This document shows, piece by piece, positions 1 through 49,628 of a stretch of DNA of 49,628 nt. The notes beneath the pieces were generated by a model, which saw nothing but the letters and a program-made list of their open reading frames with translations, did no database searches and had not been told where the DNA came from. Source of the DNA: a virus. The stretch lies in IMG/VR virus record IMGVR_UViG_3300037487_003269, positions 1-49,628 of that record, one strand, 5' to 3'. Each line of letters starts with the position of its first letter. The first letter of the stretch is position 1. Both the position numbers and the translations under genes were made by a program.

Positions 1-573
1 AAGAACTACCGGAACGTCGTGGGGATCGACATCTTTAACGAACCCTACGGCCCAACGTGGGAAGTCTGGGCCGGTATGTCTGGGAGAGCCGGAAAAGCCA
101 TTTTGCGGGCTAATCCCTATGTCCTGGTCTTTGTCGAGGGGGTGGCAGGTGCAAGCCCTGCCGGTGGCTTTGGGCCATTCTGGGGGGAGAATCTGTTTGA
201 GGCCGGAGATAAGCCGGTTGATATCCCCAGCTCTAGGCTAGTCTACTCGCCGCACGTGTACGGTCCCAGTGTGGCGGGTCAGTCGTATTTCAACGAGCCA
301 CGGTTTCCTAACAACATGCCTAACATTTGGGATATGCACTTTGGTTACCTGCGGGAAGATCACCCGCTAGCAATTGGCGAATTTGGTGGGCGCTATCAGG
401 GACATGATCAAGTCTGGCAAGATGCGTTTGTCGCCTACATCAAACGCGAGGGAATTAAAAATTGGTTTTACTGGTCCCTTAATCCCAACTCGGGCGATAC
501 CGGGGGGATCTTACTGGACGACTGGAAGACGGTCGACCAGCGCAAGATGGACCTACTAAAGCGACTAATGTAA
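1..573 (+). CDS. glycoside hydrolase family 5 (endoglucanase-like), 3' fragment
   Basis: The reading frame is open from base 1, so the 5' part of the gene lies outside the window; 190 codons remain. The fragment has two GH5 signatures. The first is DIFNEP (Glu at fragment residue 14), which in the family is the acid/base catalyst. The second is IGEFGG (Glu at about residue 127), which in the family is the nucleophile. Between them SPHVYG (about 84-88) matches the conserved His-x-Tyr strand of the TIM barrel, and NWFYWSLNPNSGDTGGIL near the end matches the Trp-containing last strand. In this family such enzymes cleave beta-1,4-glucans or related polysaccharides. No carbohydrate-binding module follows. 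Whether it belongs to the phage (a polysaccharide depolymerase) or to flanking host DNA cannot be decided here. Confidence 0.9.
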   Translation, partial: KNYRNVVGIDIFNEPYGPTWEVWAGMSGRAGKAILRANPYVLVFVEGVAGASPAGGFGPFWGENLFEAGDKPVDIPSSRLVYSPHVYGPSVAGQSYFNEPRFPNNMPNIWDMHFGYLREDHPLAIGEFGGRYQGHDQVWQDAFVAYIKREGIKNWFYWSLNPNSGDTGGILLDDWKTVDQRKMDLLKRLM

Positions 574-589
574 CGGACAAGTGGCACAG

Positions 590-619
590 TGGCACAATTA
601 AGGGCCACTCGTTGTGCCC
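590..619 (+). terminator. possible stem-loop after the GH5 gene
   Basis: A 7-bp inverted repeat, GGCACAA (590-596) and TTGTGCC about 14 bases downstream, lies just after the GH5 stop codon. There is no T-run, so it may be an RNA 3'-end stem rather than a true intrinsic terminator. Confidence 0.3.
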
Positions 620-683
620 CAACGGTTACAGCCATTTTAGATGACGCAAAAATTGTCATAAATTGGCGTGAGTGGCACCAAAC

Positions 684-716
684 AAAAAAGGCCGGGGGTC
701 ATTATGGCCCCCAGCC
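684..716 (-). terminator. leftward intrinsic terminator
   Basis: Read on the minus strand, a GC-rich hairpin (GGCTGGGGG...CCCCCGGCC) is followed by six T residues. It sits immediately downstream of the leftward gene ending at 722, supporting that gene as real and separately transcribed. Confidence 0.8.
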
Positions 717-721
717 CTCGG

Positions 722-943
722 CTACTCGTTTCTGTATCTCCACCACTGCACAGCCTCGATGACTATGAGTAGTGCCCAGTTGACTACTAGCGGCCATAGG
801 CCGTAGTGCAGGGTATAGGCCAGCTTGATGACACTCCCAAGAAGTCCCAGCGCATGCAGCATCCCGCGATGCTTGACGAGAAAGCTTGAGACAAAAATGG
901 TAGTACCGAGCCACCCTAGAGCCGTCCATAGTGTTTCAGTCAC
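722..943 (-). CDS. small membrane protein resembling the CBU_0592 family
   Basis: A 73-residue protein that is almost entirely hydrophobic helices. The pattern LGWLGTTIFVSSFLV (residues 8-22), LGLLGS (32-37) and a GLWPLVVNW segment (49-57) resembles the small CBU_0592-type membrane proteins; the function of that family is unknown. The start is a GTG at 943 with a strong ribosome-binding site (GGAGGC) five bases upstream. It follows another tiny membrane-protein gene by 16 bases and ends at a leftward terminator, so the two form a separate leftward unit between the GH5 gene and the replication genes. The family assignment rests on remembered consensus only. Confidence 0.6.
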   Translation of the reverse strand: MTETLWTALGWLGTTIFVSSFLVKHRGMLHALGLLGSVIKLAYTLHYGLWPLVVNWALLIVIEAVQWWRYRNE

Positions 944-959
944 GGCGCCTCCGTGCTAG

Positions 960-1076
960 CTATTTACAGACTTTATCCAGAGCAGCCCAGCACGCGACAC
1001 CGACGACGCGGCAGCAGTAGCGGGCCGAAGTCCAGCCGACGCCAATGACAAAAACGGTCACAAAAAGTTCGACCAT
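960..1076 (-). CDS. 38-residue membrane peptide
   Basis: A short leftward gene starting at an ATG (1076) preceded by AAGAGGT. The product begins MVELFVTVFVIGVGW, one hydrophobic segment, followed by a Cys/Arg-containing tail ending DKVCK. It lies 16 bases upstream of the leftward gene at 722-943 and probably shares its transcript. No family recognised; support is the ribosome-binding site, the hydrophobic N-terminus and the operon-like spacing. Confidence 0.5.
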   Translation of the reverse strand: MVELFVTVFVIGVGWTSARYCCRVVGVACWAALDKVCK

Positions 1077-1224
1077 GTGTACCTCTTAAGTTTTGGTGTG
1101 AGATCATGATGAGGGCGGGTTAGCTCTCTTATTTTATCACGTCACCTGCATTTTATCCTACAAAACGCGGCATATCCTCACGCATAAAAACTGAAACCTT
1201 TACGGCTCAATGGTTACGCGAGTT

Positions 1225-1239
1225 ATTCACAAAGTGAAT
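1225..1239. promoter_or_regulatory. palindrome, candidate operator
   Basis: ATTCAC-AAA-GTGAAT is a perfect 6-bp inverted repeat with a 3-base centre, the usual size of a dimeric repressor site. It lies in the non-coding region between divergent transcription units, close to TTATAT (1243-1248). No second copy was noticed. Operator role is inference. Confidence 0.4.
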
Positions 1240-1410
1240 GGCTTATATCCCCTGATACTCAAGGGCTAGGTGGATATCTAAGAAGCGGTAAAAAAGTTCT
1301 TTCAAATTCGGGGCATGTAGTATTAAATGGCTCGGCAATCAAAACATTCAAAAGACTACACAGTGCGCAGGAATATTAGGAGAGTTGGCTGACTGTTTGG
1401 CCAGCGGATA

Positions 1411-1532
1411 AAAAGAAAGCCCCCAGCTTGCAACTGAAAGGGCATCGAAACAAACAATCAAAAGTCGATGAATAGGCACACCGAACTTACGATAGTTGCA
1501 GTTTCGATGCAAGAGTAAAAGCTAGCTGGGGG
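1411..1532 (-). ncRNA. candidate leftward structured small RNA upstream of the initiator gene
   Basis: Three perfect inverted repeats are interleaved. CCCCCAGCT (1420-1428) pairs with AGCTGGGGG (1524-1532). TGCAACT (1429-1435) pairs with AGTTGCA (1494-1500). GCATCGAAAC (1442-1451) pairs with GTTTCGATGC (1501-1510). The first pair encloses the other two, which cross each other, so they form either a pseudoknot or two mutually exclusive stems. On the minus strand the closing stem is followed by CTTTCTTTTT (1411-1419 complement), a terminator-like tail, so a leftward RNA of roughly 120 bases is the better reading. The position just upstream of an O-like gene recalls lambda oop RNA; that comparison is inference. 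On the plus strand the same repeats would fold in the initiator leader. Confidence 0.5.
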
Positions 1533-1557
1533 AGTAAAACGACATGGAGCGTCGTGC

Positions 1558-2619
1558 ATGCTTTCTCAGGGATACTGTAAATTCTCTCGCGGTTGGAAAC
1601 ACGAGCCACGCTCACCGTTCTACGGCGCGAAGTATCGTAACTATTACGAGGTGTGGCGGGAGCTATGCGAACAAGCTGGCTTCTCCAACGACTTTGGAAT
1701 GACTCTCGGTTTGGTCAGCATCACCGTATCTGAACTTGCCGACGCCGTCGGGGTTCCTCATCGCTCTTGTCTCAACGCCATCAAGTGGATAGCGGGGCAG
1801 GGTCTGATTGAAATTGTGAGAAGCCAGCCCAGTCTCTCGATTGCCATTAGTCGGTACGAAAAGCTCAATTGCCTAAAGCTGTATTTTGGCTGGGAATCGA
1901 CACCTGACGAAATGGCTGAAACATCTGGCGCATTGGTTTCGCCCTATGAAAATAGGGTTAATATCACTCAAACCGAAACTGAAAAAACATCTGGCGCATG
2001 GAAATCCATACCTAACGATCTTGAATCGTTGGCAAATATGGAATGTGAAAAAACCATCTGGCGTATGCCAAAAACATCTGGCGTCTATCTGGCGCATGAC
2101 GAGGGGGGGTTAATGGCGCGTAATCACAGGAAAAAAGAAGGGGTCGAAAAAACATCTGGCGTGCATCTGGCGCACAAAACGGACGTTCTTAAGAATAGAG
2201 AAGAGAATACAACTACTCTAAAGAGTAGTAGTAGGCGGCTCGCGCAAAGGCGCAAGCCTACCCGGACACCGACAAGTGAGGAAATTCAATTAGCCACATT
2301 CTGGCACGAAGTAATCACAAGCCGGAGTAAGTCGAATCTCATCACCGTTGATGAGCAGGTCGACGGTCTTATTTCTTTTGTCGACAAAACCAAGGTCAGT
2401 ACCGACCTCATCCGGGAGGTACTTACCTGGGCAGCAACCAACAAGTATTGGGTAAAGCAAGTAAGGTGCTTGGCCGAGCTTTACTTACCCTCTAGGCAGT
2501 CGAAGTCGGTTAGGCGTTTTCAGGCGATGGTCGATGACTGGGAGTACCAGCAAGAGGCCAGCGCCAAGAAGAAGTCCGAGCAACCAAAGGTATCGAAGTG
2601 GGCTGGGGATATTATTTAA
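1558..2619 (+). CDS. lambda-O-like replication initiator with in-gene origin
   Basis: A 353-residue protein. Residues about 53-88 (ITVSELADAVGVPHRSCL then GLIEIV) form a winged helix-turn-helix like those of phage O/DnaD-type initiators. Residues 122-205 are low in complexity because they are encoded by DNA repeats read in all three frames. Residues about 228-330 are a helical domain, and the tail is Lys/Gln-rich. The next gene is a DnaB-family helicase, the expected partner. The start at 1558 has GGAG eight bases upstream, and an in-frame stop at 1516 rules out a longer form with ATG or GTG. By analogy with lambda O, it should bind the iterons inside its own gene and recruit the helicase; this is inferred from architecture, not from a strong family match. 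Confidence 0.7.
   Translation: MLSQGYCKFSRGWKHEPRSPFYGAKYRNYYEVWRELCEQAGFSNDFGMTLGLVSITVSELADAVGVPHRSCLNAIKWIAGQGLIEIVRSQPSLSIAISRYEKLNCLKLYFGWESTPDEMAETSGALVSPYENRVNITQTETEKTSGAWKSIPNDLESLANMECEKTIWRMPKTSGVYLAHDEGGLMARNHRKKEGVEKTSGVHLAHKTDVLKNREENTTTLKSSSRRLAQRRKPTRTPTSEEIQLATFWHEVITSRSKSNLITVDEQVDGLISFVDKTKVSTDLIREVLTWAATNKYWVKQVRCLAELYLPSRQSKSVRRFQAMVDDWEYQQEASAKKKSEQPKVSKWAGDII
1921..2229. other. probable phage replication origin: iterons, AT-rich segment, inverted repeat
   Basis: Seven direct copies of ATCTGGCG (usually within ACATCTGGCGCATGG) start at 1923, 1989, 2056, 2076, 2087, 2154 and 2165. The offsets are 66, 67, 20, 11, 67 and 11. They are read in all three codon phases (Thr-Ser-Gly, Ile-Trp-Arg and Leu-Ala), so the DNA rather than the protein is conserved. 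To the right lie a purine/AT-rich stretch (about 2176-2211) and a perfect 8-bp inverted repeat, ACTACTCT-AA-AGAGTAGT (2212-2229). The order of iterons, AT-rich tract and palindrome inside an initiator gene matches the known lambda origin inside gene O. Confidence 0.75.
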
Positions 2620-2641
2620 CATTCAGTGGGAGCGAAACATC

Positions 2642-3928
2642 ATGCTAGACGCGGAACAACTTTTAATCAGTGAGACGTTGAAAAACCCAGAGCTCTTGGA
2701 GACGTTCATCGGCGAGGGGATAAAAGCCTCGTCCTTCTTTCGGGACGACTGCCGGGAGATATGGAAGGCCATTATCACGAGTCCGCAGGAGAACGGCAAG
2801 TTTGACTCGATGTTGACCCTCCAGCGATTGCCCCAGGAACTATTTTCTTTGGGAGCCGCCTACCTTGTAGAAGACTCGACGACTCAAAATCTGGTCGCCT
2901 TGGCCCGCGAAGTTGTCACGGGTGATAAGGCTCGCAGAGCGGCGCTGCTTGCATCGGCTGCGGTCAGAGAACTAACAGCTAGAAAAGTGGGCGACTCTAT
3001 TGGCCCAATCATTGCCAAGCTGGAGGCAGATTTAAACAGCCTAAAGATTTCCGATGCTGACGTGGCCGAGCGCCGGGGTACTGAGGTGATCTCGGAGATT
3101 ATGGAAGACTTTGACGCGCTCATAAAGGGCGAAGCTCCACCGCGCATCACGACGGGATTTCCAAAGCTCGACAAGATCCTTGGGGGCGGCTTTAACCGGG
3201 GAGAGTATTCCATTCTGGCAGCGCGTACCGGGGTCGGGAAGACTACGGCAGCGCTTTGGATGGCATCGTCGGCTGCTATTGCTGGCCATAAGACGCTCTA
3301 TGTCACGGTCGAGATGAAAGCCAAGAAGCTACTAGCGAAGGCCATTGCCTCGCACGGTGGGCTAAGTCTGTCGAAGTACCATACGGCTGACTGGACCCAG
3401 GAGGACCAAGACAGATTCCACAACGGGGCTAATAAGATCCTTCTCGGGGATAATTTGTATTTCCTCGACAACTCTAGGCGCTCAATTGAGCGGGTTATGT
3501 CTCGCGCCAAGTTCATGAAGCGAACTGGCGGGCTAGATTTCCTGGTGATTGACTATGTGCAGCAGTTTAAAACATCGAACCGGCACGCTAAGCGCAACGA
3601 GATGATGCTAGAGATTTCCGCCATGATGCAGGAGCTGGCTAAGGATCTGGATATCGGTGTCCTATGCCTGGCCCAGCTCAACCGCGATGCTGCCAAGTCT
3701 GAATTTCCCGTTGCCTACCAGATCAAGGACTCGGGCGACTTTGAGCAAGACGCCGACGCGGTCATCTTGGTGCATAAGTTCCTGGGCGATGACCACCGAC
3801 CTACGGGCAATTACGCCATGATTGTCGAGAAGGTGAGAGACGGGCGCAGCAACGTCATGTTTCACCTGGAAGGCCGTCACGACATTGGCCGTCTGATAGA
3901 GATCGAGGGTAATGACATAGATGTATGA
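2642..3928 (+). CDS. DnaB-family replicative helicase
   Basis: A 428-residue protein with the layout of replicative helicases. An N-terminal helical domain (about 1-110) is followed by a linker, then TTGFPKLDKILGGGF (170-184) leading into the RecA-like ATPase. Walker A is AARTGVGKT (193-201). Walker B is LVIDYVQQ (301-308), with the catalytic-type Asp at 304. Downstream, LAQLNRDAA and DSGDFEQDADAVI are the DnaB C-terminal signatures. It would unwind DNA at the fork as a hexamer. I chose ATG 2642, with GGGAG nine bases upstream, over the upstream start at 2534, which would overlap the initiator gene by 86 bases. No separate loader gene was recognised. Confidence 0.92.
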   Translation: MLDAEQLLISETLKNPELLETFIGEGIKASSFFRDDCREIWKAIITSPQENGKFDSMLTLQRLPQELFSLGAAYLVEDSTTQNLVALAREVVTGDKARRAALLASAAVRELTARKVGDSIGPIIAKLEADLNSLKISDADVAERRGTEVISEIMEDFDALIKGEAPPRITTGFPKLDKILGGGFNRGEYSILAARTGVGKTTAALWMASSAAIAGHKTLYVTVEMKAKKLLAKAIASHGGLSLSKYHTADWTQEDQDRFHNGANKILLGDNLYFLDNSRRSIERVMSRAKFMKRTGGLDFLVIDYVQQFKTSNRHAKRNEMMLEISAMMQELAKDLDIGVLCLAQLNRDAAKSEFPVAYQIKDSGDFEQDADAVILVHKFLGDDHRPTGNYAMIVEKVRDGRSNVMFHLEGRHDIGRLIEIEGNDIDV

Positions 3929-4084
3929 CGGGAATAGGCCATGAGATAGCTGCAAATGGCCCTAGAATCGACGCTAACAGGCAAACCATAGCGAGATAGC
4001 GGACTGGGCCAGAAATCGATTGCAGAGCATGGCTCCATAGGTTTAAATTGATTTTACTCAAACATTGAAAGAGCGAGGGGCAAC

Positions 4085-4474
4085 ATGCAGCTTAAAGAGC
4101 GCCAGATTTGGAAGACAAGAGGTGGTTACCGAGTATCTGTTTATTTTGTAGGCAGTGAGCAGGCAGCTATTGGCTCGGCCTCGGGCTGTCAGTCACTCAC
4201 GCCCGGGAGTGGCCATGTCTTGTACGTCGGTCTCGACGGCAAAGCTTTGGGCTACGACCGTGAAGAGTTCGACCTCGTTGAATATCTTGGTTACGAGATT
4301 GATCTATCTAATCGTGAGGGCGTTCAATGTTTTGGCTTATGGATTAACGACTGTCTCAAAAGCCTATCGGCAGTCTCGGACGATAAAGCGAAGCCCGCGA
4401 TTGATAACATGCGCTCGCGTATCAAAGAGATATGCGAGGGATATCCTAACGGCCTGCCGCTAACTCACGAGTGA
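4085..4474 (+). CDS. hypothetical early protein, 129 aa
   Basis: No family recognised. It has an N-terminal beta-rich half (RQIWKTRGGYRVSVYFVGSE), followed by an acidic and then a helical half with Arg/Lys. The start ATG has GAGGGG a few bases upstream. The end of the gene and its link to the next (coding LTHE, stop, GAGAGCAATATG) closely resemble the end of the following gene (LTHK, stop, GAGGACAACATG), so this junction is a repeated module. It lies 156 bases after the helicase gene and begins a run of small early genes. Confidence 0.7.
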   Translation: MQLKERQIWKTRGGYRVSVYFVGSEQAAIGSASGCQSLTPGSGHVLYVGLDGKALGYDREEFDLVEYLGYEIDLSNREGVQCFGLWINDCLKSLSAVSDDKAKPAIDNMRSRIKEICEGYPNGLPLTHE

Positions 4475-4481
4475 GAGCAAT

Positions 4482-4964
4482 ATGATGACGGATAAAGAAC
4501 TGCGTCGATTAGACATGTATATGGGCGGGGAGATCGCCAAAAGGTGGCCGCTGCGTTACCGCAACCGCCGTAGTGGTATGTGGATTTTCACCTTGCCAAG
4601 CGGAAACCTTAGTAATCTTCGTCTTTACGAATATCACCATCCGAAGATGCACCAAGTCAGTGTTGTCCGCGTCAGTGATATATTTTCAATTCCAGCGTCA
4701 GTTGAAGACCCTTACATAAACACCAAGGCCAAGCCAAAATTAAAGCTTAGCTTTCTTCCCGAAGAGGCCGAGCTAGTCATTCCGTGGGCGCTTGACAATT
4801 ACGTTGCTAAGAGTGGTGACTATCCGGCGTTTATGGCTGAGCATTGGAAAGGAAACTTCGAGGAAGACAACGACGGGTATTTCTGGAGTCAATCGGCTTG
4901 GGATAAGGCGAGGCTAACGAGCCTAGCGTTGACGGCATCCCAGATGTCACTAACCCACAAGTGA
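4482..4964 (+). CDS. hypothetical early protein, 160 aa
   Basis: No family recognised. It is rich in Tyr, Trp and Arg near the N-terminus (MYMGGEIAKRWPLRYRNRRS) with a mixed alpha/beta pattern. Two ATG codons in tandem open the gene after GTGAGAG. It shares its 3' junction sequence with the preceding gene and is followed eight bases later by the next one, so the early genes here are probably one operon. Confidence 0.7.
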   Translation: MMTDKELRRLDMYMGGEIAKRWPLRYRNRRSGMWIFTLPSGNLSNLRLYEYHHPKMHQVSVVRVSDIFSIPASVEDPYINTKAKPKLKLSFLPEEAELVIPWALDNYVAKSGDYPAFMAEHWKGNFEEDNDGYFWSQSAWDKARLTSLALTASQMSLTHK

Positions 4965-4971
4965 GGACAAC

Positions 4972-5214
4972 ATGGACGAAGAGCTAAGGGCTAAACTCAA
5001 TCAAGCTTATGAAACGGTGCGTCTGGCGTGGTGCCTCAGTGATGACGATATCGAAGAGCTGTTTATCAATCGCGGTTGCGACTCTGCGAAGTTCATGGCG
5101 ATCAAGCGCAACTGGGGATTTTTCGAGGCGATGATGGCCGTGCCTGAGTGTGAGCGTTTAATCCTGATGGAGTTCGCCTATGAGCATTTCAGAACCTATG
5201 AGAAAGAGGTTTAG
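4972..5214 (+). CDS. hypothetical early protein, 80 aa
   Basis: A small, mostly helical and acidic protein (LSDDDIEELFINRGCD near residues 22-38) of unknown role. It begins with the leader GAGGACAAC before ATG, a ribosome-binding sequence reused before several other genes of this phage (for example at 7213). It ends two bases before the first member of a tandem paralogous pair. Confidence 0.65.
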   Translation: MDEELRAKLNQAYETVRLAWCLSDDDIEELFINRGCDSAKFMAIKRNWGFFEAMMAVPECERLILMEFAYEHFRTYEKEV

Positions 5215-5216
5215 GC

Positions 5217-5495
5217 ATGAATATTATTGATGCGATTAAGAGTGGTAAGAGATTTCGGCGAATAGCCTGGAAAATTAGCGACTGGGTAAGCCAAGACTGG
5301 GACGATTGGTGGTTAAGATTAACTCGCGAGGATGTGAAAGCCGAGGATTGGGAAGTCGAGGAAGTTAGCTGCTATGCCGGATCTGCCATGATTACCCGCG
5401 AGCAGTTTGATAAAGCTTGGCACAATGCGTTTACGTCTAATGAGCCATACGGGAACCTGTCTCGCGACGAGTTGGCAAAAGAGCTTGGCCTATGA
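5217..5495 (+). CDS. small phage protein, first of a tandem paralogous pair
   Basis: A 92-residue protein. It shares with the next gene the N-terminus MNIIxAIKSGxRFRR, a central DDWE/EDWEVE block, the motif MITREQFDxA, and the end LAKELGL or LTKELGL. The layout (AIKSG-hydrophobic-Arg-Arg, then an acidic DW strand) is common in small phage proteins and faintly resembles DUF2829, the family that contains the Thoeris inhibitor Tad2. The resemblance is too weak to assign function. It overlaps the next gene by ATGA. Confidence 0.7.
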   Translation: MNIIDAIKSGKRFRRIAWKISDWVSQDWDDWWLRLTREDVKAEDWEVEEVSCYAGSAMITREQFDKAWHNAFTSNEPYGNLSRDELAKELGL

Positions 5496-5767
5496 ACATC
5501 ATTGAAGCGATTAAGAGCGGCAGAAGGTTTAGGCGTAAGGGTTTGGACGATTACATGTTTGTTGATAGTGACTATTTTTTAAATAACCTAGACTCAATAA
5601 AGCGAGAATTTCTATCAGCCGACGATTGGGAAATCGAATCAGCGCCAGTGATGATTACTCGCGAGCAGTTTGATGCGGCTTTTGAGAAGGCTCTGGATGA
5701 TTCAGCGATAAAGGGATTGGATTGCCTCGCGCTGCATCATTGCCTGACCAAGGAGCTTGGCCTATGA
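5492..5767 (+). CDS. small phage protein, second of a tandem paralogous pair
   Basis: A 91-residue paralogue of the preceding gene: MNIIEAIKSGRRFRRKG at the start, SADDWEIES in the middle, VMITREQFDAAFEKA near residue 50, and TKELGL at the end. The middle has diverged. This suggests duplication followed by specialisation of the central part. It is translationally coupled on both sides by ATGA overlaps. Confidence 0.7.
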   Translation: MNIIEAIKSGRRFRRKGLDDYMFVDSDYFLNNLDSIKREFLSADDWEIESAPVMITREQFDAAFEKALDDSAIKGLDCLALHHCLTKELGL

Positions 5768-6024
5768 AAGCCACCCTTACTTTTACGCTCCCAGAAGAAA
5801 GCGAAGACTTCGACTATGCACGGATGGGGGCCGATGCCTTCTCGGCTCTCGTCGATGTGCGCGGGTCGATCTTTAGGCCAGCACGGAAGCACGGCTATAG
5901 CGACCAGGAAATTGACGGCCTGATAGCAAAGCTGGGCGACGACGCCACGGAACTTATCAGATTGCTGGAGCACCGTTTTAGCGCAATTCTTTACGATCAC
6001 AATATTGAGCCATTTTTTCGGTGA
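5764..6024 (+). CDS. phage protein with MKATLTFTLPEE N-terminus, unknown function
   Basis: An 86-residue acidic protein. Its N-terminus MKATLTFTLPEESEDF matches a widespread group of small phage proteins of unknown function that begin with a beta strand followed by LPEE. The rest is helical (SDQEIDGLIAKLGDDATELIRLLEHRF). The ATG overlaps the stop of the previous gene (ATGA), preferred over the start at 5722 inside that gene. A strong terminator follows, closing the early operon. Confidence 0.7.
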   Translation: MKATLTFTLPEESEDFDYARMGADAFSALVDVRGSIFRPARKHGYSDQEIDGLIAKLGDDATELIRLLEHRFSAILYDHNIEPFFR

Positions 6025-6041
6025 TCAAAATATCTGCTCCC

Positions 6042-6070
6042 AACCCTGGCCTTCTGCCGGGGTTTTTTTT
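6042..6070 (+). terminator. intrinsic terminator of the early operon
   Basis: AACCCTGGC-CTTCT-GCCGGGGTT forms a 9-bp stem with one G.U pair and is followed directly by eight T residues. Confidence 0.9.
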
Positions 6071-6201
6071 GAGTTCGGTTCCCGGTTTTAGTCCGTGGAA
6101 GTCCGAGCACGTCCAGCCGTGGGGGTAACTGGGACGCAAATTTGCCAATTTAAGTTCCAGACAGGTATGATGGGGTATGCATCAGGGGGAGTGGTGGGGG
6201 T

Positions 6202-6351
6202 ATGGCTCAGGCGTCATCGGCGTTTGTTCTGCTGTTTGCCGTTATTTTAATGATGGCCTTCATTGGCATTGCCCTAATCACGACGGTAGTCTTAGCGGCT
6301 ATGAGTATTTATAAACGAGTAAAAGAGCAGCATCATGAAGTGGGCAAGTAA
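6202..6351 (+). CDS. 49-residue membrane protein
   Basis: A short gene with ATG at 6202 after a run of G-rich sequence (GTGGTGGGGGT). The product has one long hydrophobic stretch (about residues 7-34), followed by a basic tail (YKRVKEQHHEVGK), so N-out/C-in topology is likely. It overlaps the next gene by 17 bases. Unknown function; it could be a holin-like or exclusion protein, but nothing in the context decides that. Confidence 0.55.
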   Translation: MAQASSAFVLLFAVILMMAFIGIALITTVVLAAMSIYKRVKEQHHEVGK

Positions 6352-6604
6352 GGTCGGCGAGAAGGGTCATGTCGAAGCCTGGATGATCATCGACAACGTC
6401 CACCCACCGACCTGGGTTGTCGCTGAGATGACGACCGGCACGCGGCAAATTACGCGCTCCAGAAGCGGCAAGCTTCGCTGTCTACGCCACGAGACTAATC
6501 ACTGGCGCGACTGTGAGCCGGGATCTTGGATCGTCAAGAATAAGCGCGGCTACATAATCAATATGTCTCAAGATCAATTCTCCAGGCTCTACACCCCGGC
6601 ATGA
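6335..6604 (+). CDS. hypothetical protein, 89 aa
   Basis: A basic protein with several Trp residues (KWASKVGEKG at the start, HWRDCEPGSWIVKN near residues 52-66). It looks like a small beta-rich protein that could bind nucleic acid, but no family is recognised. It starts inside the preceding membrane-protein gene and is followed by 69 bases before the nuclease gene. Confidence 0.6.
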   Translation: MKWASKVGEKGHVEAWMIIDNVHPPTWVVAEMTTGTRQITRSRSGKLRCLRHETNHWRDCEPGSWIVKNKRGYIINMSQDQFSRLYTPA

Positions 6605-6673
6605 TCTCTTTACTCTCCCGCAAAAATCAGGCACGGTGATTTTACCTAATCCAACATTATATCGGGGATCATC

Positions 6674-7003
6674 GTGCTAGAAGCCGATTTCCAACGGACT
6701 GTCTTAGAGTTTTTGCGCAAAAATCACATTGAGCATTGGCGTATGCCGATTGGTCCCGTCCTGAAAAAGGGCGGCACCTGGGCCTCCAACCCACTGAAGG
6801 GCTTTCCCGACATTGCGGGAGTCCTGCAAAAAAAACATCCGGGCAAGTTCTGGGTGCTGGAGCTTAAGACGGCGACGGGTCGGCTATCGGTCGAGCAATC
6901 GGCATGGCTTGTGCGCCTAAAATCGGCCGGGGCCGAGGCTGCTGTGGTCACCAATCTGGTCGAGGTCGCCAAGTTCTTCCGGGCTCTCGGTGAGATTGAA
7001 TGA
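6674..7003 (+). CDS. VRR-NUC domain nuclease
   Basis: A 109-residue protein that is a single VRR-NUC domain (PD-(D/E)xK superfamily). The residues seen are GFPDIAGV (Asp 46), VLELKTATGRLS (Glu 63 and Lys 65) and the following Gln 75 (VEQSAWL), the standard order of active-site residues. Phage stand-alone VRR-NUC proteins are thought to cleave branched DNA such as Holliday junctions during replication or before packaging. It starts at a GTG with GGGGA upstream and overlaps the next small gene by ATGA. Confidence 0.88.
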   Translation: MLEADFQRTVLEFLRKNHIEHWRMPIGPVLKKGGTWASNPLKGFPDIAGVLQKKHPGKFWVLELKTATGRLSVEQSAWLVRLKSAGAEAAVVTNLVEVAKFFRALGEIE

Positions 7004-7161
7004 GGCGGGCCGGTTACTATATCGCACTCTTTTTAAAACTAATCCTAGTTTACCTGTGGATTGTGCTCACGGCTCCCGTCACTGCCATTGGCATATGCCG
7101 CCAGCTTTACCGGCGCCATAAAGCTGACAACATTATTTTTGTCAACTTCCGCAAGCCTTGA
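7000..7161 (+). CDS. 53-residue single-TM protein
   Basis: ATG overlaps the nuclease stop (ATGA). The product starts with basic residues (MRRAGYY), has one transmembrane segment (about residues 8-31) and a basic tail (RQLYRRHKADN). Unknown function. It is coupled to the nuclease gene upstream and followed about 50 bases later by SSB. Confidence 0.55.
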   Translation: MRRAGYYIALFLKLILVYLWIVLTAPVTAIGICRQLYRRHKADNIIFVNFRKP

Positions 7162-7212
7162 ACCAACAGGCGAAACCAGTTAGGCTCTCACATAACCATA
7201 AACGAGGACAAC

Positions 7213-7545
7213 ATGAACAAAGTCATGCTGATGGGCCGACTGGCCTACGATGTCGATTTGAAAAAAACACAGTCTGGTTTATCAGTTGCCAACATGAAGC
7301 TAGTCACTAATGAGCGGGTTGACCACAAGACCACGACCGAAACCAAGACCCACTCGGAATGGCACAATATGGTGGCTTGGGGTGTAACGGCTGATACCTG
7401 TGCAAATTATCTTAAGAAGGGCTCCCTCGTCTTTGTCGAAGGCAAGATTCGCAGTGAGCAGTACGAGAAGGACGGCGCGAAGGTGAAGACCACCAAGATC
7501 GTGGTTGATAACATTAAGTTTTTGCAAAGCGAGTCGTCGTTCTAA
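7213..7545 (+). CDS. ssb: single-stranded DNA-binding protein
   Basis: A 110-residue protein with the SSB OB-fold: MNKVMLMGRLAYDVDLK at the N-terminus, a WHNMVAWG strand near residue 51, and LKKGSLVFVEGKIRSEQYEKDG (about 71-92). It is short: the long Gly/Gln-rich linker and acidic DDIPF-type tail of cellular SSB are missing, and it ends SESSF, keeping only a terminal Phe. It coats single-stranded DNA during phage replication and recombination. The leader GAGGACAAC before ATG is a good ribosome-binding site. Confidence 0.92.
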   Translation: MNKVMLMGRLAYDVDLKKTQSGLSVANMKLVTNERVDHKTTTETKTHSEWHNMVAWGVTADTCANYLKKGSLVFVEGKIRSEQYEKDGAKVKTTKIVVDNIKFLQSESSF

Positions 7546-7558
7546 CTTGGAGATAACC

Positions 7559-7840
7559 ATGCTGGCTGGAATCTTCATTGTTGTGGCGGGCTACCGCCGG
7601 CCGCAAAGAATCATCGTGCGTAAAGTTGGCGACAGCTACACGTTCACCTGGACCGACAGCCGGGGCATTAACCGGGTCTTTGAAAGCGACCTGATTGGCT
7701 TTGGTGTCTCGGTTTTTAAAGAACGCGGCGGCGGACAGCGGCGCTTTACGATCAAGGGCCGTTGGGACGAAGTTTTTTACCGCGATCATAGTGGCCAGAT
7801 TCACGAAGTAAAAATACATGAAGACCAAGAAATCGACTGA
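7559..7840 (+). CDS. hypothetical protein, 93 aa
   Basis: A basic, beta-rich small protein (RRPQRIIVRKVGDSYTFTW near residues 12-30) with no recognised family. The ATG at 7559 has GGAG six bases upstream, and was chosen over a start inside the ssb gene. It overlaps the next gene by 23 bases. Confidence 0.6.
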   Translation: MLAGIFIVVAGYRRPQRIIVRKVGDSYTFTWTDSRGINRVFESDLIGFGVSVFKERGGGQRRFTIKGRWDEVFYRDHSGQIHEVKIHEDQEID

Positions 7841-8291
7841 TAAGCTTCAGGCACGGATTGAAAAGGCCCAGCTAGCCTTTGAGCTGGACGTTGTTGATAA
7901 ACAAATTCTTAAGCTTAAGTCTCTCGATCCTCGTCTTGATATCCGCACCATCGCTAAGAAGGTTGGTATGCACTATGCAACGATCAGCAAGCGCATGGAC
8001 AAGCCGGCGTTTAAGCGGGCCTGGGACGCCGTCAACGAGTCCACCATGGAGATCATGGAACGCAATGCCAAGAAAGCCGCCTACGCCCTCGGCAAACTGA
8101 TTGACGAAGACGACAAGAAGATAAAGCTCGAAGCCATCAAGCTGTCGCTAAGCCCCATCCTAAACAGCCATAGCCATCAGGTCTCCGTATCACAGGAGGT
8201 TGTTTACAAGACGACCGTCCAAGCCGACAGCTCTTTACTCCAAACAGTAATAGACGGCGAAGTGATCGAGAAAAATGACCGGGGTGACTAG
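7818..8291 (+). CDS. probable terminase small subunit
   Basis: A 157-residue protein with a Lys-rich N-terminus. It has a helix-turn-helix (DIRTIAKKVGMHYATISKRM, about residues 41-60), then long helices (MERNAKKAAYALGKLIDED and KIKLEAIKLSLSPILN), and a variable C-terminal tail. This order (HTH, then repeated A-K-L helices) fits phBC6A51-like small terminases, which recognise the packaging site and oligomerise. The large subunit begins about 1.9 kb downstream, with several other genes in between, which is unusual and lowers confidence. A plain regulatory HTH protein is the alternative. Confidence 0.6.
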   Translation: MKTKKSTDKLQARIEKAQLAFELDVVDKQILKLKSLDPRLDIRTIAKKVGMHYATISKRMDKPAFKRAWDAVNESTMEIMERNAKKAAYALGKLIDEDDKKIKLEAIKLSLSPILNSHSHQVSVSQEVVYKTTVQADSSLLQTVIDGEVIEKNDRGD

Positions 8292-8305
8292 AATCCGTCC
8301 CTGCA

Positions 8306-8336
8306 TCCTGTTCTAATAGAAGAAAAAGAAACAGGA
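8306..8336 (+). promoter_or_regulatory. stem that could mask a ribosome-binding site
   Basis: TCCTGTT (8306-8312) is complementary to AACAGGA (8330-8336), and the latter overlaps the AGGAG ribosome-binding site of the gene at 8346. The stem could reduce initiation; this is inference from complementarity only. Confidence 0.3.
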
Positions 8337-8345
8337 GCGCATACG

Positions 8346-8552
8346 ATGGCGGTCGTGAACGACATCGAAGTTTTGCAGGTGCGGCATGGAGATAAAATAT
8401 TACTGCGCCCGAAAAACAATATGTCGGACGCGGAAATTCATGCCCTATGCGATCAACTCAGAGCTTGGCTCGACTACCGGCGTATGCGCGTCGACGTTTC
8501 TATTATGCCAACTGACGTCGACATCATCGTCATTAGGGAGTCAAAGACATGA
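8346..8552 (+). CDS. hypothetical protein, 68 aa
   Basis: A small alpha/beta protein (HGDKILLRPKNNMSDAEIHALCDQLRAWL, split here as strand then helix) of a kind frequent in phages and of unknown role. The start has AGGAGCG upstream; the stop overlaps the next gene by ATGA. Confidence 0.65.
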   Translation: MAVVNDIEVLQVRHGDKILLRPKNNMSDAEIHALCDQLRAWLDYRRMRVDVSIMPTDVDIIVIRESKT

Positions 8553-8719
8553 AAGATTTTCTGCCGTGCTTCTGCGGCTGCGACGCCGAGCTTCAGTTTA
8601 ACGGCGGCTGGATTTTTGAGTGCTACGAGTGCGGGCTAAAAAGTCGCCCAGCCTTCACGCCCCAGGCGGCACGTAAGGCCTTTCGCATCCTGCTAGCAAG
8701 CCTGGAGGAAGACGAATGA
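8549..8719 (+). CDS. zinc-ribbon protein, Lar-like
   Basis: A 56-residue protein with Cys pairs CFCGC (residues 7-11) and CYEC (25-28), spaced as in small zinc ribbons, then a helix (FTPQAARKAFRILLASL). The Cys-x2-Cys...Cys-x2-Cys plus helix layout recalls Lar-type restriction-alleviation proteins and many other phage zinc ribbons; the assignment is only to fold. It overlaps both neighbours by ATGA, so it is part of a tightly coupled set. Confidence 0.65.
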   Translation: MKDFLPCFCGCDAELQFNGGWIFECYECGLKSRPAFTPQAARKAFRILLASLEEDE

Positions 8720-9084
8720 AAACTCCGAGAGATGCTGATTATCTAAAATTTGTCCGCACGCACCCGTGCATAGTATCGGGGTCTGAGCACGGAGTGGTGG
8801 CCCATCATCTCAGGTATCACCCCCACGGTGGGGGCATGGGTCTAAAGCCATCGGATTACCGCGTCGTTCCGATCAATCAGTTTTTGCATCGTGAGCTTCA
8901 CGACGTAGGGGAGCGGGCCTTCTGGCAAAAGCATGGGATTTGCCCCGAAATCTACGTGGCCGACATGCTCAAGGACTACTGCGAGCTAAAGTTCATGCTG
9001 CATATCCCGCGCATTCACGACTACGAAACGGCAATCCCGTACATAGCTTCGGTCGAGAAATTTATCGTGGATAATAAAAAGTAG
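8716..9084 (+). CDS. DUF968/Ref-like HNH-fold nuclease
   Basis: A 122-residue protein. The motif AHHLRYHPHGGGMGLKPSDYRVVPI (in parts: HHL, GGGMG, KPSD, VVPI), then FLHRELHDVGERAFW, matches the DUF968/Ref type of beta-beta-alpha-metal nucleases found near phage replication and Nin-region genes. The usual zinc-binding Cys pairs are degenerate: CIVSG replaces CxxC, and NQFLH replaces the usual Cys-containing segment. It may therefore fold without structural zinc. Its role is probably processing of recombination intermediates; the exact substrate is unknown. Confidence 0.7.
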   Translation: MKTPRDADYLKFVRTHPCIVSGSEHGVVAHHLRYHPHGGGMGLKPSDYRVVPINQFLHRELHDVGERAFWQKHGICPEIYVADMLKDYCELKFMLHIPRIHDYETAIPYIASVEKFIVDNKK

Positions 9085-9133
9085 CCTGACTTGAAAAGCC
9101 AGGCCCCTAAGAGGTTTCATGATCTCAGCATGA

Positions 9134-9163
9134 TTACAGGTTACCGGCCTACCGTGATATAAT
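9134..9163 (+). promoter_or_regulatory. extended -10 promoter for the packaging/head operon
   Basis: A perfect TATAAT (9158-9163) is preceded by TGA, giving an extended -10 element. The -35 side is poor (TTACAG, 18 bases upstream), as is usual for this promoter type. It lies in the 142-base gap before the metallophosphoesterase gene and is the best candidate for the start of the structural operon. Confidence 0.5.
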
Positions 9164-9226
9164 CAACCCATCCATACAATCTGACAAAGCAAACAGAAGC
9201 GGGAGCCAATCCCAGAGGGGGCACTT

Positions 9227-9919
9227 GTGCAGCGGGCGCTATTTATCAGCGACACACAAATTCCTTTTGAAGCTGCCGGTGCTCTCTCTTTTGTCAAAGC
9301 AGTGGCCAAAGAATTTAAGATTCCAAAGGACGCCATCTTCCACGTCGGCGACGAAGTCGACCATTATTTTGGTGGTGGCTGGGACAAAGACCCCGACGCC
9401 TCGCACACTCCCAACAGTGAGATTGCCCAGGCTAGAAAACGCCTGCAAGCTTGGTACGCGGCCTTCCCGCAGATGCGCCTAGCGGTGAGTAACCACGGCC
9501 TACGCTGGGCCAGAAAAGCCAGCGCTGCCGGTATCCCCAGTCAGATGATGCGGGCTTACCAAGAGATTCTGGGAGCTCCAAAGTCGTGGGTATGGCGTGA
9601 CCACTGGGACATAAAGATGGCACGCCAGCGCGTTCACCTCTTTCACGGCATGGGCTACAGCGGACAGACGGCCTACCGGCAAGCCTGCGTCGACAAGGGC
9701 GTCTCGGTGGTCTTTGGGCACCTTCACGCCACGGCCGGTATTGCTCACGTTGTCACGGATCACGGCACACGCTGGGGCATGGCCGTTGGCTGTCTGATTG
9801 ACCAAAAGGCCTACGCCTACGCTTACGGTAAACACTCAAAATTCAAACCGTGGCTAGGGGTCGGCGTCGTGGTGGACGGCGGTGTCACCCCGTTACTCAT
9901 TCCCTACGAGAGGTTTTAG
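9227..9919 (+). CDS. calcineurin-like metallophosphoesterase
   Basis: A 230-residue protein with the metallophosphoesterase motifs in order: SDTQIP (Asp 9, with Gln 11 in place of the usual His), HVGDEVDH (Asp 42), SNHG (Asn 89-His 90), FHG (His 140) and FGHLHAT (His 165, His 167). These bind two metal ions. The substrate is unknown; in a packaging operon, a DNA end or nucleotide phosphodiester is possible. It starts at GTG 9227 with a GAGGGGG ribosome-binding site and touches the next gene without a gap. Confidence 0.85.
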   Translation: MQRALFISDTQIPFEAAGALSFVKAVAKEFKIPKDAIFHVGDEVDHYFGGGWDKDPDASHTPNSEIAQARKRLQAWYAAFPQMRLAVSNHGLRWARKASAAGIPSQMMRAYQEILGAPKSWVWRDHWDIKMARQRVHLFHGMGYSGQTAYRQACVDKGVSVVFGHLHATAGIAHVVTDHGTRWGMAVGCLIDQKAYAYAYGKHSKFKPWLGVGVVVDGGVTPLLIPYERF

Positions 9920-10222
9920 ATGAGCTGGAAACTGAGTGACATACCAAATTCAATCTACGTCAACGGCTCCCTCTGGGAGATTTTTTTCGTGCGAGGGATT
10001 GCCGGAGAGCCCGACGCGGCGGGGCAGTGCGACGGCGACGAGAAGGAAATCTTGGTGGATTCGGGTCTATCGAAAAGAGAGAAGGCCAAGACCTTAATTC
10101 ATGAAATCCTCCACGCTTTCGAATATGAGTATAATATCAAGATACCGCACAAGCTCATCTATCAACTGGAGGAGCCGATCTACCGTTTCCTAATGGATAA
10201 CTGGAGGTACATCGGCAAGTGA
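9920..10222 (+). CDS. HExxH zincin-like protein
   Basis: A 100-residue protein with TLIHEILHAFEYEY (about residues 53-66), the HExxH zinc-protease signature, preceded by a beta strand (KEILVDSGLS). The size and the E-x-x-H-A pattern resemble minimal SprT/IrrE-type domains. It directly follows the phosphoesterase and precedes the large terminase in the same operon. It may process a virion or host protein; no substrate can be named. Confidence 0.7.
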   Translation: MSWKLSDIPNSIYVNGSLWEIFFVRGIAGEPDAAGQCDGDEKEILVDSGLSKREKAKTLIHEILHAFEYEYNIKIPHKLIYQLEEPIYRFLMDNWRYIGK

Positions 10223-10228
10223 CCAACT

Positions 10229-11584
10229 ATGGCCGTTCACATCATAGACCCACCAAAGCCCCACGGAAAAAAGCAGGCGCTTATTATGCAGGCGTTTTTG
10301 CATCCTGGGGTCGAGGAAATCTATGTGGCGTGCGGCACCAAGTGGGGCAAGACCATCAGCGCCTCGACGGCCATTGTCGCGGGCATGGTGGCTAAACCAC
10401 GTTCTGTGTTCCGCTGGGTCGCTCCGATCTACACTCAGTCAAAGATCGGTCTGGCCTACTGCAAGACGATTCTGCCGCCACCACCCCATGTCTCGCTGAA
10501 TCTTTCCGAGATGGAAATTAAGCTCCCATCAACTAACGCCATGATCCAGTTTTACCACGCCCAAAACCCTGTATCCCTAGAAGGCTACGGTATTAACGGT
10601 TACGTTTTCGATGAATCCGCAAAGATCAAAGAAGACGCCTACGCCTCGGCCAAGACCACTGTGACCGTGACCAAGGGTACGATGATGTTTGTGTCGACCC
10701 CTTACGGAAAGAATTGGTTTTACAGAAAGTGCATGGACGCAGCCGACGAGATGGCGCGGGCTAAGTACGAAGGCAGGATCCCAAAGCAGATTTTTATCAC
10801 TGCCCCAACTGCCGATAATCCGCACGTACCAAGGGAGTCCATCGAAGCCGCCCGCAAAGCCTTGGCTCCCAGGCTTTTTCGGCAGTTTTTTGAGGCTTCT
10901 TTTGAGGACGAAGGCTCAGTATTCACTAGCTACAGGCAATGTGTTTACACGCCCGAGCTTGACCTGTACGGGGACGATCAGGCATGGTTTGATGATAGTT
11001 CAAAAAAATCCACCGTGGTGATCGGGGCCGACTGGGCCAAGACGCTAGACTACTGCGTCTTCATTGCAGTCGATCTTGAAACGAGGAAGATTGTCGGCTT
11101 TCAACGCTTTCACAAGCAGCCGTATACCGAAGCCATCCGCCGGCTGGTTCTTTTCTCGCGCAAGTTTGGCGGCTGTGACGCCGTTTATCACGACAAGACC
11201 GGCGTCGGCATGGCCATAGATGACCAGCTAGCCTACACCGATCTAAACTACCGGGGGATTACCTTTACTAATGCTTCGAAAGCCGAGATGGTAAATCGAC
11301 TCATCACAGCCTTTGAGCAAAGGTCTATTCTCATACCAGCATGGCCCACGCTTTTGTCTGAGTTAGAAGGCTTTGAGGTTCATTCGAGTGAGATTGGAAC
11401 ACTCAGGTATGCCGCCTCGGGCAACGGTCACGACGATGCCGTGTGCGCCCTCCTTCTTGCTCACTCCGCGCTAATGGATTACGCTGAGAGGCAAAATGAT
11501 CTCCAATTTTTAGAAGACATAAAGCCTCAAGCTCTCTCGGAGCTGGAGACACTATACCAAAGGCTCTCGGATGACGACGACTGA
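10229..11584 (+). CDS. terminase large subunit
   Basis: A 451-residue packaging motor. In the ATPase domain, Walker A is CGTKWGKT (35-42), Walker B is GYVFDES (124-130) with the catalytic Glu following Asp, and the coupling motif is STPYGKN (156-162). The RNase-H-like nuclease has Asp 268 (VIGADWAKT), Asp 322 (YHDKTGVG) and HDD (401-403). The size is normal. It cuts concatemeric DNA and drives it through the portal. Its end overlaps the portal gene by 14 bases. The ribosome-binding site is weak, suggesting coupling to the upstream gene. Confidence 0.95.
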   Translation: MAVHIIDPPKPHGKKQALIMQAFLHPGVEEIYVACGTKWGKTISASTAIVAGMVAKPRSVFRWVAPIYTQSKIGLAYCKTILPPPPHVSLNLSEMEIKLPSTNAMIQFYHAQNPVSLEGYGINGYVFDESAKIKEDAYASAKTTVTVTKGTMMFVSTPYGKNWFYRKCMDAADEMARAKYEGRIPKQIFITAPTADNPHVPRESIEAARKALAPRLFRQFFEASFEDEGSVFTSYRQCVYTPELDLYGDDQAWFDDSSKKSTVVIGADWAKTLDYCVFIAVDLETRKIVGFQRFHKQPYTEAIRRLVLFSRKFGGCDAVYHDKTGVGMAIDDQLAYTDLNYRGITFTNASKAEMVNRLITAFEQRSILIPAWPTLLSELEGFEVHSSEIGTLRYAASGNGHDDAVCALLLAHSALMDYAERQNDLQFLEDIKPQALSELETLYQRLSDDDD

Positions 11585-13901
11585 CGAGTCAGATTACACA
11601 GCATATCTTGAAGAGAAGTCTCTCGCTCAGGACATTGTTAGCGATACGTCTGCCAGCTTTATTGCTCAAGACCCGCGCAATGCCGTCGATATGATGTCTC
11701 TTAAGAACCTGTTTTTTTCTGAGGACTGGGTCTTTATCGTCTGTGACCGGATCGCCTCGAAGATCAGCAGTCAGTGGCTTCGGGTGATGAAAGAGGAAGT
11801 GGTAGACGGCAAGAAAACTGTCTCGCCTGCCGAGGGTCATGCTGTACAGAAAATTTTTGAGACTCCCAACGAAGACCAAGATTACCACTCTTGGATGTAC
11901 GCCCTTGTGGTCGATGAATGCTTGATGGGCAACGCCATGGTCTGGCGGGCCGAGAAGACCGGCCAGCTCGTATTGCTCCCCTCTGAGTCAACCCACATTG
12001 ACGTGGGCCAAGACGGGTCAATTAAAAGTTACCGCGTCTATTACCAGCAAGACCTGACTAAACGGGTACTGAAGTTTGACCCCGAAGAAGTCTGTCATAT
12101 TCGCCGGCCTAACCCGACGAGTAGACTGCACGGCCTAAGCCCATTCATCCCAGGCCGCAAAGCCGTGAACTTCAACAAGTACACGACTGAGTACCTAAAT
12201 AATTTTTACCTAAAAGGCGCAATGCCGGGTCTCATTTTAGAGATGACCGACGTGGCGAACGAGAAGCAGGCTATCAGGCTACTGCGATCGTTTGAAAATG
12301 CGTATACAGGACGGGCCAATCAACGTAAGACGCTCATCACTCCCAAGGGCGTCACCGTACAGACTCTCAACCAATCCCTAGCCGACCAACAGCTTATTGA
12401 GTACGTCCGCGCCAACCGCGAGACCATCATGAACCTGCTTCAGATCCCCAAGCATGAGCTGGGACTGGCAGAGTCGGGAAGCCTCGGCAGTGAAGAGTAC
12501 AAGACCGCTCTCAAGAATTTCTGGTCGGGTCAACTGCGCTCGATCATGCGCCGCATCTCGGGATCTCTGACCAAGTTTTTTGCTAAAGAACTCGGCGAAG
12601 GCTATTTCCTAGAGTTCGATCTAGCCGACGTTGATGTTCTGCAAGAAGACCAGGAGCAGAAAGCCGCCCTAGCGGAACGCCTACTAGCGACCCACACAGT
12701 CAACGAAATCCGGGGCAAGCTCTATGACCTAGACCCCGTCGAAAACGGCGACACCGTGCGCGGTACAGCTCCCCAGATGCCAAGCTTTGCGCCGCCTCCC
12801 CAGGCCCAGCTCAGTCTAGACCAAGCTCTAGGCGTCGTTCATGACGTGGAGAAGGGCATCATTAAGCGGGAAAGCGCCGCAGCGATGCTGGCTAGTCTCT
12901 TTGGAATGAGCGAAGAAGTCATAGCCCAAATGCTAGGAAGCGCACAGACTTCTAATAATTCAGAAGTGAAAGCAACAAACTTGGAGAACTTTACTCTTTT
13001 ATCGAAATCGGTGGGGAGTTGGTTTGAAGAGACCGATAATGAGATAGCAAACACCACTCAGTCAACCATGCCATTAATGATGAAGCGGCTGTTTAGTCTC
13101 TTTGCTGGGCAAGTCGATGCTGGCGTTAGGGTGCTTCTTGGCACCGATAAGGCAACGAAAGAGCTACCACCGCCTAAGACTCTAAGAAAACGTATCAGGC
13201 AAGCTCTCGGTGATCTTGAAGATCAATATATGAATGGACTATTCCCCGAGCTTGAGTCGTCTATCAACGTCGGCTATGACTCGACCGTGGCCGTCTCGTT
13301 CAATCAGGAAGACGCCGACAAGCTGGCAGCTATCAAGGCTAAGAACGAAGCCAAGCGCCGCGTACTACTGGAAGACCGTGGCCTGACTAGCTTTGCTTAT
13401 ATGTCTGATACGACGACCGAGCAGATGATGCAGATCATTGAGAACGGCGTAAAAGAAAAGCTGACTGTTGAGCAGATCGCCCGCTCGATTGCTACCGATG
13501 ACCGGTTCTCTAATATCGAGAATCTGACTAAAAGAGCGATGGTGATTGCCCGCACCGAGATCATGACGGCGGCCAGTGTGGGCCAAGCGCAAGCCATGAA
13601 GGACTCCGAGAAGGTACTTGGTCCCCTTCTTAAGATGTGGGTCAATGCTGGAGACGAGAGAGTCCGGGGGCCAGGCGGCATTTACCCAAACTCTGACTAT
13701 GACCACAGGCGTCTCCAAGGCGAAGTGGTGCCGTCGAATAAAAAGTTTTCTAACGGCCTGATGTACCCAAGAGATCCTAGCGGGGATCCAGGTGACGTTA
13801 TCCAGTGCCGTTGCCGCGTCGTGGCAGTGAGCAAGGAAGACGCCGAGGCTATGGGGTTTGGGAAGTTAGACCGAGAAGCTACAGCAGGGGGTGGGTTATG
13901 A
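11571..13901 (+). CDS. portal protein fused to MuF-type minor head protein
   Basis: A 776-residue protein. Residues about 20-420 read as an HK97-type portal (SEDWVFIVCDRIA, then a clip/stem region with IPKHELGLAESGSLGSEE). Residues about 420-560 are a helical linker. The C-terminal part (about 600-776) has the SPP1 gp7/MuF signature: AMVIARTEIMTA, then RRLQGEVVP, and finally PGDVIQCRCRVVAV with the CxC pair. In most phages these are separate genes. The fusion would place about 12 copies of the MuF domain at the portal vertex. The gene overlaps the terminase and the protease (ATGA). Confidence 0.9.
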   Translation: MTTTDESDYTAYLEEKSLAQDIVSDTSASFIAQDPRNAVDMMSLKNLFFSEDWVFIVCDRIASKISSQWLRVMKEEVVDGKKTVSPAEGHAVQKIFETPNEDQDYHSWMYALVVDECLMGNAMVWRAEKTGQLVLLPSESTHIDVGQDGSIKSYRVYYQQDLTKRVLKFDPEEVCHIRRPNPTSRLHGLSPFIPGRKAVNFNKYTTEYLNNFYLKGAMPGLILEMTDVANEKQAIRLLRSFENAYTGRANQRKTLITPKGVTVQTLNQSLADQQLIEYVRANRETIMNLLQIPKHELGLAESGSLGSEEYKTALKNFWSGQLRSIMRRISGSLTKFFAKELGEGYFLEFDLADVDVLQEDQEQKAALAERLLATHTVNEIRGKLYDLDPVENGDTVRGTAPQMPSFAPPPQAQLSLDQALGVVHDVEKGIIKRESAAAMLASLFGMSEEVIAQMLGSAQTSNNSEVKATNLENFTLLSKSVGSWFEETDNEIANTTQSTMPLMMKRLFSLFAGQVDAGVRVLLGTDKATKELPPPKTLRKRIRQALGDLEDQYMNGLFPELESSINVGYDSTVAVSFNQEDADKLAAIKAKNEAKRRVLLEDRGLTSFAYMSDTTTEQMMQIIENGVKEKLTVEQIARSIATDDRFSNIENLTKRAMVIARTEIMTAASVGQAQAMKDSEKVLGPLLKMWVNAGDERVRGPGGIYPNSDYDHRRLQGEVVPSNKKFSNGLMYPRDPSGDPGDVIQCRCRVVAVSKEDAEAMGFGKLDREATAGGGL

Positions 13902-15133
13902 CGCATCATAATAAGGCAATGCTTGGGACATTTAAGGCGGTCGACGGTGGCAAGGGCCTGACTATCGAGGGCTGGGCTAATAAAGCTGTGGTTGACCGTG
14001 GTGGCGACATCATCCCCAAGTCGGCATGGCAGCTCGACAACTTCAAGAAGAACGCCATTATCCTTTGGAATCATGACAAAAGCCGTCCAATTGGTAAGGC
14101 GCAGGTCATCGAAGCCAAGGAGGAAGGCTTATATATCAAGGCTAGGATCAGCTCTAGCGCCGATGCTGAAATCAGTAAAATCCGCGACCTAATAAAAGAG
14201 GGTGTTCTTAATGCTTTCTCGGTTGGTTTTGACCTGATTGATGCTGAGTCGATTGATAAGGGCATCACTGAAATCAAAGCCGCCGAACTCTTTGAAGTCA
14301 GCATTGTAAGTTTACCGATGAATCAGGATTCTCTCTTCGTTGTCTCTAAGTCTTACGACTACGACGAGGTTAAGGCTCAAGTCACCAAGGGGGCAGACGA
14401 TGCACCTGCTAAAGCTCCTGCTGAAGATGCAGAGAAGGCGACTGAAGAGACTAAGGCGGCGGATGAGCCAGCGCCTGAAGGCGAAGCTAACCCTAGCGAT
14501 GAAGCCACTACAGAGAGCCAAGAGGCTGATCCTAGTGAGAAGAAAGAACTAGAGCTAGAGGTCCAGGCTATTAAGCTTCCTAAAGCTCAGTTTCCTACCC
14601 AAGAAGAAGCGACCGCATGGGCCGAGGCTAATGATTGGTCTGTCGGTTTACCATCCGAGGAAGAAGGCTTTTGGGTCTTTAATCAATTGGCACCCGATGA
14701 GTTCGCTTCCCTTCAAGACATTTCACTAGATGACAAAGTTCCAGGAATGGTTGCTGTGGTCGGTCAGTGTATGGACGAGGGAGAGGATAAATCAGCCGGC
14801 GAGACTGCACAGAAGCAACTGCCGACCGTGCCACTGCCCAGCGATGCGCCTGTGGTCGACGTACCAGAAGCCTTAATGCAGGCTCGCCAAACTAACGTCA
14901 TGCTGGGTCAAGTCGTGGGCGAGTTGCAGGCTCTGCGCGAGGCAATCACTGCGCTTGCTAACGCTATGCCGCCCAAGCAAGTGTCACCTCCCGTCGAAGT
15001 CGCTCAGCCCAATCCTGTGCCGCCACCCGTAGCACAGCAAATGAGTCTCGACGACGACCTTGCCAATGACGCCGAAATCGTTAGACAATACGTTCAAGAG
15101 ATAAACAAAACTTTAGCGCGAATCGGGGCGTAG
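13898..15133 (+). CDS. HK97-family prohead protease with C-terminal XkdF-like extension
   Basis: A 411-residue protein. The protease domain (1-150) has His 59 (LWNHD), Ser 108 (AFSVGF) and Glu 133 (LFEVSIVSLPMN), the U35 catalytic set. Then comes an acidic, Ala/Glu/Pro-rich linker (about 160-220). A small domain follows (IKLPKAQFPTQEEATAWAEA at 225-244, to FWVFNQ at 258-263) that resembles the XkdF tail domain. The C-terminus is Pro-rich with a helical stretch. The long tail may serve as scaffold during head assembly. I chose ATG 13898 (ATGA overlap with the portal gene) over the frame-open start at 13805. Confidence 0.88.
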   Translation: MTHHNKAMLGTFKAVDGGKGLTIEGWANKAVVDRGGDIIPKSAWQLDNFKKNAIILWNHDKSRPIGKAQVIEAKEEGLYIKARISSSADAEISKIRDLIKEGVLNAFSVGFDLIDAESIDKGITEIKAAELFEVSIVSLPMNQDSLFVVSKSYDYDEVKAQVTKGADDAPAKAPAEDAEKATEETKAADEPAPEGEANPSDEATTESQEADPSEKKELELEVQAIKLPKAQFPTQEEATAWAEANDWSVGLPSEEEGFWVFNQLAPDEFASLQDISLDDKVPGMVAVVGQCMDEGEDKSAGETAQKQLPTVPLPSDAPVVDVPEALMQARQTNVMLGQVVGELQALREAITALANAMPPKQVSPPVEVAQPNPVPPPVAQQMSLDDDLANDAEIVRQYVQEINKTLARIGA

Positions 15134-15170
15134 GGACGCACCGTTATTAACCATTTAGGAGTTTATTTGT

Positions 15171-16601
15171 ATGGCTACTCGTGATGATGTGGCGTCTCTA
15201 CTGAAAGACGTCGAAGGCTTAAAGGCTCGTGCTGAAGCCGCTGAAGCTAAAGTAAAAGAAGCTGAAGCAGCGAAAGAAACGGCTGAAAAAGAAGCTGAAG
15301 CAACCAAAACCAAAGCCCTCAACTTGCCAACCGCTGGCCACAGCTACTCTAGCGACGAAACCCGCGCCCTGCGTGCATTTGGCGTTACCAACGTGAAAGA
15401 CCTTTTGCAAGTCAACACGGCTGCTCCCCAGTACAAAGGCGTCAATGCCGAGCTGAAGCACCTTGTTCGCGATCTTAAAAAGACCGTCGACGTTGCACGC
15501 TTCACGGCTCAAATGTTCCACGGCGCTCCCCTGGATCATGTTGGTGCTGACCCAAAAAGCGACCGCGTTGCTTTCATCAAAAACTTGGCTGAGACCTACT
15601 ACGGCCGCACCGAGTTGGCTCCCCGCCTGAAAGCTTTCGGCTCAACCGTTGCCGGCTACGGTGATGAGTTTGTTCCTACGCTTATCAGCTCTGCCTACAT
15701 CCAAGAGTTTGAACTCGAACTAGGATTGCAAGCTCGCTTCCGCGAGATCAAAATGCCGTCGAGCCCATACGACCTACCCGTCGTTAAGGACGTGCTGAAG
15801 GCTCAGAAAGTTGCTGAAGGCGCGGCTGCTGGCGCCCGTGAATTCGGTACCGACAAGCTGCGTTTTACCGCTAGCAAGATCGAGTCTTATCACGTCGTTC
15901 CTGAAGAACTTAACGAAGACAGCGCGCCAGACTTTTTGTCTATCGCTCGCCAAGAACTCGTTATGTCACATGACCGCGCTGTAGAATCCGCTATCCTCAA
16001 CGGCGACAACGACGGTTCGCACCCAGACAGCGACACCCAGGCTGGTTCCGCTCTTCTCGCTGAGAAACTGTGGAAAGGCCTACGCGCTCTAGCTTTGGCT
16101 AACAGTGCGAACGGCGGCACCAAAAACATCGCTGGCGCTCTCAGCACCACGGTACTTTTGCAGATGCGCGCTCAGATGAAGAAGTTTGGCGTTAACCCAG
16201 CCGACCTAGTTTGGATCGTTGGCCCCGCTGTTTATGCTCAGTTAATGGGTCTTCCTGAGATCCTCACTGTCGACAAAGCAGGCCCAATGGCGGCTCAGAT
16301 CCTCAAAGGGTCTTTAGCTTCTATCCTCGGTATCCCAGTGGTAGTAAGCCAGCATATGCGCGAAGACCTGAACGCTTCGGGCGTATACGACGGCACAACC
16401 ACCACCAAAGGCGGTATCGTCTTGGTCAACGCTGCTCGCTACTACGTCGGTATGCGCCGCGCACCACAACTGCGTATCATCCAAGATTTGCCAAACTATG
16501 ACCGCTACTTGATGGCCGCTTACCAACGTCTTGACTTCCAAGGTCATGCTCAGAGTGCAAGCGAAGCATCGGTATGCTACGGTTACAACATTACGCTCTA
16601 A
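15171..16601 (+). CDS. major capsid protein, HK97 fold
   Basis: A 476-residue protein following the protease. Residues about 1-50 are a charged coiled coil (Ala/Glu/Lys heptads), like the HK97 delta domain. From about 170 on it has the HK97 pattern: YIQEFELELGLQARFREIKMPSS in pieces, then VAEGAAAG, FTASKIESYHVVPEELNEDS, and near the end GIPVVVSQHM and VNAARYYVGMRR. Codon use is strongly biased and regular, as expected for the most abundant protein. A good AGGAG lies upstream. A strong terminator follows, so its message may also accumulate separately. Confidence 0.93.
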   Translation: MATRDDVASLLKDVEGLKARAEAAEAKVKEAEAAKETAEKEAEATKTKALNLPTAGHSYSSDETRALRAFGVTNVKDLLQVNTAAPQYKGVNAELKHLVRDLKKTVDVARFTAQMFHGAPLDHVGADPKSDRVAFIKNLAETYYGRTELAPRLKAFGSTVAGYGDEFVPTLISSAYIQEFELELGLQARFREIKMPSSPYDLPVVKDVLKAQKVAEGAAAGAREFGTDKLRFTASKIESYHVVPEELNEDSAPDFLSIARQELVMSHDRAVESAILNGDNDGSHPDSDTQAGSALLAEKLWKGLRALALANSANGGTKNIAGALSTTVLLQMRAQMKKFGVNPADLVWIVGPAVYAQLMGLPEILTVDKAGPMAAQILKGSLASILGIPVVVSQHMREDLNASGVYDGTTTTKGGIVLVNAARYYVGMRRAPQLRIIQDLPNYDRYLMAAYQRLDFQGHAQSASEASVCYGYNITL

Positions 16602-16622
16602 TTGATTCGGCGATTTATCTGC

Positions 16623-16652
16623 GGGGCGGGGTCAAACTCGCCCCTTTTTTTT
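16623..16652 (+). terminator. terminator after the capsid gene
   Basis: GGGGCG (16623-16628) pairs with CGCCCC (16639-16644), followed by eight T residues. Downstream structural genes must rely on read-through or another promoter. Confidence 0.85.
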
Positions 16653-16665
16653 GGACGCGCTGTAC

Positions 16666-17322
16666 ATGGTACTTTTTAAACTACGTCCTAACGAAACTGT
16701 GGCAATCAAGGAGCTCTCCGAGACGGCCCCAGGCACTTACTATCAGCCTCTTTGGGCCGAGGGTAATGCGCTCGTATCGACCGTGTTTGTGGAGTCCATA
16801 AGTACCGGCGCTTCGATCATGGTCACGTTTGAAGACGTAGGGCTTAGTGATAAGTCTGAAGATAAAGTGTGGCTTGGCGGTCACGAGATCCTAGACACTG
16901 CCAACGCCATATCTAAAACGTCTATTACTCGTTTCCATAATCGCCCCAGAATCAAAACGGTCATATCGGGCGGTACAGTAACTTACGGCCAGTGGCTTAC
17001 GCTTAAGACTGAGGCCGTTTCTGATATCCAATTCGGCCTTGGTAAGACCACCGTTTATACCGGATCTACAACTATCGGCACGGTCACCTCACTGCCGCCG
17101 GTCGTGGGTCAGCCCATACAGCAGATGAGTATTCGCTGTGCCATCGACCAAACGAACTCTTATAGACTGCTTTTTTCTATAGATGGTCAAAGCAACTGGA
17201 TCAAGCTTGCGCCTGGTGAAGCATTTTCGGTCGCCCCTCGGGGTGAGATTAGGCAAATTCACTTGGACGGTGGGGTGAATCATTCCGTATCTTATGAAGT
17301 AGTAATTTTAACGCAGGCGTAA
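16666..17322 (+). CDS. hypothetical virion-region protein, 218 aa
   Basis: Mainly beta-rich (ITRFHNRPRIKTVISGG, QWLTLKTEAVSDIQFG). No family recognised. The position just after the capsid gene suggests a head decoration or head-tail protein. The ATG at 16666 was chosen over a TTG at 16651 that lies inside the terminator T-run; neither has a clear ribosome-binding site. It ends two bases before the next gene. Confidence 0.65.
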   Translation: MVLFKLRPNETVAIKELSETAPGTYYQPLWAEGNALVSTVFVESISTGASIMVTFEDVGLSDKSEDKVWLGGHEILDTANAISKTSITRFHNRPRIKTVISGGTVTYGQWLTLKTEAVSDIQFGLGKTTVYTGSTTIGTVTSLPPVVGQPIQQMSIRCAIDQTNSYRLLFSIDGQSNWIKLAPGEAFSVAPRGEIRQIHLDGGVNHSVSYEVVILTQA

Positions 17323-17323
17323 T

Positions 17324-17923
17324 GTGGACATTCCATTATTCACCCGGACGCAGACAGCCGAGCAGATTCCAATTGATGGGTCTTCTCTCGGCATTGAAGC
17401 GATCACGGTACAAGATGCAATCGTCCAACTTCTCGCATCGAGTAATGCGGGGCCTGTTAGGGTCGAGTACCGGACCATTACCGCGCTAGAGTTTCAAACT
17501 AAATCGTTATTTCTTCAGGCCACCCCAGCCAATACACAACAAGTCGCATTTGATATACTGGAGGGTGTCCCTCAGCTTATCGGCTCTGATTTTAACGTGG
17601 TGAATACGACTTTAAGTTGGGGGGACGGTGAGCTTTCCACTCTCATCGAAGAGGGGGACGTTGTTAGAATTGTTTATTCGACCTTCCCGGACTACCAGAT
17701 TTTACACGTAGAAATCACGCAAGATATCATAGACGCCAAAAGCTACTCACTACCAACACGGGCCTACTATCCCGAGCAAGTTACGCTCGACGTTATCGGT
17801 GGCATGTACCAGATAAACGGCATCGACTTTACGGTTTCCGAGCAAATCGTGAGTTGGGACGGTACGGATCTTGAAGCAATCCTTGAAGTCGGCGACTATG
17901 TACGCATCGCCTTTCTAGGTTAA
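17324..17923 (+). CDS. structural protein with two copies of a beta module
   Basis: A 199-residue protein starting at GTG. It contains two related segments of about 72 residues (residues about 50-121 and 127-199), each ending in the pattern G-x-DF-x-V...SW-x-(D/G)-x-x-L...GD-x-VRI. The same module appears again at the C-terminus of the next gene. Such repeated beta domains are typical of virion surface proteins. No named family. Confidence 0.65.
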   Translation: MDIPLFTRTQTAEQIPIDGSSLGIEAITVQDAIVQLLASSNAGPVRVEYRTITALEFQTKSLFLQATPANTQQVAFDILEGVPQLIGSDFNVVNTTLSWGDGELSTLIEEGDVVRIVYSTFPDYQILHVEITQDIIDAKSYSLPTRAYYPEQVTLDVIGGMYQINGIDFTVSEQIVSWDGTDLEAILEVGDYVRIAFLG

Positions 17924-17991
17924 AATACAAACACAGGCTAGCCAGATCAATTTGCGCGGGTATGCATCTCGCACAAGATGGGAGTTTTTTA

Positions 17992-19920
17992 ATGTCACGT
18001 CTAGCTAAGAAGTTTCTACGACCCGACAGCGTCGACGGGTCTAAAATCAAGCTGTCTAACGACGAAGCTCTGAGGGCCGTAAACGCAGCAGGAAACGGCT
18101 CTGTTAGCTTTCTAAAAGTCAACGGTTCCGACGTTCCAGAGTTTTTAATCCTTCCCGTTGTCAGCAGTGACCCAACGAGCGAAACACAAGTTTCCCGCAA
18201 AGGTTACGTCGACAGCAAAGCAGCTCAGGAAGCTGGCGATGCTTTAAACAGCGCCAACAGCTACACTGATTCCGCCATTAGTTCTTTGGTCAACGGTGCC
18301 ACAGCTTTGCTTGATACTCTCAAGGAACTAGCTGACGCCCTTGGCTCGGACGAGAATTTTGCCACCACCATTGCTGGTCAAATCTCTGCTCTTGACGGAC
18401 GCCTGGATGTCATCGAAGGCGCTAACACGGTTGAAGGCTCCGTTCTTTGGGCTAAGAAACAAGCGTTTGATTACACCGACAGCGAGATGGCTCAAGAAGT
18501 TATCGACCGTGACGCTGCCATCAGCGTGGCTCAGACAGCTCTTGAAGGCCTAATCGACGCTGAAGAGTTGGCCCGCGAAAGCGCCGTGTCCGGTGAGCAA
18601 CAAGCTCGCATGGACGCCGACGACCTACTCGATGGTCGCCTCGACATCATCGAAGGCGCTGACTCGGTTGAAGGCTCGGTTGCTAAGGCTGAGAAAGACG
18701 CTAAAGACTACGCCGACAGCATTGTAGGCACAGAAGAAGACGCTCGCGTCGCTGCTGACGACCTCTTAGACGGCCGCCTCGACGTACTCGAAGCTGACCC
18801 AACTACCAAAACCTACGTTGACGGCGCTGATGCTAGCCTCCAGCAACAAATCGACGACCTGTCCGCTCTTTCCGGCTCGGGCTTGCAAGACGAGATCGAC
18901 GCCCGCATGGCAGCCGACGACCTCTTAGATGGTCGCTTGGACGTAATCGAAGGCGCTGACACCGTTGTTGGCTCCGTTGCTAAGTCTCTCAAAGACGCTA
19001 AGGCCTACACTGACAATGCTGTTACAGCTTTGGTCAACGGCGCACCCGCGTTGCTCAACACGTTGAAAGAGCTTGCTGATGCACTTGGCAGCGATGAGAA
19101 CTTCGCTGTTACCATCGGCAACCAGATCTCTGGTCTAGACAGCCGCCTCGACGTGATCGAAGGCAGCGACGTTACCAGCGGATCGGTACTGTGGGCTAAA
19201 AAGCAAGCTTACGACTACACCGACGCCGAGATCGCTCAGGAAGTCATTGACCGCGATGCGGCAATCTCGGTTGAAGCTGGCCTGCGCAGTGACGCTGACG
19301 ACGCTCTCGACGCCCGCCTGGACATCATCGAAGGTGCCGACACCGTCGCTGGTTCAGTAGCTAAGGCGCTGAAAGACGCTAAGGACTACACCGACAGCGA
19401 AGTCTCCACCGAAGCGGGCCTTCGCCAAGACGGCGACGACGCTCTAGACGCTCGCCTTGATATCGTAGAAGGTGACGCAACCACTGTAGGCTCGATTGCT
19501 AAGGCCCAGGCCGACGCCGAGACCTACGCCGACGGAATAGTGGCTTCCGAGCAATCCGCACGCGAGGCAGCCGACGAAGGACTTCAGGATCAGCTCGATA
19601 CGCACGACGCTGAAATCACCGACTTGCAAAGCCAGGTCGGTTCCCTTAACTCGGGAACGTTCCACAAGCAAAAGAAAGTCTTGGTCTCGGGCGATATCAC
19701 TAACCAGTATGTCGACCTCGCGTATGAAGCTAAAGCCAACAGCACGATGGTCTTCATCAGCGGCGGTGCCGGTGGTTACATGCACGAAGGCGACGACTAT
19801 ACAGTTAGCGTTGTTGGCGGCGTGACCCGCATCACCTTTGCTGGTGACTTTGCTACGGGCGGCGCAACTGCACTAGACGCAGGCGACGTTATGTACTTCC
19901 AGTTTTCCTACGTCCCTTAA
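17992..19920 (+). CDS. repetitive fibre-like virion protein
   Basis: A 642-residue acidic protein made of repeats. The short unit is LLDGRLDVIEGAD-x-VEGSVAKA followed by KDAKDYTDS. A longer unit of roughly 85 residues (from YTDSAISSLVNGA to AQEVIDRDAAIS) is present twice, about 250 residues apart. The periodicity and YVD...YTDS segments suggest a trimeric coiled-coil fibre. The last 85 residues are a beta module shared with the preceding gene. Its place between capsid and connector genes suggests a head fibre or whisker. The start at 17992 has GGGAG seven bases upstream and is preferred over 17962. Confidence 0.75.
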   Translation: MSRLAKKFLRPDSVDGSKIKLSNDEALRAVNAAGNGSVSFLKVNGSDVPEFLILPVVSSDPTSETQVSRKGYVDSKAAQEAGDALNSANSYTDSAISSLVNGATALLDTLKELADALGSDENFATTIAGQISALDGRLDVIEGANTVEGSVLWAKKQAFDYTDSEMAQEVIDRDAAISVAQTALEGLIDAEELARESAVSGEQQARMDADDLLDGRLDIIEGADSVEGSVAKAEKDAKDYADSIVGTEEDARVAADDLLDGRLDVLEADPTTKTYVDGADASLQQQIDDLSALSGSGLQDEIDARMAADDLLDGRLDVIEGADTVVGSVAKSLKDAKAYTDNAVTALVNGAPALLNTLKELADALGSDENFAVTIGNQISGLDSRLDVIEGSDVTSGSVLWAKKQAYDYTDAEIAQEVIDRDAAISVEAGLRSDADDALDARLDIIEGADTVAGSVAKALKDAKDYTDSEVSTEAGLRQDGDDALDARLDIVEGDATTVGSIAKAQADAETYADGIVASEQSAREAADEGLQDQLDTHDAEITDLQSQVGSLNSGTFHKQKKVLVSGDITNQYVDLAYEAKANSTMVFISGGAGGYMHEGDDYTVSVVGGVTRITFAGDFATGGATALDAGDVMYFQFSYVP

Positions 19921-19941
19921 TTTCTAGTTAGACAACTTCTC

Positions 19942-19976
19942 GGGCGGGGAGGCTTCGGCCCTCCGCCCTCTCTTTT
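19942..19976 (+). terminator. UUCG-loop terminator
   Basis: A GC-rich hairpin (GGGCGGGGAGGC-TTCG-GCCCTCCGCCC) with a stable UUCG tetraloop is followed by CTCTTTT. It sits between the fibre-like gene and the Ig-repeat gene. Confidence 0.8.
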
Positions 19977-19987
19977 GGGGGTAAACT

Positions 19988-21475
19988 ATGTACGGATACC
20001 TGACAGCCTCATACGTGACGGCTGCATATATGCAAGTCCTAGCGCCGGCTTCTCTGACCTATACGGCTGAAAGCCTAGTCATGACCAAGGGCACTGCGAT
20101 CTCGCAAAATAGCCCTAGTTACGCCGGCGAGACGGCTACATCCTGGACTATCAGCCCAGCTCTACCTGCGGGCCTTAGCTTTAATACGTCGACGGGTGTC
20201 ATCACGGGGACTCCGACTGCAGTTTCTGCCGTCAATAGCTACCTAGTAACCGCCAGCAATGCCGGTGGATCCACTGGGGCGCTACTTGCGTTCACGGTTA
20301 ACGACGTTGCCCCAAGCTCGATGAGCTACGCTTACAGCTCGCCGACCTACTCTAAGAATGCGGCGATCACGGCCAACAGCCCGACAAGCTCAGGTGGTGC
20401 CGTTGTCAGTTACAGCGTCAACCCATCTCTGCCTAGTGGCTTATCGCTGAATGCGTCAACGGGCGTCATTAGTGGCACTCCTAGCGTCTTTGGCGCGGCG
20501 GCAGACTATACCGTCACAGCTTCCAATACAGGTGGCTCAACAACGGCTGTGGTAAACATTGCGATTAATGACGTAGCACCGTCTAGCCTGAGCTATGCCT
20601 ACAGTGCTCCGACATATTCTAAGAGCACAGCGATTGCAGCAAATAGTCCGTCTAGCTCAGGGGGGGCAGTAGTTAGCTATTTGGTAAGCCCAGCACTTCC
20701 GGCAGGCCTAAGCCTCAATACTTCGACAGGTGTCATCTCAGGCACGCCAACGGTATTCGGCGGGGCTACAGCCTACACCGTCACCGCGACTAACACGGGT
20801 GGATCGACGACAGCACAAGTCAGCATTACGATTAACGACGTGGCACCAAGCTCTCTTAGCTACTCGGCTAGCCCGATGACGCTGATTAAAGACGCGGCCA
20901 TCAGTGCGAAGTCGCCAAGTGTCTCGGGTGGTGCCGTTACGTCGTGGAGCATTAGCCCTGCCCTGCCGTCTGGTCTGTCGTTCAACGTCACGACGGGTGT
21001 CATCACAGGAAACCCGACAGCAGCATCTAGCCAGGTTAGCTACACAGTCACAGCGACAAACTCGGGCGGCTACGTTACGGCTAGCATTCTCGTTGCCGTC
21101 ACCGTGGCGACTCCGCTGGTTAGTGTGCCTCCGGCCTATGTCTCGGGCGAGAAAGTTACCCTCACGATGTCTCGGAGTGTGCTGCAGTCGCTACCCAAGA
21201 TCGCCAACCACCCGACGCTTTCCGAGCAAAACACCTGGCACAGGGTCAGCGCAGTCTTTGTGAACGAAAATGTCCCCTACGGCGACACCGACCGGATCGT
21301 TGGCCTTGGCTTTAAAGGCGCAGTCACACTAGCAGGTAAGTTTAAGGCGCAGGCAGAAAGCGGCGACACCTACAAGCTGAAGGCCGTGCAGATCAGAGAC
21401 ATCAACAACAATCGTGTTCGCGTCAACCGCGACGAGATCGACAGCCCGGAGGCTTTCGATATTTCAGTAAGCTAA
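19988..21475 (+). CDS. virion-region protein with four Ig-like (He_PIG) repeats
   Basis: A 495-residue protein with four tandem repeats of about 90 residues (about 19-375). Each carries the He_PIG signature: SPALPAGLSFNTSTGVITGTP, here in variants, followed by YTVTASNTGGST. The linker NDVAPSSLSY is nearly identical between repeats. Residues about 380-495 form a different charged domain. The first 15 residues (GYLTASYVTAAYMQV) match motifs in the tail protein at 31880, suggesting a shared docking peptide. Ig-like repeats on phage capsids or tails usually bind carbohydrate or mucus weakly. Confidence 0.8.
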   Translation: MYGYLTASYVTAAYMQVLAPASLTYTAESLVMTKGTAISQNSPSYAGETATSWTISPALPAGLSFNTSTGVITGTPTAVSAVNSYLVTASNAGGSTGALLAFTVNDVAPSSMSYAYSSPTYSKNAAITANSPTSSGGAVVSYSVNPSLPSGLSLNASTGVISGTPSVFGAAADYTVTASNTGGSTTAVVNIAINDVAPSSLSYAYSAPTYSKSTAIAANSPSSSGGAVVSYLVSPALPAGLSLNTSTGVISGTPTVFGGATAYTVTATNTGGSTTAQVSITINDVAPSSLSYSASPMTLIKDAAISAKSPSVSGGAVTSWSISPALPSGLSFNVTTGVITGNPTAASSQVSYTVTATNSGGYVTASILVAVTVATPLVSVPPAYVSGEKVTLTMSRSVLQSLPKIANHPTLSEQNTWHRVSAVFVNENVPYGDTDRIVGLGFKGAVTLAGKFKAQAESGDTYKLKAVQIRDINNNRVRVNRDEIDSPEAFDISVS

Positions 21476-21490
21476 TTTTTAAGGAGACGT

Positions 21491-22129
21491 ATGATTAAAC
21501 AATTATTGATAGTTGGTTTACTTGTTAGCTGCGGCAAAGAGGAAAAAAAGAAAGATCCTCCGCCGCCAGTGATTGTGCAACCGCAGCCGCCGTCTGACGG
21601 TGGTAGTGGCTGGCCTATACCTGGATTTCCCAGTATTCCAGGTATGCCGCAGCTCCCGAGCTTCCCCGGTATTCCGGGATTTCCCAACCTGCCCAACTTG
21701 CCGGGACCTGGTCTGCCAGGATCCCCAAGTGAGCCAATGCCGCCCGATGCTGGAAGCCCACCACCTCCCGCCTCGGACCAAGTTACGGCGCTTATAGTCG
21801 AGATCAACCGAGTCAGAAGTGAGCGCGGTCTTCCCACGGTAGTTGCAACTCCAGGTCTCACCTGTGCGGCCCAGCGCCATGCAAATGACGTTGGCGTGCG
21901 GGGATCGTGTTCGCACAGTGGGTCAGACGGGTCTAGCCCGTGGGACAGGGCATCGGGCTGCGGCGCATCGGCAGACGGCGAGATAATTGCCTGTGGCCAA
22001 GGTACACCCGCCGAGGCCGTACAAGCCTGGACCTATAGCCCTGGTCACGCTGCCATCATGTATGACAGGAACCAGAGCGAAGTTGGCGCGGCTATGGTCA
22101 ACAATTACTGGGTTGTGATATGGAAATAG
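21491..22129 (+). CDS. lipoprotein with Pro/Gly-rich stalk and CAP domain
   Basis: A 212-residue protein. The signal peptide ends in a lipobox (LLVSC, Cys 14). Then comes a stalk (about 20-95) of Pro and Gly with collagen-like GxPG spacing, then a CAP/SCP domain (about 97-212): VEINRVRSERGLP, SCSHSGSDGSSPWDRA, WTYSPGHAAIMYD and NNYWVVIWK. CAP proteins are secreted and often bind lipid or cell wall. A phage-encoded CAP lipoprotein could alter the host surface or block superinfection; both are inference. AAGGAG precedes the ATG. A terminator separates it from a convergent CAP gene. Confidence 0.85.
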   Translation: MIKQLLIVGLLVSCGKEEKKKDPPPPVIVQPQPPSDGGSGWPIPGFPSIPGMPQLPSFPGIPGFPNLPNLPGPGLPGSPSEPMPPDAGSPPPPASDQVTALIVEINRVRSERGLPTVVATPGLTCAAQRHANDVGVRGSCSHSGSDGSSPWDRASGCGASADGEIIACGQGTPAEAVQAWTYSPGHAAIMYDRNQSEVGAAMVNNYWVVIWK

Positions 22130-22145
22130 CATCTCATTAGCTTCA

Positions 22146-22179
22146 GGGAATCCCCTTCGCCAGGGGGGTTCCCATTTTT
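22146..22179 (+). terminator. terminator between convergent CAP genes
   Basis: GGGAATCCCC and GGGGGGTTCCC flank a TTCGCCA loop, with ATTTTTA after it on the plus strand. The stem could also stop the convergent leftward transcript. Confidence 0.75.
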
Positions 22180-22765
22180 ACTTCCTCGGCATTCCCGTAC
22201 ACTTCATGAATCCTGGATCTAGCGAATAAACATTGGTGTCATACTTGCCGGCTACATTACCCGCTGGGCTATAGCGGCATACATAATAGTTTTCATCCCC
22301 GCACTTAGCCGACCCACAGCCAAGCTCAACCGTCTCTCTCCATACGATCTGACTAAACTCAGCCGTCGCAGGTGTCCCGTTTTTATCTCCGTATGGGTAA
22401 TAAATAAACGGCAGATACCAGTTATCTTGCGCCTTGATCTGGCCCAGTACTTTACCGTGAGCAATGTTTTCGCCGAGGCTGCCAAAAATGGCAGGGTCTT
22501 TCTTCAGCGTACACTTAGCCGCGTGAGCCCTAGCACCATCGGCTAGTCTCTCGGACCACTTGATATCACCCACACGGTGCCAACAACGCTTGAGATTATG
22601 AAAAACCATGTACTGCTCTCGCTCGACAATGCCTCCAGGGGCGCCAGGATTAGCTGGTGATGTCGGCCCTGATGGAGCTGTTGGTACTGTCTGCCCCTCC
22701 TTGTCGTCGTCGCTTTTGTGTGAACACGAAACGGCAAGCAAGGCAGCAAAGACTAAACGGCGCAT
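22178..22765 (-). CDS. leftward CAP-domain lipoprotein
   Basis: A 195-residue protein. The signal peptide MRRLVFAALLAVSC is a lipobox with Cys 14. A short Pro/Thr/Ser linker follows. The CAP domain has HNLKRCWHRVGDIKWSERLADGARAHAAKC (in pieces), LGENIAHG, then the CAP1-like FSQIVWRETVELGCG and CAP2-like YYVCRYSPAGN. The His usually before the FSQIVW segment is Glu here. The start at 22765 has AGAGGT six bases upstream, and the longer frame to 22807 lacks such a site. It is antisense to the late operon and convergent with the other CAP gene, so it is likely a separately expressed insert. Confidence 0.87.
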   Translation of the reverse strand: MRRLVFAALLAVSCSHKSDDDKEGQTVPTAPSGPTSPANPGAPGGIVEREQYMVFHNLKRCWHRVGDIKWSERLADGARAHAAKCTLKKDPAIFGSLGENIAHGKVLGQIKAQDNWYLPFIYYPYGDKNGTPATAEFSQIVWRETVELGCGSAKCGDENYYVCRYSPAGNVAGKYDTNVYSLDPGFMKCTGMPRK

Positions 22766-22886
22766 AGTAGACCTCTTGAATGGTTGTTTATAAACTATAT
22801 TACGCAATCATCGAATAGCGACAAGGTCTTGCATATAACGCCGCGCAAATCTAAGCTGTTAGCTAAACATCCCCGGAGAAATTACG
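22766..22886. promoter_or_regulatory. divergent spacer with candidate leftward promoter
   Basis: On the minus strand TTGTCG and TAATAT are separated by 16 bases, a plausible sigma-70 promoter for the leftward CAP lipoprotein. The same spacer leads rightward into the head-tail connector genes. Confidence 0.35.
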
Positions 22887-23114
22887 ATGCAACTACAGTA
22901 CAGCGGTCACAGTGACGTTGTTGTTTTAGTAAAAACACCTGAATTTTTCTGCAAAAGCGTAAAGCCTGGAGAGCTTCTCGACGTATCAGAAGAGCTAGGT
23001 CATGCTATCCTAGCTAAACACGCACAACTTTTTGCCGTGCTAAAATCTGAAGCTAAACGCCGTAAGGTTGAGCTGGTAGAAAAAGATGTGAAACTACGCA
23101 AGAAGGCTAAGTAA
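22887..23114 (+). CDS. hypothetical protein, 75 aa, head-tail region
   Basis: A small protein with a beta-rich N-terminal half (VVVLVKTPEFFCKSVKPGELLDV) and a Lys/Arg-rich helical tail. It is probably structural because of its place just before the connector. The stop overlaps the next start as TAATG. Confidence 0.65.
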   Translation: MQLQYSGHSDVVVLVKTPEFFCKSVKPGELLDVSEELGHAILAKHAQLFAVLKSEAKRRKVELVEKDVKLRKKAK

Positions 23115-23734
23115 TGGCGCTTTCTCCATACGCACTTACAACCGTGGAAGTGGCTAAGGCTCACTTAAATGTCCCCACGGCTGACACGACGCAGAGCGCA
23201 CGGCTTGAACTTTTAATCAATGCCGCCTCGCAGCGTATGGAATCAATGACCGACCGCGCCCTTAAGTCTCGCTCCCATGTCGAGCTGAGATCAGGACGCA
23301 GAAGCAACATCATCACGCTTCGTCAGTGGCCGGTTACTGCAGTTAGTCAAATCAACATGGACAACTCAAGTCAGTTTGGTGCATCCACCATCATTGACCC
23401 ATCCAACTATGCTATCTGCGACGAACAAAATTCAGTCGTGCTGCTCAACGATTACTTTGACGTTGGGTATAACAATGTCCGCATAGCCTACACTGCCGGA
23501 TATAACTCTACCGACCATATCGGTCAGCTTGCAGACCTAGAGCTTGTCTGTCTGTGGCTGGTCGAGTGGTACTACCGGCACAGAGAGCGCGGTGATATGG
23601 GGCGTACCTCTAAAACTAAAGGCGACGAGACGGTCGGCATACTTGCCGAAATGCCTCCCATGATAAAAGAAGCCATCCTTGACTACAAACGAACGGACCT
23701 GCCGTTGATTGACAGGCCGATTGCCAACCTATGA
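23114..23734 (+). CDS. head-tail connector, gp6-like
   Basis: A 206-residue protein. The start TTVEVAKAHLNVP, then LLINAASQRMESMTDR, a beta-rich middle (IAYTAGYN at about 137) and a helical LELVCLWLVEWYYRHRERG match the HK97 gp6/SPP1 gp15 type of connector (Phage_connect family). It forms the ring below the portal. It is coupled to its neighbours by short overlaps. Confidence 0.8.
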   Translation: MALSPYALTTVEVAKAHLNVPTADTTQSARLELLINAASQRMESMTDRALKSRSHVELRSGRRSNIITLRQWPVTAVSQINMDNSSQFGASTIIDPSNYAICDEQNSVVLLNDYFDVGYNNVRIAYTAGYNSTDHIGQLADLELVCLWLVEWYYRHRERGDMGRTSKTKGDETVGILAEMPPMIKEAILDYKRTDLPLIDRPIANL

Positions 23735-24201
23735 GTGTAAAAACTAACTCCAAAGAAGTTGCTAACCGTCTCGCAGCCAAATACGCGGCCCTAAGAGAGT
23801 CGGGGGCCGTTGGCGTTAGAGTTGGCTCGTTTGGAGTGCCGTATGCGGCTGTACACGAGTTCGGTTACAGGGGGGTGGTCACTGTACCCACTCACCAAAG
23901 GATGATTACCAGCGCCTTCGGAAGATCCATTAGGCCCAAGTCTATTACGGTACGCCAGCACCCCCGGCGGATGAATATGCCTAAGCGTTCCTACATAGGC
24001 CCAGCCTTGGAACAACGACGCAGCCAGATCATGCAAATCATCAGCCAAGGGATAACGCAAGATACCCTCGGACTGGAGAAAGCACTTCTCAGGATCGGTA
24101 TGATTCTTGAGACACAGATTGTCCGCAATATCCGCTCACAGGGGCTTATCAATACGGGTAATTTAATTAACTCCATTCGCTACGAGCTGATACGCAAATG
24201 A
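23731..24201 (+). CDS. tail completion / head-tail joining protein
   Basis: A 156-residue protein. The segments YAAVHEFGYRG (about 31-41), PKRSYIGPALEQ (about 86-97) and TGNLINSIRYEL (near the end) are the order seen in HK97 gp10-like and phage virion morphogenesis proteins. Overlaps with both neighbours by ATGA support one operon. Confidence 0.72.
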   Translation: MSVKTNSKEVANRLAAKYAALRESGAVGVRVGSFGVPYAAVHEFGYRGVVTVPTHQRMITSAFGRSIRPKSITVRQHPRRMNMPKRSYIGPALEQRRSQIMQIISQGITQDTLGLEKALLRIGMILETQIVRNIRSQGLINTGNLINSIRYELIRK

Positions 24202-24635
24202 CTGATTGCATGAAAACGCTTATCAGCCGTGCCATTGTCGCTAAGCTAGAGACACTGGAAGTCATTAAGTCAGTCGAATTTGACAAGATCCGGCTAACCT
24301 CAGACGACTTTATGTCGGTCGAGTGTCCTGCCATCCAGCTTATCGCTCTCGCTGAGACAAACGAGCACGAACGAAGCCGGGCTAAAAAGCTTTGGAACAT
24401 CGCCCTAGAACTGGTGATGAAGAGCACGCCCGAGGCTCCACTAAGCCAAGTCGACCTTTGGAACACGCAGTACCGCGTCGAGAGGGTTCTATGGTCACTG
24501 CCAAATCTTGGCATACCTGGCGTGATTCATTTAAGATATCTTGGAAACCAAACTGACTTGCATTTGATCGAACCGTATTACGTGGTCCGCATGGACCTTG
24601 AAGCTTTGTATTACGATCCACTAGTAACTGACTGA
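24198..24635 (+). CDS. probable tail terminator protein
   Basis: A 145-residue alpha/beta protein preceding the major tail protein. Position and size fit tail terminators (lambda gpU-like), which cap the tail tube; sequence similarity alone is not decisive. It has an N-terminal helix, then strands such as CPAIQLIALAE and VVRMDLEALY. Confidence 0.6.
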   Translation: MTDCMKTLISRAIVAKLETLEVIKSVEFDKIRLTSDDFMSVECPAIQLIALAETNEHERSRAKKLWNIALELVMKSTPEAPLSQVDLWNTQYRVERVLWSLPNLGIPGVIHLRYLGNQTDLHLIEPYYVVRMDLEALYYDPLVTD

Positions 24636-24645
24636 GGAGTCAAAC

Positions 24646-25878
24646 GTGGCTAAGAATTATGCGGATATCTACAGCTCATCTAACGACGTTTTGGCTCTAG
24701 AGCAGCGCTGGTACGCCAAAGCAGAATCAGAAAGAGGAGTTCTTTCGGTTCCTGCTAACGGTGACTTTTTCTGGACGCTCGGCGGCGGTAGCATCAGCTA
24801 CTCTCAGGCGTTTGAAAGTAGCCCGCACCGTTCGGGCCGTCACCACACCGACATTATCAAGAAGAAAAAAGAGACGAGCTTTAGCTTTTCGACCTACTTC
24901 AATATTGACGAAAGCCTTGGCGCTGCATCGTCTAGCCAGATCGACGCTGCTAACCGTCTCTTCTTCAAATCCCTACTGGGTAAAGAAGTCACTAGCCCAA
25001 ACCTGAAGTACACGGCTGAGACAGCCCCAGACGTTACCTTTTCCCTCTTTGAGTGCGGCGACAAGTGGGCCCGTCAAAGCCCTGGTGCCTTCATTCAAGG
25101 CGGCAATATGTCGTTCCCAGGCGACGGCGAAGCTAAAGTTGAGTGGTCGGGCGCAGCAAAGGAAGCTTTCTTCGTTGGTATCGGCAAGTCGACTGTTGAT
25201 AACGAAGGCGGCAACACGGTTACCCTGCAAGCTGGCGAAGGCGATGCTTTCCGCGTCGGCGCAGCAGTCATGCTAGTTAAAGCTGATGGCGTGACCCGCT
25301 CATCTGACACCCCGGCAGGATCGGCACGTATGGTGACCGGTATCGCTGGCGACGTTATTACTCTTTCCGGTACAGCCTTGGCTGATGCTGACGGCAGCGC
25401 GGCTGCAGTATACCTAAGCTACTACGAGCCAGCAGCACCAAGCGCAATCAATAATCCTGTTACCGGCCTAGTTGGTAGCATGACCATTGCTAGCCTCGAC
25501 GTGAGCGCATTCCGCTCGGCTACCGTGAACATTCAAAATAACCACGAGGTAGTAAACTACAGCTTTGGTACGGACGGCCTAGCTAGTCCTTACTTCGTTC
25601 CAGGAAGCCGCCTAACCGCGACTGTAACGGTTGAGTGTAACCTCAACGCTGAGACCATCCGCCTCTTTAACCGGATCCAAGACTTTGAAGCTCAAGACCT
25701 TCAAATCGTTCTGGGTCAAGCGGCTGGCCGTCACCTGGAAGTGGCTTGCCCATCGGTTAAGTTCAAAGTACCAGCCTTCAGCTTGCCTGATACCGGCTCG
25801 GTTCCAGTCTCTTTCGAGGGTGATGCTTACCAATCCGCAGTAGATGCTGCTGACGAGATCGCCGTAGAATTTAAGTAA
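24646..25878 (+). CDS. major tail protein
   Basis: A 410-residue protein with regular codon use like the capsid gene. It has a strand-rich N-terminal part, a central segment rich in Ala/Gly/Val, and a C-terminal part with VVNYSFGTDGL and a LFNRIQDFEAQDLQIVLG stretch. Position before chaperones and tape measure identifies it as the tube protein. The length exceeds the usual 200-250, so an additional surface domain is likely (about residues 190-270). It starts at GTG after TGAGGAG. Confidence 0.82.
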   Translation: MAKNYADIYSSSNDVLALEQRWYAKAESERGVLSVPANGDFFWTLGGGSISYSQAFESSPHRSGRHHTDIIKKKKETSFSFSTYFNIDESLGAASSSQIDAANRLFFKSLLGKEVTSPNLKYTAETAPDVTFSLFECGDKWARQSPGAFIQGGNMSFPGDGEAKVEWSGAAKEAFFVGIGKSTVDNEGGNTVTLQAGEGDAFRVGAAVMLVKADGVTRSSDTPAGSARMVTGIAGDVITLSGTALADADGSAAAVYLSYYEPAAPSAINNPVTGLVGSMTIASLDVSAFRSATVNIQNNHEVVNYSFGTDGLASPYFVPGSRLTATVTVECNLNAETIRLFNRIQDFEAQDLQIVLGQAAGRHLEVACPSVKFKVPAFSLPDTGSVPVSFEGDAYQSAVDAADEIAVEFK

Positions 25879-25897
25879 ACATTATACGCTTTTATTG

Positions 25898-25929
25898 ATA
25901 GGGTGGGTTTATACCCATCCTATTTTTTT
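25898..25929 (+). terminator. terminator after the major tail gene
   Basis: An 11-bp stem with one G.U pair (ATAGGGTGGGT and ACCCATCCTAT, loop TTAT) runs straight into seven T residues. Confidence 0.9.
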
Positions 25930-25946
25930 ACTTCCTGGAGGAAAAC

Positions 25947-26405
25947 ATGGCTTTAAAGCTGCCGTCTAAATCCGAATCTTTTAAAGTTGTCATGCGTATC
26001 GACTCAGCTTTAGGCGAAGGTGCTGACTATGATCTGTACCTTGAATCACTAAACGAGGAACATTTACGGCTAGTCGAGGAACCAACCCGCCTAGTGATGC
26101 GTAAAGTGCTGCCGTACCGTCTGGCTCAGGGCGTACAGAACCAGCAGTTTAGCTATAAGGGCGGCGAAGTTCAGATCCAACCGGCTTTCATGCTGGAAGA
26201 AGTACGCTGCTCGATCATCTCGGTTGAGAATCCAGCGACAGTTGCCGGCGAAGACAAAATCGACTTTAAAGCCCACTCGGACGGCGGCGCTAGCGAAGAC
26301 CTAATGAGTCTTCTCCAAGCAGCAGGCCTTGTGATGGACCTCTACAGGGCACGCCAAACGGCCGTTGGTTCTAAAGATATTGGCGATGGTATCAAAAAAA
26401 AATAA
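25947..26405 (+). CDS. tail assembly chaperone (gpG-like)
   Basis: A 152-residue protein lying between the tube protein and the tape measure, the fixed place of the gpG-type chaperone. The sequence is acidic with mixed structure. It ends GDGIKKK, encoded by a run of nine A residues directly before TAA. The run is a potential -1 slippery site, and the next gene is in the -1 frame. It has a strong TGGAGG ribosome-binding site. Confidence 0.75.
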   Translation: MALKLPSKSESFKVVMRIDSALGEGADYDLYLESLNEEHLRLVEEPTRLVMRKVLPYRLAQGVQNQQFSYKGGEVQIQPAFMLEEVRCSIISVENPATVAGEDKIDFKAHSDGGASEDLMSLLQAAGLVMDLYRARQTAVGSKDIGDGIKKK

Positions 26406-26407
26406 TG
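26394..26407 (+). promoter_or_regulatory. candidate -1 ribosomal frameshift site
   Basis: Nine consecutive A residues (26394-26402) encode the last three Lys codons before TAA. In the zero frame A-AAA-AAA fits the X-XXY-YYZ slippery pattern. The -1 frame continues through AAA-ATA-ATG without a stop into the following gene. This would create a fusion like lambda gpG-T. The alternative is simple TAATG stop-start coupling. Confidence 0.65.
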
Positions 26408-26827
26408 GCACTAGCCGAGCTTAGTTTTGCCGACCACGCTAAACTAAAATCACAGGGCCGGTCGTTTGACTGTACGACCTGCCCGGCTCGGGTCCAGACC
26501 CTCCGCAGATGCCAAGACCCACGCGAAGACTTTACCTCAGACGATAGCGCTGTGTTTCCCATGTACGTTGAGAAGGGTGGAACCCTTTACGGCTTTTGTC
26601 CCGGCAAGGCAACGTGGGACTCCGAGGCCGTTGGACTCTATCGGCTTTTGATAGTAGCGGCTGAGACTGGTACGATGCTTGATAACGGATCACTTTCAGA
26701 ACAATCAGATTATTGGATCGAGCTGCTAGCTTGGTTTTTACCATTTTACGACAATCAGAAGTTCGTCAGCAGAGCAAAAATGATCTTAGGCGACGGTAGT
26801 ACAAACGGGCCGACTAAGGGCAAGTGA
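26405..26827 (+). CDS. tail assembly chaperone extension (gpT-like)
   Basis: A 140-residue frame in the -1 register of the preceding gene. Cys residues are clustered (CTTCPARVQTLRRC about 23-36, then FCPG about 64). The C-terminal half is helical. It has its own ATG overlapping the upstream stop (TAATG) but no clear ribosome-binding site, consistent with frameshift or coupled translation. The role would be to bind the tape measure during tail assembly. Confidence 0.68.
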   Translation: MALAELSFADHAKLKSQGRSFDCTTCPARVQTLRRCQDPREDFTSDDSAVFPMYVEKGGTLYGFCPGKATWDSEAVGLYRLLIVAAETGTMLDNGSLSEQSDYWIELLAWFLPFYDNQKFVSRAKMILGDGSTNGPTKGK

Positions 26828-26837
26828 GGATTAAAGC

Positions 26838-29800
26838 GTGGCAGTCACTAAAGATTCACTGGTAGTTGATATTTCGGTGAACGGCAAAGCCGCAGCAGCG
26901 GACATTGAGCAATTTAATTCTAAGTTGCGAGATTCGGCGAAACAGGCCGACCAAAATACGGAAGCTCTCAAGCAGTGGTCAGATGTGTTTGCCAAGCTAT
27001 CGGTAGCTCTTAAGTCGTCTAATGCCGAGACCATGGCCTATATGAAGTCGGCCATAGATGCCCAGACTAAGGCTCAGGAAGCTACTAAGAAAACGGCTCA
27101 GATAGTTCAAGAAACGGCAAATAGACAAAGCGGAATAGTTCAATCGGCAAAAGATGCCATGGCTGAAGTTTATCAAACGTTTGATAAAACATCGAAAGTC
27201 ATAAGTGATAATCAACTGTTGATTGCTGGAGCTTTGCTTGGCGGCATTGTCGTCATGAAAGATAATGTTTTAGAGCTCATCAAGAAGTTTGCCAGTGGTT
27301 TAGATGGTGTCGTTGGTACTGTTGGAAAGGTTGCCGGTGCATTTAACGCAATTGGGAATGTAGTAAAAAAGACTCTTCCCGGGTCGTTCTTTGTCATTAC
27401 CGATATCATCGGGATATTAACCCCGTCGCTAATTATGCTTGGGTCGAAGCTAGAAGAATCTAATAGTGCATTTGTACGGACTACAGGCACTATTCTTAAA
27501 TTCTCTGGGATTTTATTAGGTGGTTTTTCAGCCGCCGTAGGTTTTGCCATCAACAAGATGGGTGACCTTGCAGTTGCATTTGGTACGACCATGCTTGAAG
27601 AGATGAGAAAATCATCTGACGAGTTTGAAAAGTATCAATTCAGCATGAAGCAGTTTAGTAGCACCATAAACGGCTTTGCCATGGAGTTTGGCAATAAAGC
27701 CGTAGGCTCTTTAGGTAAGTGGAGTGATGTCTTACAACAAGTAAACATGACAACCACATTTAGTCGAGATTCAATAGCCGGTGCTATTAAATTAATCACC
27801 CGTGAGACAGCACACCTTGGACTTGGGTTTGAAGACGCAATCAAGATTCTGAAAACATCGGCAGATTTAGCCGCTGTCTCAGGTACGGACCTTACAGAAA
27901 CCACTCAAAAAACTATCTCGGCCATATCTGGAGAGTCATCGTCGTTGACTCAACTAGGCTTTGACCTAAGAAACTCAGTCTTAGCCAAGAGTGCCTATGT
28001 AAAGTCTACTGGGCTAGCCGTCGAACAGCTTGACGAAGAGCAGGCGACCATGGCTAGGCTCAAGACTTTGTACGAGCAGACAGCCCCAATTATTGGAGCT
28101 GCCGCAGCTCAGACCGACACTATAACCGGCGCCCAGATCCTTTATAAAAAGACGGTCGACGATGTAAATATCACTCTTGGTCAACATGCTGTTTTAACTA
28201 GATACTTTACAGCTCAGACCATTAAGGCTTACACAGCATTTGCTGATATGCCGAAACCAATCTTGCATGTCATCGGAGTGCTTAAAGATTTCTTCGCTAT
28301 CTTGTTTATCGGCATTGGATCACTGATTAAGTTTTCTCTTGGAATTACAGCCATAGTTGTAGCTTTTAAGCTTCTTCGCGGTGCTGCTCTAGCTTACATG
28401 GGAGTTCAAATTTCACTCGGCGCAATGATGGGATCTTTGCTGAGTGTTTTAGCGCCGTTAGCTGCGGCTATCTTATTTGCTGATTTCGCTCTTAAGAAGA
28501 TGACAGCTTCCAGTGGTGGAATGTCTTACATCTTAAAAAATATGTCAGCCTCATTTGGCTCTACTGCCCAAGCATCGGAAGAACTTGGGTCATCAATGAA
28601 TGCTCAGGCCGATAAAGTAAGCTTTTTATCTCTAGCAATGACCAAGCTTTTAGACATCGTGGCAGCTATATCTAGCACCGTTGTTAATGGGCTTGGTGAA
28701 GCGATCCTTATGGGGTCTAGCCTGATCGTACAATTTCAACAGGCTTTTTCGAGTTCTGAAGAAGACTTCTTAGCTTACCAGCTTATGCTTGAAGACATTG
28801 AAAATCAGATCAATTCACTATCTGACGAAATTAAACAATCATGGGAAGATGTATTCCCTTCGCAAACTCTAAAAGCTAAAGCCATTGTTTCAAGTGTTGA
28901 CCAAGTAAATGCAGCCGTTAAGAAGTTTAGAGATACGGCTACCAAGGCAGCTAAAGAGATCAATAAAGACTTTAGTGAAGTTTCAGAGTTGCAAAAAGCA
29001 TTAGCTAATGACTTTGAACGTGCAGCTATGAAAGTTGCCGATACTAAAAAGCAACTAGGGGCTGTCTTTGATGTAAAGATGTCTCCAAAAGAGACGGCTG
29101 AAAAGCTTGCGTCTGCCGAAAAAGAAGTAATTATAGCTAGGGTCGAGGCCGAAAAGCTTAGATTCGATACTATTAAAAAGCTTGAAGAAGACAGACAATC
29201 GGCAAAAATTAAAGAGCTTAAAGATCAAGGCAACATCATTGCTGCAATTAAAGAAGAGACAAAACAACGCTTAGAGCAAATCTATAAAACTGAAGCTGGC
29301 TTGAAAAAAATTGGTGGGGTTCGTCTTGAAGAACAGATGATTATCAACCAATCAATTAAGTCTCTAAAGAACAGCGAAAGTGCAGAGATACAAGCTGCTA
29401 AACTGGAGAGCCTAAAGAAGGTTAGAGACTTAGAAGACGCCGTCAATAAGATCAAGTTGGAAGGCGCTAAGTCTGACCAGAATGTCATTAATTCCATCGT
29501 TGCTAGGACAAGTCAGAGAAAAGAGGAACTTGACCAGATTCATAAGATTGCTGCATTGGAAGGCGATCAAAAGAAAAGGGCCGATGCTCTCTTAAAGATT
29601 GGTTATGAGTCTTTAGAACTATACAAAAACCAAGAGATTGAAAAAAAGCGCTTTGACATATTAAGGGCCACCGTCAAAGAAACCCGTGACCTAGCTAATG
29701 TCTACGCTGAGATGAGCTTTCTAGGTATGGACGCCCTAAGCTTCCAGAACCAGGAAAGCTTAAACGCCATCGAATTAAAGCGCACAGAAGCTGAACTCCA

Positions 29801-31880
29801 GGGTCTACTTACCGATGCTGTTATCGAGCAGTATGAGGTACAGAAGCGACTGACTGGGGATATCTACGCCAAGAACATCAGTAATCTAGTACGGTCCAAT
29901 AGTCTCTTTGGCGACTTCTTTCAGGACTTCAAAGAATACTACTCGATGATGTCAGACCTTACTGGCATGTCGCTCAGCAAGGTATTTGAGGGGCTAGAAG
30001 GAATCCTCAAAAACGCCATCTCACTTGCCACTAAGTTTAAAGAAAAAGTAACTGGAAACGTAAGCGAATCATCACCAAATTTTGTTGGTCCCAAAAAAGA
30101 AGTGAAGCCTAGCTTTATTGGCGAGTGGATGGGAGAGGCTTCTAAGATGGCTACCGAAGCCGTCAATAAAGTATCTACGTCGATCACGGATCTGATTCCG
30201 CCTGAAGTTGGGGCCATAGCGTCAGATATTGGCAGCGTAGTGGGAGAGATGGGTAATATCTACATGATGATTGCCAAGGTCATTATGGATATGCCCAAGA
30301 TCATCCTTGGATTACTCGACGGCGTTACCTCGGCGCTACAGGCTTTGATGGACTTCCCTCGGGCTTTAATCAATGCGCTTGGCAGGCTCGATAAGATCAT
30401 AGCCAGAGCGACTGATTTTTTGCCCGGAGCAATTCAGGGTCTTGCTGCGGCCTTGCCCTCTATCCTCAAGAAAATTGCGGCTAAGTTGCCAGATTTGATT
30501 ATTGCAATTGCCGACGCTCTTCCAGAGTTGGCGGAAGCATTGGCCGAGGTGCTTCCTGATTTAGTGGGCAAATTAGTTGCACGCATTCCAGATATTGTTT
30601 CCTCTTTAACTAAGAGCACTGGCTATGCAATATGGCGAATGATCGTTGGTCTATTCCGTGGCATCGGCGATGTCTGGAAGGGATGGAAGTCTCCAGAGCT
30701 AAAAGTTGGCATAGACGCGAGTTATTTCTCTAAAAGCCTAGCCAATATCACCCAGGACACTAGCAAGATATTCACCGTAAGTGCTCTTAGCCAGGCCTAC
30801 AAAGGCGCTCAGGGCATGGTGAATGACATCACTAATGCGGCTCGCGGGATTGGTAAGAATATCTGGGACTACTTCGTCAAGGCGATGCTCGACGGGGCCA
30901 AGTGGCTAGGTGACGCTGGTACTAAAATCTGGAACGGCCTCAAAACGGCGGCGGCTTACATTGGCGAGTTTGGCAAAGCTATGTGGGACGGCCTTGTGAC
31001 TGCCGTTGGTGACATAGCCAAGACCTTCGGCGAATGGGGAACCAAGATTTGGGACGGCCTTGTAAAAGCTGCGGAGTTCATCGGTGACTTTGGCAAGGCC
31101 ATGTGGGATGGGCTAGTGACCGCAATCGGCGATGTTGCCAAGACCTTCGGGGACTGGGGTACTAAGATATGGAACGGCTTTAAGAACACCATCGGCACAG
31201 CTTTTGAGGACTTCGGTGGGTCGATATCTACGGGATTGACCGGGGCTCTGCCAGCTATTGGCAAAGCGATTGAAAGCCTCTTTTCTGGTTTGGGTAAAGT
31301 CTTCCAGAACTTGTTTAAAATTGATCTTACCGGGATCAAGACGGCGATATCGGACGCTTTCACTTCTGGATCAGTGGTTGTTACCAACGCATTCAAGGCC
31401 GTATTTAACCCGATGATCGACGTGATTAACGGCATCATTGACGCCCTGAACGGCCTAAAGATCCCTGCCATTACTTACGGCGGTAGCATTCTGGGTCGAG
31501 ACTTTGGCGGGACTCTTATCGGAGAGACTGACCTACTCCCTGGAGACATCGGTAAAGTGGTTAAACTGGCCACTGGTGGGCCGGTAGTAGGTCCGGGCGG
31601 TACTGACATGATCCCGGCCATGCTGACGGCTGGAGAGTTCGTTATGAACCGCCAATCGGTAAGCGCCATCGGCCTGCCGGTACTGAACGCCATGAACCAG
31701 GGCAAGGCTGGCGTCGGTTCTAGCGTGCAAAATATTACGCTACACCTCACAATTGAATCCAAAGAACGGATTGACGAAAACTTTGTACGGCAGCGGATCA
31801 TGCCAACCCTGAGAGACGAGCTTAAGCGTGGATCTCTTGACGGGCGGGCGGTGGTCTACGCTGGCGGGGTCAGGAAATAA
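26838..31880 (+). CDS. tape measure protein
   Basis: A 1680-residue protein, the longest in the window. The N-terminal third is helical with hydrophobic stretches; the middle (about 650-1050) is charged coiled coil; the later part has hydrophobic helices. Two full copies and part of a third of a 40-residue repeat with evenly spaced Trp (GTKIWDGL...GKAMWDGLVTA...FGEW) lie at about residues 1361-1450. Near the C-terminus, GGPVVGPGGTDMIPAMLTAGEFVMNR is the motif often seen in tape measures (given here in segments). At about 1.5 Angstrom per residue the tail would be roughly 250 nm. It starts at GTG. Confidence 0.95.
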   Translation: MAVTKDSLVVDISVNGKAAAADIEQFNSKLRDSAKQADQNTEALKQWSDVFAKLSVALKSSNAETMAYMKSAIDAQTKAQEATKKTAQIVQETANRQSGIVQSAKDAMAEVYQTFDKTSKVISDNQLLIAGALLGGIVVMKDNVLELIKKFASGLDGVVGTVGKVAGAFNAIGNVVKKTLPGSFFVITDIIGILTPSLIMLGSKLEESNSAFVRTTGTILKFSGILLGGFSAAVGFAINKMGDLAVAFGTTMLEEMRKSSDEFEKYQFSMKQFSSTINGFAMEFGNKAVGSLGKWSDVLQQVNMTTTFSRDSIAGAIKLITRETAHLGLGFEDAIKILKTSADLAAVSGTDLTETTQKTISAISGESSSLTQLGFDLRNSVLAKSAYVKSTGLAVEQLDEEQATMARLKTLYEQTAPIIGAAAAQTDTITGAQILYKKTVDDVNITLGQHAVLTRYFTAQTIKAYTAFADMPKPILHVIGVLKDFFAILFIGIGSLIKFSLGITAIVVAFKLLRGAALAYMGVQISLGAMMGSLLSVLAPLAAAILFADFALKKMTASSGGMSYILKNMSASFGSTAQASEELGSSMNAQADKVSFLSLAMTKLLDIVAAISSTVVNGLGEAILMGSSLIVQFQQAFSSSEEDFLAYQLMLEDIENQINSLSDEIKQSWEDVFPSQTLKAKAIVSSVDQVNAAVKKFRDTATKAAKEINKDFSEVSELQKALANDFERAAMKVADTKKQLGAVFDVKMSPKETAEKLASAEKEVIIARVEAEKLRFDTIKKLEEDRQSAKIKELKDQGNIIAAIKEETKQRLEQIYKTEAGLKKIGGVRLEEQMIINQSIKSLKNSESAEIQAAKLESLKKVRDLEDAVNKIKLEGAKSDQNVINSIVARTSQRKEELDQIHKIAALEGDQKKRADALLKIGYESLELYKNQEIEKKRFDILRATVKETRDLANVYAEMSFLGMDALSFQNQESLNAIELKRTEAELQGLLTDAVIEQYEVQKRLTGDIYAKNISNLVRSNSLFGDFFQDFKEYYSMMSDLTGMSLSKVFEGLEGILKNAISLATKFKEKVTGNVSESSPNFVGPKKEVKPSFIGEWMGEASKMATEAVNKVSTSITDLIPPEVGAIASDIGSVVGEMGNIYMMIAKVIMDMPKIILGLLDGVTSALQALMDFPRALINALGRLDKIIARATDFLPGAIQGLAAALPSILKKIAAKLPDLIIAIADALPELAEALAEVLPDLVGKLVARIPDIVSSLTKSTGYAIWRMIVGLFRGIGDVWKGWKSPELKVGIDASYFSKSLANITQDTSKIFTVSALSQAYKGAQGMVNDITNAARGIGKNIWDYFVKAMLDGAKWLGDAGTKIWNGLKTAAAYIGEFGKAMWDGLVTAVGDIAKTFGEWGTKIWDGLVKAAEFIGDFGKAMWDGLVTAIGDVAKTFGDWGTKIWNGFKNTIGTAFEDFGGSISTGLTGALPAIGKAIESLFSGLGKVFQNLFKIDLTGIKTAISDAFTSGSVVVTNAFKAVFNPMIDVINGIIDALNGLKIPAITYGGSILGRDFGGTLIGETDLLPGDIGKVVKLATGGPVVGPGGTDMIPAMLTAGEFVMNRQSVSAIGLPVLNAMNQGKAGVGSSVQNITLHLTIESKERIDENFVRQRIMPTLRDELKRGSLDGRAVVYAGGVRK
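30918..31190 (+). repeat. 120-bp tandem repeat in the tape measure gene
   Basis: Units beginning GGTACTAAAATCTGG at 30918, at 31038 and at 31158 repeat every 120 bases (40 codons) with moderate divergence. The protein repeat places Trp at regular intervals, as in other tape measures. Confidence 0.85.
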
Positions 31881-33280
31881 TGACGATCTTCTTTGAAATC
31901 GGCTATCTCGATACGGCTTACCTCGACGGGATTTACTTCGAGGGGACGGCATACGACGGCCTGGCTATGCAGGTCGACTTACAGATAGCCGGCGAGAAGA
32001 CCATTCTGGCCCAGTCTGAGGCCCGCATTGATTCACCTGTATCCGTTAGTAGTCAGGTGGAGCGCAGAGTAGACGCCCTAGCGACGACGCTTTCCGAGGT
32101 CGATAGGCTGATTGTGGTTGAGCCCGTCATGGTTGACTCGCAGGTTGACCGGCTCATTGAAGGCACGGACCGCACGACGCTGATGGAAGTCAGCAGTGAC
32201 CGCATTGTCCAGGGTGACTGCGATGAAGAGGGATATCTCGCCAGCGAGTACATGACAGCCCCGTACCTAACGGGCTTTGTCTGTGCCGATCTTCTGATGC
32301 AGGTTGAGCGTAAACCCGCTAAGCGCAAGTTTACCCTGGCCGAGGTCGACCGCAAGATTACCACCGTCAAGGTGCTTAATTCCGAAGTCGAGCGCCGCAT
32401 TGACGACTCTAAAACCGTCAAAATGCAGGTCGAGGCTAAGAAGTCTAAGTCCATCGCCATGCAGGTTAGGAAGGTGCTTTACAACACCACTAACCTTCGG
32501 ATCCTGTCTAACTTCCCAAGCCGAGGGACGACAGGAAGCAACTGGTCGATTGCGGTGGGAGAGCAAAGTCCCGGCGACTTTAGCGTCAATAATCTCAATA
32601 CGGATATCGTCGAGCAGGCGTTTAGGTCGCCATCGGTCACTAACTGTACAATCGTTTGCGATACCCAGATCAGTAACGGCGTCTTTGTCGACACCATCGG
32701 CATCTTAGGCCATAACCTAAGAGTCACTGGAACGATTAGGATTGAAGGCTCTCAGTCGCCTAGCTTCTCCAATACGGTGCTTTATCAAGTCCGGCCAGAC
32801 GGCACAGAAAACGTCATCTGGATAGCCGACACCATCCCGCTACAAAGCTACCGCTACTGGCGCTTTAGCTTCTCCGATGCTGGTCTACCGTATATCCAAG
32901 TCGGTACAATTGTCTTTGGATCGGCGTCGATCTTTCAGGGTGAAAACGTCGTCGATACCATCGTTAAAACACCGAAGCACTTTGCCGATAAAGTAGTGAC
33001 CGAGGGCTTTACGGCTGTCTCTAACGACCGCGCACTTAAGAACGCAGTGACCCTAGAGTTCAGAAGCCTAGACTTTAACCGGGAAAACTACTCGATACTC
33101 ACGGGTATATTTAACTACTGCCGTACCTCTCTTAAGGCTCTTTGGGTTCCTACACCTCGGACCCCAACAAGGTTTGGCGTGTTCGGTAAGCTTGCGACGA
33201 TCCCAAGCGAACAGCATCAGTCGATGGGCGACAGTGCCGACTACGTGAGCTTCACGCTGGAGGTCGACGAAAGCTTATGA
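31880..33280 (+). CDS. tail tip / distal tail protein with GYL-Y motifs
   Basis: A 466-residue protein. The N-terminal part (about 1-195) alternates short motifs GYLDTAYLDGIYFEG and GYLASEYMTAPYLTG with repeated (V/Q)-V-(E/D)-R-(R/L)-(V/I)-D segments that look like repeating short helices. From about 200 onwards is a beta-rich domain with YRYWRFSFSDAGLPYIQVG, characteristic of distal tail proteins. The start overlaps the tape measure stop (TAATG). It would sit at the tail tip, below the tube. Confidence 0.65.
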   Translation: MTIFFEIGYLDTAYLDGIYFEGTAYDGLAMQVDLQIAGEKTILAQSEARIDSPVSVSSQVERRVDALATTLSEVDRLIVVEPVMVDSQVDRLIEGTDRTTLMEVSSDRIVQGDCDEEGYLASEYMTAPYLTGFVCADLLMQVERKPAKRKFTLAEVDRKITTVKVLNSEVERRIDDSKTVKMQVEAKKSKSIAMQVRKVLYNTTNLRILSNFPSRGTTGSNWSIAVGEQSPGDFSVNNLNTDIVEQAFRSPSVTNCTIVCDTQISNGVFVDTIGILGHNLRVTGTIRIEGSQSPSFSNTVLYQVRPDGTENVIWIADTIPLQSYRYWRFSFSDAGLPYIQVGTIVFGSASIFQGENVVDTIVKTPKHFADKVVTEGFTAVSNDRALKNAVTLEFRSLDFNRENYSILTGIFNYCRTSLKALWVPTPRTPTRFGVFGKLATIPSEQHQSMGDSADYVSFTLEVDESL

Positions 33281-35013
33281 GTGGAGCCGACCGCAGAAAA
33301 TACCTAACAGCAACGACTCTAAACCAAGCTTTTTTAGACTGGTCGCAGGAGAATCTAGATTGCAGGCTAGAAGTAGTCTGCGAGATTGACCTGGGAGAGA
33401 CGAAGGTAAGGGTATCCGACCGAAACAAGTACGTGGTCGATGACGGGACTGGGTATTTCTACCAGGCTAGAACTAATATCCCGGTAATTTCCCGGACCCT
33501 TGGTGACTGGCTGGTTCCTGAGATCCAGTTTAGTACCCTCCAGATTGAACTGTCTAACGTCGATGGGAAATACAACGAGTACCTAGCCGGAGGGGTGAAC
33601 TATAGCCCGTGGATCAATAAGCCTGTCACTGTGAAGATGGGCCTTGGTGAGCTTGGGAGTACCTACTTTCCGATCTTTCAGGGCCGGATTACTGACGTAG
33701 GCGGGATGAAACGCTCGGTTAAGTCGATCACTGTCATTGCTCGGGATATCTTCGACCAGCTAACGGCAGAGTTTCCGGGTGAGGTCATCAGTAAGTCGGC
33801 ATTCCCGTACCTAGAAGACCAGTACGAAGGCAAATACGCCCCGGTAATCTACGGCGACTGGACGACCAGCCTTGCCCCGGATCCAGCCGTTATCCCTGTG
33901 ACCCCTATTAACGGCGCTAACCCATACGTGAACGGCACCATTGAAGATGAGCCACGGCAACCGGTCGAGCTTTTAATCTCAACGGCGGCGCTGCCCTACT
34001 TTGATTCGGCCAACGTGTTTCTAAAAAGCGGAGACTTCTTTTACCTCGTTCCTACAAGTGAGATTACGGTTATCGGAACGGGTAATAACCGTTTCACGGT
34101 AAAGCAGGACGGTGAACTGTGGAAAGACAGCCAGCCTTATACCTACTCAAGCGGCGATCAATTCTATGTCCGCGTAAAAGGCAAGGAGCTAGGAACAGCA
34201 GGTGCTCACTCAAGTAACATCATCGCCCAGGCCAGGGATATCCTAGAGACATACGGGGGCCTAGAAAGCACGGACTTCGACGCCAACTGGGATACCTACC
34301 GGGATAAGGCCACGCCTACGCAGTCGGCCATATCGACGTTTAAAAGCCGCATCTACGAAGACGAGCCCAAGTCGGCGATCCAGTATGCTCTGTCTCTTCT
34401 GGAACAAGTGAGACTTGAAGCTTTCATATCGAGGGACCAAAAGCTGAAAATAAACAGCCTTCACTTTGAAGACTGGGCACATCAGAGCTATACGCTGAAA
34501 AACTGGGACATCGAGAAAGACAGTTTTAAGCCGTATCTAGACGAGAAGAACAATTTTAATAGAGCCCGTGGAACCTACGACTACCATCCCGTGAGACGCG
34601 AAAACTCGCAGCAAACGAGGGTCTATAAGAATACGGCAGCCATTACCCAGATTGGCGGCAAGGCTATTTCTAAACAAATTACGTTTCCTAACCTGTACGA
34701 ACCGGCGGTTGTTGCAAATCAAGTAAAAGAAATCCTACGCATTGCCTCAAGCTCGCTAGAAATTGCAGACCTAACGGCTACGTGGAGAAGCTGTCTTAGG
34801 GATATTGGGGATATAATAAAGCTAGATATTTCGATTGGTAGTGTGGAGTACACAAACGTGGCCGCAATGGTCCGTGAGATTGGCTACGACCCAATCGGTC
34901 TAAAGCTCCCCATGAAACTTTGGGTCTTTCAAATGGTCCCATTCAACGCAACTAGCACGGTCTACAGCGGAACCGTCGGTGGATATAACGCAACGATAGA
35001 CGAGGAGACATAA
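33277..35013 (+). CDS. tail tip hub protein
   Basis: A 578-residue protein. The N-terminal region has beta-rich hub-like segments: LEVVCEIDLGETKVRVSD, then QFSTLQIELSNVDGKYNEYL, and VTVKMGLGELG leading to FQGRITDVGG. This order resembles gp27/baseplate hub N-terminal domains of siphoviruses. It has a large C-terminal part (about 350-578). It follows the distal tail protein with an ATGA overlap, and its place after tape measure and Dit-like protein fits a Tal/hub protein. Confidence 0.68.
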   Translation: MSGADRRKYLTATTLNQAFLDWSQENLDCRLEVVCEIDLGETKVRVSDRNKYVVDDGTGYFYQARTNIPVISRTLGDWLVPEIQFSTLQIELSNVDGKYNEYLAGGVNYSPWINKPVTVKMGLGELGSTYFPIFQGRITDVGGMKRSVKSITVIARDIFDQLTAEFPGEVISKSAFPYLEDQYEGKYAPVIYGDWTTSLAPDPAVIPVTPINGANPYVNGTIEDEPRQPVELLISTAALPYFDSANVFLKSGDFFYLVPTSEITVIGTGNNRFTVKQDGELWKDSQPYTYSSGDQFYVRVKGKELGTAGAHSSNIIAQARDILETYGGLESTDFDANWDTYRDKATPTQSAISTFKSRIYEDEPKSAIQYALSLLEQVRLEAFISRDQKLKINSLHFEDWAHQSYTLKNWDIEKDSFKPYLDEKNNFNRARGTYDYHPVRRENSQQTRVYKNTAAITQIGGKAISKQITFPNLYEPAVVANQVKEILRIASSSLEIADLTATWRSCLRDIGDIIKLDISIGSVEYTNVAAMVREIGYDPIGLKLPMKLWVFQMVPFNATSTVYSGTVGGYNATIDEET

Positions 35014-35015
35014 CA

Positions 35016-35699
35016 ATGGCTTTAGTAACTCTCAAAATTGGTTCGACCGCAACGGCGGCATCGGACATTGCCGATGGTCTATCGGGTGGCGACACCGGCG
35101 CGGACCTTGGTCAAGCTTCTAACGGCAGCTATGCCCCGCTGTCTGGCCTTCAGTCGGCTAACGGCGGGTCTAAAGACCTGTACCTTTCCCACGATGCAAC
35201 AGTGGATCCGATCACTAATATTTCCTTTTATATAAGCGAGTTTTCGGGAACCAACTACGGCGGTGCAGCCAACGCGTCGGCTGACTTGGCTACCTTGCTT
35301 GCACAGGGCGAAGATGACGACGGCAGCTCGGCTAACAACGCGAACGGCGGCTTGTCCGGGCTGCACATGGACATGTCGTACGCTGTCTCTACAGCTAGTC
35401 AGTTTGATCCGGCTCGGGTTGCAAGCGGGCAAAAGCGTATCTTTGGTAAAACTCTTAGCCTCGTTCAGTACGGGACTATTGCTAATCCCATCGCAATGCA
35501 CGAAGACGCGGCGTTCTACTGGAACGGCTCAACCAAGGTAGCTCCATCAGCTCCCGAGGCTGGCAAGATTGGTAAATCGAGCGACACTGTACGAGGCAAC
35601 CGCGCCCAGATTCGTCTGCGCTACTGTTTGCCTTCTACAGCGTCAATAGGCGGTGTGCTTCAATGGTCTTTCACGACAATCTTTAGTTATACAGCTTAA
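35016..35699 (+). CDS. hypothetical tail-tip protein, 227 aa
   Basis: A Gly/Ala/Ser-rich, acidic protein with a beta-rich C-terminal part (IRLRYCLPSTASIGG). The N-terminus (MALVTLKIGSTATAASDIADG) recalls short virion-surface proteins. It follows the hub gene by two bases and has a GGAG upstream. No family recognised. Confidence 0.7.
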   Translation: MALVTLKIGSTATAASDIADGLSGGDTGADLGQASNGSYAPLSGLQSANGGSKDLYLSHDATVDPITNISFYISEFSGTNYGGAANASADLATLLAQGEDDDGSSANNANGGLSGLHMDMSYAVSTASQFDPARVASGQKRIFGKTLSLVQYGTIANPIAMHEDAAFYWNGSTKVAPSAPEAGKIGKSSDTVRGNRAQIRLRYCLPSTASIGGVLQWSFTTIFSYTA

Positions 35700-35736
35700 A
35701 TATCAAGGACTTACGTCACTATACTGGATTTAAACT

Positions 35737-36126
35737 GTGCACGCAAACCTAGATAAATACCGACTTCGCTGGCGCTTCGACTTCAACGGTCGGGCGTCAC
35801 GTTGGGGGCAGTGGTCTCGGCCTGCCAGTAGGCTAGAAGACATGGCCGCGTACAGAAATGCCGAGGGCCTAGTAAGAGCGAGCATCGAGGCGCAAAGCGT
35901 TGAGACAGACGAGATCCACGCGGTTGTTGAGTGTGACGGGCACGACTTTTGTAACTTTCAATGGATCTCGGCAGCCTTCGGGCTTTCCGGCACGTATGTT
36001 AAAGTAATTGGCATCACCCTTATAACTAGAGATCAGCAGTGTCAGGTTTTTGTTGACGGTACGACCAGGATAGAAAACCGTACCGAGCAAGACAAAAAGT
36101 TTCACTACGCAACTTTTGGAAGGTAA
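35737..36126 (+). CDS. hypothetical tail protein, 129 aa
   Basis: A small protein beginning at GTG 35737: HANLDKYRLRWRFDFNGRAS, with several Arg/Trp, then a beta-rich middle (HAVVECDGHDFCNFQWIS). The upstream gap contains TATACT (35720-35725), which could be a weak -10. It ends four bases before the large fibre gene. Confidence 0.6.
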   Translation: MHANLDKYRLRWRFDFNGRASRWGQWSRPASRLEDMAAYRNAEGLVRASIEAQSVETDEIHAVVECDGHDFCNFQWISAAFGLSGTYVKVIGITLITRDQQCQVFVDGTTRIENRTEQDKKFHYATFGR

Positions 36127-36130
36127 TAAA

Positions 36131-38671
36131 ATGACGTTAGTTGGAAAAGCCAAGCTCAATCACCCGGCGTTGGGTACAGCAGGCGGCGGCACATTGCACG
36201 CGGCTGTTGAAACCATGTTCGAGAGTATTTCGGATCACCTTCCGGCACGCTGGAGGCTGTTTGAGTCGGTAGCTGATTCGGCTACCACAACCTACGAACA
36301 TAACTTGCAGGTGCCTTTTGCTGACCTGCGGGTTCACGTTTACACCAAGGGCGTAAGCTCCAACACCAAAGTCGCTGACCTAGCTGCGGCTGGTTGGTCA
36401 GTGGTTGCCACTACAGGCTTTGAGCAAACCAAGCTCGATATTACGGCTCCCTCATCAGGCGGGCCGTTTGACTTTTACGTCTACGTCAGCCACGAGCCGA
36501 TGAGCGACAAGCTCGGTCTCTCTGGCGGCACGATGACGGGCGCTCTGGTACTACCGGAGTACCCAAGCTATCCGACCCAAGCGACTCACGCTGCTACTAA
36601 AGGCTACGTCGACGCCGTGGCTCAGGGCCTGAACCCGAAAGCTTTGGTCAAGGCTGCTACAACGGCCAATATCACGCTTTCTGGCGAACAAACGATTGAC
36701 GGGGTGTCTGTAGTCGCCGGCGACCGCGTGCTTGTTAAAAGCCAAACTACGGCTTCACAGAACGGCATCTACGAAGTCGGCGCTGGCGCATGGTCACGCG
36801 CTGCCGATCAGGACGCTTGGGGCGAAGTCCCAGGTGCTTTTGTCTTCATCGAGCAAGGCACAGACTTGCACGATACGGGCTGGGTATGTACCTCGGATCA
36901 ATCCGGCACCATCGGCACCACGGCGATCAACTGGATTCAGTTTGCAGGTGTAGGAAGCTACACGGCTGACGGCAACGGCTTAGAGCTATCGGGCACCCAG
37001 TTTGCTCTGGAGCTGGACGGCACGACACTTGCTAAAAGCGCAAGCGGCCTGAAAGTCAACCCAGCGGGCGACATTACCGCAGCATCTTTAAGCTCGGGCG
37101 TCATCAACGCGACTGGCTACCAGGATTTTAGCCCAGTCGCTGCACCTGCGGCACCTACTGGTAAACTTCGCGTTTACGCAAAAGCCGATAACAAGCTGTA
37201 CACAAAAACAGCAGCAGGCATCGAGCAAGCTGTCGGTTCTGGCGGCTCGGTACTGCTCATCACCAAGACGGGCCACGGCTTTGTCGCGGCTGACGTCGGT
37301 TGCCCAGTGTACCTGAACGCCTCGGGCGACTACGTTAAAGCGAAAGCTGACGTATCGGCTACGGCTGAAGTCGCAGGCCTGATTAATAAATACATCGACG
37401 CTGACAACTTTGAAGTGTGTCTTGGCGGAGAAGTTACTTCGGTCGGAGCAAACGCATCGGCTGGCCTAACTCCAGGCGAAGTCTACTTCCTCTCGGCTAC
37501 AACAGCAGGCGCTTTGGTAGCTACCGAGCCAACAGTGATTGGCTACATCTCTAAGCCGGTTGGTGTTGCACGCTCGGCTACTGCGATTGACTTCTATAAT
37601 CACCGTGGCGTTGTGGTCGGCGGCGCTAACGCACGCAGCCAGCTCACACTTGCGGCTGGTACAACCGACGTTCAAATAGTCAGCGGCTACGACGCTGGCG
37701 AGATGACCGGCTGGGTACACCTCGACGGCGCAACGGATTACAAGTTCTTCTTCCGCCTGCCCTTTGCTAAGAACGCGGCAGGTACGGACTACAACATCAG
37801 CCCAAGCTTTGTTGGTGAGACTCCACCCGCAGGCTTCTCGTTCAGCTACGCATCGAACTACATTCGTTGCACAGTGCCAGCAGGCTACACAGCGACGGTG
37901 AACTACGCGCTGAATGCTCCGGCTGTAGGTACGAATTTTCCTTTAAGCTTAAACCTTGCTCAACTAGTTCCAGACGGAACTGCATTCTCAACCAATGGCT
38001 GGAATAGCGGTGCAGTAAACGTGACGATGATCGCATCTAGTCCAACTGTGCAGCGCATAGCATCGCCAGCAAGCGCTGTAACTGTCACGCTTCCTACAAC
38101 TGGAATCAAAGCTGGCTATCAAATGAAACTAATTGTCTCTGGTGCGACCGAGACAAATTATGTCGCTCTGCAAAGCTCTGGAGCCAATGAAATTGACCGA
38201 ATCGGTGGTGACGGAGTTATTGATGTTGTAGCATTACAAGATTCGCCAACTACTGCCGCACATTGGTCAATAATTAATATTCAAGAAAAAAGCACTGCAT
38301 CACTTACGTTTAGTAGTGGTGCTGGAACGTCTGCCGTTTATCCGGCATCTAGCAGCGCTTTTTATTCTCGAAATAATAAATCTGTATCAATTGTTTTTTA
38401 TAATTCTGGATCTGGAACAACTGGATCTGGATCAACAACAATATCAATAAATACAGCAACAGGTGTTGTTCCAAGCAGATATCGTCCAACAGCAGCATCA
38501 ATATATTGTGCCTCATCTTGTAAAGAAGGAACACCAGGCCAATCATCCCTAATCGGCATACTTACAACTGGACAAATACAGGTATACAAAATCACCGAAT
38601 CAACCTGGTCAACTTCTGTTGCTTTTGTGCCAATAAATGGGCCTATTGGTGTTTCTTATACTTTAAACTAA
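36131..38671 (+). CDS. large tail fibre / receptor-binding protein
   Basis: An 846-residue protein. Residues about 120-160 have the typical fibre linker SGGTMTGALVLPEYP and HAATKGYVDAVAQGLN. A beta-rich segment follows (VVAGDRVLVKSQTTASQNGIYEV and GAWSRAADQDAW), then repeated short domains. The last 250 residues (from about 37930 in the DNA) use AT-rich codons and a different amino-acid mix, so the tip domain appears to have been exchanged. ATG 36131 has GGAAGG seven bases upstream. It is probably the main adsorption protein. Confidence 0.82.
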   Translation: MTLVGKAKLNHPALGTAGGGTLHAAVETMFESISDHLPARWRLFESVADSATTTYEHNLQVPFADLRVHVYTKGVSSNTKVADLAAAGWSVVATTGFEQTKLDITAPSSGGPFDFYVYVSHEPMSDKLGLSGGTMTGALVLPEYPSYPTQATHAATKGYVDAVAQGLNPKALVKAATTANITLSGEQTIDGVSVVAGDRVLVKSQTTASQNGIYEVGAGAWSRAADQDAWGEVPGAFVFIEQGTDLHDTGWVCTSDQSGTIGTTAINWIQFAGVGSYTADGNGLELSGTQFALELDGTTLAKSASGLKVNPAGDITAASLSSGVINATGYQDFSPVAAPAAPTGKLRVYAKADNKLYTKTAAGIEQAVGSGGSVLLITKTGHGFVAADVGCPVYLNASGDYVKAKADVSATAEVAGLINKYIDADNFEVCLGGEVTSVGANASAGLTPGEVYFLSATTAGALVATEPTVIGYISKPVGVARSATAIDFYNHRGVVVGGANARSQLTLAAGTTDVQIVSGYDAGEMTGWVHLDGATDYKFFFRLPFAKNAAGTDYNISPSFVGETPPAGFSFSYASNYIRCTVPAGYTATVNYALNAPAVGTNFPLSLNLAQLVPDGTAFSTNGWNSGAVNVTMIASSPTVQRIASPASAVTVTLPTTGIKAGYQMKLIVSGATETNYVALQSSGANEIDRIGGDGVIDVVALQDSPTTAAHWSIINIQEKSTASLTFSSGAGTSAVYPASSSAFYSRNNKSVSIVFYNSGSGTTGSGSTTISINTATGVVPSRYRPTAASIYCASSCKEGTPGQSSLIGILTTGQIQVYKITESTWSTSVAFVPINGPIGVSYTLN

Positions 38672-38681
38672 CAGGTGACAC

Positions 38682-38714
38682 ATGACACACGCACAAATGG
38701 GAATCACCACCTAG
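38682..38714 (+). CDS. 10-codon mini-ORF after the large fibre gene
   Basis: ATG at 38682 encodes MTHAQMGITT, 10 bases after the fibre stop, with AGGTGA upstream. It is the first of three such mini-ORFs found in the same position after consecutive fibre genes, each followed by a hairpin. It may be a true peptide, a remnant of a lost gene start, or chance. Confidence 0.3.
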   Translation: MTHAQMGITT

Positions 38715-38736
38715 ACTCTCTCATAACTCTCGCACT

Positions 38737-38755
38737 CGTGCCTCCGGGCACGTTT
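38737..38755 (+). terminator. hairpin after the first fibre gene
   Basis: CGTGCC-TCCG-GGCACG followed by TTT. The stem is short but GC-rich, and the T-tract is short, so terminator strength is uncertain. Confidence 0.5.
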
Positions 38756-38785
38756 GCCCACTAACTAAACAACGGAGATTTACAT

Positions 38786-39811
38786 ATGGGTAACGTATCG
38801 ACACTGGGAAGCTACGGGGACGTTGGCGGTAGTCCGCTGGTGTTTAGAAATAAACTGATAAATGGCGGCATGGCAGTAGACCAGCGCAATGCTGGCGCAA
38901 CACAAACATTCACGGCTGCTGCTGCTCTCGCCTACTCTGTTGACCGTTGGTATGGCTACTGCACAGGAGCTAACGTAACAGGCGCGCGTGTTGCTGGTAC
39001 TGGCTCTCAGTATGCTTACCGATTTACTGGTGCAGCAAGTGTGACGGCTATTGGCTTTGCTCAGCGTATTGAGCAATTAAATGCCTATTCACTCGCTGGT
39101 CAAACGGCAACGCTATCTGTTGACCTTGCCAACTCACTTCTCACCACTGTTACGTGGACTGCATACTACGCGAATACAGCTGACACCTTTGGCTCACTCG
39201 CTTCCCCAACACGCACCCAGATCGCAACAGGCACCTTCACGGTCACTAGCACAGTGACAAGGTATCAGGCGCAAATCACAGTGCCCGCGGCAGCAACAAC
39301 AGGGATCGAGATCCTATTTACTGTTGGCGCACAGACTAGCGGGACGTGGACAATTCAGAATGCACAGCTAGAAGCTGGAAGTTCGCCAACGCCGTTTGAG
39401 CAACGGCCTATCGGGATGGAGTTAGGGCTTTGTCAGAGGTATTTTCAATTTTTGCAAACGTGTGCGGTAATGCCTCTTGTTTCTGCGACAACTGAAGTAA
39501 TTATAATTGTTAATCCTATAGTTTCAATGAGGCCTGGAGTTACTCCAGATATTTCCCCGTCCTCATCTCTTACAGTAAATTTAACCAACGCAAATTTTGT
39601 TTCAGGTGCTCCTACTGGTAATCAGTGGAGTTTATATCGTCCAGGTGTTGGATACTCGACAAAAACCGGGACAGTGTCTTGGACCAATGAAAGTTCATTT
39701 CATATAAATATAGGAACGGTAATTCCCTCTACAGGCGTAACATTTAATGGAAATTCATGCAGGTTAACGGCCTCCGGTACTTCCGGCATCACATTAAATT
39801 GCGAACTATAA
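38786..39811 (+). CDS. tail appendage protein with NKxINGGMAVDQRNAGA domain
   Basis: A 341-residue protein. NKLINGGMAVDQRNAGA (about 27-43), then YSVDRWY, and later a jelly-roll-like stretch ending QLEAGSSPTPFEQRPIGMELGLCQRYF (about 196-222, given in parts) define a domain common in tail fibres and virion-associated carbohydrate-binding proteins. The last third (from about 39430) is AT-rich and likely a variable receptor-binding tip. A strong ribosome-binding site (CGGAGAT) precedes the ATG. Confidence 0.82.
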   Translation: MGNVSTLGSYGDVGGSPLVFRNKLINGGMAVDQRNAGATQTFTAAAALAYSVDRWYGYCTGANVTGARVAGTGSQYAYRFTGAASVTAIGFAQRIEQLNAYSLAGQTATLSVDLANSLLTTVTWTAYYANTADTFGSLASPTRTQIATGTFTVTSTVTRYQAQITVPAAATTGIEILFTVGAQTSGTWTIQNAQLEAGSSPTPFEQRPIGMELGLCQRYFQFLQTCAVMPLVSATTEVIIIVNPIVSMRPGVTPDISPSSSLTVNLTNANFVSGAPTGNQWSLYRPGVGYSTKTGTVSWTNESSFHINIGTVIPSTGVTFNGNSCRLTASGTSGITLNCEL

Positions 39812-39821
39812 GGACACACAT

Positions 39822-39866
39822 ATGACCTCATCAGCATTAACAGGCAATACATCCGGCCTAGCATAA
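39822..39866 (+). CDS. 14-codon mini-ORF after the second fibre gene
   Basis: MTSSALTGNTSGLA starts at 39822 with a good AGGA seven bases upstream. It resembles the first residues of the next gene (MSSSHITQQVQGLA), suggesting it is a duplicated or decayed start of a fibre gene. It is followed by a terminator hairpin. Confidence 0.35.
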   Translation: MTSSALTGNTSGLA

Positions 39867-39883
39867 GCCGGGATCTAACAACC

Positions 39884-39904
39884 GCCCCTCCGGGGGCACC
39901 TTTT
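39884..39904 (+). terminator. hairpin after the second fibre gene
   Basis: GCCCC-TCCG-GGGGC followed by ACCTTTT. Same TCCG loop as the hairpin at 38737. Confidence 0.65.
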
Positions 39905-39929
39905 CACCCAACTTTATAGGAATACACAT

Positions 39930-40511
39930 ATGTCATCATCACACATCACGCAGCAGGTACAGGGCCTAGCGACGGCAACAAGTCCCGGTTTAGTGGGGAC
40001 GGGAACGCAGACTTTTGCGGGGAAAAAGACACTAGACGGCGGAGCACTGATTAAGGGGGATACTAGCGGTGCTGCGATTGCTGCTGGTTATGTTGGTGAA
40101 TTCAAAGAATCAGCTTCTATAACTGGATATACAGGTGCGGCAAATACTTGGGTTAATGCAAGTAATTCGCTAACGCTAGAAGCTGGCATATGGAAAATTG
40201 ATTATCATGCAATGATGGAAACAGCATACATTAGTCAATCTGGTGTATGCAGCGTAAGAATTTACAACAGCACTGATGCTGTTGAAATAAGTAATAGTCG
40301 ATCGGCATCTATAATTAACGGAACAATATCGACATATCAACATGTGGCTAATTGCGTTGTAGTTAACTTGACTTCAACAAAAGTTTTTTATCTTCAAATT
40401 GCTTGTTCTGTTGTTAGTACGTTAGCAAAAGCTCAATTGGTCAGATCATTAACAGGCGGTATTACTGGCGACCAAGATACTGGTAAAATATTAGCAATAA
40501 GAGTTGCCTAA
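39930..40511 (+). CDS. short tail fibre-like protein
   Basis: A 193-residue protein. The N-terminus SSSHITQQVQGLATATSPGLVGTGTQTFAGKKTLDGG (split: SSSHITQQVQGLATA, then QTFAGKKTLDGG) has the GLVGTGTQTF-x-GKKT pattern of phage fibre anchor segments. The C-terminal two-thirds (from about 40060 in the DNA) is AT-rich and beta-rich (jelly-roll-like), and probably is a small receptor-binding head. It is the third of three consecutive fibre-type genes. Confidence 0.78.
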   Translation: MSSSHITQQVQGLATATSPGLVGTGTQTFAGKKTLDGGALIKGDTSGAAIAAGYVGEFKESASITGYTGAANTWVNASNSLTLEAGIWKIDYHAMMETAYISQSGVCSVRIYNSTDAVEISNSRSASIINGTISTYQHVANCVVVNLTSTKVFYLQIACSVVSTLAKAQLVRSLTGGITGDQDTGKILAIRVA

Positions 40512-40513
40512 CA

Positions 40514-40549
40514 ATGAACACCTCCGATCCATTCCTTTCCCTGTGCTAA
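40514..40549 (+). CDS. 11-codon mini-ORF after the third fibre gene
   Basis: ATG 40514 encodes MNTSDPFLSLC, starting two bases after the fibre stop. No good ribosome-binding site, so weaker than the other two; reported because it repeats the pattern fibre gene, mini-ORF, hairpin. Confidence 0.25.
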   Translation: MNTSDPFLSLC

Positions 40550-40554
40550 CAAGA

Positions 40555-40577
40555 TCCCCGCCTCGTGCGGGGGTTTT
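40555..40577 (+). terminator. terminator of the tail fibre operon
   Basis: CCCCGC-CTCGT-GCGGGG followed by GTTTT. It separates the tail genes from the convergent leftward lipoprotein gene. Confidence 0.8.
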
Positions 40578-41167
40578 CATTTCCCCAGCAACTCTTCCCA
40601 GCCCCTCACGCTCTTAACACCAAAAGACCTTCGCACGCTTTCATCCCGGTACGTCTTAGCCATCCCGCCTAGATAACTTGGCAGAGCGCCTTGGTTGCCT
40701 CCCAGATGCTTTTTAATCCCCACTAGTAGGGTTCTCCCAGCGCCGAATCTATCGCAGGTGTCGCCGTTATCGGCCTTACAGCGAAGATTACGAATACCCG
40801 TAAGCGCGTTGCACCTATACCCGGACTTCGACCTTTCCGCTGGGTCACAGGCTAGCCCTACTGCCCTCGCATCACTACGCCGCGACTGAGTAAGCCCGCA
40901 GCATGGATCCCAAGGCATGCCCCAAGCCTCGCAGGATTTATCCACGTTCCAAGTTGATTCACTCTTGGCCGACCCTGCAAGAACTAGGACGCATTCGCCG
41001 TAGGACACCTTGAGATCCAGACTCATCATGCAGGCTTCTTTAATCGCCTCGTGCGCTGCCTTGGGAAGTACCATGGGATAGACCGGCTCCGGCTCTCCAG
41101 GTCTATTCTCCGGCGCATCACGGTGGCCTGAACACGCACTAAGCATCAGTAACAGAAGTACCTTCAT
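40577..41167 (-). CDS. leftward lipoprotein with lysozyme-like domain
   Basis: A 196-residue protein. The signal peptide MKVLLLLMLSAC is a lipobox (Cys 12). The rest has ECVLVLAGSAKSESTWN (candidate catalytic Glu in SES), then CCGLTQSRRSDARAVG, many Cys (probable disulphides) and YLGGMAKTY. The order Glu-x-x-Trp-Asn then GL-x-Q resembles lytic transglycosylases. The start at 41167 has GGGAGAG upstream, whereas the longer frame lacks one. It may thin the host wall or act as an exclusion or spanin-like protein; the direction opposite to the lysis genes points to separate control. Confidence 0.72.
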   Translation of the reverse strand: MKVLLLLMLSACSGHRDAPENRPGEPEPVYPMVLPKAAHEAIKEACMMSLDLKVSYGECVLVLAGSAKSESTWNVDKSCEAWGMPWDPCCGLTQSRRSDARAVGLACDPAERSKSGYRCNALTGIRNLRCKADNGDTCDRFGAGRTLLVGIKKHLGGNQGALPSYLGGMAKTYRDESVRRSFGVKSVRGWEELLGK

Positions 41168-41265
41168 TTTACTCTCCCTGCGAAAGCCTGTGTTTTTCAG
41201 CGTAAATCGCGTTTTTCTCGCACTACGGTTATAATACAGAGATCCCAAAAAAATCGGAGGTGCGT
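41168..41265. promoter_or_regulatory. divergent spacer with TATAAT
   Basis: The perfect hexamer TATAAT at 41230-41235 lies about 30 bases before the first rightward lysis gene and could be its -10, but no good -35 was found. On the minus strand the same segment offers TATTAT, so one region could serve both directions. Confidence 0.35.
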
Positions 41266-41457
41266 GTGGAAAGTGGCGGCATGTCTGCGCTTGACCGTTT
41301 TTTGCTCGTCCTATTCGCCTTGATCTTTTATCTGCTCGTTCGCTTTCTCCAACAAACTCAAGACGACCTGTCGATGCTAGCAAGAACAATGGACGACCGC
41401 GTGACTCGGTGCGAGGTCAAACTAAACAACTTAGGAAAACTAGAGGAAACCCCATGA
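41266..41457 (+). CDS. single-TM protein, lysis region (spanin- or holin-like)
   Basis: A 63-residue protein. It has a short N-terminus, one transmembrane segment (FLLVLFALIFYLLVRFL, about residues 12-28), then a charged helix (QQTQDDLSMLARTMDDRVTR) that could be a coiled coil. This topology suits an inner-membrane spanin or a small holin. GTG 41266 has GGAGG five bases upstream and is preferred over GTG 41260 and ATG 41281. The stop overlaps the next gene by ATGA. Confidence 0.6.
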   Translation: MESGGMSALDRFLLVLFALIFYLLVRFLQQTQDDLSMLARTMDDRVTRCEVKLNNLGKLEETP

Positions 41458-41696
41458 AGGAAACAATGGAATTACTAGACCTGATGAAAGTGATGGCTGA
41501 ATGCTATGTCGAAGCTAAAAAGGATGGTTCGGTTAACTGGTTCGATCTGCCTAAATTTGCCCCGGTTTTGTCTAGGCTCACTGCGGCTTTTGACGGAGCC
41601 GACAAAATTGGTGAAGAGCTTAAGTCTCTCGATATGGGCAAAGTTCTAATGATCGCCGACAAGTTCCGTGAAATTGGATTTATGGTAAGGGGGTAA
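41454..41696 (+). CDS. conserved-type phage protein, 80 aa, before endolysin
   Basis: A mostly helical small protein (MKETMELLDLMKVMAECYVEAKKDG) with an amphipathic C-terminal part (LSRLTAAFDGADKIGEELKSL). Similar small helical proteins often precede endolysin genes, but no function is known. Its ATG overlaps the previous stop and it ends three bases before the amidase. Confidence 0.65.
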   Translation: MKETMELLDLMKVMAECYVEAKKDGSVNWFDLPKFAPVLSRLTAAFDGADKIGEELKSLDMGKVLMIADKFREIGFMVRG

Positions 41697-41699
41697 ACA

Positions 41700-42299
41700 A
41701 TGTTGCCTGATCTCTATCCCGGTATGAAGAAGCTCGTCGACCCGCTGTCTATGTCTACCGGTCGCATGGAGGCATCAGGCATCACGGTTCACTACCTTGC
41801 TGAAGTCAACGTGGAGGCGGCTATGGCCTCACTTCGCAAGGAGGGGCTGGGCTACCACGTCATCATCGACCGCGACGGCAAGCTTTACCAAACCTGCTAT
41901 TTCAGCCACAAGGTCGCCCACGCGGGAGTGGCTAAGTGGAACGGCAAGAGTCCCAATAGCAACCACATTGCCGTGGCCGTAGCAAGCTGGGGGGCTGTAG
42001 GCCTCAAGAATAAAAAGTTCTACTCGTGGGCAGGTCACGAGATACCGGCGGGGGAAGTTGCCAGGCGCCCAGGAAACCGGGGAGCTGACCTCTATCACTG
42101 GCACGCTGCAACGGCTTCGCAGGAAGCTTGTCTACTGATGTTCCTACGCTGGGCAGTCAGCAAAGGCATCAACCCGGACGAGATTTGTGGGCACGACGAA
42201 TGCGCCATTCCCGAGGGGAGGAAAGCTGATCCTGGTGGAGTTTTAACTTGGACCATGAAGGGGCTTCGGGATGTCCTTAAAACGCGGCCAGGATCGTAA
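41700..42299 (+). CDS. N-acetylmuramoyl-L-alanine amidase endolysin
   Basis: A 199-residue Amidase_2-family protein. Zinc ligands: His 31 (TVHYLAE), His 165 (CGHDECA) and Asp 177 (GRKADPGG) in the place often held by Cys or Asp. Between them GYHVIIDRDGKLYQ (51-64), VAHAG (72-76) and NSNHIAVAVAS are family landmarks. It cuts the bond between MurNAc and the stem peptide. There is no signal peptide, so release needs a holin. The end overlaps the next gene by 29 bases. Confidence 0.92.
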   Translation: MLPDLYPGMKKLVDPLSMSTGRMEASGITVHYLAEVNVEAAMASLRKEGLGYHVIIDRDGKLYQTCYFSHKVAHAGVAKWNGKSPNSNHIAVAVASWGAVGLKNKKFYSWAGHEIPAGEVARRPGNRGADLYHWHAATASQEACLLMFLRWAVSKGINPDEICGHDECAIPEGRKADPGGVLTWTMKGLRDVLKTRPGS

Positions 42300-42501
42300 A
42301 ATCTTGCTTAACTTTAGGTTTAGTCAAAGTCAGTCAGTGATGATTCAAGCCAAGCGGGAAACTGCCGAACTACTCCAGCGCGAGGGTTGCAAGGTAAAGC
42401 ACCCACTGACGGGCAAAGACATCTATCTAAAATACGTTGGAATAAGGCCGGACTTTCGCCGCAGTGCTTTGATCTATGACTTTATCGAGGTGAACCCGTG
42501 A
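42271..42501 (+). CDS. hypothetical basic protein, 76 aa
   Basis: A small basic protein (MSLKRGQDRKILLNFRF...) overlapping the amidase gene at its 5' end and the next gene by GTGA at its 3' end. No family recognised. Confidence 0.5.
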   Translation: MSLKRGQDRKILLNFRFSQSQSVMIQAKRETAELLQREGCKVKHPLTGKDIYLKYVGIRPDFRRSALIYDFIEVNP

Positions 42502-43028
42502 GAGCTTTGATCTTTGCCGCCCTACTTAGTTCGCAGGCATACGCCGGACCGGAATACGTCCGGATCAGGACGGCCATAGGTCACATTGAATCGCGCAACG
42601 ATCCCTCGGCAAAAAATCCCGTCACGTCGGCATCGGGTAAGTACCAGTTTATGGCTTTTTGGAATACTTGGTTTAAGCGTAATGCCGGGACAAGTTGGTC
42701 GGCGGTGGTCCCAAAGAAAACCGCACCACGACCTTTAAAACTTGAGATGGGAAAAAAACAGGATGCTCTGTTTGACGAGTATTATCAGCGTGTCGTTATG
42801 CCGTGGATTCGGTACATGAGGGCAAAGAAACTAGGTTTAAAACTCACAGACGGCGAAATGGTGGCACTTGCACATAGGCAGGGAACGGGATGGGCCGAGC
42901 GTTACTTAAAGACTGGTGCGGATCCCTTTGCCGGCAAGAACGGCAATAAACACATTGCGTCGCATCTTTCAAATTTCCGTAAAGCAATGCAACTAACTGC
43001 GAATATTACAGGGAGGAAAACTGGATGA
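42498..43028 (+). CDS. secreted lytic transglycosylase-like protein
   Basis: A 176-residue protein with a signal peptide (MRALIFAALLSSQAYA, probable cleavage after Ala 16). GHIESRNDPSAKNPVTSASG (about 28-47, catalytic Glu in HIES) then KYQFM is the SLT/lysozyme-fold signature. A later MVALAHRQGTGWAERYL stretch is consistent with the C-terminal lobe. It would cleave the glycan backbone from the periplasmic side, independently of a holin. Start GTG 42498 with GAGGTGA upstream. Confidence 0.82.
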   Translation: MRALIFAALLSSQAYAGPEYVRIRTAIGHIESRNDPSAKNPVTSASGKYQFMAFWNTWFKRNAGTSWSAVVPKKTAPRPLKLEMGKKQDALFDEYYQRVVMPWIRYMRAKKLGLKLTDGEMVALAHRQGTGWAERYLKTGADPFAGKNGNKHIASHLSNFRKAMQLTANITGRKTG

Positions 43029-43237
43029 TAACATCTCTACTTGTTTGGTATTTGTCTGGAATACTCGCCTGGTTATTTATACGGGCGACTTACGGGGGAG
43101 AGGTTTACGTCGGCGACATTATGGGAGCCCTAGTGATTGGGATATCAGGCCCGATCATCCCTCTGACAATCGGGTCCTGGTATCTTGCGGTCTGGCTTGA
43201 AACCACGGCTAGGGTCATTATCTGGAAGCGTAAATAA
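43025..43237 (+). CDS. two-TM small membrane protein, holin candidate
   Basis: A 70-residue protein with two hydrophobic segments (about 3-20 and 31-57) joined by TYGGEVYVGD, and a basic end (RVIIWKRK). Two-helix topology, small size and position at the end of the lysis genes suggest a class II holin, without sequence proof. The ATG overlaps the transglycosylase stop; GGAGG is nine bases upstream. A strong terminator follows directly. Confidence 0.6.
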   Translation: MITSLLVWYLSGILAWLFIRATYGGEVYVGDIMGALVIGISGPIIPLTIGSWYLAVWLETTARVIIWKRK

Positions 43238-43239
43238 CC

Positions 43240-43449
43240 TTAAGGCTCGGACTTCGGTGGAAGTTCGGGCTTTATTTTTTTGCCGACTTCTTGGAGAGCT
43301 GAACCGGCCCAAACAAATGGGACGAGACACAGCCAGCACAGCCATACGGCGCAGTAGCGCAGCGCATGGAGGAAGGGCAGAGCTTCTTTTTTGGCGTCGT
43401 CTAGCAATGGGGCAACTTTTGCTTTTACTTCTGGCAGGGTCGGTTTCAT
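43240..43449 (-). CDS. leftward single-TM protein, 69 aa
   Basis: Start ATG at 43449 with GAGGA five bases upstream. N-terminal amphipathic helix (VKAKVAPLLDDAKKEALPFLHALR), a Trp-rich transmembrane segment (about 31-52), then a Lys/Pro-rich tail. Its last codons overlap the rightward terminator hairpin. Possibly the last gene of a leftward cluster beginning at 43963. Unknown function. Confidence 0.5.
   Translation of the reverse strand: MKPTLPEVKAKVAPLLDDAKKEALPFLHALRYCAVWLCWLCLVPFVWAGSALQEVGKKIKPELPPKSEP
43242..43273 (+). terminator. terminator of the lysis operon
   Basis: GGCTCGGACTTC-GGTG-GAAGTTCGGGCT with a long stem (two G.U pairs) followed by TTATTTTTTT. It overlaps the 3' end of the convergent leftward gene. 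Confidence 0.85.
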
Positions 43450-43500
43450 ACGTGGTCCTCACTAAAAAATGTTTATACTAGATTACCACGCTGACTTCTC

Positions 43501-43689
43501 TCACGCATCGCCTCGGTCATGATCGAGAATCGCCCGGATGACCTCTAAAACCTCGGGACCATCTTCGGGCGAGTCAAATACAGCTAGGACAATCGCCGCA
43601 AGCTTGCAGACGTTTATGTCTGTATGTGCCACATAGTCGTTAGCCAGCGCGGTAATGTCGTGCAGGAGTATGGCCACGTCGTTAGTCAT
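43501..43689 (-). CDS. hypothetical acidic protein, 62 aa
   Basis: A helical acidic protein (LLHDITALANDYVAHTD and PEVLEVIRAILDHD). It overlaps the upstream HTH gene, suggesting coupled translation. No family recognised. Confidence 0.55.
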   Translation of the reverse strand: MTNDVAILLHDITALANDYVAHTDINVCKLAAIVLAVFDSPEDGPEVLEVIRAILDHDRGDA

Positions 43690-43963
43690 GAGAGCGCCTA
43701 TTTTTGTAGGCGTTGCCGATGGCTTTGTCGAGGTCTAGGCCTTCCGGGATCTTAATGACGATGTTGTCACCAATAACTTCGGCGGCTCCGAGCAGCAGAA
43801 GGGCCTTAATCCAAACGTCAGCCGTCCAGCGGGCTTTGCCGTGGTGATAGGTCCAGATGGTGGCCACGCGCAGTTTTGCCGCCTTAGCGATCGCCGAGAG
43901 GTTAATCGTCCGGTCTTCGTAGGACCGCGAATTAAATCGCCATATCGTTTGAGCTAGGCTCAC
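43682..43963 (-). CDS. helix-turn-helix regulator
   Basis: A 93-residue protein with an HTH-like segment (INLSAIAKAAKLRVATIWTYHHGKARW, about 20-46, split here as SAIAKAAKLRVATIW). A helical and then short beta end (VIGDNIVIKIPEG) follows, resembling small Cro/antirepressor-type proteins. It starts at GTG 43963 with GGGAG six bases upstream. It is divergent to the ParB-like gene; both start regions carry the same GGGAGTT sequence in inverted orientation, so it may regulate both. The target is not known. Confidence 0.65.
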   Translation of the reverse strand: MSLAQTIWRFNSRSYEDRTINLSAIAKAAKLRVATIWTYHHGKARWTADVWIKALLLLGAAEVIGDNIVIKIPEGLDLDKAIGNAYKNRRSHD

Positions 43964-44020
43964 TTTTAACTCCCGCGTATATTATTTAAGATACAGTAAA
44001 ATCATCTGGGAGTTATTGCA
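43964..44020. promoter_or_regulatory. divergent promoter region with inverted GGGAGTT boxes
   Basis: AACTCCC (43969-43975) and GGGAGTT (44007-44013) form an inverted repeat around an AT-rich centre containing TATATTAT and TAAAAT. The two boxes are also the ribosome-binding sites of the divergent genes. Confidence 0.45.
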
Positions 44021-44545
44021 ATGAATACCCTGCGAATTGCTTGCCGAGGGGCAGGAGTTCTTAATTATCGTTCGCTCAAAGACTTTCAGGGTAATCTGAA
44101 AAACTTACTCATAGAAAATTACGACAAGCTCCGGGCTCATTTAGAAAGCGGCTATGCTTTTCCGGTGATTGTCTGGGTGTCTCCAGACGGCGATAACTTC
44201 ATCATCGACGGCCATCAGCGGGTGAAAGTCATCAGAAAGATGGCGGCAGAGGGCTGGGTAATTCCTCCGTTGCCTGTCAGTTTTATCGAGGCAGATACTT
44301 TTGAGGAAGCCACCGATAGGCTAATGTCCGGGGCTAGTCAATTTGGCACGGTGACAGATGACGGCCTGTACGAGTTTATGAACACCAGGAATATTGAAAT
44401 TGACACGATCATAGCCTCGACGCACTTCCACGAGATTGATATGAGCCGGTTTGTTGCATCTTATTACGGTGGGGAAGAGACGAAAGAGCCAGAAGAGAAG
44501 CCAAAGAAGTCTCGGGTATGTCCTCACTGCGGGGAAGAGCTCTAG
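44021..44545 (+). CDS. ParB-like N-terminal domain protein
   Basis: A 174-residue protein. PVIVWVSPDGDNFIIDGHQRV (about 48-68) with IDGHQR, the ParB/Srx box, followed by LPVSFIEADTFEEATDRLMSGASQFG (about 85-111), matches ParB-domain proteins associated with phage DNA metabolism. The C-terminus has a Cys pair (CPHCGEEL). ParB-fold phage proteins may be CTP/ATP-dependent nucleases, or work with DNA methyltransferases; no methyltransferase is in this window. A hairpin terminator starts at the stop codon. Confidence 0.78.
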   Translation: MNTLRIACRGAGVLNYRSLKDFQGNLKNLLIENYDKLRAHLESGYAFPVIVWVSPDGDNFIIDGHQRVKVIRKMAAEGWVIPPLPVSFIEADTFEEATDRLMSGASQFGTVTDDGLYEFMNTRNIEIDTIIASTHFHEIDMSRFVASYYGGEETKEPEEKPKKSRVCPHCGEEL

Positions 44546-44565
44546 CCCCTTGCGGGGCTTTCTTT
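44544..44565 (+). terminator. terminator after the ParB-like gene
   Basis: AGCCCC-TTGC-GGGGCT followed by TTCTTT. The stem begins inside the stop codon region. Confidence 0.85.
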
Positions 44566-45088
44566 ACTGGGCTGACTTAAAGACGGCGGTAACAACGGTT
44601 CCACTTGCGTCTAGCTTCATCGTCACCTGGGGGATGGTGCTTGAGGAAACGCAGAGAACGGGGGTAACGGTGAGCCCGTCGCTGCCCCTAATGTTACTCA
44701 CGGCGATAATGTCGCAGCCTTCTTTACTAAGTCCAACGTAGGTTAGAAGACCGTTTTTAGCTTGGTGTGTTTTCTTACTTCTGAGGCTTTCCAAAAAATC
44801 TAGGTTTAGTAGTTCATTTTCAAGACTCTGAGTGACTTCAAAGTCTTTGCCGCCGATGATCGTTTGCAGCTTGGCCGTGCCTTTAATCGACGTTTCCACT
44901 GTGTCGATAGAAACTATGGTCATGTCGAGGGTACCGGACTTAAGCAGGTTAGAACTTGCCCCTGGATCTAGGACAAAGAAGGCAGACTCCCCGACTTCAA
45001 ACCGTTTGGGTTCAGGGTTAGAAAAACGAACGTCTATGCTGTTGCCGCAGCCAAAAAGCAGTGCAGTCGCAATGATGATGCGTATCAA
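44564..45088 (-). CDS. leftward lipoprotein, 174 aa
   Basis: The signal peptide MIRIIIATALLFGC is a lipobox. The rest is beta-rich with repeated strands (KGTAKLQTIIGGKDFEV, LTVTPVLCVSS) and ends with Val/Lys-rich strands. The start codon is TTG at 45088, supported by a perfect GGAGG six bases upstream; no ATG gives a signal peptide with such a site. No family recognised. Third leftward lipoprotein in this phage, perhaps acting in surface exclusion or lysogenic conversion (inference). Confidence 0.7.
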   Translation of the reverse strand: MIRIIIATALLFGCGNSIDVRFSNPEPKRFEVGESAFFVLDPGASSNLLKSGTLDMTIVSIDTVETSIKGTAKLQTIIGGKDFEVTQSLENELLNLDFLESLRSKKTHQAKNGLLTYVGLSKEGCDIIAVSNIRGSDGLTVTPVLCVSSSTIPQVTMKLDASGTVVTAVFKSAQ

Positions 45089-45156
45089 GCGGACCTCCGA
45101 AACTGTGTGGGTATGCGTCTATTTTACCAGGAGGGCATTTTTTTAGTGGCATCGTG

Positions 45157-45172
45157 TATACAGTATTGTATA
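45157..45172. promoter_or_regulatory. palindrome in divergent spacer
   Basis: TATACA-GTAT-TGTATA lies between the leftward lipoprotein gene and the rightward recombination operon. It is a candidate operator; the overlapping TACAAT/TATACA elements could be -10 boxes on the minus strand. Confidence 0.4.
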
Positions 45173-45211
45173 GACTGTGAAGCAACCAAGCATTGAGACA
45201 GGGAGGTCAAC

Positions 45212-45310
45212 ATGGATTTAGCTCTTGCAGCCGTGGTTGGGCTGGCAGCTAGCTACACATTAACAGTGGTCATCATGAAAGTTTTGGGGTGGTTTTATGA
45301 TCGTCGATGA
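45212..45310 (+). CDS. 32-residue membrane peptide
   Basis: Starts at ATG 45212 after a perfect GGGAGG site. The product MDLALAAVVGLAASYTLTVV continues with one hydrophobic segment and the basic end GWFYDRR. It overlaps the next gene by 14 bases. Strong ribosome-binding signal supports it as real. Confidence 0.55.
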   Translation: MDLALAAVVGLAASYTLTVVIMKVLGWFYDRR

Positions 45311-45485
45311 GCGCACGGCTATTGCCTACGGAATGATCGGGTTCTTTATCGGGGCATTCTTTGGCTATATCTGGGGCAAAGAGCAGGGCTTTAGAAAAGG
45401 CTTCTGGGCCGGGATGCGTAGCACACTTGGAGTAAGGGGGTTCGGCGGTGCAAAAGCTGGGCGATACGACAACATTAGTCATTAA
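45297..45485 (+). CDS. single-TM Gly-rich protein, 62 aa
   Basis: One hydrophobic segment (AIAYGMIGFFIGAFFGYIWG, about 8-27) with Gly spacing, and a basic C-terminal half (RKGFWAGMRSTLG). It overlaps the preceding peptide gene and the following ribbon-helix-helix gene. Unknown role. Confidence 0.5.
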   Translation: MIVDERTAIAYGMIGFFIGAFFGYIWGKEQGFRKGFWAGMRSTLGVRGFGGAKAGRYDNISH

Positions 45486-45615
45486 GCTGGACCGCTCTCT
45501 TAAAGCTCGGCTGCAGCGGTTAGTCGATGATAGGGAGATGAGTCGGGTGATACGTGAACTTATCGAACAATTCGTAAAAGACAACGATTCAAAGTTTCGC
45601 AGAAAGGCTAGATAA
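45448..45615 (+). CDS. ribbon-helix-helix protein, 55 aa
   Basis: A short gene beginning at GTG 45448 with GGGGG seven bases upstream. The strand TTLVIKLDRSL then helix KARLQRLVDD, a turn, and a second helix MSRVIRELIEQFV match the Arc/CopG ribbon-helix-helix fold. Likely a dimeric DNA-binding repressor of this operon. Nearly identical fold is predicted again at 47276. It is followed by two bases and then the exonuclease gene. Confidence 0.65.
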   Translation: MQKLGDTTTLVIKLDRSLKARLQRLVDDREMSRVIRELIEQFVKDNDSKFRRKAR

Positions 45616-45616
45616 C

Positions 45617-46423
45617 ATGCTAATTGGTGGACCCCACAATATACCGGAACACGAATACAGGTCGGATCCAGGGATCAATGTCTCGTCTCTTAAGCACTTT
45701 AAGGACACTCCGGCCAAGGCCAGAAGGCGTCTGGATTATCCTCGCTCGCCGTCTCCGGCCATGGCTCTGGGTACAGCGATCCATATGGCTATCTTGGAGA
45801 GAGACAAGTTTCTAGACACTTACGGCGTAAAGCCCAACGTCGACGCCCGCACCAAAACAGGCAAAGAAGCGTTAGCAGCAGCTAAAGAAAGCGGCCTAGA
45901 GCTTCTGGATAAAGAAGAATACGAATCGGCCCTAGCGATCTCGGCTAAGCTTCGGGAGCAGCCTTTCTTTCGTCAGTTTATCGACGGTGGTCAGTACGAG
46001 ACTAGCTGGTTCACCGATCATAATTACGGTGCAAGGATCAAGGGCCGGCTAGATATCTGGCTACCCGAGAAGAAAATCATCGTCGATATTAAAACCTGCG
46101 ACACTGCCGACGAGTACCAGTTTAGCCGGGATGCTTTTAAGTATTCGTATCATGCCCAGGCCGCATACTACGTCGATCTAGTCCAGTCAGTGACCAAGGA
46201 AAAAGTGGACGGCTACGTGATTCTAGCGGTTGAGAAGTCCGAAGACCGCGATTGCCGCGCCTTTTGGCTGGGGGATGATCTTCTTGAGATTGGCCGCAGT
46301 ATGTATAGGGACTGGCTAGCCAAGTATGTCACTTGTGACAGTTCTGGCATCTGGCCAGGGTACGAAAAGACTTTAGTTACACTATCGGCTCCACGTTGGA
46401 TGAACGAACAAACATCTTTTTAA
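45617..46423 (+). CDS. RecE-like PD-(D/E)xK exonuclease
   Basis: A 268-residue protein with the layout of the exodeoxyribonuclease VIII/DUF3799 family: NVSSLKHFKDTPAKA (about 22-36), LGTAIHMAILE (about 51-61), ARIKGRLDIW (Asp in RLD about 144), IIVDIKTCDT (Asp and Lys about 154-160) and YHAQAAYYVD. These are the family active-site residues. It resects double-stranded ends to give single strands for the annealing protein encoded next. Confidence 0.88.
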   Translation: MLIGGPHNIPEHEYRSDPGINVSSLKHFKDTPAKARRRLDYPRSPSPAMALGTAIHMAILERDKFLDTYGVKPNVDARTKTGKEALAAAKESGLELLDKEEYESALAISAKLREQPFFRQFIDGGQYETSWFTDHNYGARIKGRLDIWLPEKKIIVDIKTCDTADEYQFSRDAFKYSYHAQAAYYVDLVQSVTKEKVDGYVILAVEKSEDRDCRAFWLGDDLLEIGRSMYRDWLAKYVTCDSSGIWPGYEKTLVTLSAPRWMNEQTSF

Positions 46424-46434
46424 TTGAGGCTAAC

Positions 46435-47064
46435 ATGCGTTTTTCAGATCAAATTAACGAGATTTCAGCGGCACTAGCTACAGCACAGGGCGAAATTAAA
46501 AACGCCGTGATGGATAGCCAGAACCCGCACCTTAAAAACAAGTACGCAAATCTTGCATCGGTGACCGACGCGATCAAAGTCGCTCTATCTCATAACGGTA
46601 TTTCCTACGTCCAGAATCCGCACGTAAGCGCAGCCGATGGGCTGGTTGGTATCAACGTCATACTGATGCACAAAAGTGGCCAGTGGCTCGAATTTGACCC
46701 GCTATGGTGCAAGCCGATGAAAGGTCTAGGGCCGCAGGACGTAGGAGCAGCCATGACTTACCTACGGCGCTATACCCTTTCGTCAGCTCTGGGGGTGACT
46801 CAGGGGGCAGAGTCAGACGACGACGGCGAGACGGCAAGTGGTCGCGGTACAAAGCAGCGGCAGCGGGAACCTCAGAACGAGCGCGTCACTAATATGTTAG
46901 CGCGTCTGGCCGAGGTCGGGATGACCAGGGAAAATGTCGAGGACGAGATCGGAATGCCTGCCGGGGACTTTGACGATAAAGAATTTGCCGAGGCCAAGGC
47001 GATTTATGACAGAAAGCGCGCTATGCTATCAGGTAAAGCTAAACAACAATTCGAGGTTGAGTAA
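46435..47064 (+). CDS. ERF-family single-strand annealing protein
   Basis: A 209-residue protein. EISAALATAQGEIKNAVMDSQNP (about 9-31), LKNKYANLASVTDAI (about 33-47) and the segment LGPQDVGAAMTYLRRYTLSSALGV (about 99-122) are ERF signatures. The C-terminal part is hydrophilic with acidic residues (ESDDDGE) and ends in a helix. It anneals complementary single strands with the RecE-like nuclease, replacing host RecA for phage recombination. ATG 46435 has GAGG five bases upstream, chosen over 46396. Confidence 0.88.
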   Translation: MRFSDQINEISAALATAQGEIKNAVMDSQNPHLKNKYANLASVTDAIKVALSHNGISYVQNPHVSAADGLVGINVILMHKSGQWLEFDPLWCKPMKGLGPQDVGAAMTYLRRYTLSSALGVTQGAESDDDGETASGRGTKQRQREPQNERVTNMLARLAEVGMTRENVEDEIGMPAGDFDDKEFAEAKAIYDRKRAMLSGKAKQQFEVE

Positions 47065-47279
47065 TGAGCGTGGTCGAGCTGATTAAAAAAAGTCATAGCG
47101 ACGGCATTAGTCATGTCGACGCCCTGCAGTGTGTCGTTAAGCTGTCGGCTGTCGCAAGCACGGCTTCAAAGCTCTATGCCTACATCGTTGAGCAGGACCT
47201 TACGCGCCGCAGCCGGGAAGAGCTTATGTACTTAAATAAGCTCGCCATGGCCCTGCATGGACTGGGGGAAGAGCTATGA
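47064..47279 (+). CDS. hypothetical helical protein, 71 aa
   Basis: All-helical small protein (VVELIKKSHSDGIS...AVASTASKLYAYIVEQ). It starts as TAATG over the stop of the annealing protein and ends as ATGA into the next gene. Unknown function; could interact with the recombinases. Confidence 0.6.
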   Translation: MSVVELIKKSHSDGISHVDALQCVVKLSAVASTASKLYAYIVEQDLTRRSREELMYLNKLAMALHGLGEEL

Positions 47280-47482
47280 GCAAGGTTATTAAAGCCACTT
47301 TCTCGATTGAGTCTAGCTCGCTAGAGACGGTGCGGGCGATTGCACTAGCGACGGGCCAGACGATTAAATCGGTCATTGCACAGGCTATATCTGACCTTGA
47401 GGCAAAGCACACCCCGGAGGATCTAGCGGCCTACCGGACCAAGTATCAAGTGGCTAAGCGGCAGAGCATGCGACGATTTTAG
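47276..47482 (+). CDS. ribbon-helix-helix-like protein, 68 aa
   Basis: The strand KATFSIESSSLETV, helix RAIALATG, then TIKSVIAQAISDLEA resemble a ribbon-helix-helix or antitoxin-like protein. The basic tail ends KRQSMRRF. A strong terminator follows, closing the recombination operon. Confidence 0.6.
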   Translation: MSKVIKATFSIESSSLETVRAIALATGQTIKSVIAQAISDLEAKHTPEDLAAYRTKYQVAKRQSMRRF

Positions 47483-47494
47483 ACTCAGTATTTT

Positions 47495-47520
47495 GGGGGG
47501 CCTTGGCCCTCCTTTTTTTT
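47495..47520 (+). terminator. terminator of the recombination operon
   Basis: GGGGGGCC-TT-GGCCCTCC hairpin followed by eight T residues. Confidence 0.9.
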
Positions 47521-47532
47521 GGGAGTTGCACA

Positions 47533-47778
47533 ATGTTAGAAACACTAACGGTGGGCGCTAAGACATTTTGGTCACTACTTCAGCGCGAAGACATGGGCGG
47601 CAGTTTCACGGGGCCGGACGAAGTGGAAGCCTTTGCCGCAGCACATCTGGGCGAGATCATGTCCCCGTTATCAGCCGAGGCCGTCTTTGCCGCCCTGATG
47701 CACTGGCGCAACTACGACGGGCACAGGGCTAAGGAGTTTCTTCTTTATCTAGTGGATATCTTGAATCAAACAGACTGA
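47533..47778 (+). CDS. hypothetical protein, 81 aa
   Basis: Acidic small protein with Trp near residue 13 (FWSLLQREDMGGSFTGPDEV) and a helical end. ATG 47533 with GGGAG upstream, just after the terminator, was chosen over 47503, which lies inside the terminator. Unknown. Confidence 0.6.
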   Translation: MLETLTVGAKTFWSLLQREDMGGSFTGPDEVEAFAAAHLGEIMSPLSAEAVFAALMHWRNYDGHRAKEFLLYLVDILNQTD

Positions 47779-47861
47779 TTGCAAATATGATTGCAAAAGT
47801 GCTTGCACAATTATCTGAGTTGGGGCATAACTTGTTCATGGGCAGCAACAAGGAGCCAAAC
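47777..47861 (+). promoter_or_regulatory. promoter copy 1 with 12-bp phased TTGCA repeats
   Basis: -35 TTGCAC (47803-47808), 17-base spacer, -10 CATAAC (47826-47831). TTGCA occurs at 47779, 47791 and 47803, exactly 12 bases apart, and the last two lie in the near-palindrome TGCAA-AAGTGC-TTGCA (47792-47807). The segment from the -10 into the leader is almost identical at 48304. Confidence 0.7.
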
Positions 47862-47987
47862 ATGGACAACGTAATCATCATCGAAGAAACCATCGAAGTT
47901 ACAGCTAACGGCGAGATTGTCTTCCCAGACCTAACAGACGAAGAAATTAAAGCGATCCAACAACGCTTCGCAGCAGCTAGGAAATAA
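47862..47987 (+). CDS. 41-residue acidic protein
   Basis: Start ATG 47862 with AGGAG six bases upstream, about 24 bases after the expected transcription start; an in-frame ATG at 47838 would leave almost no leader. Product: strands EETIEVTANGEIVFPDLTDE then a short helix (EIKAIQQRFAAARK). Unknown. Confidence 0.6.
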   Translation: MDNVIIIEETIEVTANGEIVFPDLTDEEIKAIQQRFAAARK

Positions 47988-47992
47988 GCACC

Positions 47993-48151
47993 ATGACGAT
48001 CAAAGCAACCATCGAAATCGACTCAAAAATACTCAAAGCGCTAGTGAACAACGACTTAGACAATGCTCAAAAAAACGCAATCTTTGGCGAGCTTTGGAAG
48101 ATTGCAGAAGCGCAAGGCTACTGCGACGAACAAGGCAACCCAGTTAATTAA
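47993..48151 (+). CDS. 52-residue protein
   Basis: Starts five bases after the previous stop, no strong ribosome-binding site, so probably coupled. The product TIKATIEIDSKILKALVNND then a helical end with GELWKIAEAQGYCDEQG. Unknown function. It is the last gene before the hairpin-rich segment. Confidence 0.5.
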   Translation: MTIKATIEIDSKILKALVNNDLDNAQKNAIFGELWKIAEAQGYCDEQGNPVN

Positions 48152-48258
48152 GCAATCTTGGGGTAGCGCCCCGGGCGACGAGTGAAATCGTGACAAGCGG
48201 GGAGAGACCCGCACAAAACTAATCAATAACCGCCCCTTAACTGGGGCTCTTTTTTTTC
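48152..48258 (+). ncRNA. hairpin-rich segment, candidate small RNA with terminator
   Basis: Three successive stems are visible before a terminator: GGGG-TAGCG-CCCC (48160-48172), ACGA-GTGAAA-TCGT (48178-48191) and GCGGG-GAGAGA-CCCGC (48197-48212). An unpaired A-rich linker follows, then GCCCC-TTAACT-GGGGC (48232-48247) with a long T-run. No open frame of note. It could be a processed 3' UTR small RNA of the preceding operon, or only a complex terminator. Confidence 0.45.
48232..48257 (+). terminator. terminator between duplicated promoter units
   Basis: Perfect 5-bp GC stem (GCCCC/GGGGC), 6-base loop, then CTC and eight T residues. Confidence 0.85.
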
Positions 48259-48264
48259 TTCAAT

Positions 48265-48349
48265 GTGCTTGCAAAAGTGCTTGCACAATTAGTTTAGGTA
48301 AGGCATAACTTGTTCATGGGCAGCGACAACATCTAAGGGAGAGCAAAAC
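48265..48349 (+). promoter_or_regulatory. promoter copy 2 with 12-bp phased TTGCA repeats
   Basis: -35 TTGCAC (48281-48286), 17-base spacer, -10 CATAAC (48304-48309), as at 47803. Upstream GTGCTTGCA repeats at 48265 and 48277, 12 bases apart. Downstream, the leader CTTGTTCATGGGCAGC matches copy 1 exactly. Confidence 0.7.
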
Positions 48350-48643
48350 ATGGTAGCGCAAACGATCCTCAACCAACTCGGCGGCAGACACTTCGCACTT
48401 ATGACCGGCTCAAAAAACTTTGTTGCTGGCAAAGACAGCCTAACTTTCCGGGTGGGTCGCAATCCTAAAAATATCAACCTAGTAAAAATTACCCTGACTC
48501 CTTCTGATATGTACGACGTTGAATTTATCAAAGCTCGCGGCGTCAACATCAAGGTAGCTGCAAAGGATGAGGAAATCTTTGTCGAAGACTTGAAAGATTC
48601 TTTCTTTGAAGGAACCGGACTATACGCCAGCCTTCACGCTTAA
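48350..48643 (+). CDS. conserved phage/plasmid-type protein of unknown function, 97 aa
   Basis: ILNQLGGRHFALMTGSKNFV near the N-terminus, LVKITLTPSDMYDVEFIK in the middle and EGTGLYASL at the end match a family seen often in phages and plasmids, with no known function. Own promoter, AGGGAG ribosome-binding site and terminator make this a single-gene transcription unit. Confidence 0.75.
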   Translation: MVAQTILNQLGGRHFALMTGSKNFVAGKDSLTFRVGRNPKNINLVKITLTPSDMYDVEFIKARGVNIKVAAKDEEIFVEDLKDSFFEGTGLYASLHA

Positions 48644-48649
48644 CATCAT

Positions 48650-48670
48650 GCCCCTGCGGGGGCTTTCTTT
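48650..48670 (+). terminator. terminator after the 97-residue gene
   Basis: GCCCC-TGCG-GGGGC followed by TTTCTTT. Confidence 0.85.
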
Positions 48671-48681
48671 ATGGGGACAAC

Positions 48682-48855
48682 ATGAAACTAGAATCAATGA
48701 TCATGACGGCGCAGCAAGAAGAAGGCCTAAAAGCTTTTAGAGCTCAACAGGACGAAGGTTTCGTCAACGAAGAAGACTTCCTCAAGTTTTACCGCATGTG
48801 GGAAATGGAGCAAGGTTACTTTGACGATTCCAATGAATTTTCAAACGCAGACTAA
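48682..48855 (+). CDS. 57-residue acidic helical protein
   Basis: Start after GGGGACAAC. Product rich in Glu/Gln and Met (MTAQQEEGLKAF, EEDFLKFYRMWEMEQGY). Unknown; overlapped by no other convincing frame. Confidence 0.55.
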   Translation: MKLESMIMTAQQEEGLKAFRAQQDEGFVNEEDFLKFYRMWEMEQGYFDDSNEFSNAD

Positions 48856-48877
48856 AACATCAATTAACGGGGACATC

Positions 48878-49147
48878 ATGAAAGTCGATACAAGAATCGA
48901 AGCTTCTTTACTTCGCGTGCTTTTAGATGAGCCGTGGGACGAACATAGGCCCATAGATCCCGACGCCGTGGCCCGCTACAAGTCGACGCTGATAGCTTTG
49001 CTGGAGTACCCATTTACTGACAAAGGCATCGACTCATACCAAGAGACGCTGAACCCTGACGAGCGTTTCCCGTCTCACGGAGAGGCGAGGCGCTACATTG
49101 ATAAACAGATTTTCATGCGCCGCAAATGGCTCGATGAGTGGTGCTAA
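48878..49147 (+). CDS. hypothetical protein, 89 aa
   Basis: Basic/acidic mixed helical protein ending KQIFMRRKWLDEWC. ATG 48878 after GGGGACATC was chosen over 48821, which overlaps the previous gene. No family recognised. Confidence 0.6.
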   Translation: MKVDTRIEASLLRVLLDEPWDEHRPIDPDAVARYKSTLIALLEYPFTDKGIDSYQETLNPDERFPSHGEARRYIDKQIFMRRKWLDEWC

Positions 49148-49628
49148 CGTGAAGCATAAAAACCTAATCAAAGAATTAACTGGGGCCGGAGTTGAAAACA
49201 TTACTGAGGTTATGCAGGGAGATTACCAAGCACTAAACGGTCAAAAGATGCTGAGTTGGTCGGCACCGTCTAACGATCAACTATATCACTTAGAGGCATC
49301 GTATTACGACGATCGGTGGTGTCAGTTTCCTGGGGATAATTTTTGGCCGACTTCAATTAGAAAAGCTGTGGCTTGGATCACAGACATTGAACCGGAAAAA
49401 AACTATGTACTAGAAATGCTGACTAAATTCCGCAATGAGCTTGCCGATAAGTTTGAGCTATGTGATGAGGCACTTCGTCGTCAGGTTGATCTAACTCGCA
49501 TTGGCTTTCATTTCACGGATGATAGATATCAAGAATCGATAAAAATTGTGGACGATTACATTCAAGTAACTAAGCGGTTTTACAAGCTTATGAATCAACA
49601 AGAAGCACAAGATAGGAGGTCTAAATGA
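49134..49628 (+). CDS. hypothetical protein, 164 aa
   Basis: A mostly helical protein with a Trp/Tyr-rich middle (ASYYDDRWCQFPGDNFWP). Start is uncertain: ATG 49134 overlaps the previous gene; GTG 49149 is two bases after its stop. A new ATG at 49625 overlaps this stop and has GGAGG five bases upstream, so the operon continues past the window. Confidence 0.6.
   Translation: MSGANVKHKNLIKELTGAGVENITEVMQGDYQALNGQKMLSWSAPSNDQLYHLEASYYDDRWCQFPGDNFWPTSIRKAVAWITDIEPEKNYVLEMLTKFRNELADKFELCDEALRRQVDLTRIGFHFTDDRYQESIKIVDDYIQVTKRFYKLMNQQEAQDRRSK

Follow-up and report, generated by a model that had tools for sequence, protein, structure and literature searches.

The DNA just upstream of a putative replication initiator gene in a tailed phage carries a 113-base structured element that is real and significant, is probably conserved in shape and position, to judge from one relative, and probably acts as a small control RNA for replication. 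We tentatively favor one form of this reading, in which the element is a leftward, self-terminating RNA, positioned like oop of phage lambda and antisense to the leader of the initiator mRNA.

The element and its gene neighborhood

The window that we analyzed, 49,628 bases long, is an entire IMG/VR record. It belongs to a tailed phage, encoding a terminase, an Erf-like annealing protein, a phage exonuclease and a DnaB helicase (Pfam and PHROG searches). The element is flanked on its left by small leftward genes (722-943 and 960-1076, minus strand) and on its right by a rightward block that starts at 1558; the long genes on that side run rightward. The features of the region, with the arms of the element given for the minus-strand RNA, are:

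1410-1419, minus strand: U-rich tail (CUUUCUUUUU in leftward reading from 1419) with which the putative leftward RNA would end
1420-1428, minus strand: 3' arm of outer stem A, AGCUGGGGG, a 9-base pair with 1524-1532
1429-1435, minus strand: arm of pair B that adjoins A, a 7-base pair with 1494-1500
1442-1451, minus strand: 3' arm of inner stem C, a 10-base pair with 1501-1510
1452-1500, minus strand: imperfect apical stem-loop inside C, holding B' (1494-1500) and an alternative partner of C (1465-1470)
1501-1510, minus strand: 5' arm of inner stem C, perfect pairing
1524-1532, minus strand: 5' arm of outer stem A, its edge 25 bases before the initiator ATG
1547-1550, plus strand: likely ribosome-binding site of the initiator, GGAG, 7 bases before the ATG at 1558
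1558-2619, plus strand: gene read as an O-like replication initiator, 353 aa (winged-helix-like domain, adjoining DnaB gene, iterons)
about 1922-2172, plus strand: seven iterons, putative origin (six exact CATCTGGCG, one TATCTGGCG)
2642-3928, plus strand: DnaB-like replicative helicase (PF03796, E 9.5e-47; phrog_19, E 3.7e-69)

Three perfect complementary pairs of 9, 7 and 10 bases span 1420-1532 in the order A-B-C-B'-C'-A', exactly as the first-pass annotation had described them: outer stem A (CCCCCAGCT, 1420-1428 with 1524-1532), pair B (TGCAACT, 1429-1435 with 1494-1500) and inner stem C (GCATCGAAAC, 1442-1451 with 1501-1510). Stems A and C are nested and B crosses C, a crossing that had also been annotated; B begins immediately after A, B' ends just before C' and abuts it, and C has an additional 6-base partner at 1465-1470. 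The nested pairing of 9 and 10 bases is far beyond chance. Two pairs of at least 9 bases together with a third of at least 7 occurred in none of 500 dinucleotide shuffles of the region, and nested 9/9 pairs in none of 400. Pairs of at least 7 bases arise about 0.54 times per shuffle, so that the length of B alone is unremarkable. Its position is unusual: when A and C are kept in place, P is 0.0145 for a pair of 7 or more bases that crosses, and 0.0002 for one that directly abuts C'.

At an E threshold of 0.001 the protein encoded downstream had no match in Pfam or PHROG; among its weak matches in PHROG are a replisome organizer and a DnaD-like loader. Its AlphaFold model is poor overall (mean pLDDT 40.8), and only residues 24-97 appear winged-helix-like. 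We read the protein as an O-like initiator from this predicted domain, the adjoining DnaB gene and the iterons within its gene.

The same topology and iteron spacing in one relative

Among 2.9 million viral contigs a single relative was found, IMGVR_UViG_3300031999_000038 (hereafter L002), with a helicase 50% and an initiator 35% identical to those of the window. Beyond it, no initiator relatives were detected in viral contigs, genomes, phages or plasmids; DnaB queries returned the same contig and two unrelated phages; the records of twelve terminase relatives, many of them short fragments, held no matching initiator or helicase; and a degenerate DNA pattern of the initiator N-terminus added four chance matches.

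Sequence alignment of the element with L002 is not meaningful, and the comparison of topology is a post hoc one, on two sequences only and with the window seen first. The order in L002 is likewise A-B-C-B'-C'-A', in different letters: stem A is TTTTACG (4796-4802 with 4879-4885), stem C is CCCACGAG (4811-4818 with 4859-4866), and pair B is CGATG (4801-4805) with CATCG (4854-4858), again crossing C and with B' abutting C'. From element to initiator start codon the distance is 27 bases in L002 and 25 in the window. Nested pairs of at least 7 bases appeared in 3 of 400 shuffles of the L002 stretch, and P is 0.009 for a B pair of 5 or more that adjoins C'. Pair B of L002 consists of just 5 pairs, two bases of which overlap A, and its B state is far less stable than its C state. 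On the minus strand, a GGCC hairpin followed by T8 comes after the L002 element, at the same place as the tail in the window; this hairpin competes with stem A because it is built from an A arm.

A second shared design lies inside the initiator gene. In the window it contains seven plus-strand copies of ATCTGGCG, with gaps of 66, 67, 20, 11, 67 and 11, which occupy all three codon phases and are not locked to the reading frame, implying that they are kept as DNA and not as protein repeats. The L002 gene contains six copies of CCCGACC (5289-5471) with gaps of 67, 20, 11, 67 and 11. The spacing 67, 20, 11, 67, 11 is thus identical in the two phages, the letters are unrelated (ATCTGGCG vs CCCGACC), and the codon phases differ. 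Because the spacing is the same and the sequences unrelated in two relatives, we regard this as strong evidence for a putative lambda-like origin within the initiator gene whose specificity has changed in concert.

It is unlikely, although worth stating, that the two elements represent a new class of phage control RNAs at the initiator gene, in which the sequence drifts completely and the shape is conserved, with an outer and an inner stem, an internal loop and a crossing pair that abuts the inner stem. If so, each phage could have, in addition to the specificity of its iterons, a specific regulator of an incompatibility-like kind.

Fold, strand and competing explanations

As RNA, the minus strand of the element folds into a single hairpin of 37 pairs (35 Watson-Crick, 2 G-U) with an 8-nt apical loop. 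Its first 11 pairs lead to a 10 x 10 internal loop, beyond which come the 10 pairs of C, capped by an imperfect apical stem. Shuffled versions average -25.2 kcal/mol and the hairpin reaches -50.1 (z -7.4), and in a GC-regressed energy scan of the 49.6-kb record (4,952 windows of 120 nt) the minus-strand window at 1421 ranked first for structure. The plus strand folds less well (-43.3 kcal/mol, z -5.9), a difference that is clearest in the apical part (1452-1500; -12.6 kcal/mol and z -2.9 on the minus strand vs -6.3 and z -0.8 on the plus strand).

The crossing of B and C had been taken to mean that the two pairs form a pseudoknot or alternate. The crossing stands, and the alternation is at odds with the energies: the A+C state is more stable than A+B, by about 15 kcal/mol in the minus-strand fold (-50.1 vs -34.9) and by about 13 in the plus-strand fold (-43.3 vs -29.9). 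Because the nested fold is so far ahead, a balanced switch is unlikely, and we rejected a riboswitch-like switch, which needs two states of comparable stability. The order of synthesis further weakens the alternating reading, since in a minus-strand RNA C closes on C' before B is synthesized. In a plus-strand RNA B' emerges before C', which makes a brief B:B' pairing conceivable. For a simultaneous pseudoknot, a 6-nt linker would have to bridge 17 stacked pairs, which is barely feasible.

The U-rich tail that had been annotated on the minus strand is present at 1410-1419, directly after the most structured window of the record; the outer stem passes directly into CUUUCUUUUUAUCC, and a terminator-like match lies at 1440-1420. 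As an intrinsic terminator the tail is only moderate (U score 2.5), with a local alternative hairpin at -6.3. The hairpin and T8 of L002 share this strand and place, and the central hairpin of L002 folds better on the minus strand (z -4.7 vs -3.4). Because the long genes to the right run rightward, a leftward terminator at this position has no evident protein gene to end, and the small leftward genes have a strong minus-strand promoter-like site of their own to the left of the element (-10 at 1327; counterpart in L002 with its -10 at 4575).

On this evidence we tentatively propose a leftward structured RNA of roughly 115-130 nt, which would start just upstream of, or inside, the first codons of the O-like gene and have its 3' end in the U-rich tail. 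It would be the exact antisense of the rightward initiator mRNA leader, the only evident cis target, since no cII-like gene was found upstream (the only plus-strand frame of at least 20 aa in 1050-1543 is a 21-aa frame at 1327-1392). By pairing with the leader, or through collision of its transcription with rightward transcription towards the iterons, such an RNA could hold down initiator synthesis or origin activation. We infer its transcription, length, antisense pairing and effect on replication alike. Against it, no good minus-strand promoter of the sigma-70-like type was found to the right of the element, and the tail of the window is no better than moderate. The whole L002 element scores equally on both strands (z -2.9 on each), and a longer stretch there (4781-4900) does better on the plus strand (z -3.1). 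Of the leftward structured RNA proposed in the first-pass annotation, then, the structure is borne out by its z-score and rank, and the leftward transcription lacks a good promoter.

The main rival, a serious one that we consider possible, is that the structure acts on the sense strand, within the untranslated 5' leader of the initiator mRNA, and governs how this mRNA is translated, how stable it is or whether it is attenuated; the crossing pair B would then be an alternative that forms transiently or is stabilized by a protein. The near-constant distance to the start codon, in elements whose sequence is not constant, fits such a leader and an antisense RNA alike. The precedence of B' over C' on the plus strand would allow a short-lived B:B' pairing, a weak plus-strand promoter-like site (TTGGCT-18-TAAAAA, -10 at 1409) would place the mRNA start at the edge of the element, and the plus-strand z of the longer L002 stretch points the same way. 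However, the apical stem of the window is at chance level on this strand, the U-tails of both phages are on the opposite one, the A+B alternative is 13 kcal/mol worse, and the structure stops about 14 bases short of the ribosome-binding site, which it leaves uncovered.

It is improbable that the element works at the DNA level, as inverted repeats bound by a phage protein such as the initiator or a repressor, or as hairpins extruded beside the origin, with no function as RNA. Both strands do fold with DNA energies (z -6.6 and -5.7), CATCGA occurs three times within the element, and the origin iterons are nearby; yet the iterons of that same initiator (CATCTGGCG) are unrelated to the element repeats and absent from the element even with one mismatch, CATCGA is widespread in the record (47 sites), and the minus-strand RNA folding bias and the U-tails would be left unexplained. 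Given how unlike the iterons its repeats are, we rejected the element as an initiator binding site.

Still less probable is that the element only terminates or insulates leftward transcription, as a barrier between the divergent modules, and makes no regulatory RNA. A minus-strand hairpin with a U-rich tail is present in both phages, but termination requires neither a structured interior of 95 nt nor an inner stem of 10 pairs, no leftward gene is evident to its right, and other, ordinary terminators in the record score better than this tail. Chance likeness or a functionless remnant, for which the lack of a homologue by sequence and the single relative available for comparison might speak, we dismiss as most improbable in view of the shuffle tests, the first rank in the record and the same topology in L002.

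Known initiator-linked RNAs and further features of the record

Antisense control of initiators is classical in plasmids; among phages lambda oop is the best-known case, tied to cII and disputed in its replication part. In the lambda layout oop-O-ori (PMC3985674, PMC3349717), oop is a self-terminating 77-nt antisense RNA to cII (PMC3349717, PMC5869508) with its end at 38,675 (PMC5869508). Replication of lambda is influenced by pO activity, and the oop RNA itself has been judged of little importance (PMC3985674); by analogy, the unaltered stability of O-P mRNA in the presence of oop (PMC3985674) would count against our leftward RNA.

The sequence of element, O-like gene with internal iterons and replication gene in the window matches the lambda layout. 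What the two have in common is, in position, a place on the leftward strand immediately before an O-like gene with internal iterons (oop 10 bases before O and iterons 348 bases into it in lambda; 25 and about 365 here) and, in form, a structured RNA with a U-tail, putative for the element, which has a hairpin and a U-rich tail of only moderate score. They differ in that oop consists of two separate hairpins and the element of one long, two-tier 37-pair hairpin with crossing complementarity; in that the 3' part of oop is antisense to the end of cII and no cII-like gene lies upstream here (1050-1543); and in that oop is transcribed from pO, whereas no good minus-strand promoter-like site was found to the right of the element. 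A blastn search of 1200-1800 against 50,697 phage records, lambda included, gave no match. Folded as a yardstick, oop has z -4.3 on its own strand vs -1.3 on the other, a lean in the same direction as that of the element, which speaks for the leftward RNA. We therefore rejected the element as lambda oop itself, given the missing cII overlap, the absence of sequence similarity and the single long hairpin; it may still act like oop or like the antisense RNAs of plasmid initiators. The parallel with oop drawn in the first-pass annotation accordingly holds for the position relative to O and for the U-rich tail, and fails for cII overlap and sequence similarity. The same annotation had called the fold different from that of oop and unrecognized, and it was right on both counts: Rfam models, including those of 6S RNA, riboswitches and ribozymes, gave no match at gathering score and none at E up to 5 for 1300-1620. 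A tRNA and tmRNA search was also negative.

CopA of R1 and RNAI (Inc RNA) of I-complex plasmids such as ColIb-P9 are self-folding antisense RNAs opposite the leader of an initiator mRNA. The element shares with them a stable stem-loop (37 pairs, 8-nt loop, z -7.4) and a position that fits a putative antisense role. They are plasmid-borne and it belongs to a tailed-phage record; the likeness lies in position and fold, rather than in an antisense transcript, a leader peptide or translational coupling. In ColIb-P9, antisense binding has a competitor in a pseudoknot of the sense RNA (PMC10724649); the pseudoknot partners of the element, by comparison, all lie within its hairpin. For a further replication initiator, dnaA of Bacillus subtilis, an RNA antisense to the untranslated 5' leader is likewise described, similar to the role proposed here, although that gene is chromosomal (PMC12112137).

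If the element is conserved, an oop-positioned RNA in phages with no detected cII-like gene would separate a replication role from a lysogeny role. Alongside the concerted iteron change, such an RNA would illustrate how phage replication modules keep their architecture while switching specificity.

Several other features of the record were observed. A tiny leftward membrane-like protein is encoded at 960-1076 on the minus strand of the window (MVELFVTVFVIGVGW) and at about 4402-4541 on that of L002 (MLELFSVALVIGLGW), its position conserved and a strong promoter-like site upstream in each. Close to the replication module is a gene for a GH5 cellulase (19-573; PF00150, E 3.4e-23), and L002 encodes at 1466-2647 a protein that is, by eye, clearly similar, with a lipoprotein-like signal at its start. 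Between the cellulase and the leftward genes, a strong minus-strand hairpin followed by a T run (680-730) is likely a terminator for converging modules. The hexamer CATCGA is found 47 times in the record against 23 in shuffles, a twofold excess that none of 100 shuffles attained. Finally, two genes at 21491-22129 and 22178-22807 converge on a strong hairpin at about 22135-22175 and encode proteins that look like lipoproteins, each having a Cys that follows its signal sequence (LLVSCGKEEKKK and LAVSCSHKSDDD); by eye the two resemble secreted SCP/CAP proteins.

Follow-up and report, generated by a model that had tools for sequence, protein, structure and literature searches.

The replication origin of bacteriophage lambda is located in the middle of gene O, where an AT-rich tract adjoins the iterons, and the O protein is comprised of an N-terminal DNA-binding domain, a flexible linker and a C-terminal domain that binds P (PMC6022878, PMC7466680). 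The iteron plasmids of the RK2, P1 and F type resemble the locus described here in having short, direct, non-palindromic iterons beside an A+T-rich opening region, but differ from it in that their iterons are in helical phase, whereas the 66–67 bp intervals found here are not helical multiples (PMC5043065). In the gene for gp39 of Lactobacillus phage BH1, which is annotated as a DnaD-like helicase loader, the sequence GAACAGCT occurs three times with an 11-bp spacing in codon phases 0, 2 and 1. With lambda and BH1 as precedents, iterons occupying all codon phases of an initiator gene are not new. The initial annotation of the present locus was thus correct in placing iterons in all three reading frames, but this characteristic is not special to it, because lambda's own copies also fall in phases 0, 2 and 1. 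What is distinct here is an initiator without significant similarity to O, short iterons that lack dyad symmetry, and 11-bp pairs of iterons arranged on a 67-bp ladder.

The DNA that was analysed (hereafter the window) is the complete 49,628-bp IMG/VR virus record IMGVR_UViG_3300037487_003269, from an uncultured phage. It contains the large terminase, major head protein and tape measure genes of a tailed phage and also encodes an SSB, an exonuclease and an Erf-like annealing protein. Two CAP/SCP-like genes of the secreted lipoprotein type, assigned to this family by eye, are found on opposite strands at 21491–22129 and 22178–22807. No RNA was found in an Rfam search. The features that are of main interest are listed in Table 1.

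The iteron array and the sequences that adjoin it

Seven exact copies of ATCTGGCG are present on the + strand between positions 1923 and 2172, all of them inside the gene for the 353 aa protein. Their start-to-start distances are 66, 67, 20, 11, 67 and 11 bp and their codon phases are 2, 2, 0, 2, 1, 2 and 1, which confirms by exact matching and phase counting that an array of seven repeats covering the three phases lies in the initiator gene. A single stray copy occurs elsewhere, on the − strand at 4100, and the total of 8 copies in the entire window on both strands compares with 1.66 expected and was reached in 0 of 100 shuffles. When the codons of the gene were shuffled synonymously with the protein kept (n = 2000), no 8-mer was present in more than 4 copies, in comparison to the 7 observed. 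Hence, the array cannot be attributed to the protein sequence or to codon usage, and the earlier view that selection at the protein level cannot account for the repeats is upheld. In a first-order Markov control, some 8-mer occurred at least 7 times in 5 of 2000 runs, and these 8-mers we take to be homopolymer-like.

The layout of the array is one of 11-bp pairs on a 67-bp ladder. The initial annotation had regarded this spacing as regular and possibly reflective of nucleoprotein geometry; the values themselves are confirmed, but helical phasing is not maintained throughout, as 11 and 20 bp correspond to about 1 and 1.9 turns, whereas 66–67 bp amounts to about 6.3–6.4 turns and is not a multiple. 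Dyad symmetry is not a characteristic of these iterons: their best dyad was equalled or beaten by column-permuted controls in 363 of 500 cases for the window and in 57 of 500 for a related record, L003 (described below), while the iterons of lambda, which served as the positive control of this test, gave 0 of 500.

Both of the elements that had been described as following the array, an AT-rich tract and a perfect 8-bp inverted repeat, are real. The tract, a candidate DNA unwinding element, is approximately the 28th least stable among the 49,579 windows of the entire record. In L003, the counterpart at 4473–4522 is likewise of lower stability than any other 50 bp in the initiator-helicase region and is situated just 3′ of the last iteron copy, and an inverted repeat with 8-bp arms (GCTACTGT/ACAGTAGC) is found at the corresponding place (4506–4524). 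On the − strand, the inverted repeat of the window is followed by a T-rich stretch and has a terminator-like score; it might therefore end an antisense transcript.

Table 1. Coordinates of the features in the window, with the related positions in L003.
Feature	Position	Strand	Remarks
Initiator-like gene, 353 aa	1558..2619	+	ORF; start MLSxGYCKFSRGW kept in L003; AlphaFold2 models
Iteron 1, ATCTGGCG	1923..1930	+	phase 2; without an aligned direct copy in L003
Iteron 2, ATCTGGCG	1989..1996	+	phase 2; aligns with L003 4287
Iteron 3, ATCTGGCG	2056..2063	+	phase 0; aligns with L003 4354
Iteron 4, ATCTGGCG	2076..2083	+	phase 2; opens an 11-bp pair; aligns with L003 4374
Iteron 5, ATCTGGCG	2087..2094	+	phase 1; aligns with L003 4385
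Iteron 6, ATCTGGCG	2154..2161	+	phase 2; opens an 11-bp pair; aligns with L003 4452
Iteron 7, ATCTGGCG	2165..2172	+	phase 1; aligns with L003 4463
Candidate DNA unwinding element, AT-rich	2185..2234		least stable 50 bp in initiator-helicase region
TTCTTAAGAATA, with 10-bp palindrome	2186..2197		letter-identical at L003 4484–4495
Inverted repeat, 8-bp arms ACTACTCT/AGAGTAGT	2212..2229		8 perfect bp; 12 nt at 92%
DnaB-type replicative helicase gene	2642..3928	+	directly 3′ of initiator-like gene; Pfam DnaB_C 9.5e-47, phrog_19 3.7e-69
Terminase small subunit candidate	7818..8291		phrog_2538 4.6e-6; upstream of large subunit gene at 10229

The initiator-like protein and its comparison with known systems

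The 353 aa protein is predicted to consist of a winged-helix DNA-binding domain (about residues 1–100), a disordered linker (about 101–213) and a helical C-terminal region (about 214–340). In the AlphaFold2 models, the winged helix covers about residues 24–98 (domain model mean pLDDT 70, pTM 0.68), the pLDDT of the linker is mostly below 35, and the helices from residue 214 onward are of low confidence. The seven iteron copies encode residues 122–205, which fall within this predicted disordered linker (pLDDT about 21–28). No significant match was obtained for this protein in Pfam and PHROG profile searches; the closest replication-initiation PHROG was phrog_4880 (replisome organizer; E 0.058, sub-threshold), and the L003 initiator gave phrog_186 (DnaD-like; E 0.076, also sub-threshold). 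In structural comparisons, the N-terminal domain matched, amid generic winged helices, some phage replication initiators, replisome organizers and a protein labelled "lambda GpO N-terminal". The full-length model gave mostly generic winged helices in Foldseek, with CRP, CodY and the plasmid centromere-binding protein AspA among the matches.

The locus resembles ori-lambda in three respects: the initiator sites (here putative) form a direct array within the initiator's own gene, with copies in more than one codon phase (0, 2, 1 in lambda); the protein has a DNA-binding N-terminus, a linker encoded by the array and a C-terminal interaction region (here predicted); and the iterons are followed, on the C-terminal side, by an AT-rich tract and then an inverted repeat, as they are inside gene O. 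It differs from ori-lambda in that the iterons are 8–9 bp long and without dyad symmetry, in contrast to the 18-bp hyphenated palindromes of lambda; in their spacing (67-20-11-67-11 as compared to 20-24-23); in the presence of a DnaB-type helicase gene next to the initiator where lambda has the loader gene P; and in their number, which is six or seven rather than four. Six iterons are present in Stx phages (PMC7466680). The initial annotation had noted little visible similarity to O, and this assessment holds: the best hhalign probability is 4.6% (E 0.0088), covering 48 columns of the winged-helix segment, with 0.2% for the C-terminal segment, and the phage O family of Pfam does not match the 353 aa protein. 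Judged from its sequence, the array probably works like ori-lambda, with an initiator that these comparisons do not place in the O family.

Apart from its repeats, BH1 gp39, an example of a replisome organizer from a Gram-positive siphophage, is similar to this protein, by eye, in its general domain order, with a low-complexity linker between an N-terminal and a C-terminal domain. However, there is no significant sequence match between them, and the BH1 gene has only three close copies, without the 67-bp ladder. In synonymous shuffles of the BH1 gene, the 7-mer count of its repeat was reached in 3 of 300 and the 8-mer count in 6 of 300, and this gene (L041, 515–1312) is another candidate for an intragenic origin. 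The O-like gene of Escherichia phage vB_EcoS-716R3 (L040, 512–1420) has in-frame 15-bp TCAAAATC repeats in its linker-encoding part. With regard to the iteron plasmids, no match of the initiator to a Rep family of Pfam was observed. Plasmid iterons generally lie outside the rep coding sequence.

A related phage with the same layout and different iteron letters

Relatives of the window were sought in viral and genome sequence sets by means of its initiator, helicase, large terminase and DNA patterns. L003 (IMGVR_UViG_3300031999_000038, record G001) was found through the helicase search, its helicase being 50% identical; its initiator is 35% identical to that of the window and is the sole initiator homologue found in those viral and genome sets. 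No homologue was detected among annotated phages and plasmids. The other 18 contigs from a scan with the pattern YYEVWR[ED] matched in unrelated reading frames and were discarded. In record G006, the terminase is 72% identical to that of the window, but the contig ends inside the helicase, and its initiator is therefore missing. A cluster of ATCTGGC in record G002 (L002, L016) was rejected as a relative, since it is largely non-coding and in both orientations and has no initiator or helicase match. This cluster, at L016 2947–3469 in an unrelated 64-kb virus record (IMGVR_UViG_3300043395_002393), contains 11 ATCTGGC sites in about 520 bp, some of them 11–12 bp apart and mostly in the form TATCTGGCAC/GTGCCAGATA; it is iteron-like, with a core in common with the window. 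A glycoside hydrolase family 5 gene is located upstream of the initiator both in the window (1–573) and in L003 (466–1647), the former assigned by matches to Pfam Cellulase and a hydrolase PHROG and the latter by eye from its translation.

The linker-encoding part of the L003 gene contains six copies of the AACCCGACC type (4287, 4354, 4374, 4385, 4452 and 4463), one of which is ATCCCGACC. Their spacing (67, 20, 11, 67 and 11 bp) and phases (2, 0, 2, 1, 2, 1) are exactly those of copies 2–7 of the window and they lie in an ungapped block; among matches to CCCGACC on both strands of the L003 record, 7 of 11 are in the initiator gene. It had been anticipated that the repeats would be conserved in relatives at synonymous positions. 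Their positions, spacing and phases are conserved, but their letters are not: identity between the two phages is 19/48 (40%) inside the copies as compared to 77/143 (54%) between them. In either phage the copies agree among themselves, and the L003 positions encode peptides other than those of the window. As the copies are alike within each phage and different across phages, the iterons have changed together while their positions were kept. The equal spacing follows automatically from homologous copies in an ungapped block, and the informative part is thus the joint change of letters. The predicted recognition helix is identical at only 3 of 13 residues between the two proteins, versus 33 of 40 for residues 1–40, and this divergence may be matched to the change in the iterons. 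However, residues 41–56, in the neighbouring loop, are likewise identical at only 5 of 16; the helix belongs to a portion of the protein that has diverged, and its divergence is not specific and is suggestive rather than proof. These observations suggest that the constraint on the spacing comes from the nucleoprotein complex and that on the letters from co-evolution with the initiator.

Functional interpretation of the array and its significance

Based upon these results, the array is very probably the iteron part of the phage replication origin, situated inside the gene for its own initiator. The proposal of an intragenic, lambda-like origin is strongly supported by L003, where an array with like alignment positions, spacing and phases is present despite mostly changed letters. 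A GC-skew minimum at the array, which had been suggested as a check, was not observed, as the local minima of the cumulative curve fall at about 26 kb and 41 kb and not in the vicinity of 2 kb; this result is uninformative with regard to an origin, since the GC skew of phages largely follows gene strand.

Among other explanations, the repeats could serve as operators for autoregulation of the operon by the winged-helix protein or some other regulator, or as sites of handcuffing, rather than as a start of replication. The winged-helix domain is of a type found in regulators (CRP, CodY), and plasmid initiators both autoregulate or handcuff and initiate, but the array is located in the coding region about 365 bp past the start codon with no promoter-like site found nearby, and in both phages it is followed by DNA of low stability and an inverted repeat, with the replicative helicase gene next; we consider this explanation improbable. 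A packaging (pac/cos) or partition site is less probable still. Such a role could be proposed because packaging sites can fall within phage genes, small terminases have helix-turn-helix domains, and AspA is among the structural matches; however, the array is part of the replication module and the terminase small subunit candidate is elsewhere. The least credible explanation is that coding sequence for linker peptides, among them KTSG.. and ..LAH, was duplicated and has no function at the DNA level, for although each phage has a pair of similar 27–30 bp blocks (2070–2096/2148–2174 in the window; 4365–4394/4443–4472 in L003), and duplication thus probably contributed to the array, the three codon phases give unrelated peptides (TSG, IWR and LA), synonymous shuffles never reproduced the array, and L003 encodes different peptides there, yet its copies all agree.

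If the array is an origin, the N-terminal winged-helix domain of the 353 aa protein would bind the iterons, the assembled complex would strain and open the AT-rich tract that adjoins the array on its C-terminal side, and the helical C-terminal region may then recruit the DnaB-type helicase, the product of the next gene, to the opened strands. The placement of the array may be due to the fact that the linker-encoding stretch tolerates any amino acids that the binding sites dictate.

Origins with many sites are hard to re-specify because a change in the protein has to be accompanied by a change in all of the sites. In the present case, the single genes of two homologous initiators each contain an array at like positions, and every copy differs in its letters between the two. 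We tentatively propose, somewhat short of an even chance, that they represent a new initiator family in which a rigid 67-20-11-67-11 scaffold is kept, the letters of all iterons are changed jointly with the recognition helix, and the disordered linker absorbs the resulting amino acid changes, so that the pair, these being the two genomes upon which the concerted change on a fixed scaffold is based, may provide a natural record of a multi-site origin changing its specificity. Such a change would be testable by swapping the winged-helix domains and the arrays between the window and L003 genes. The results of this work would also add, to the initiators with lambda-like intragenic origins, a family that is outside the recognition of Pfam and PHROGs.
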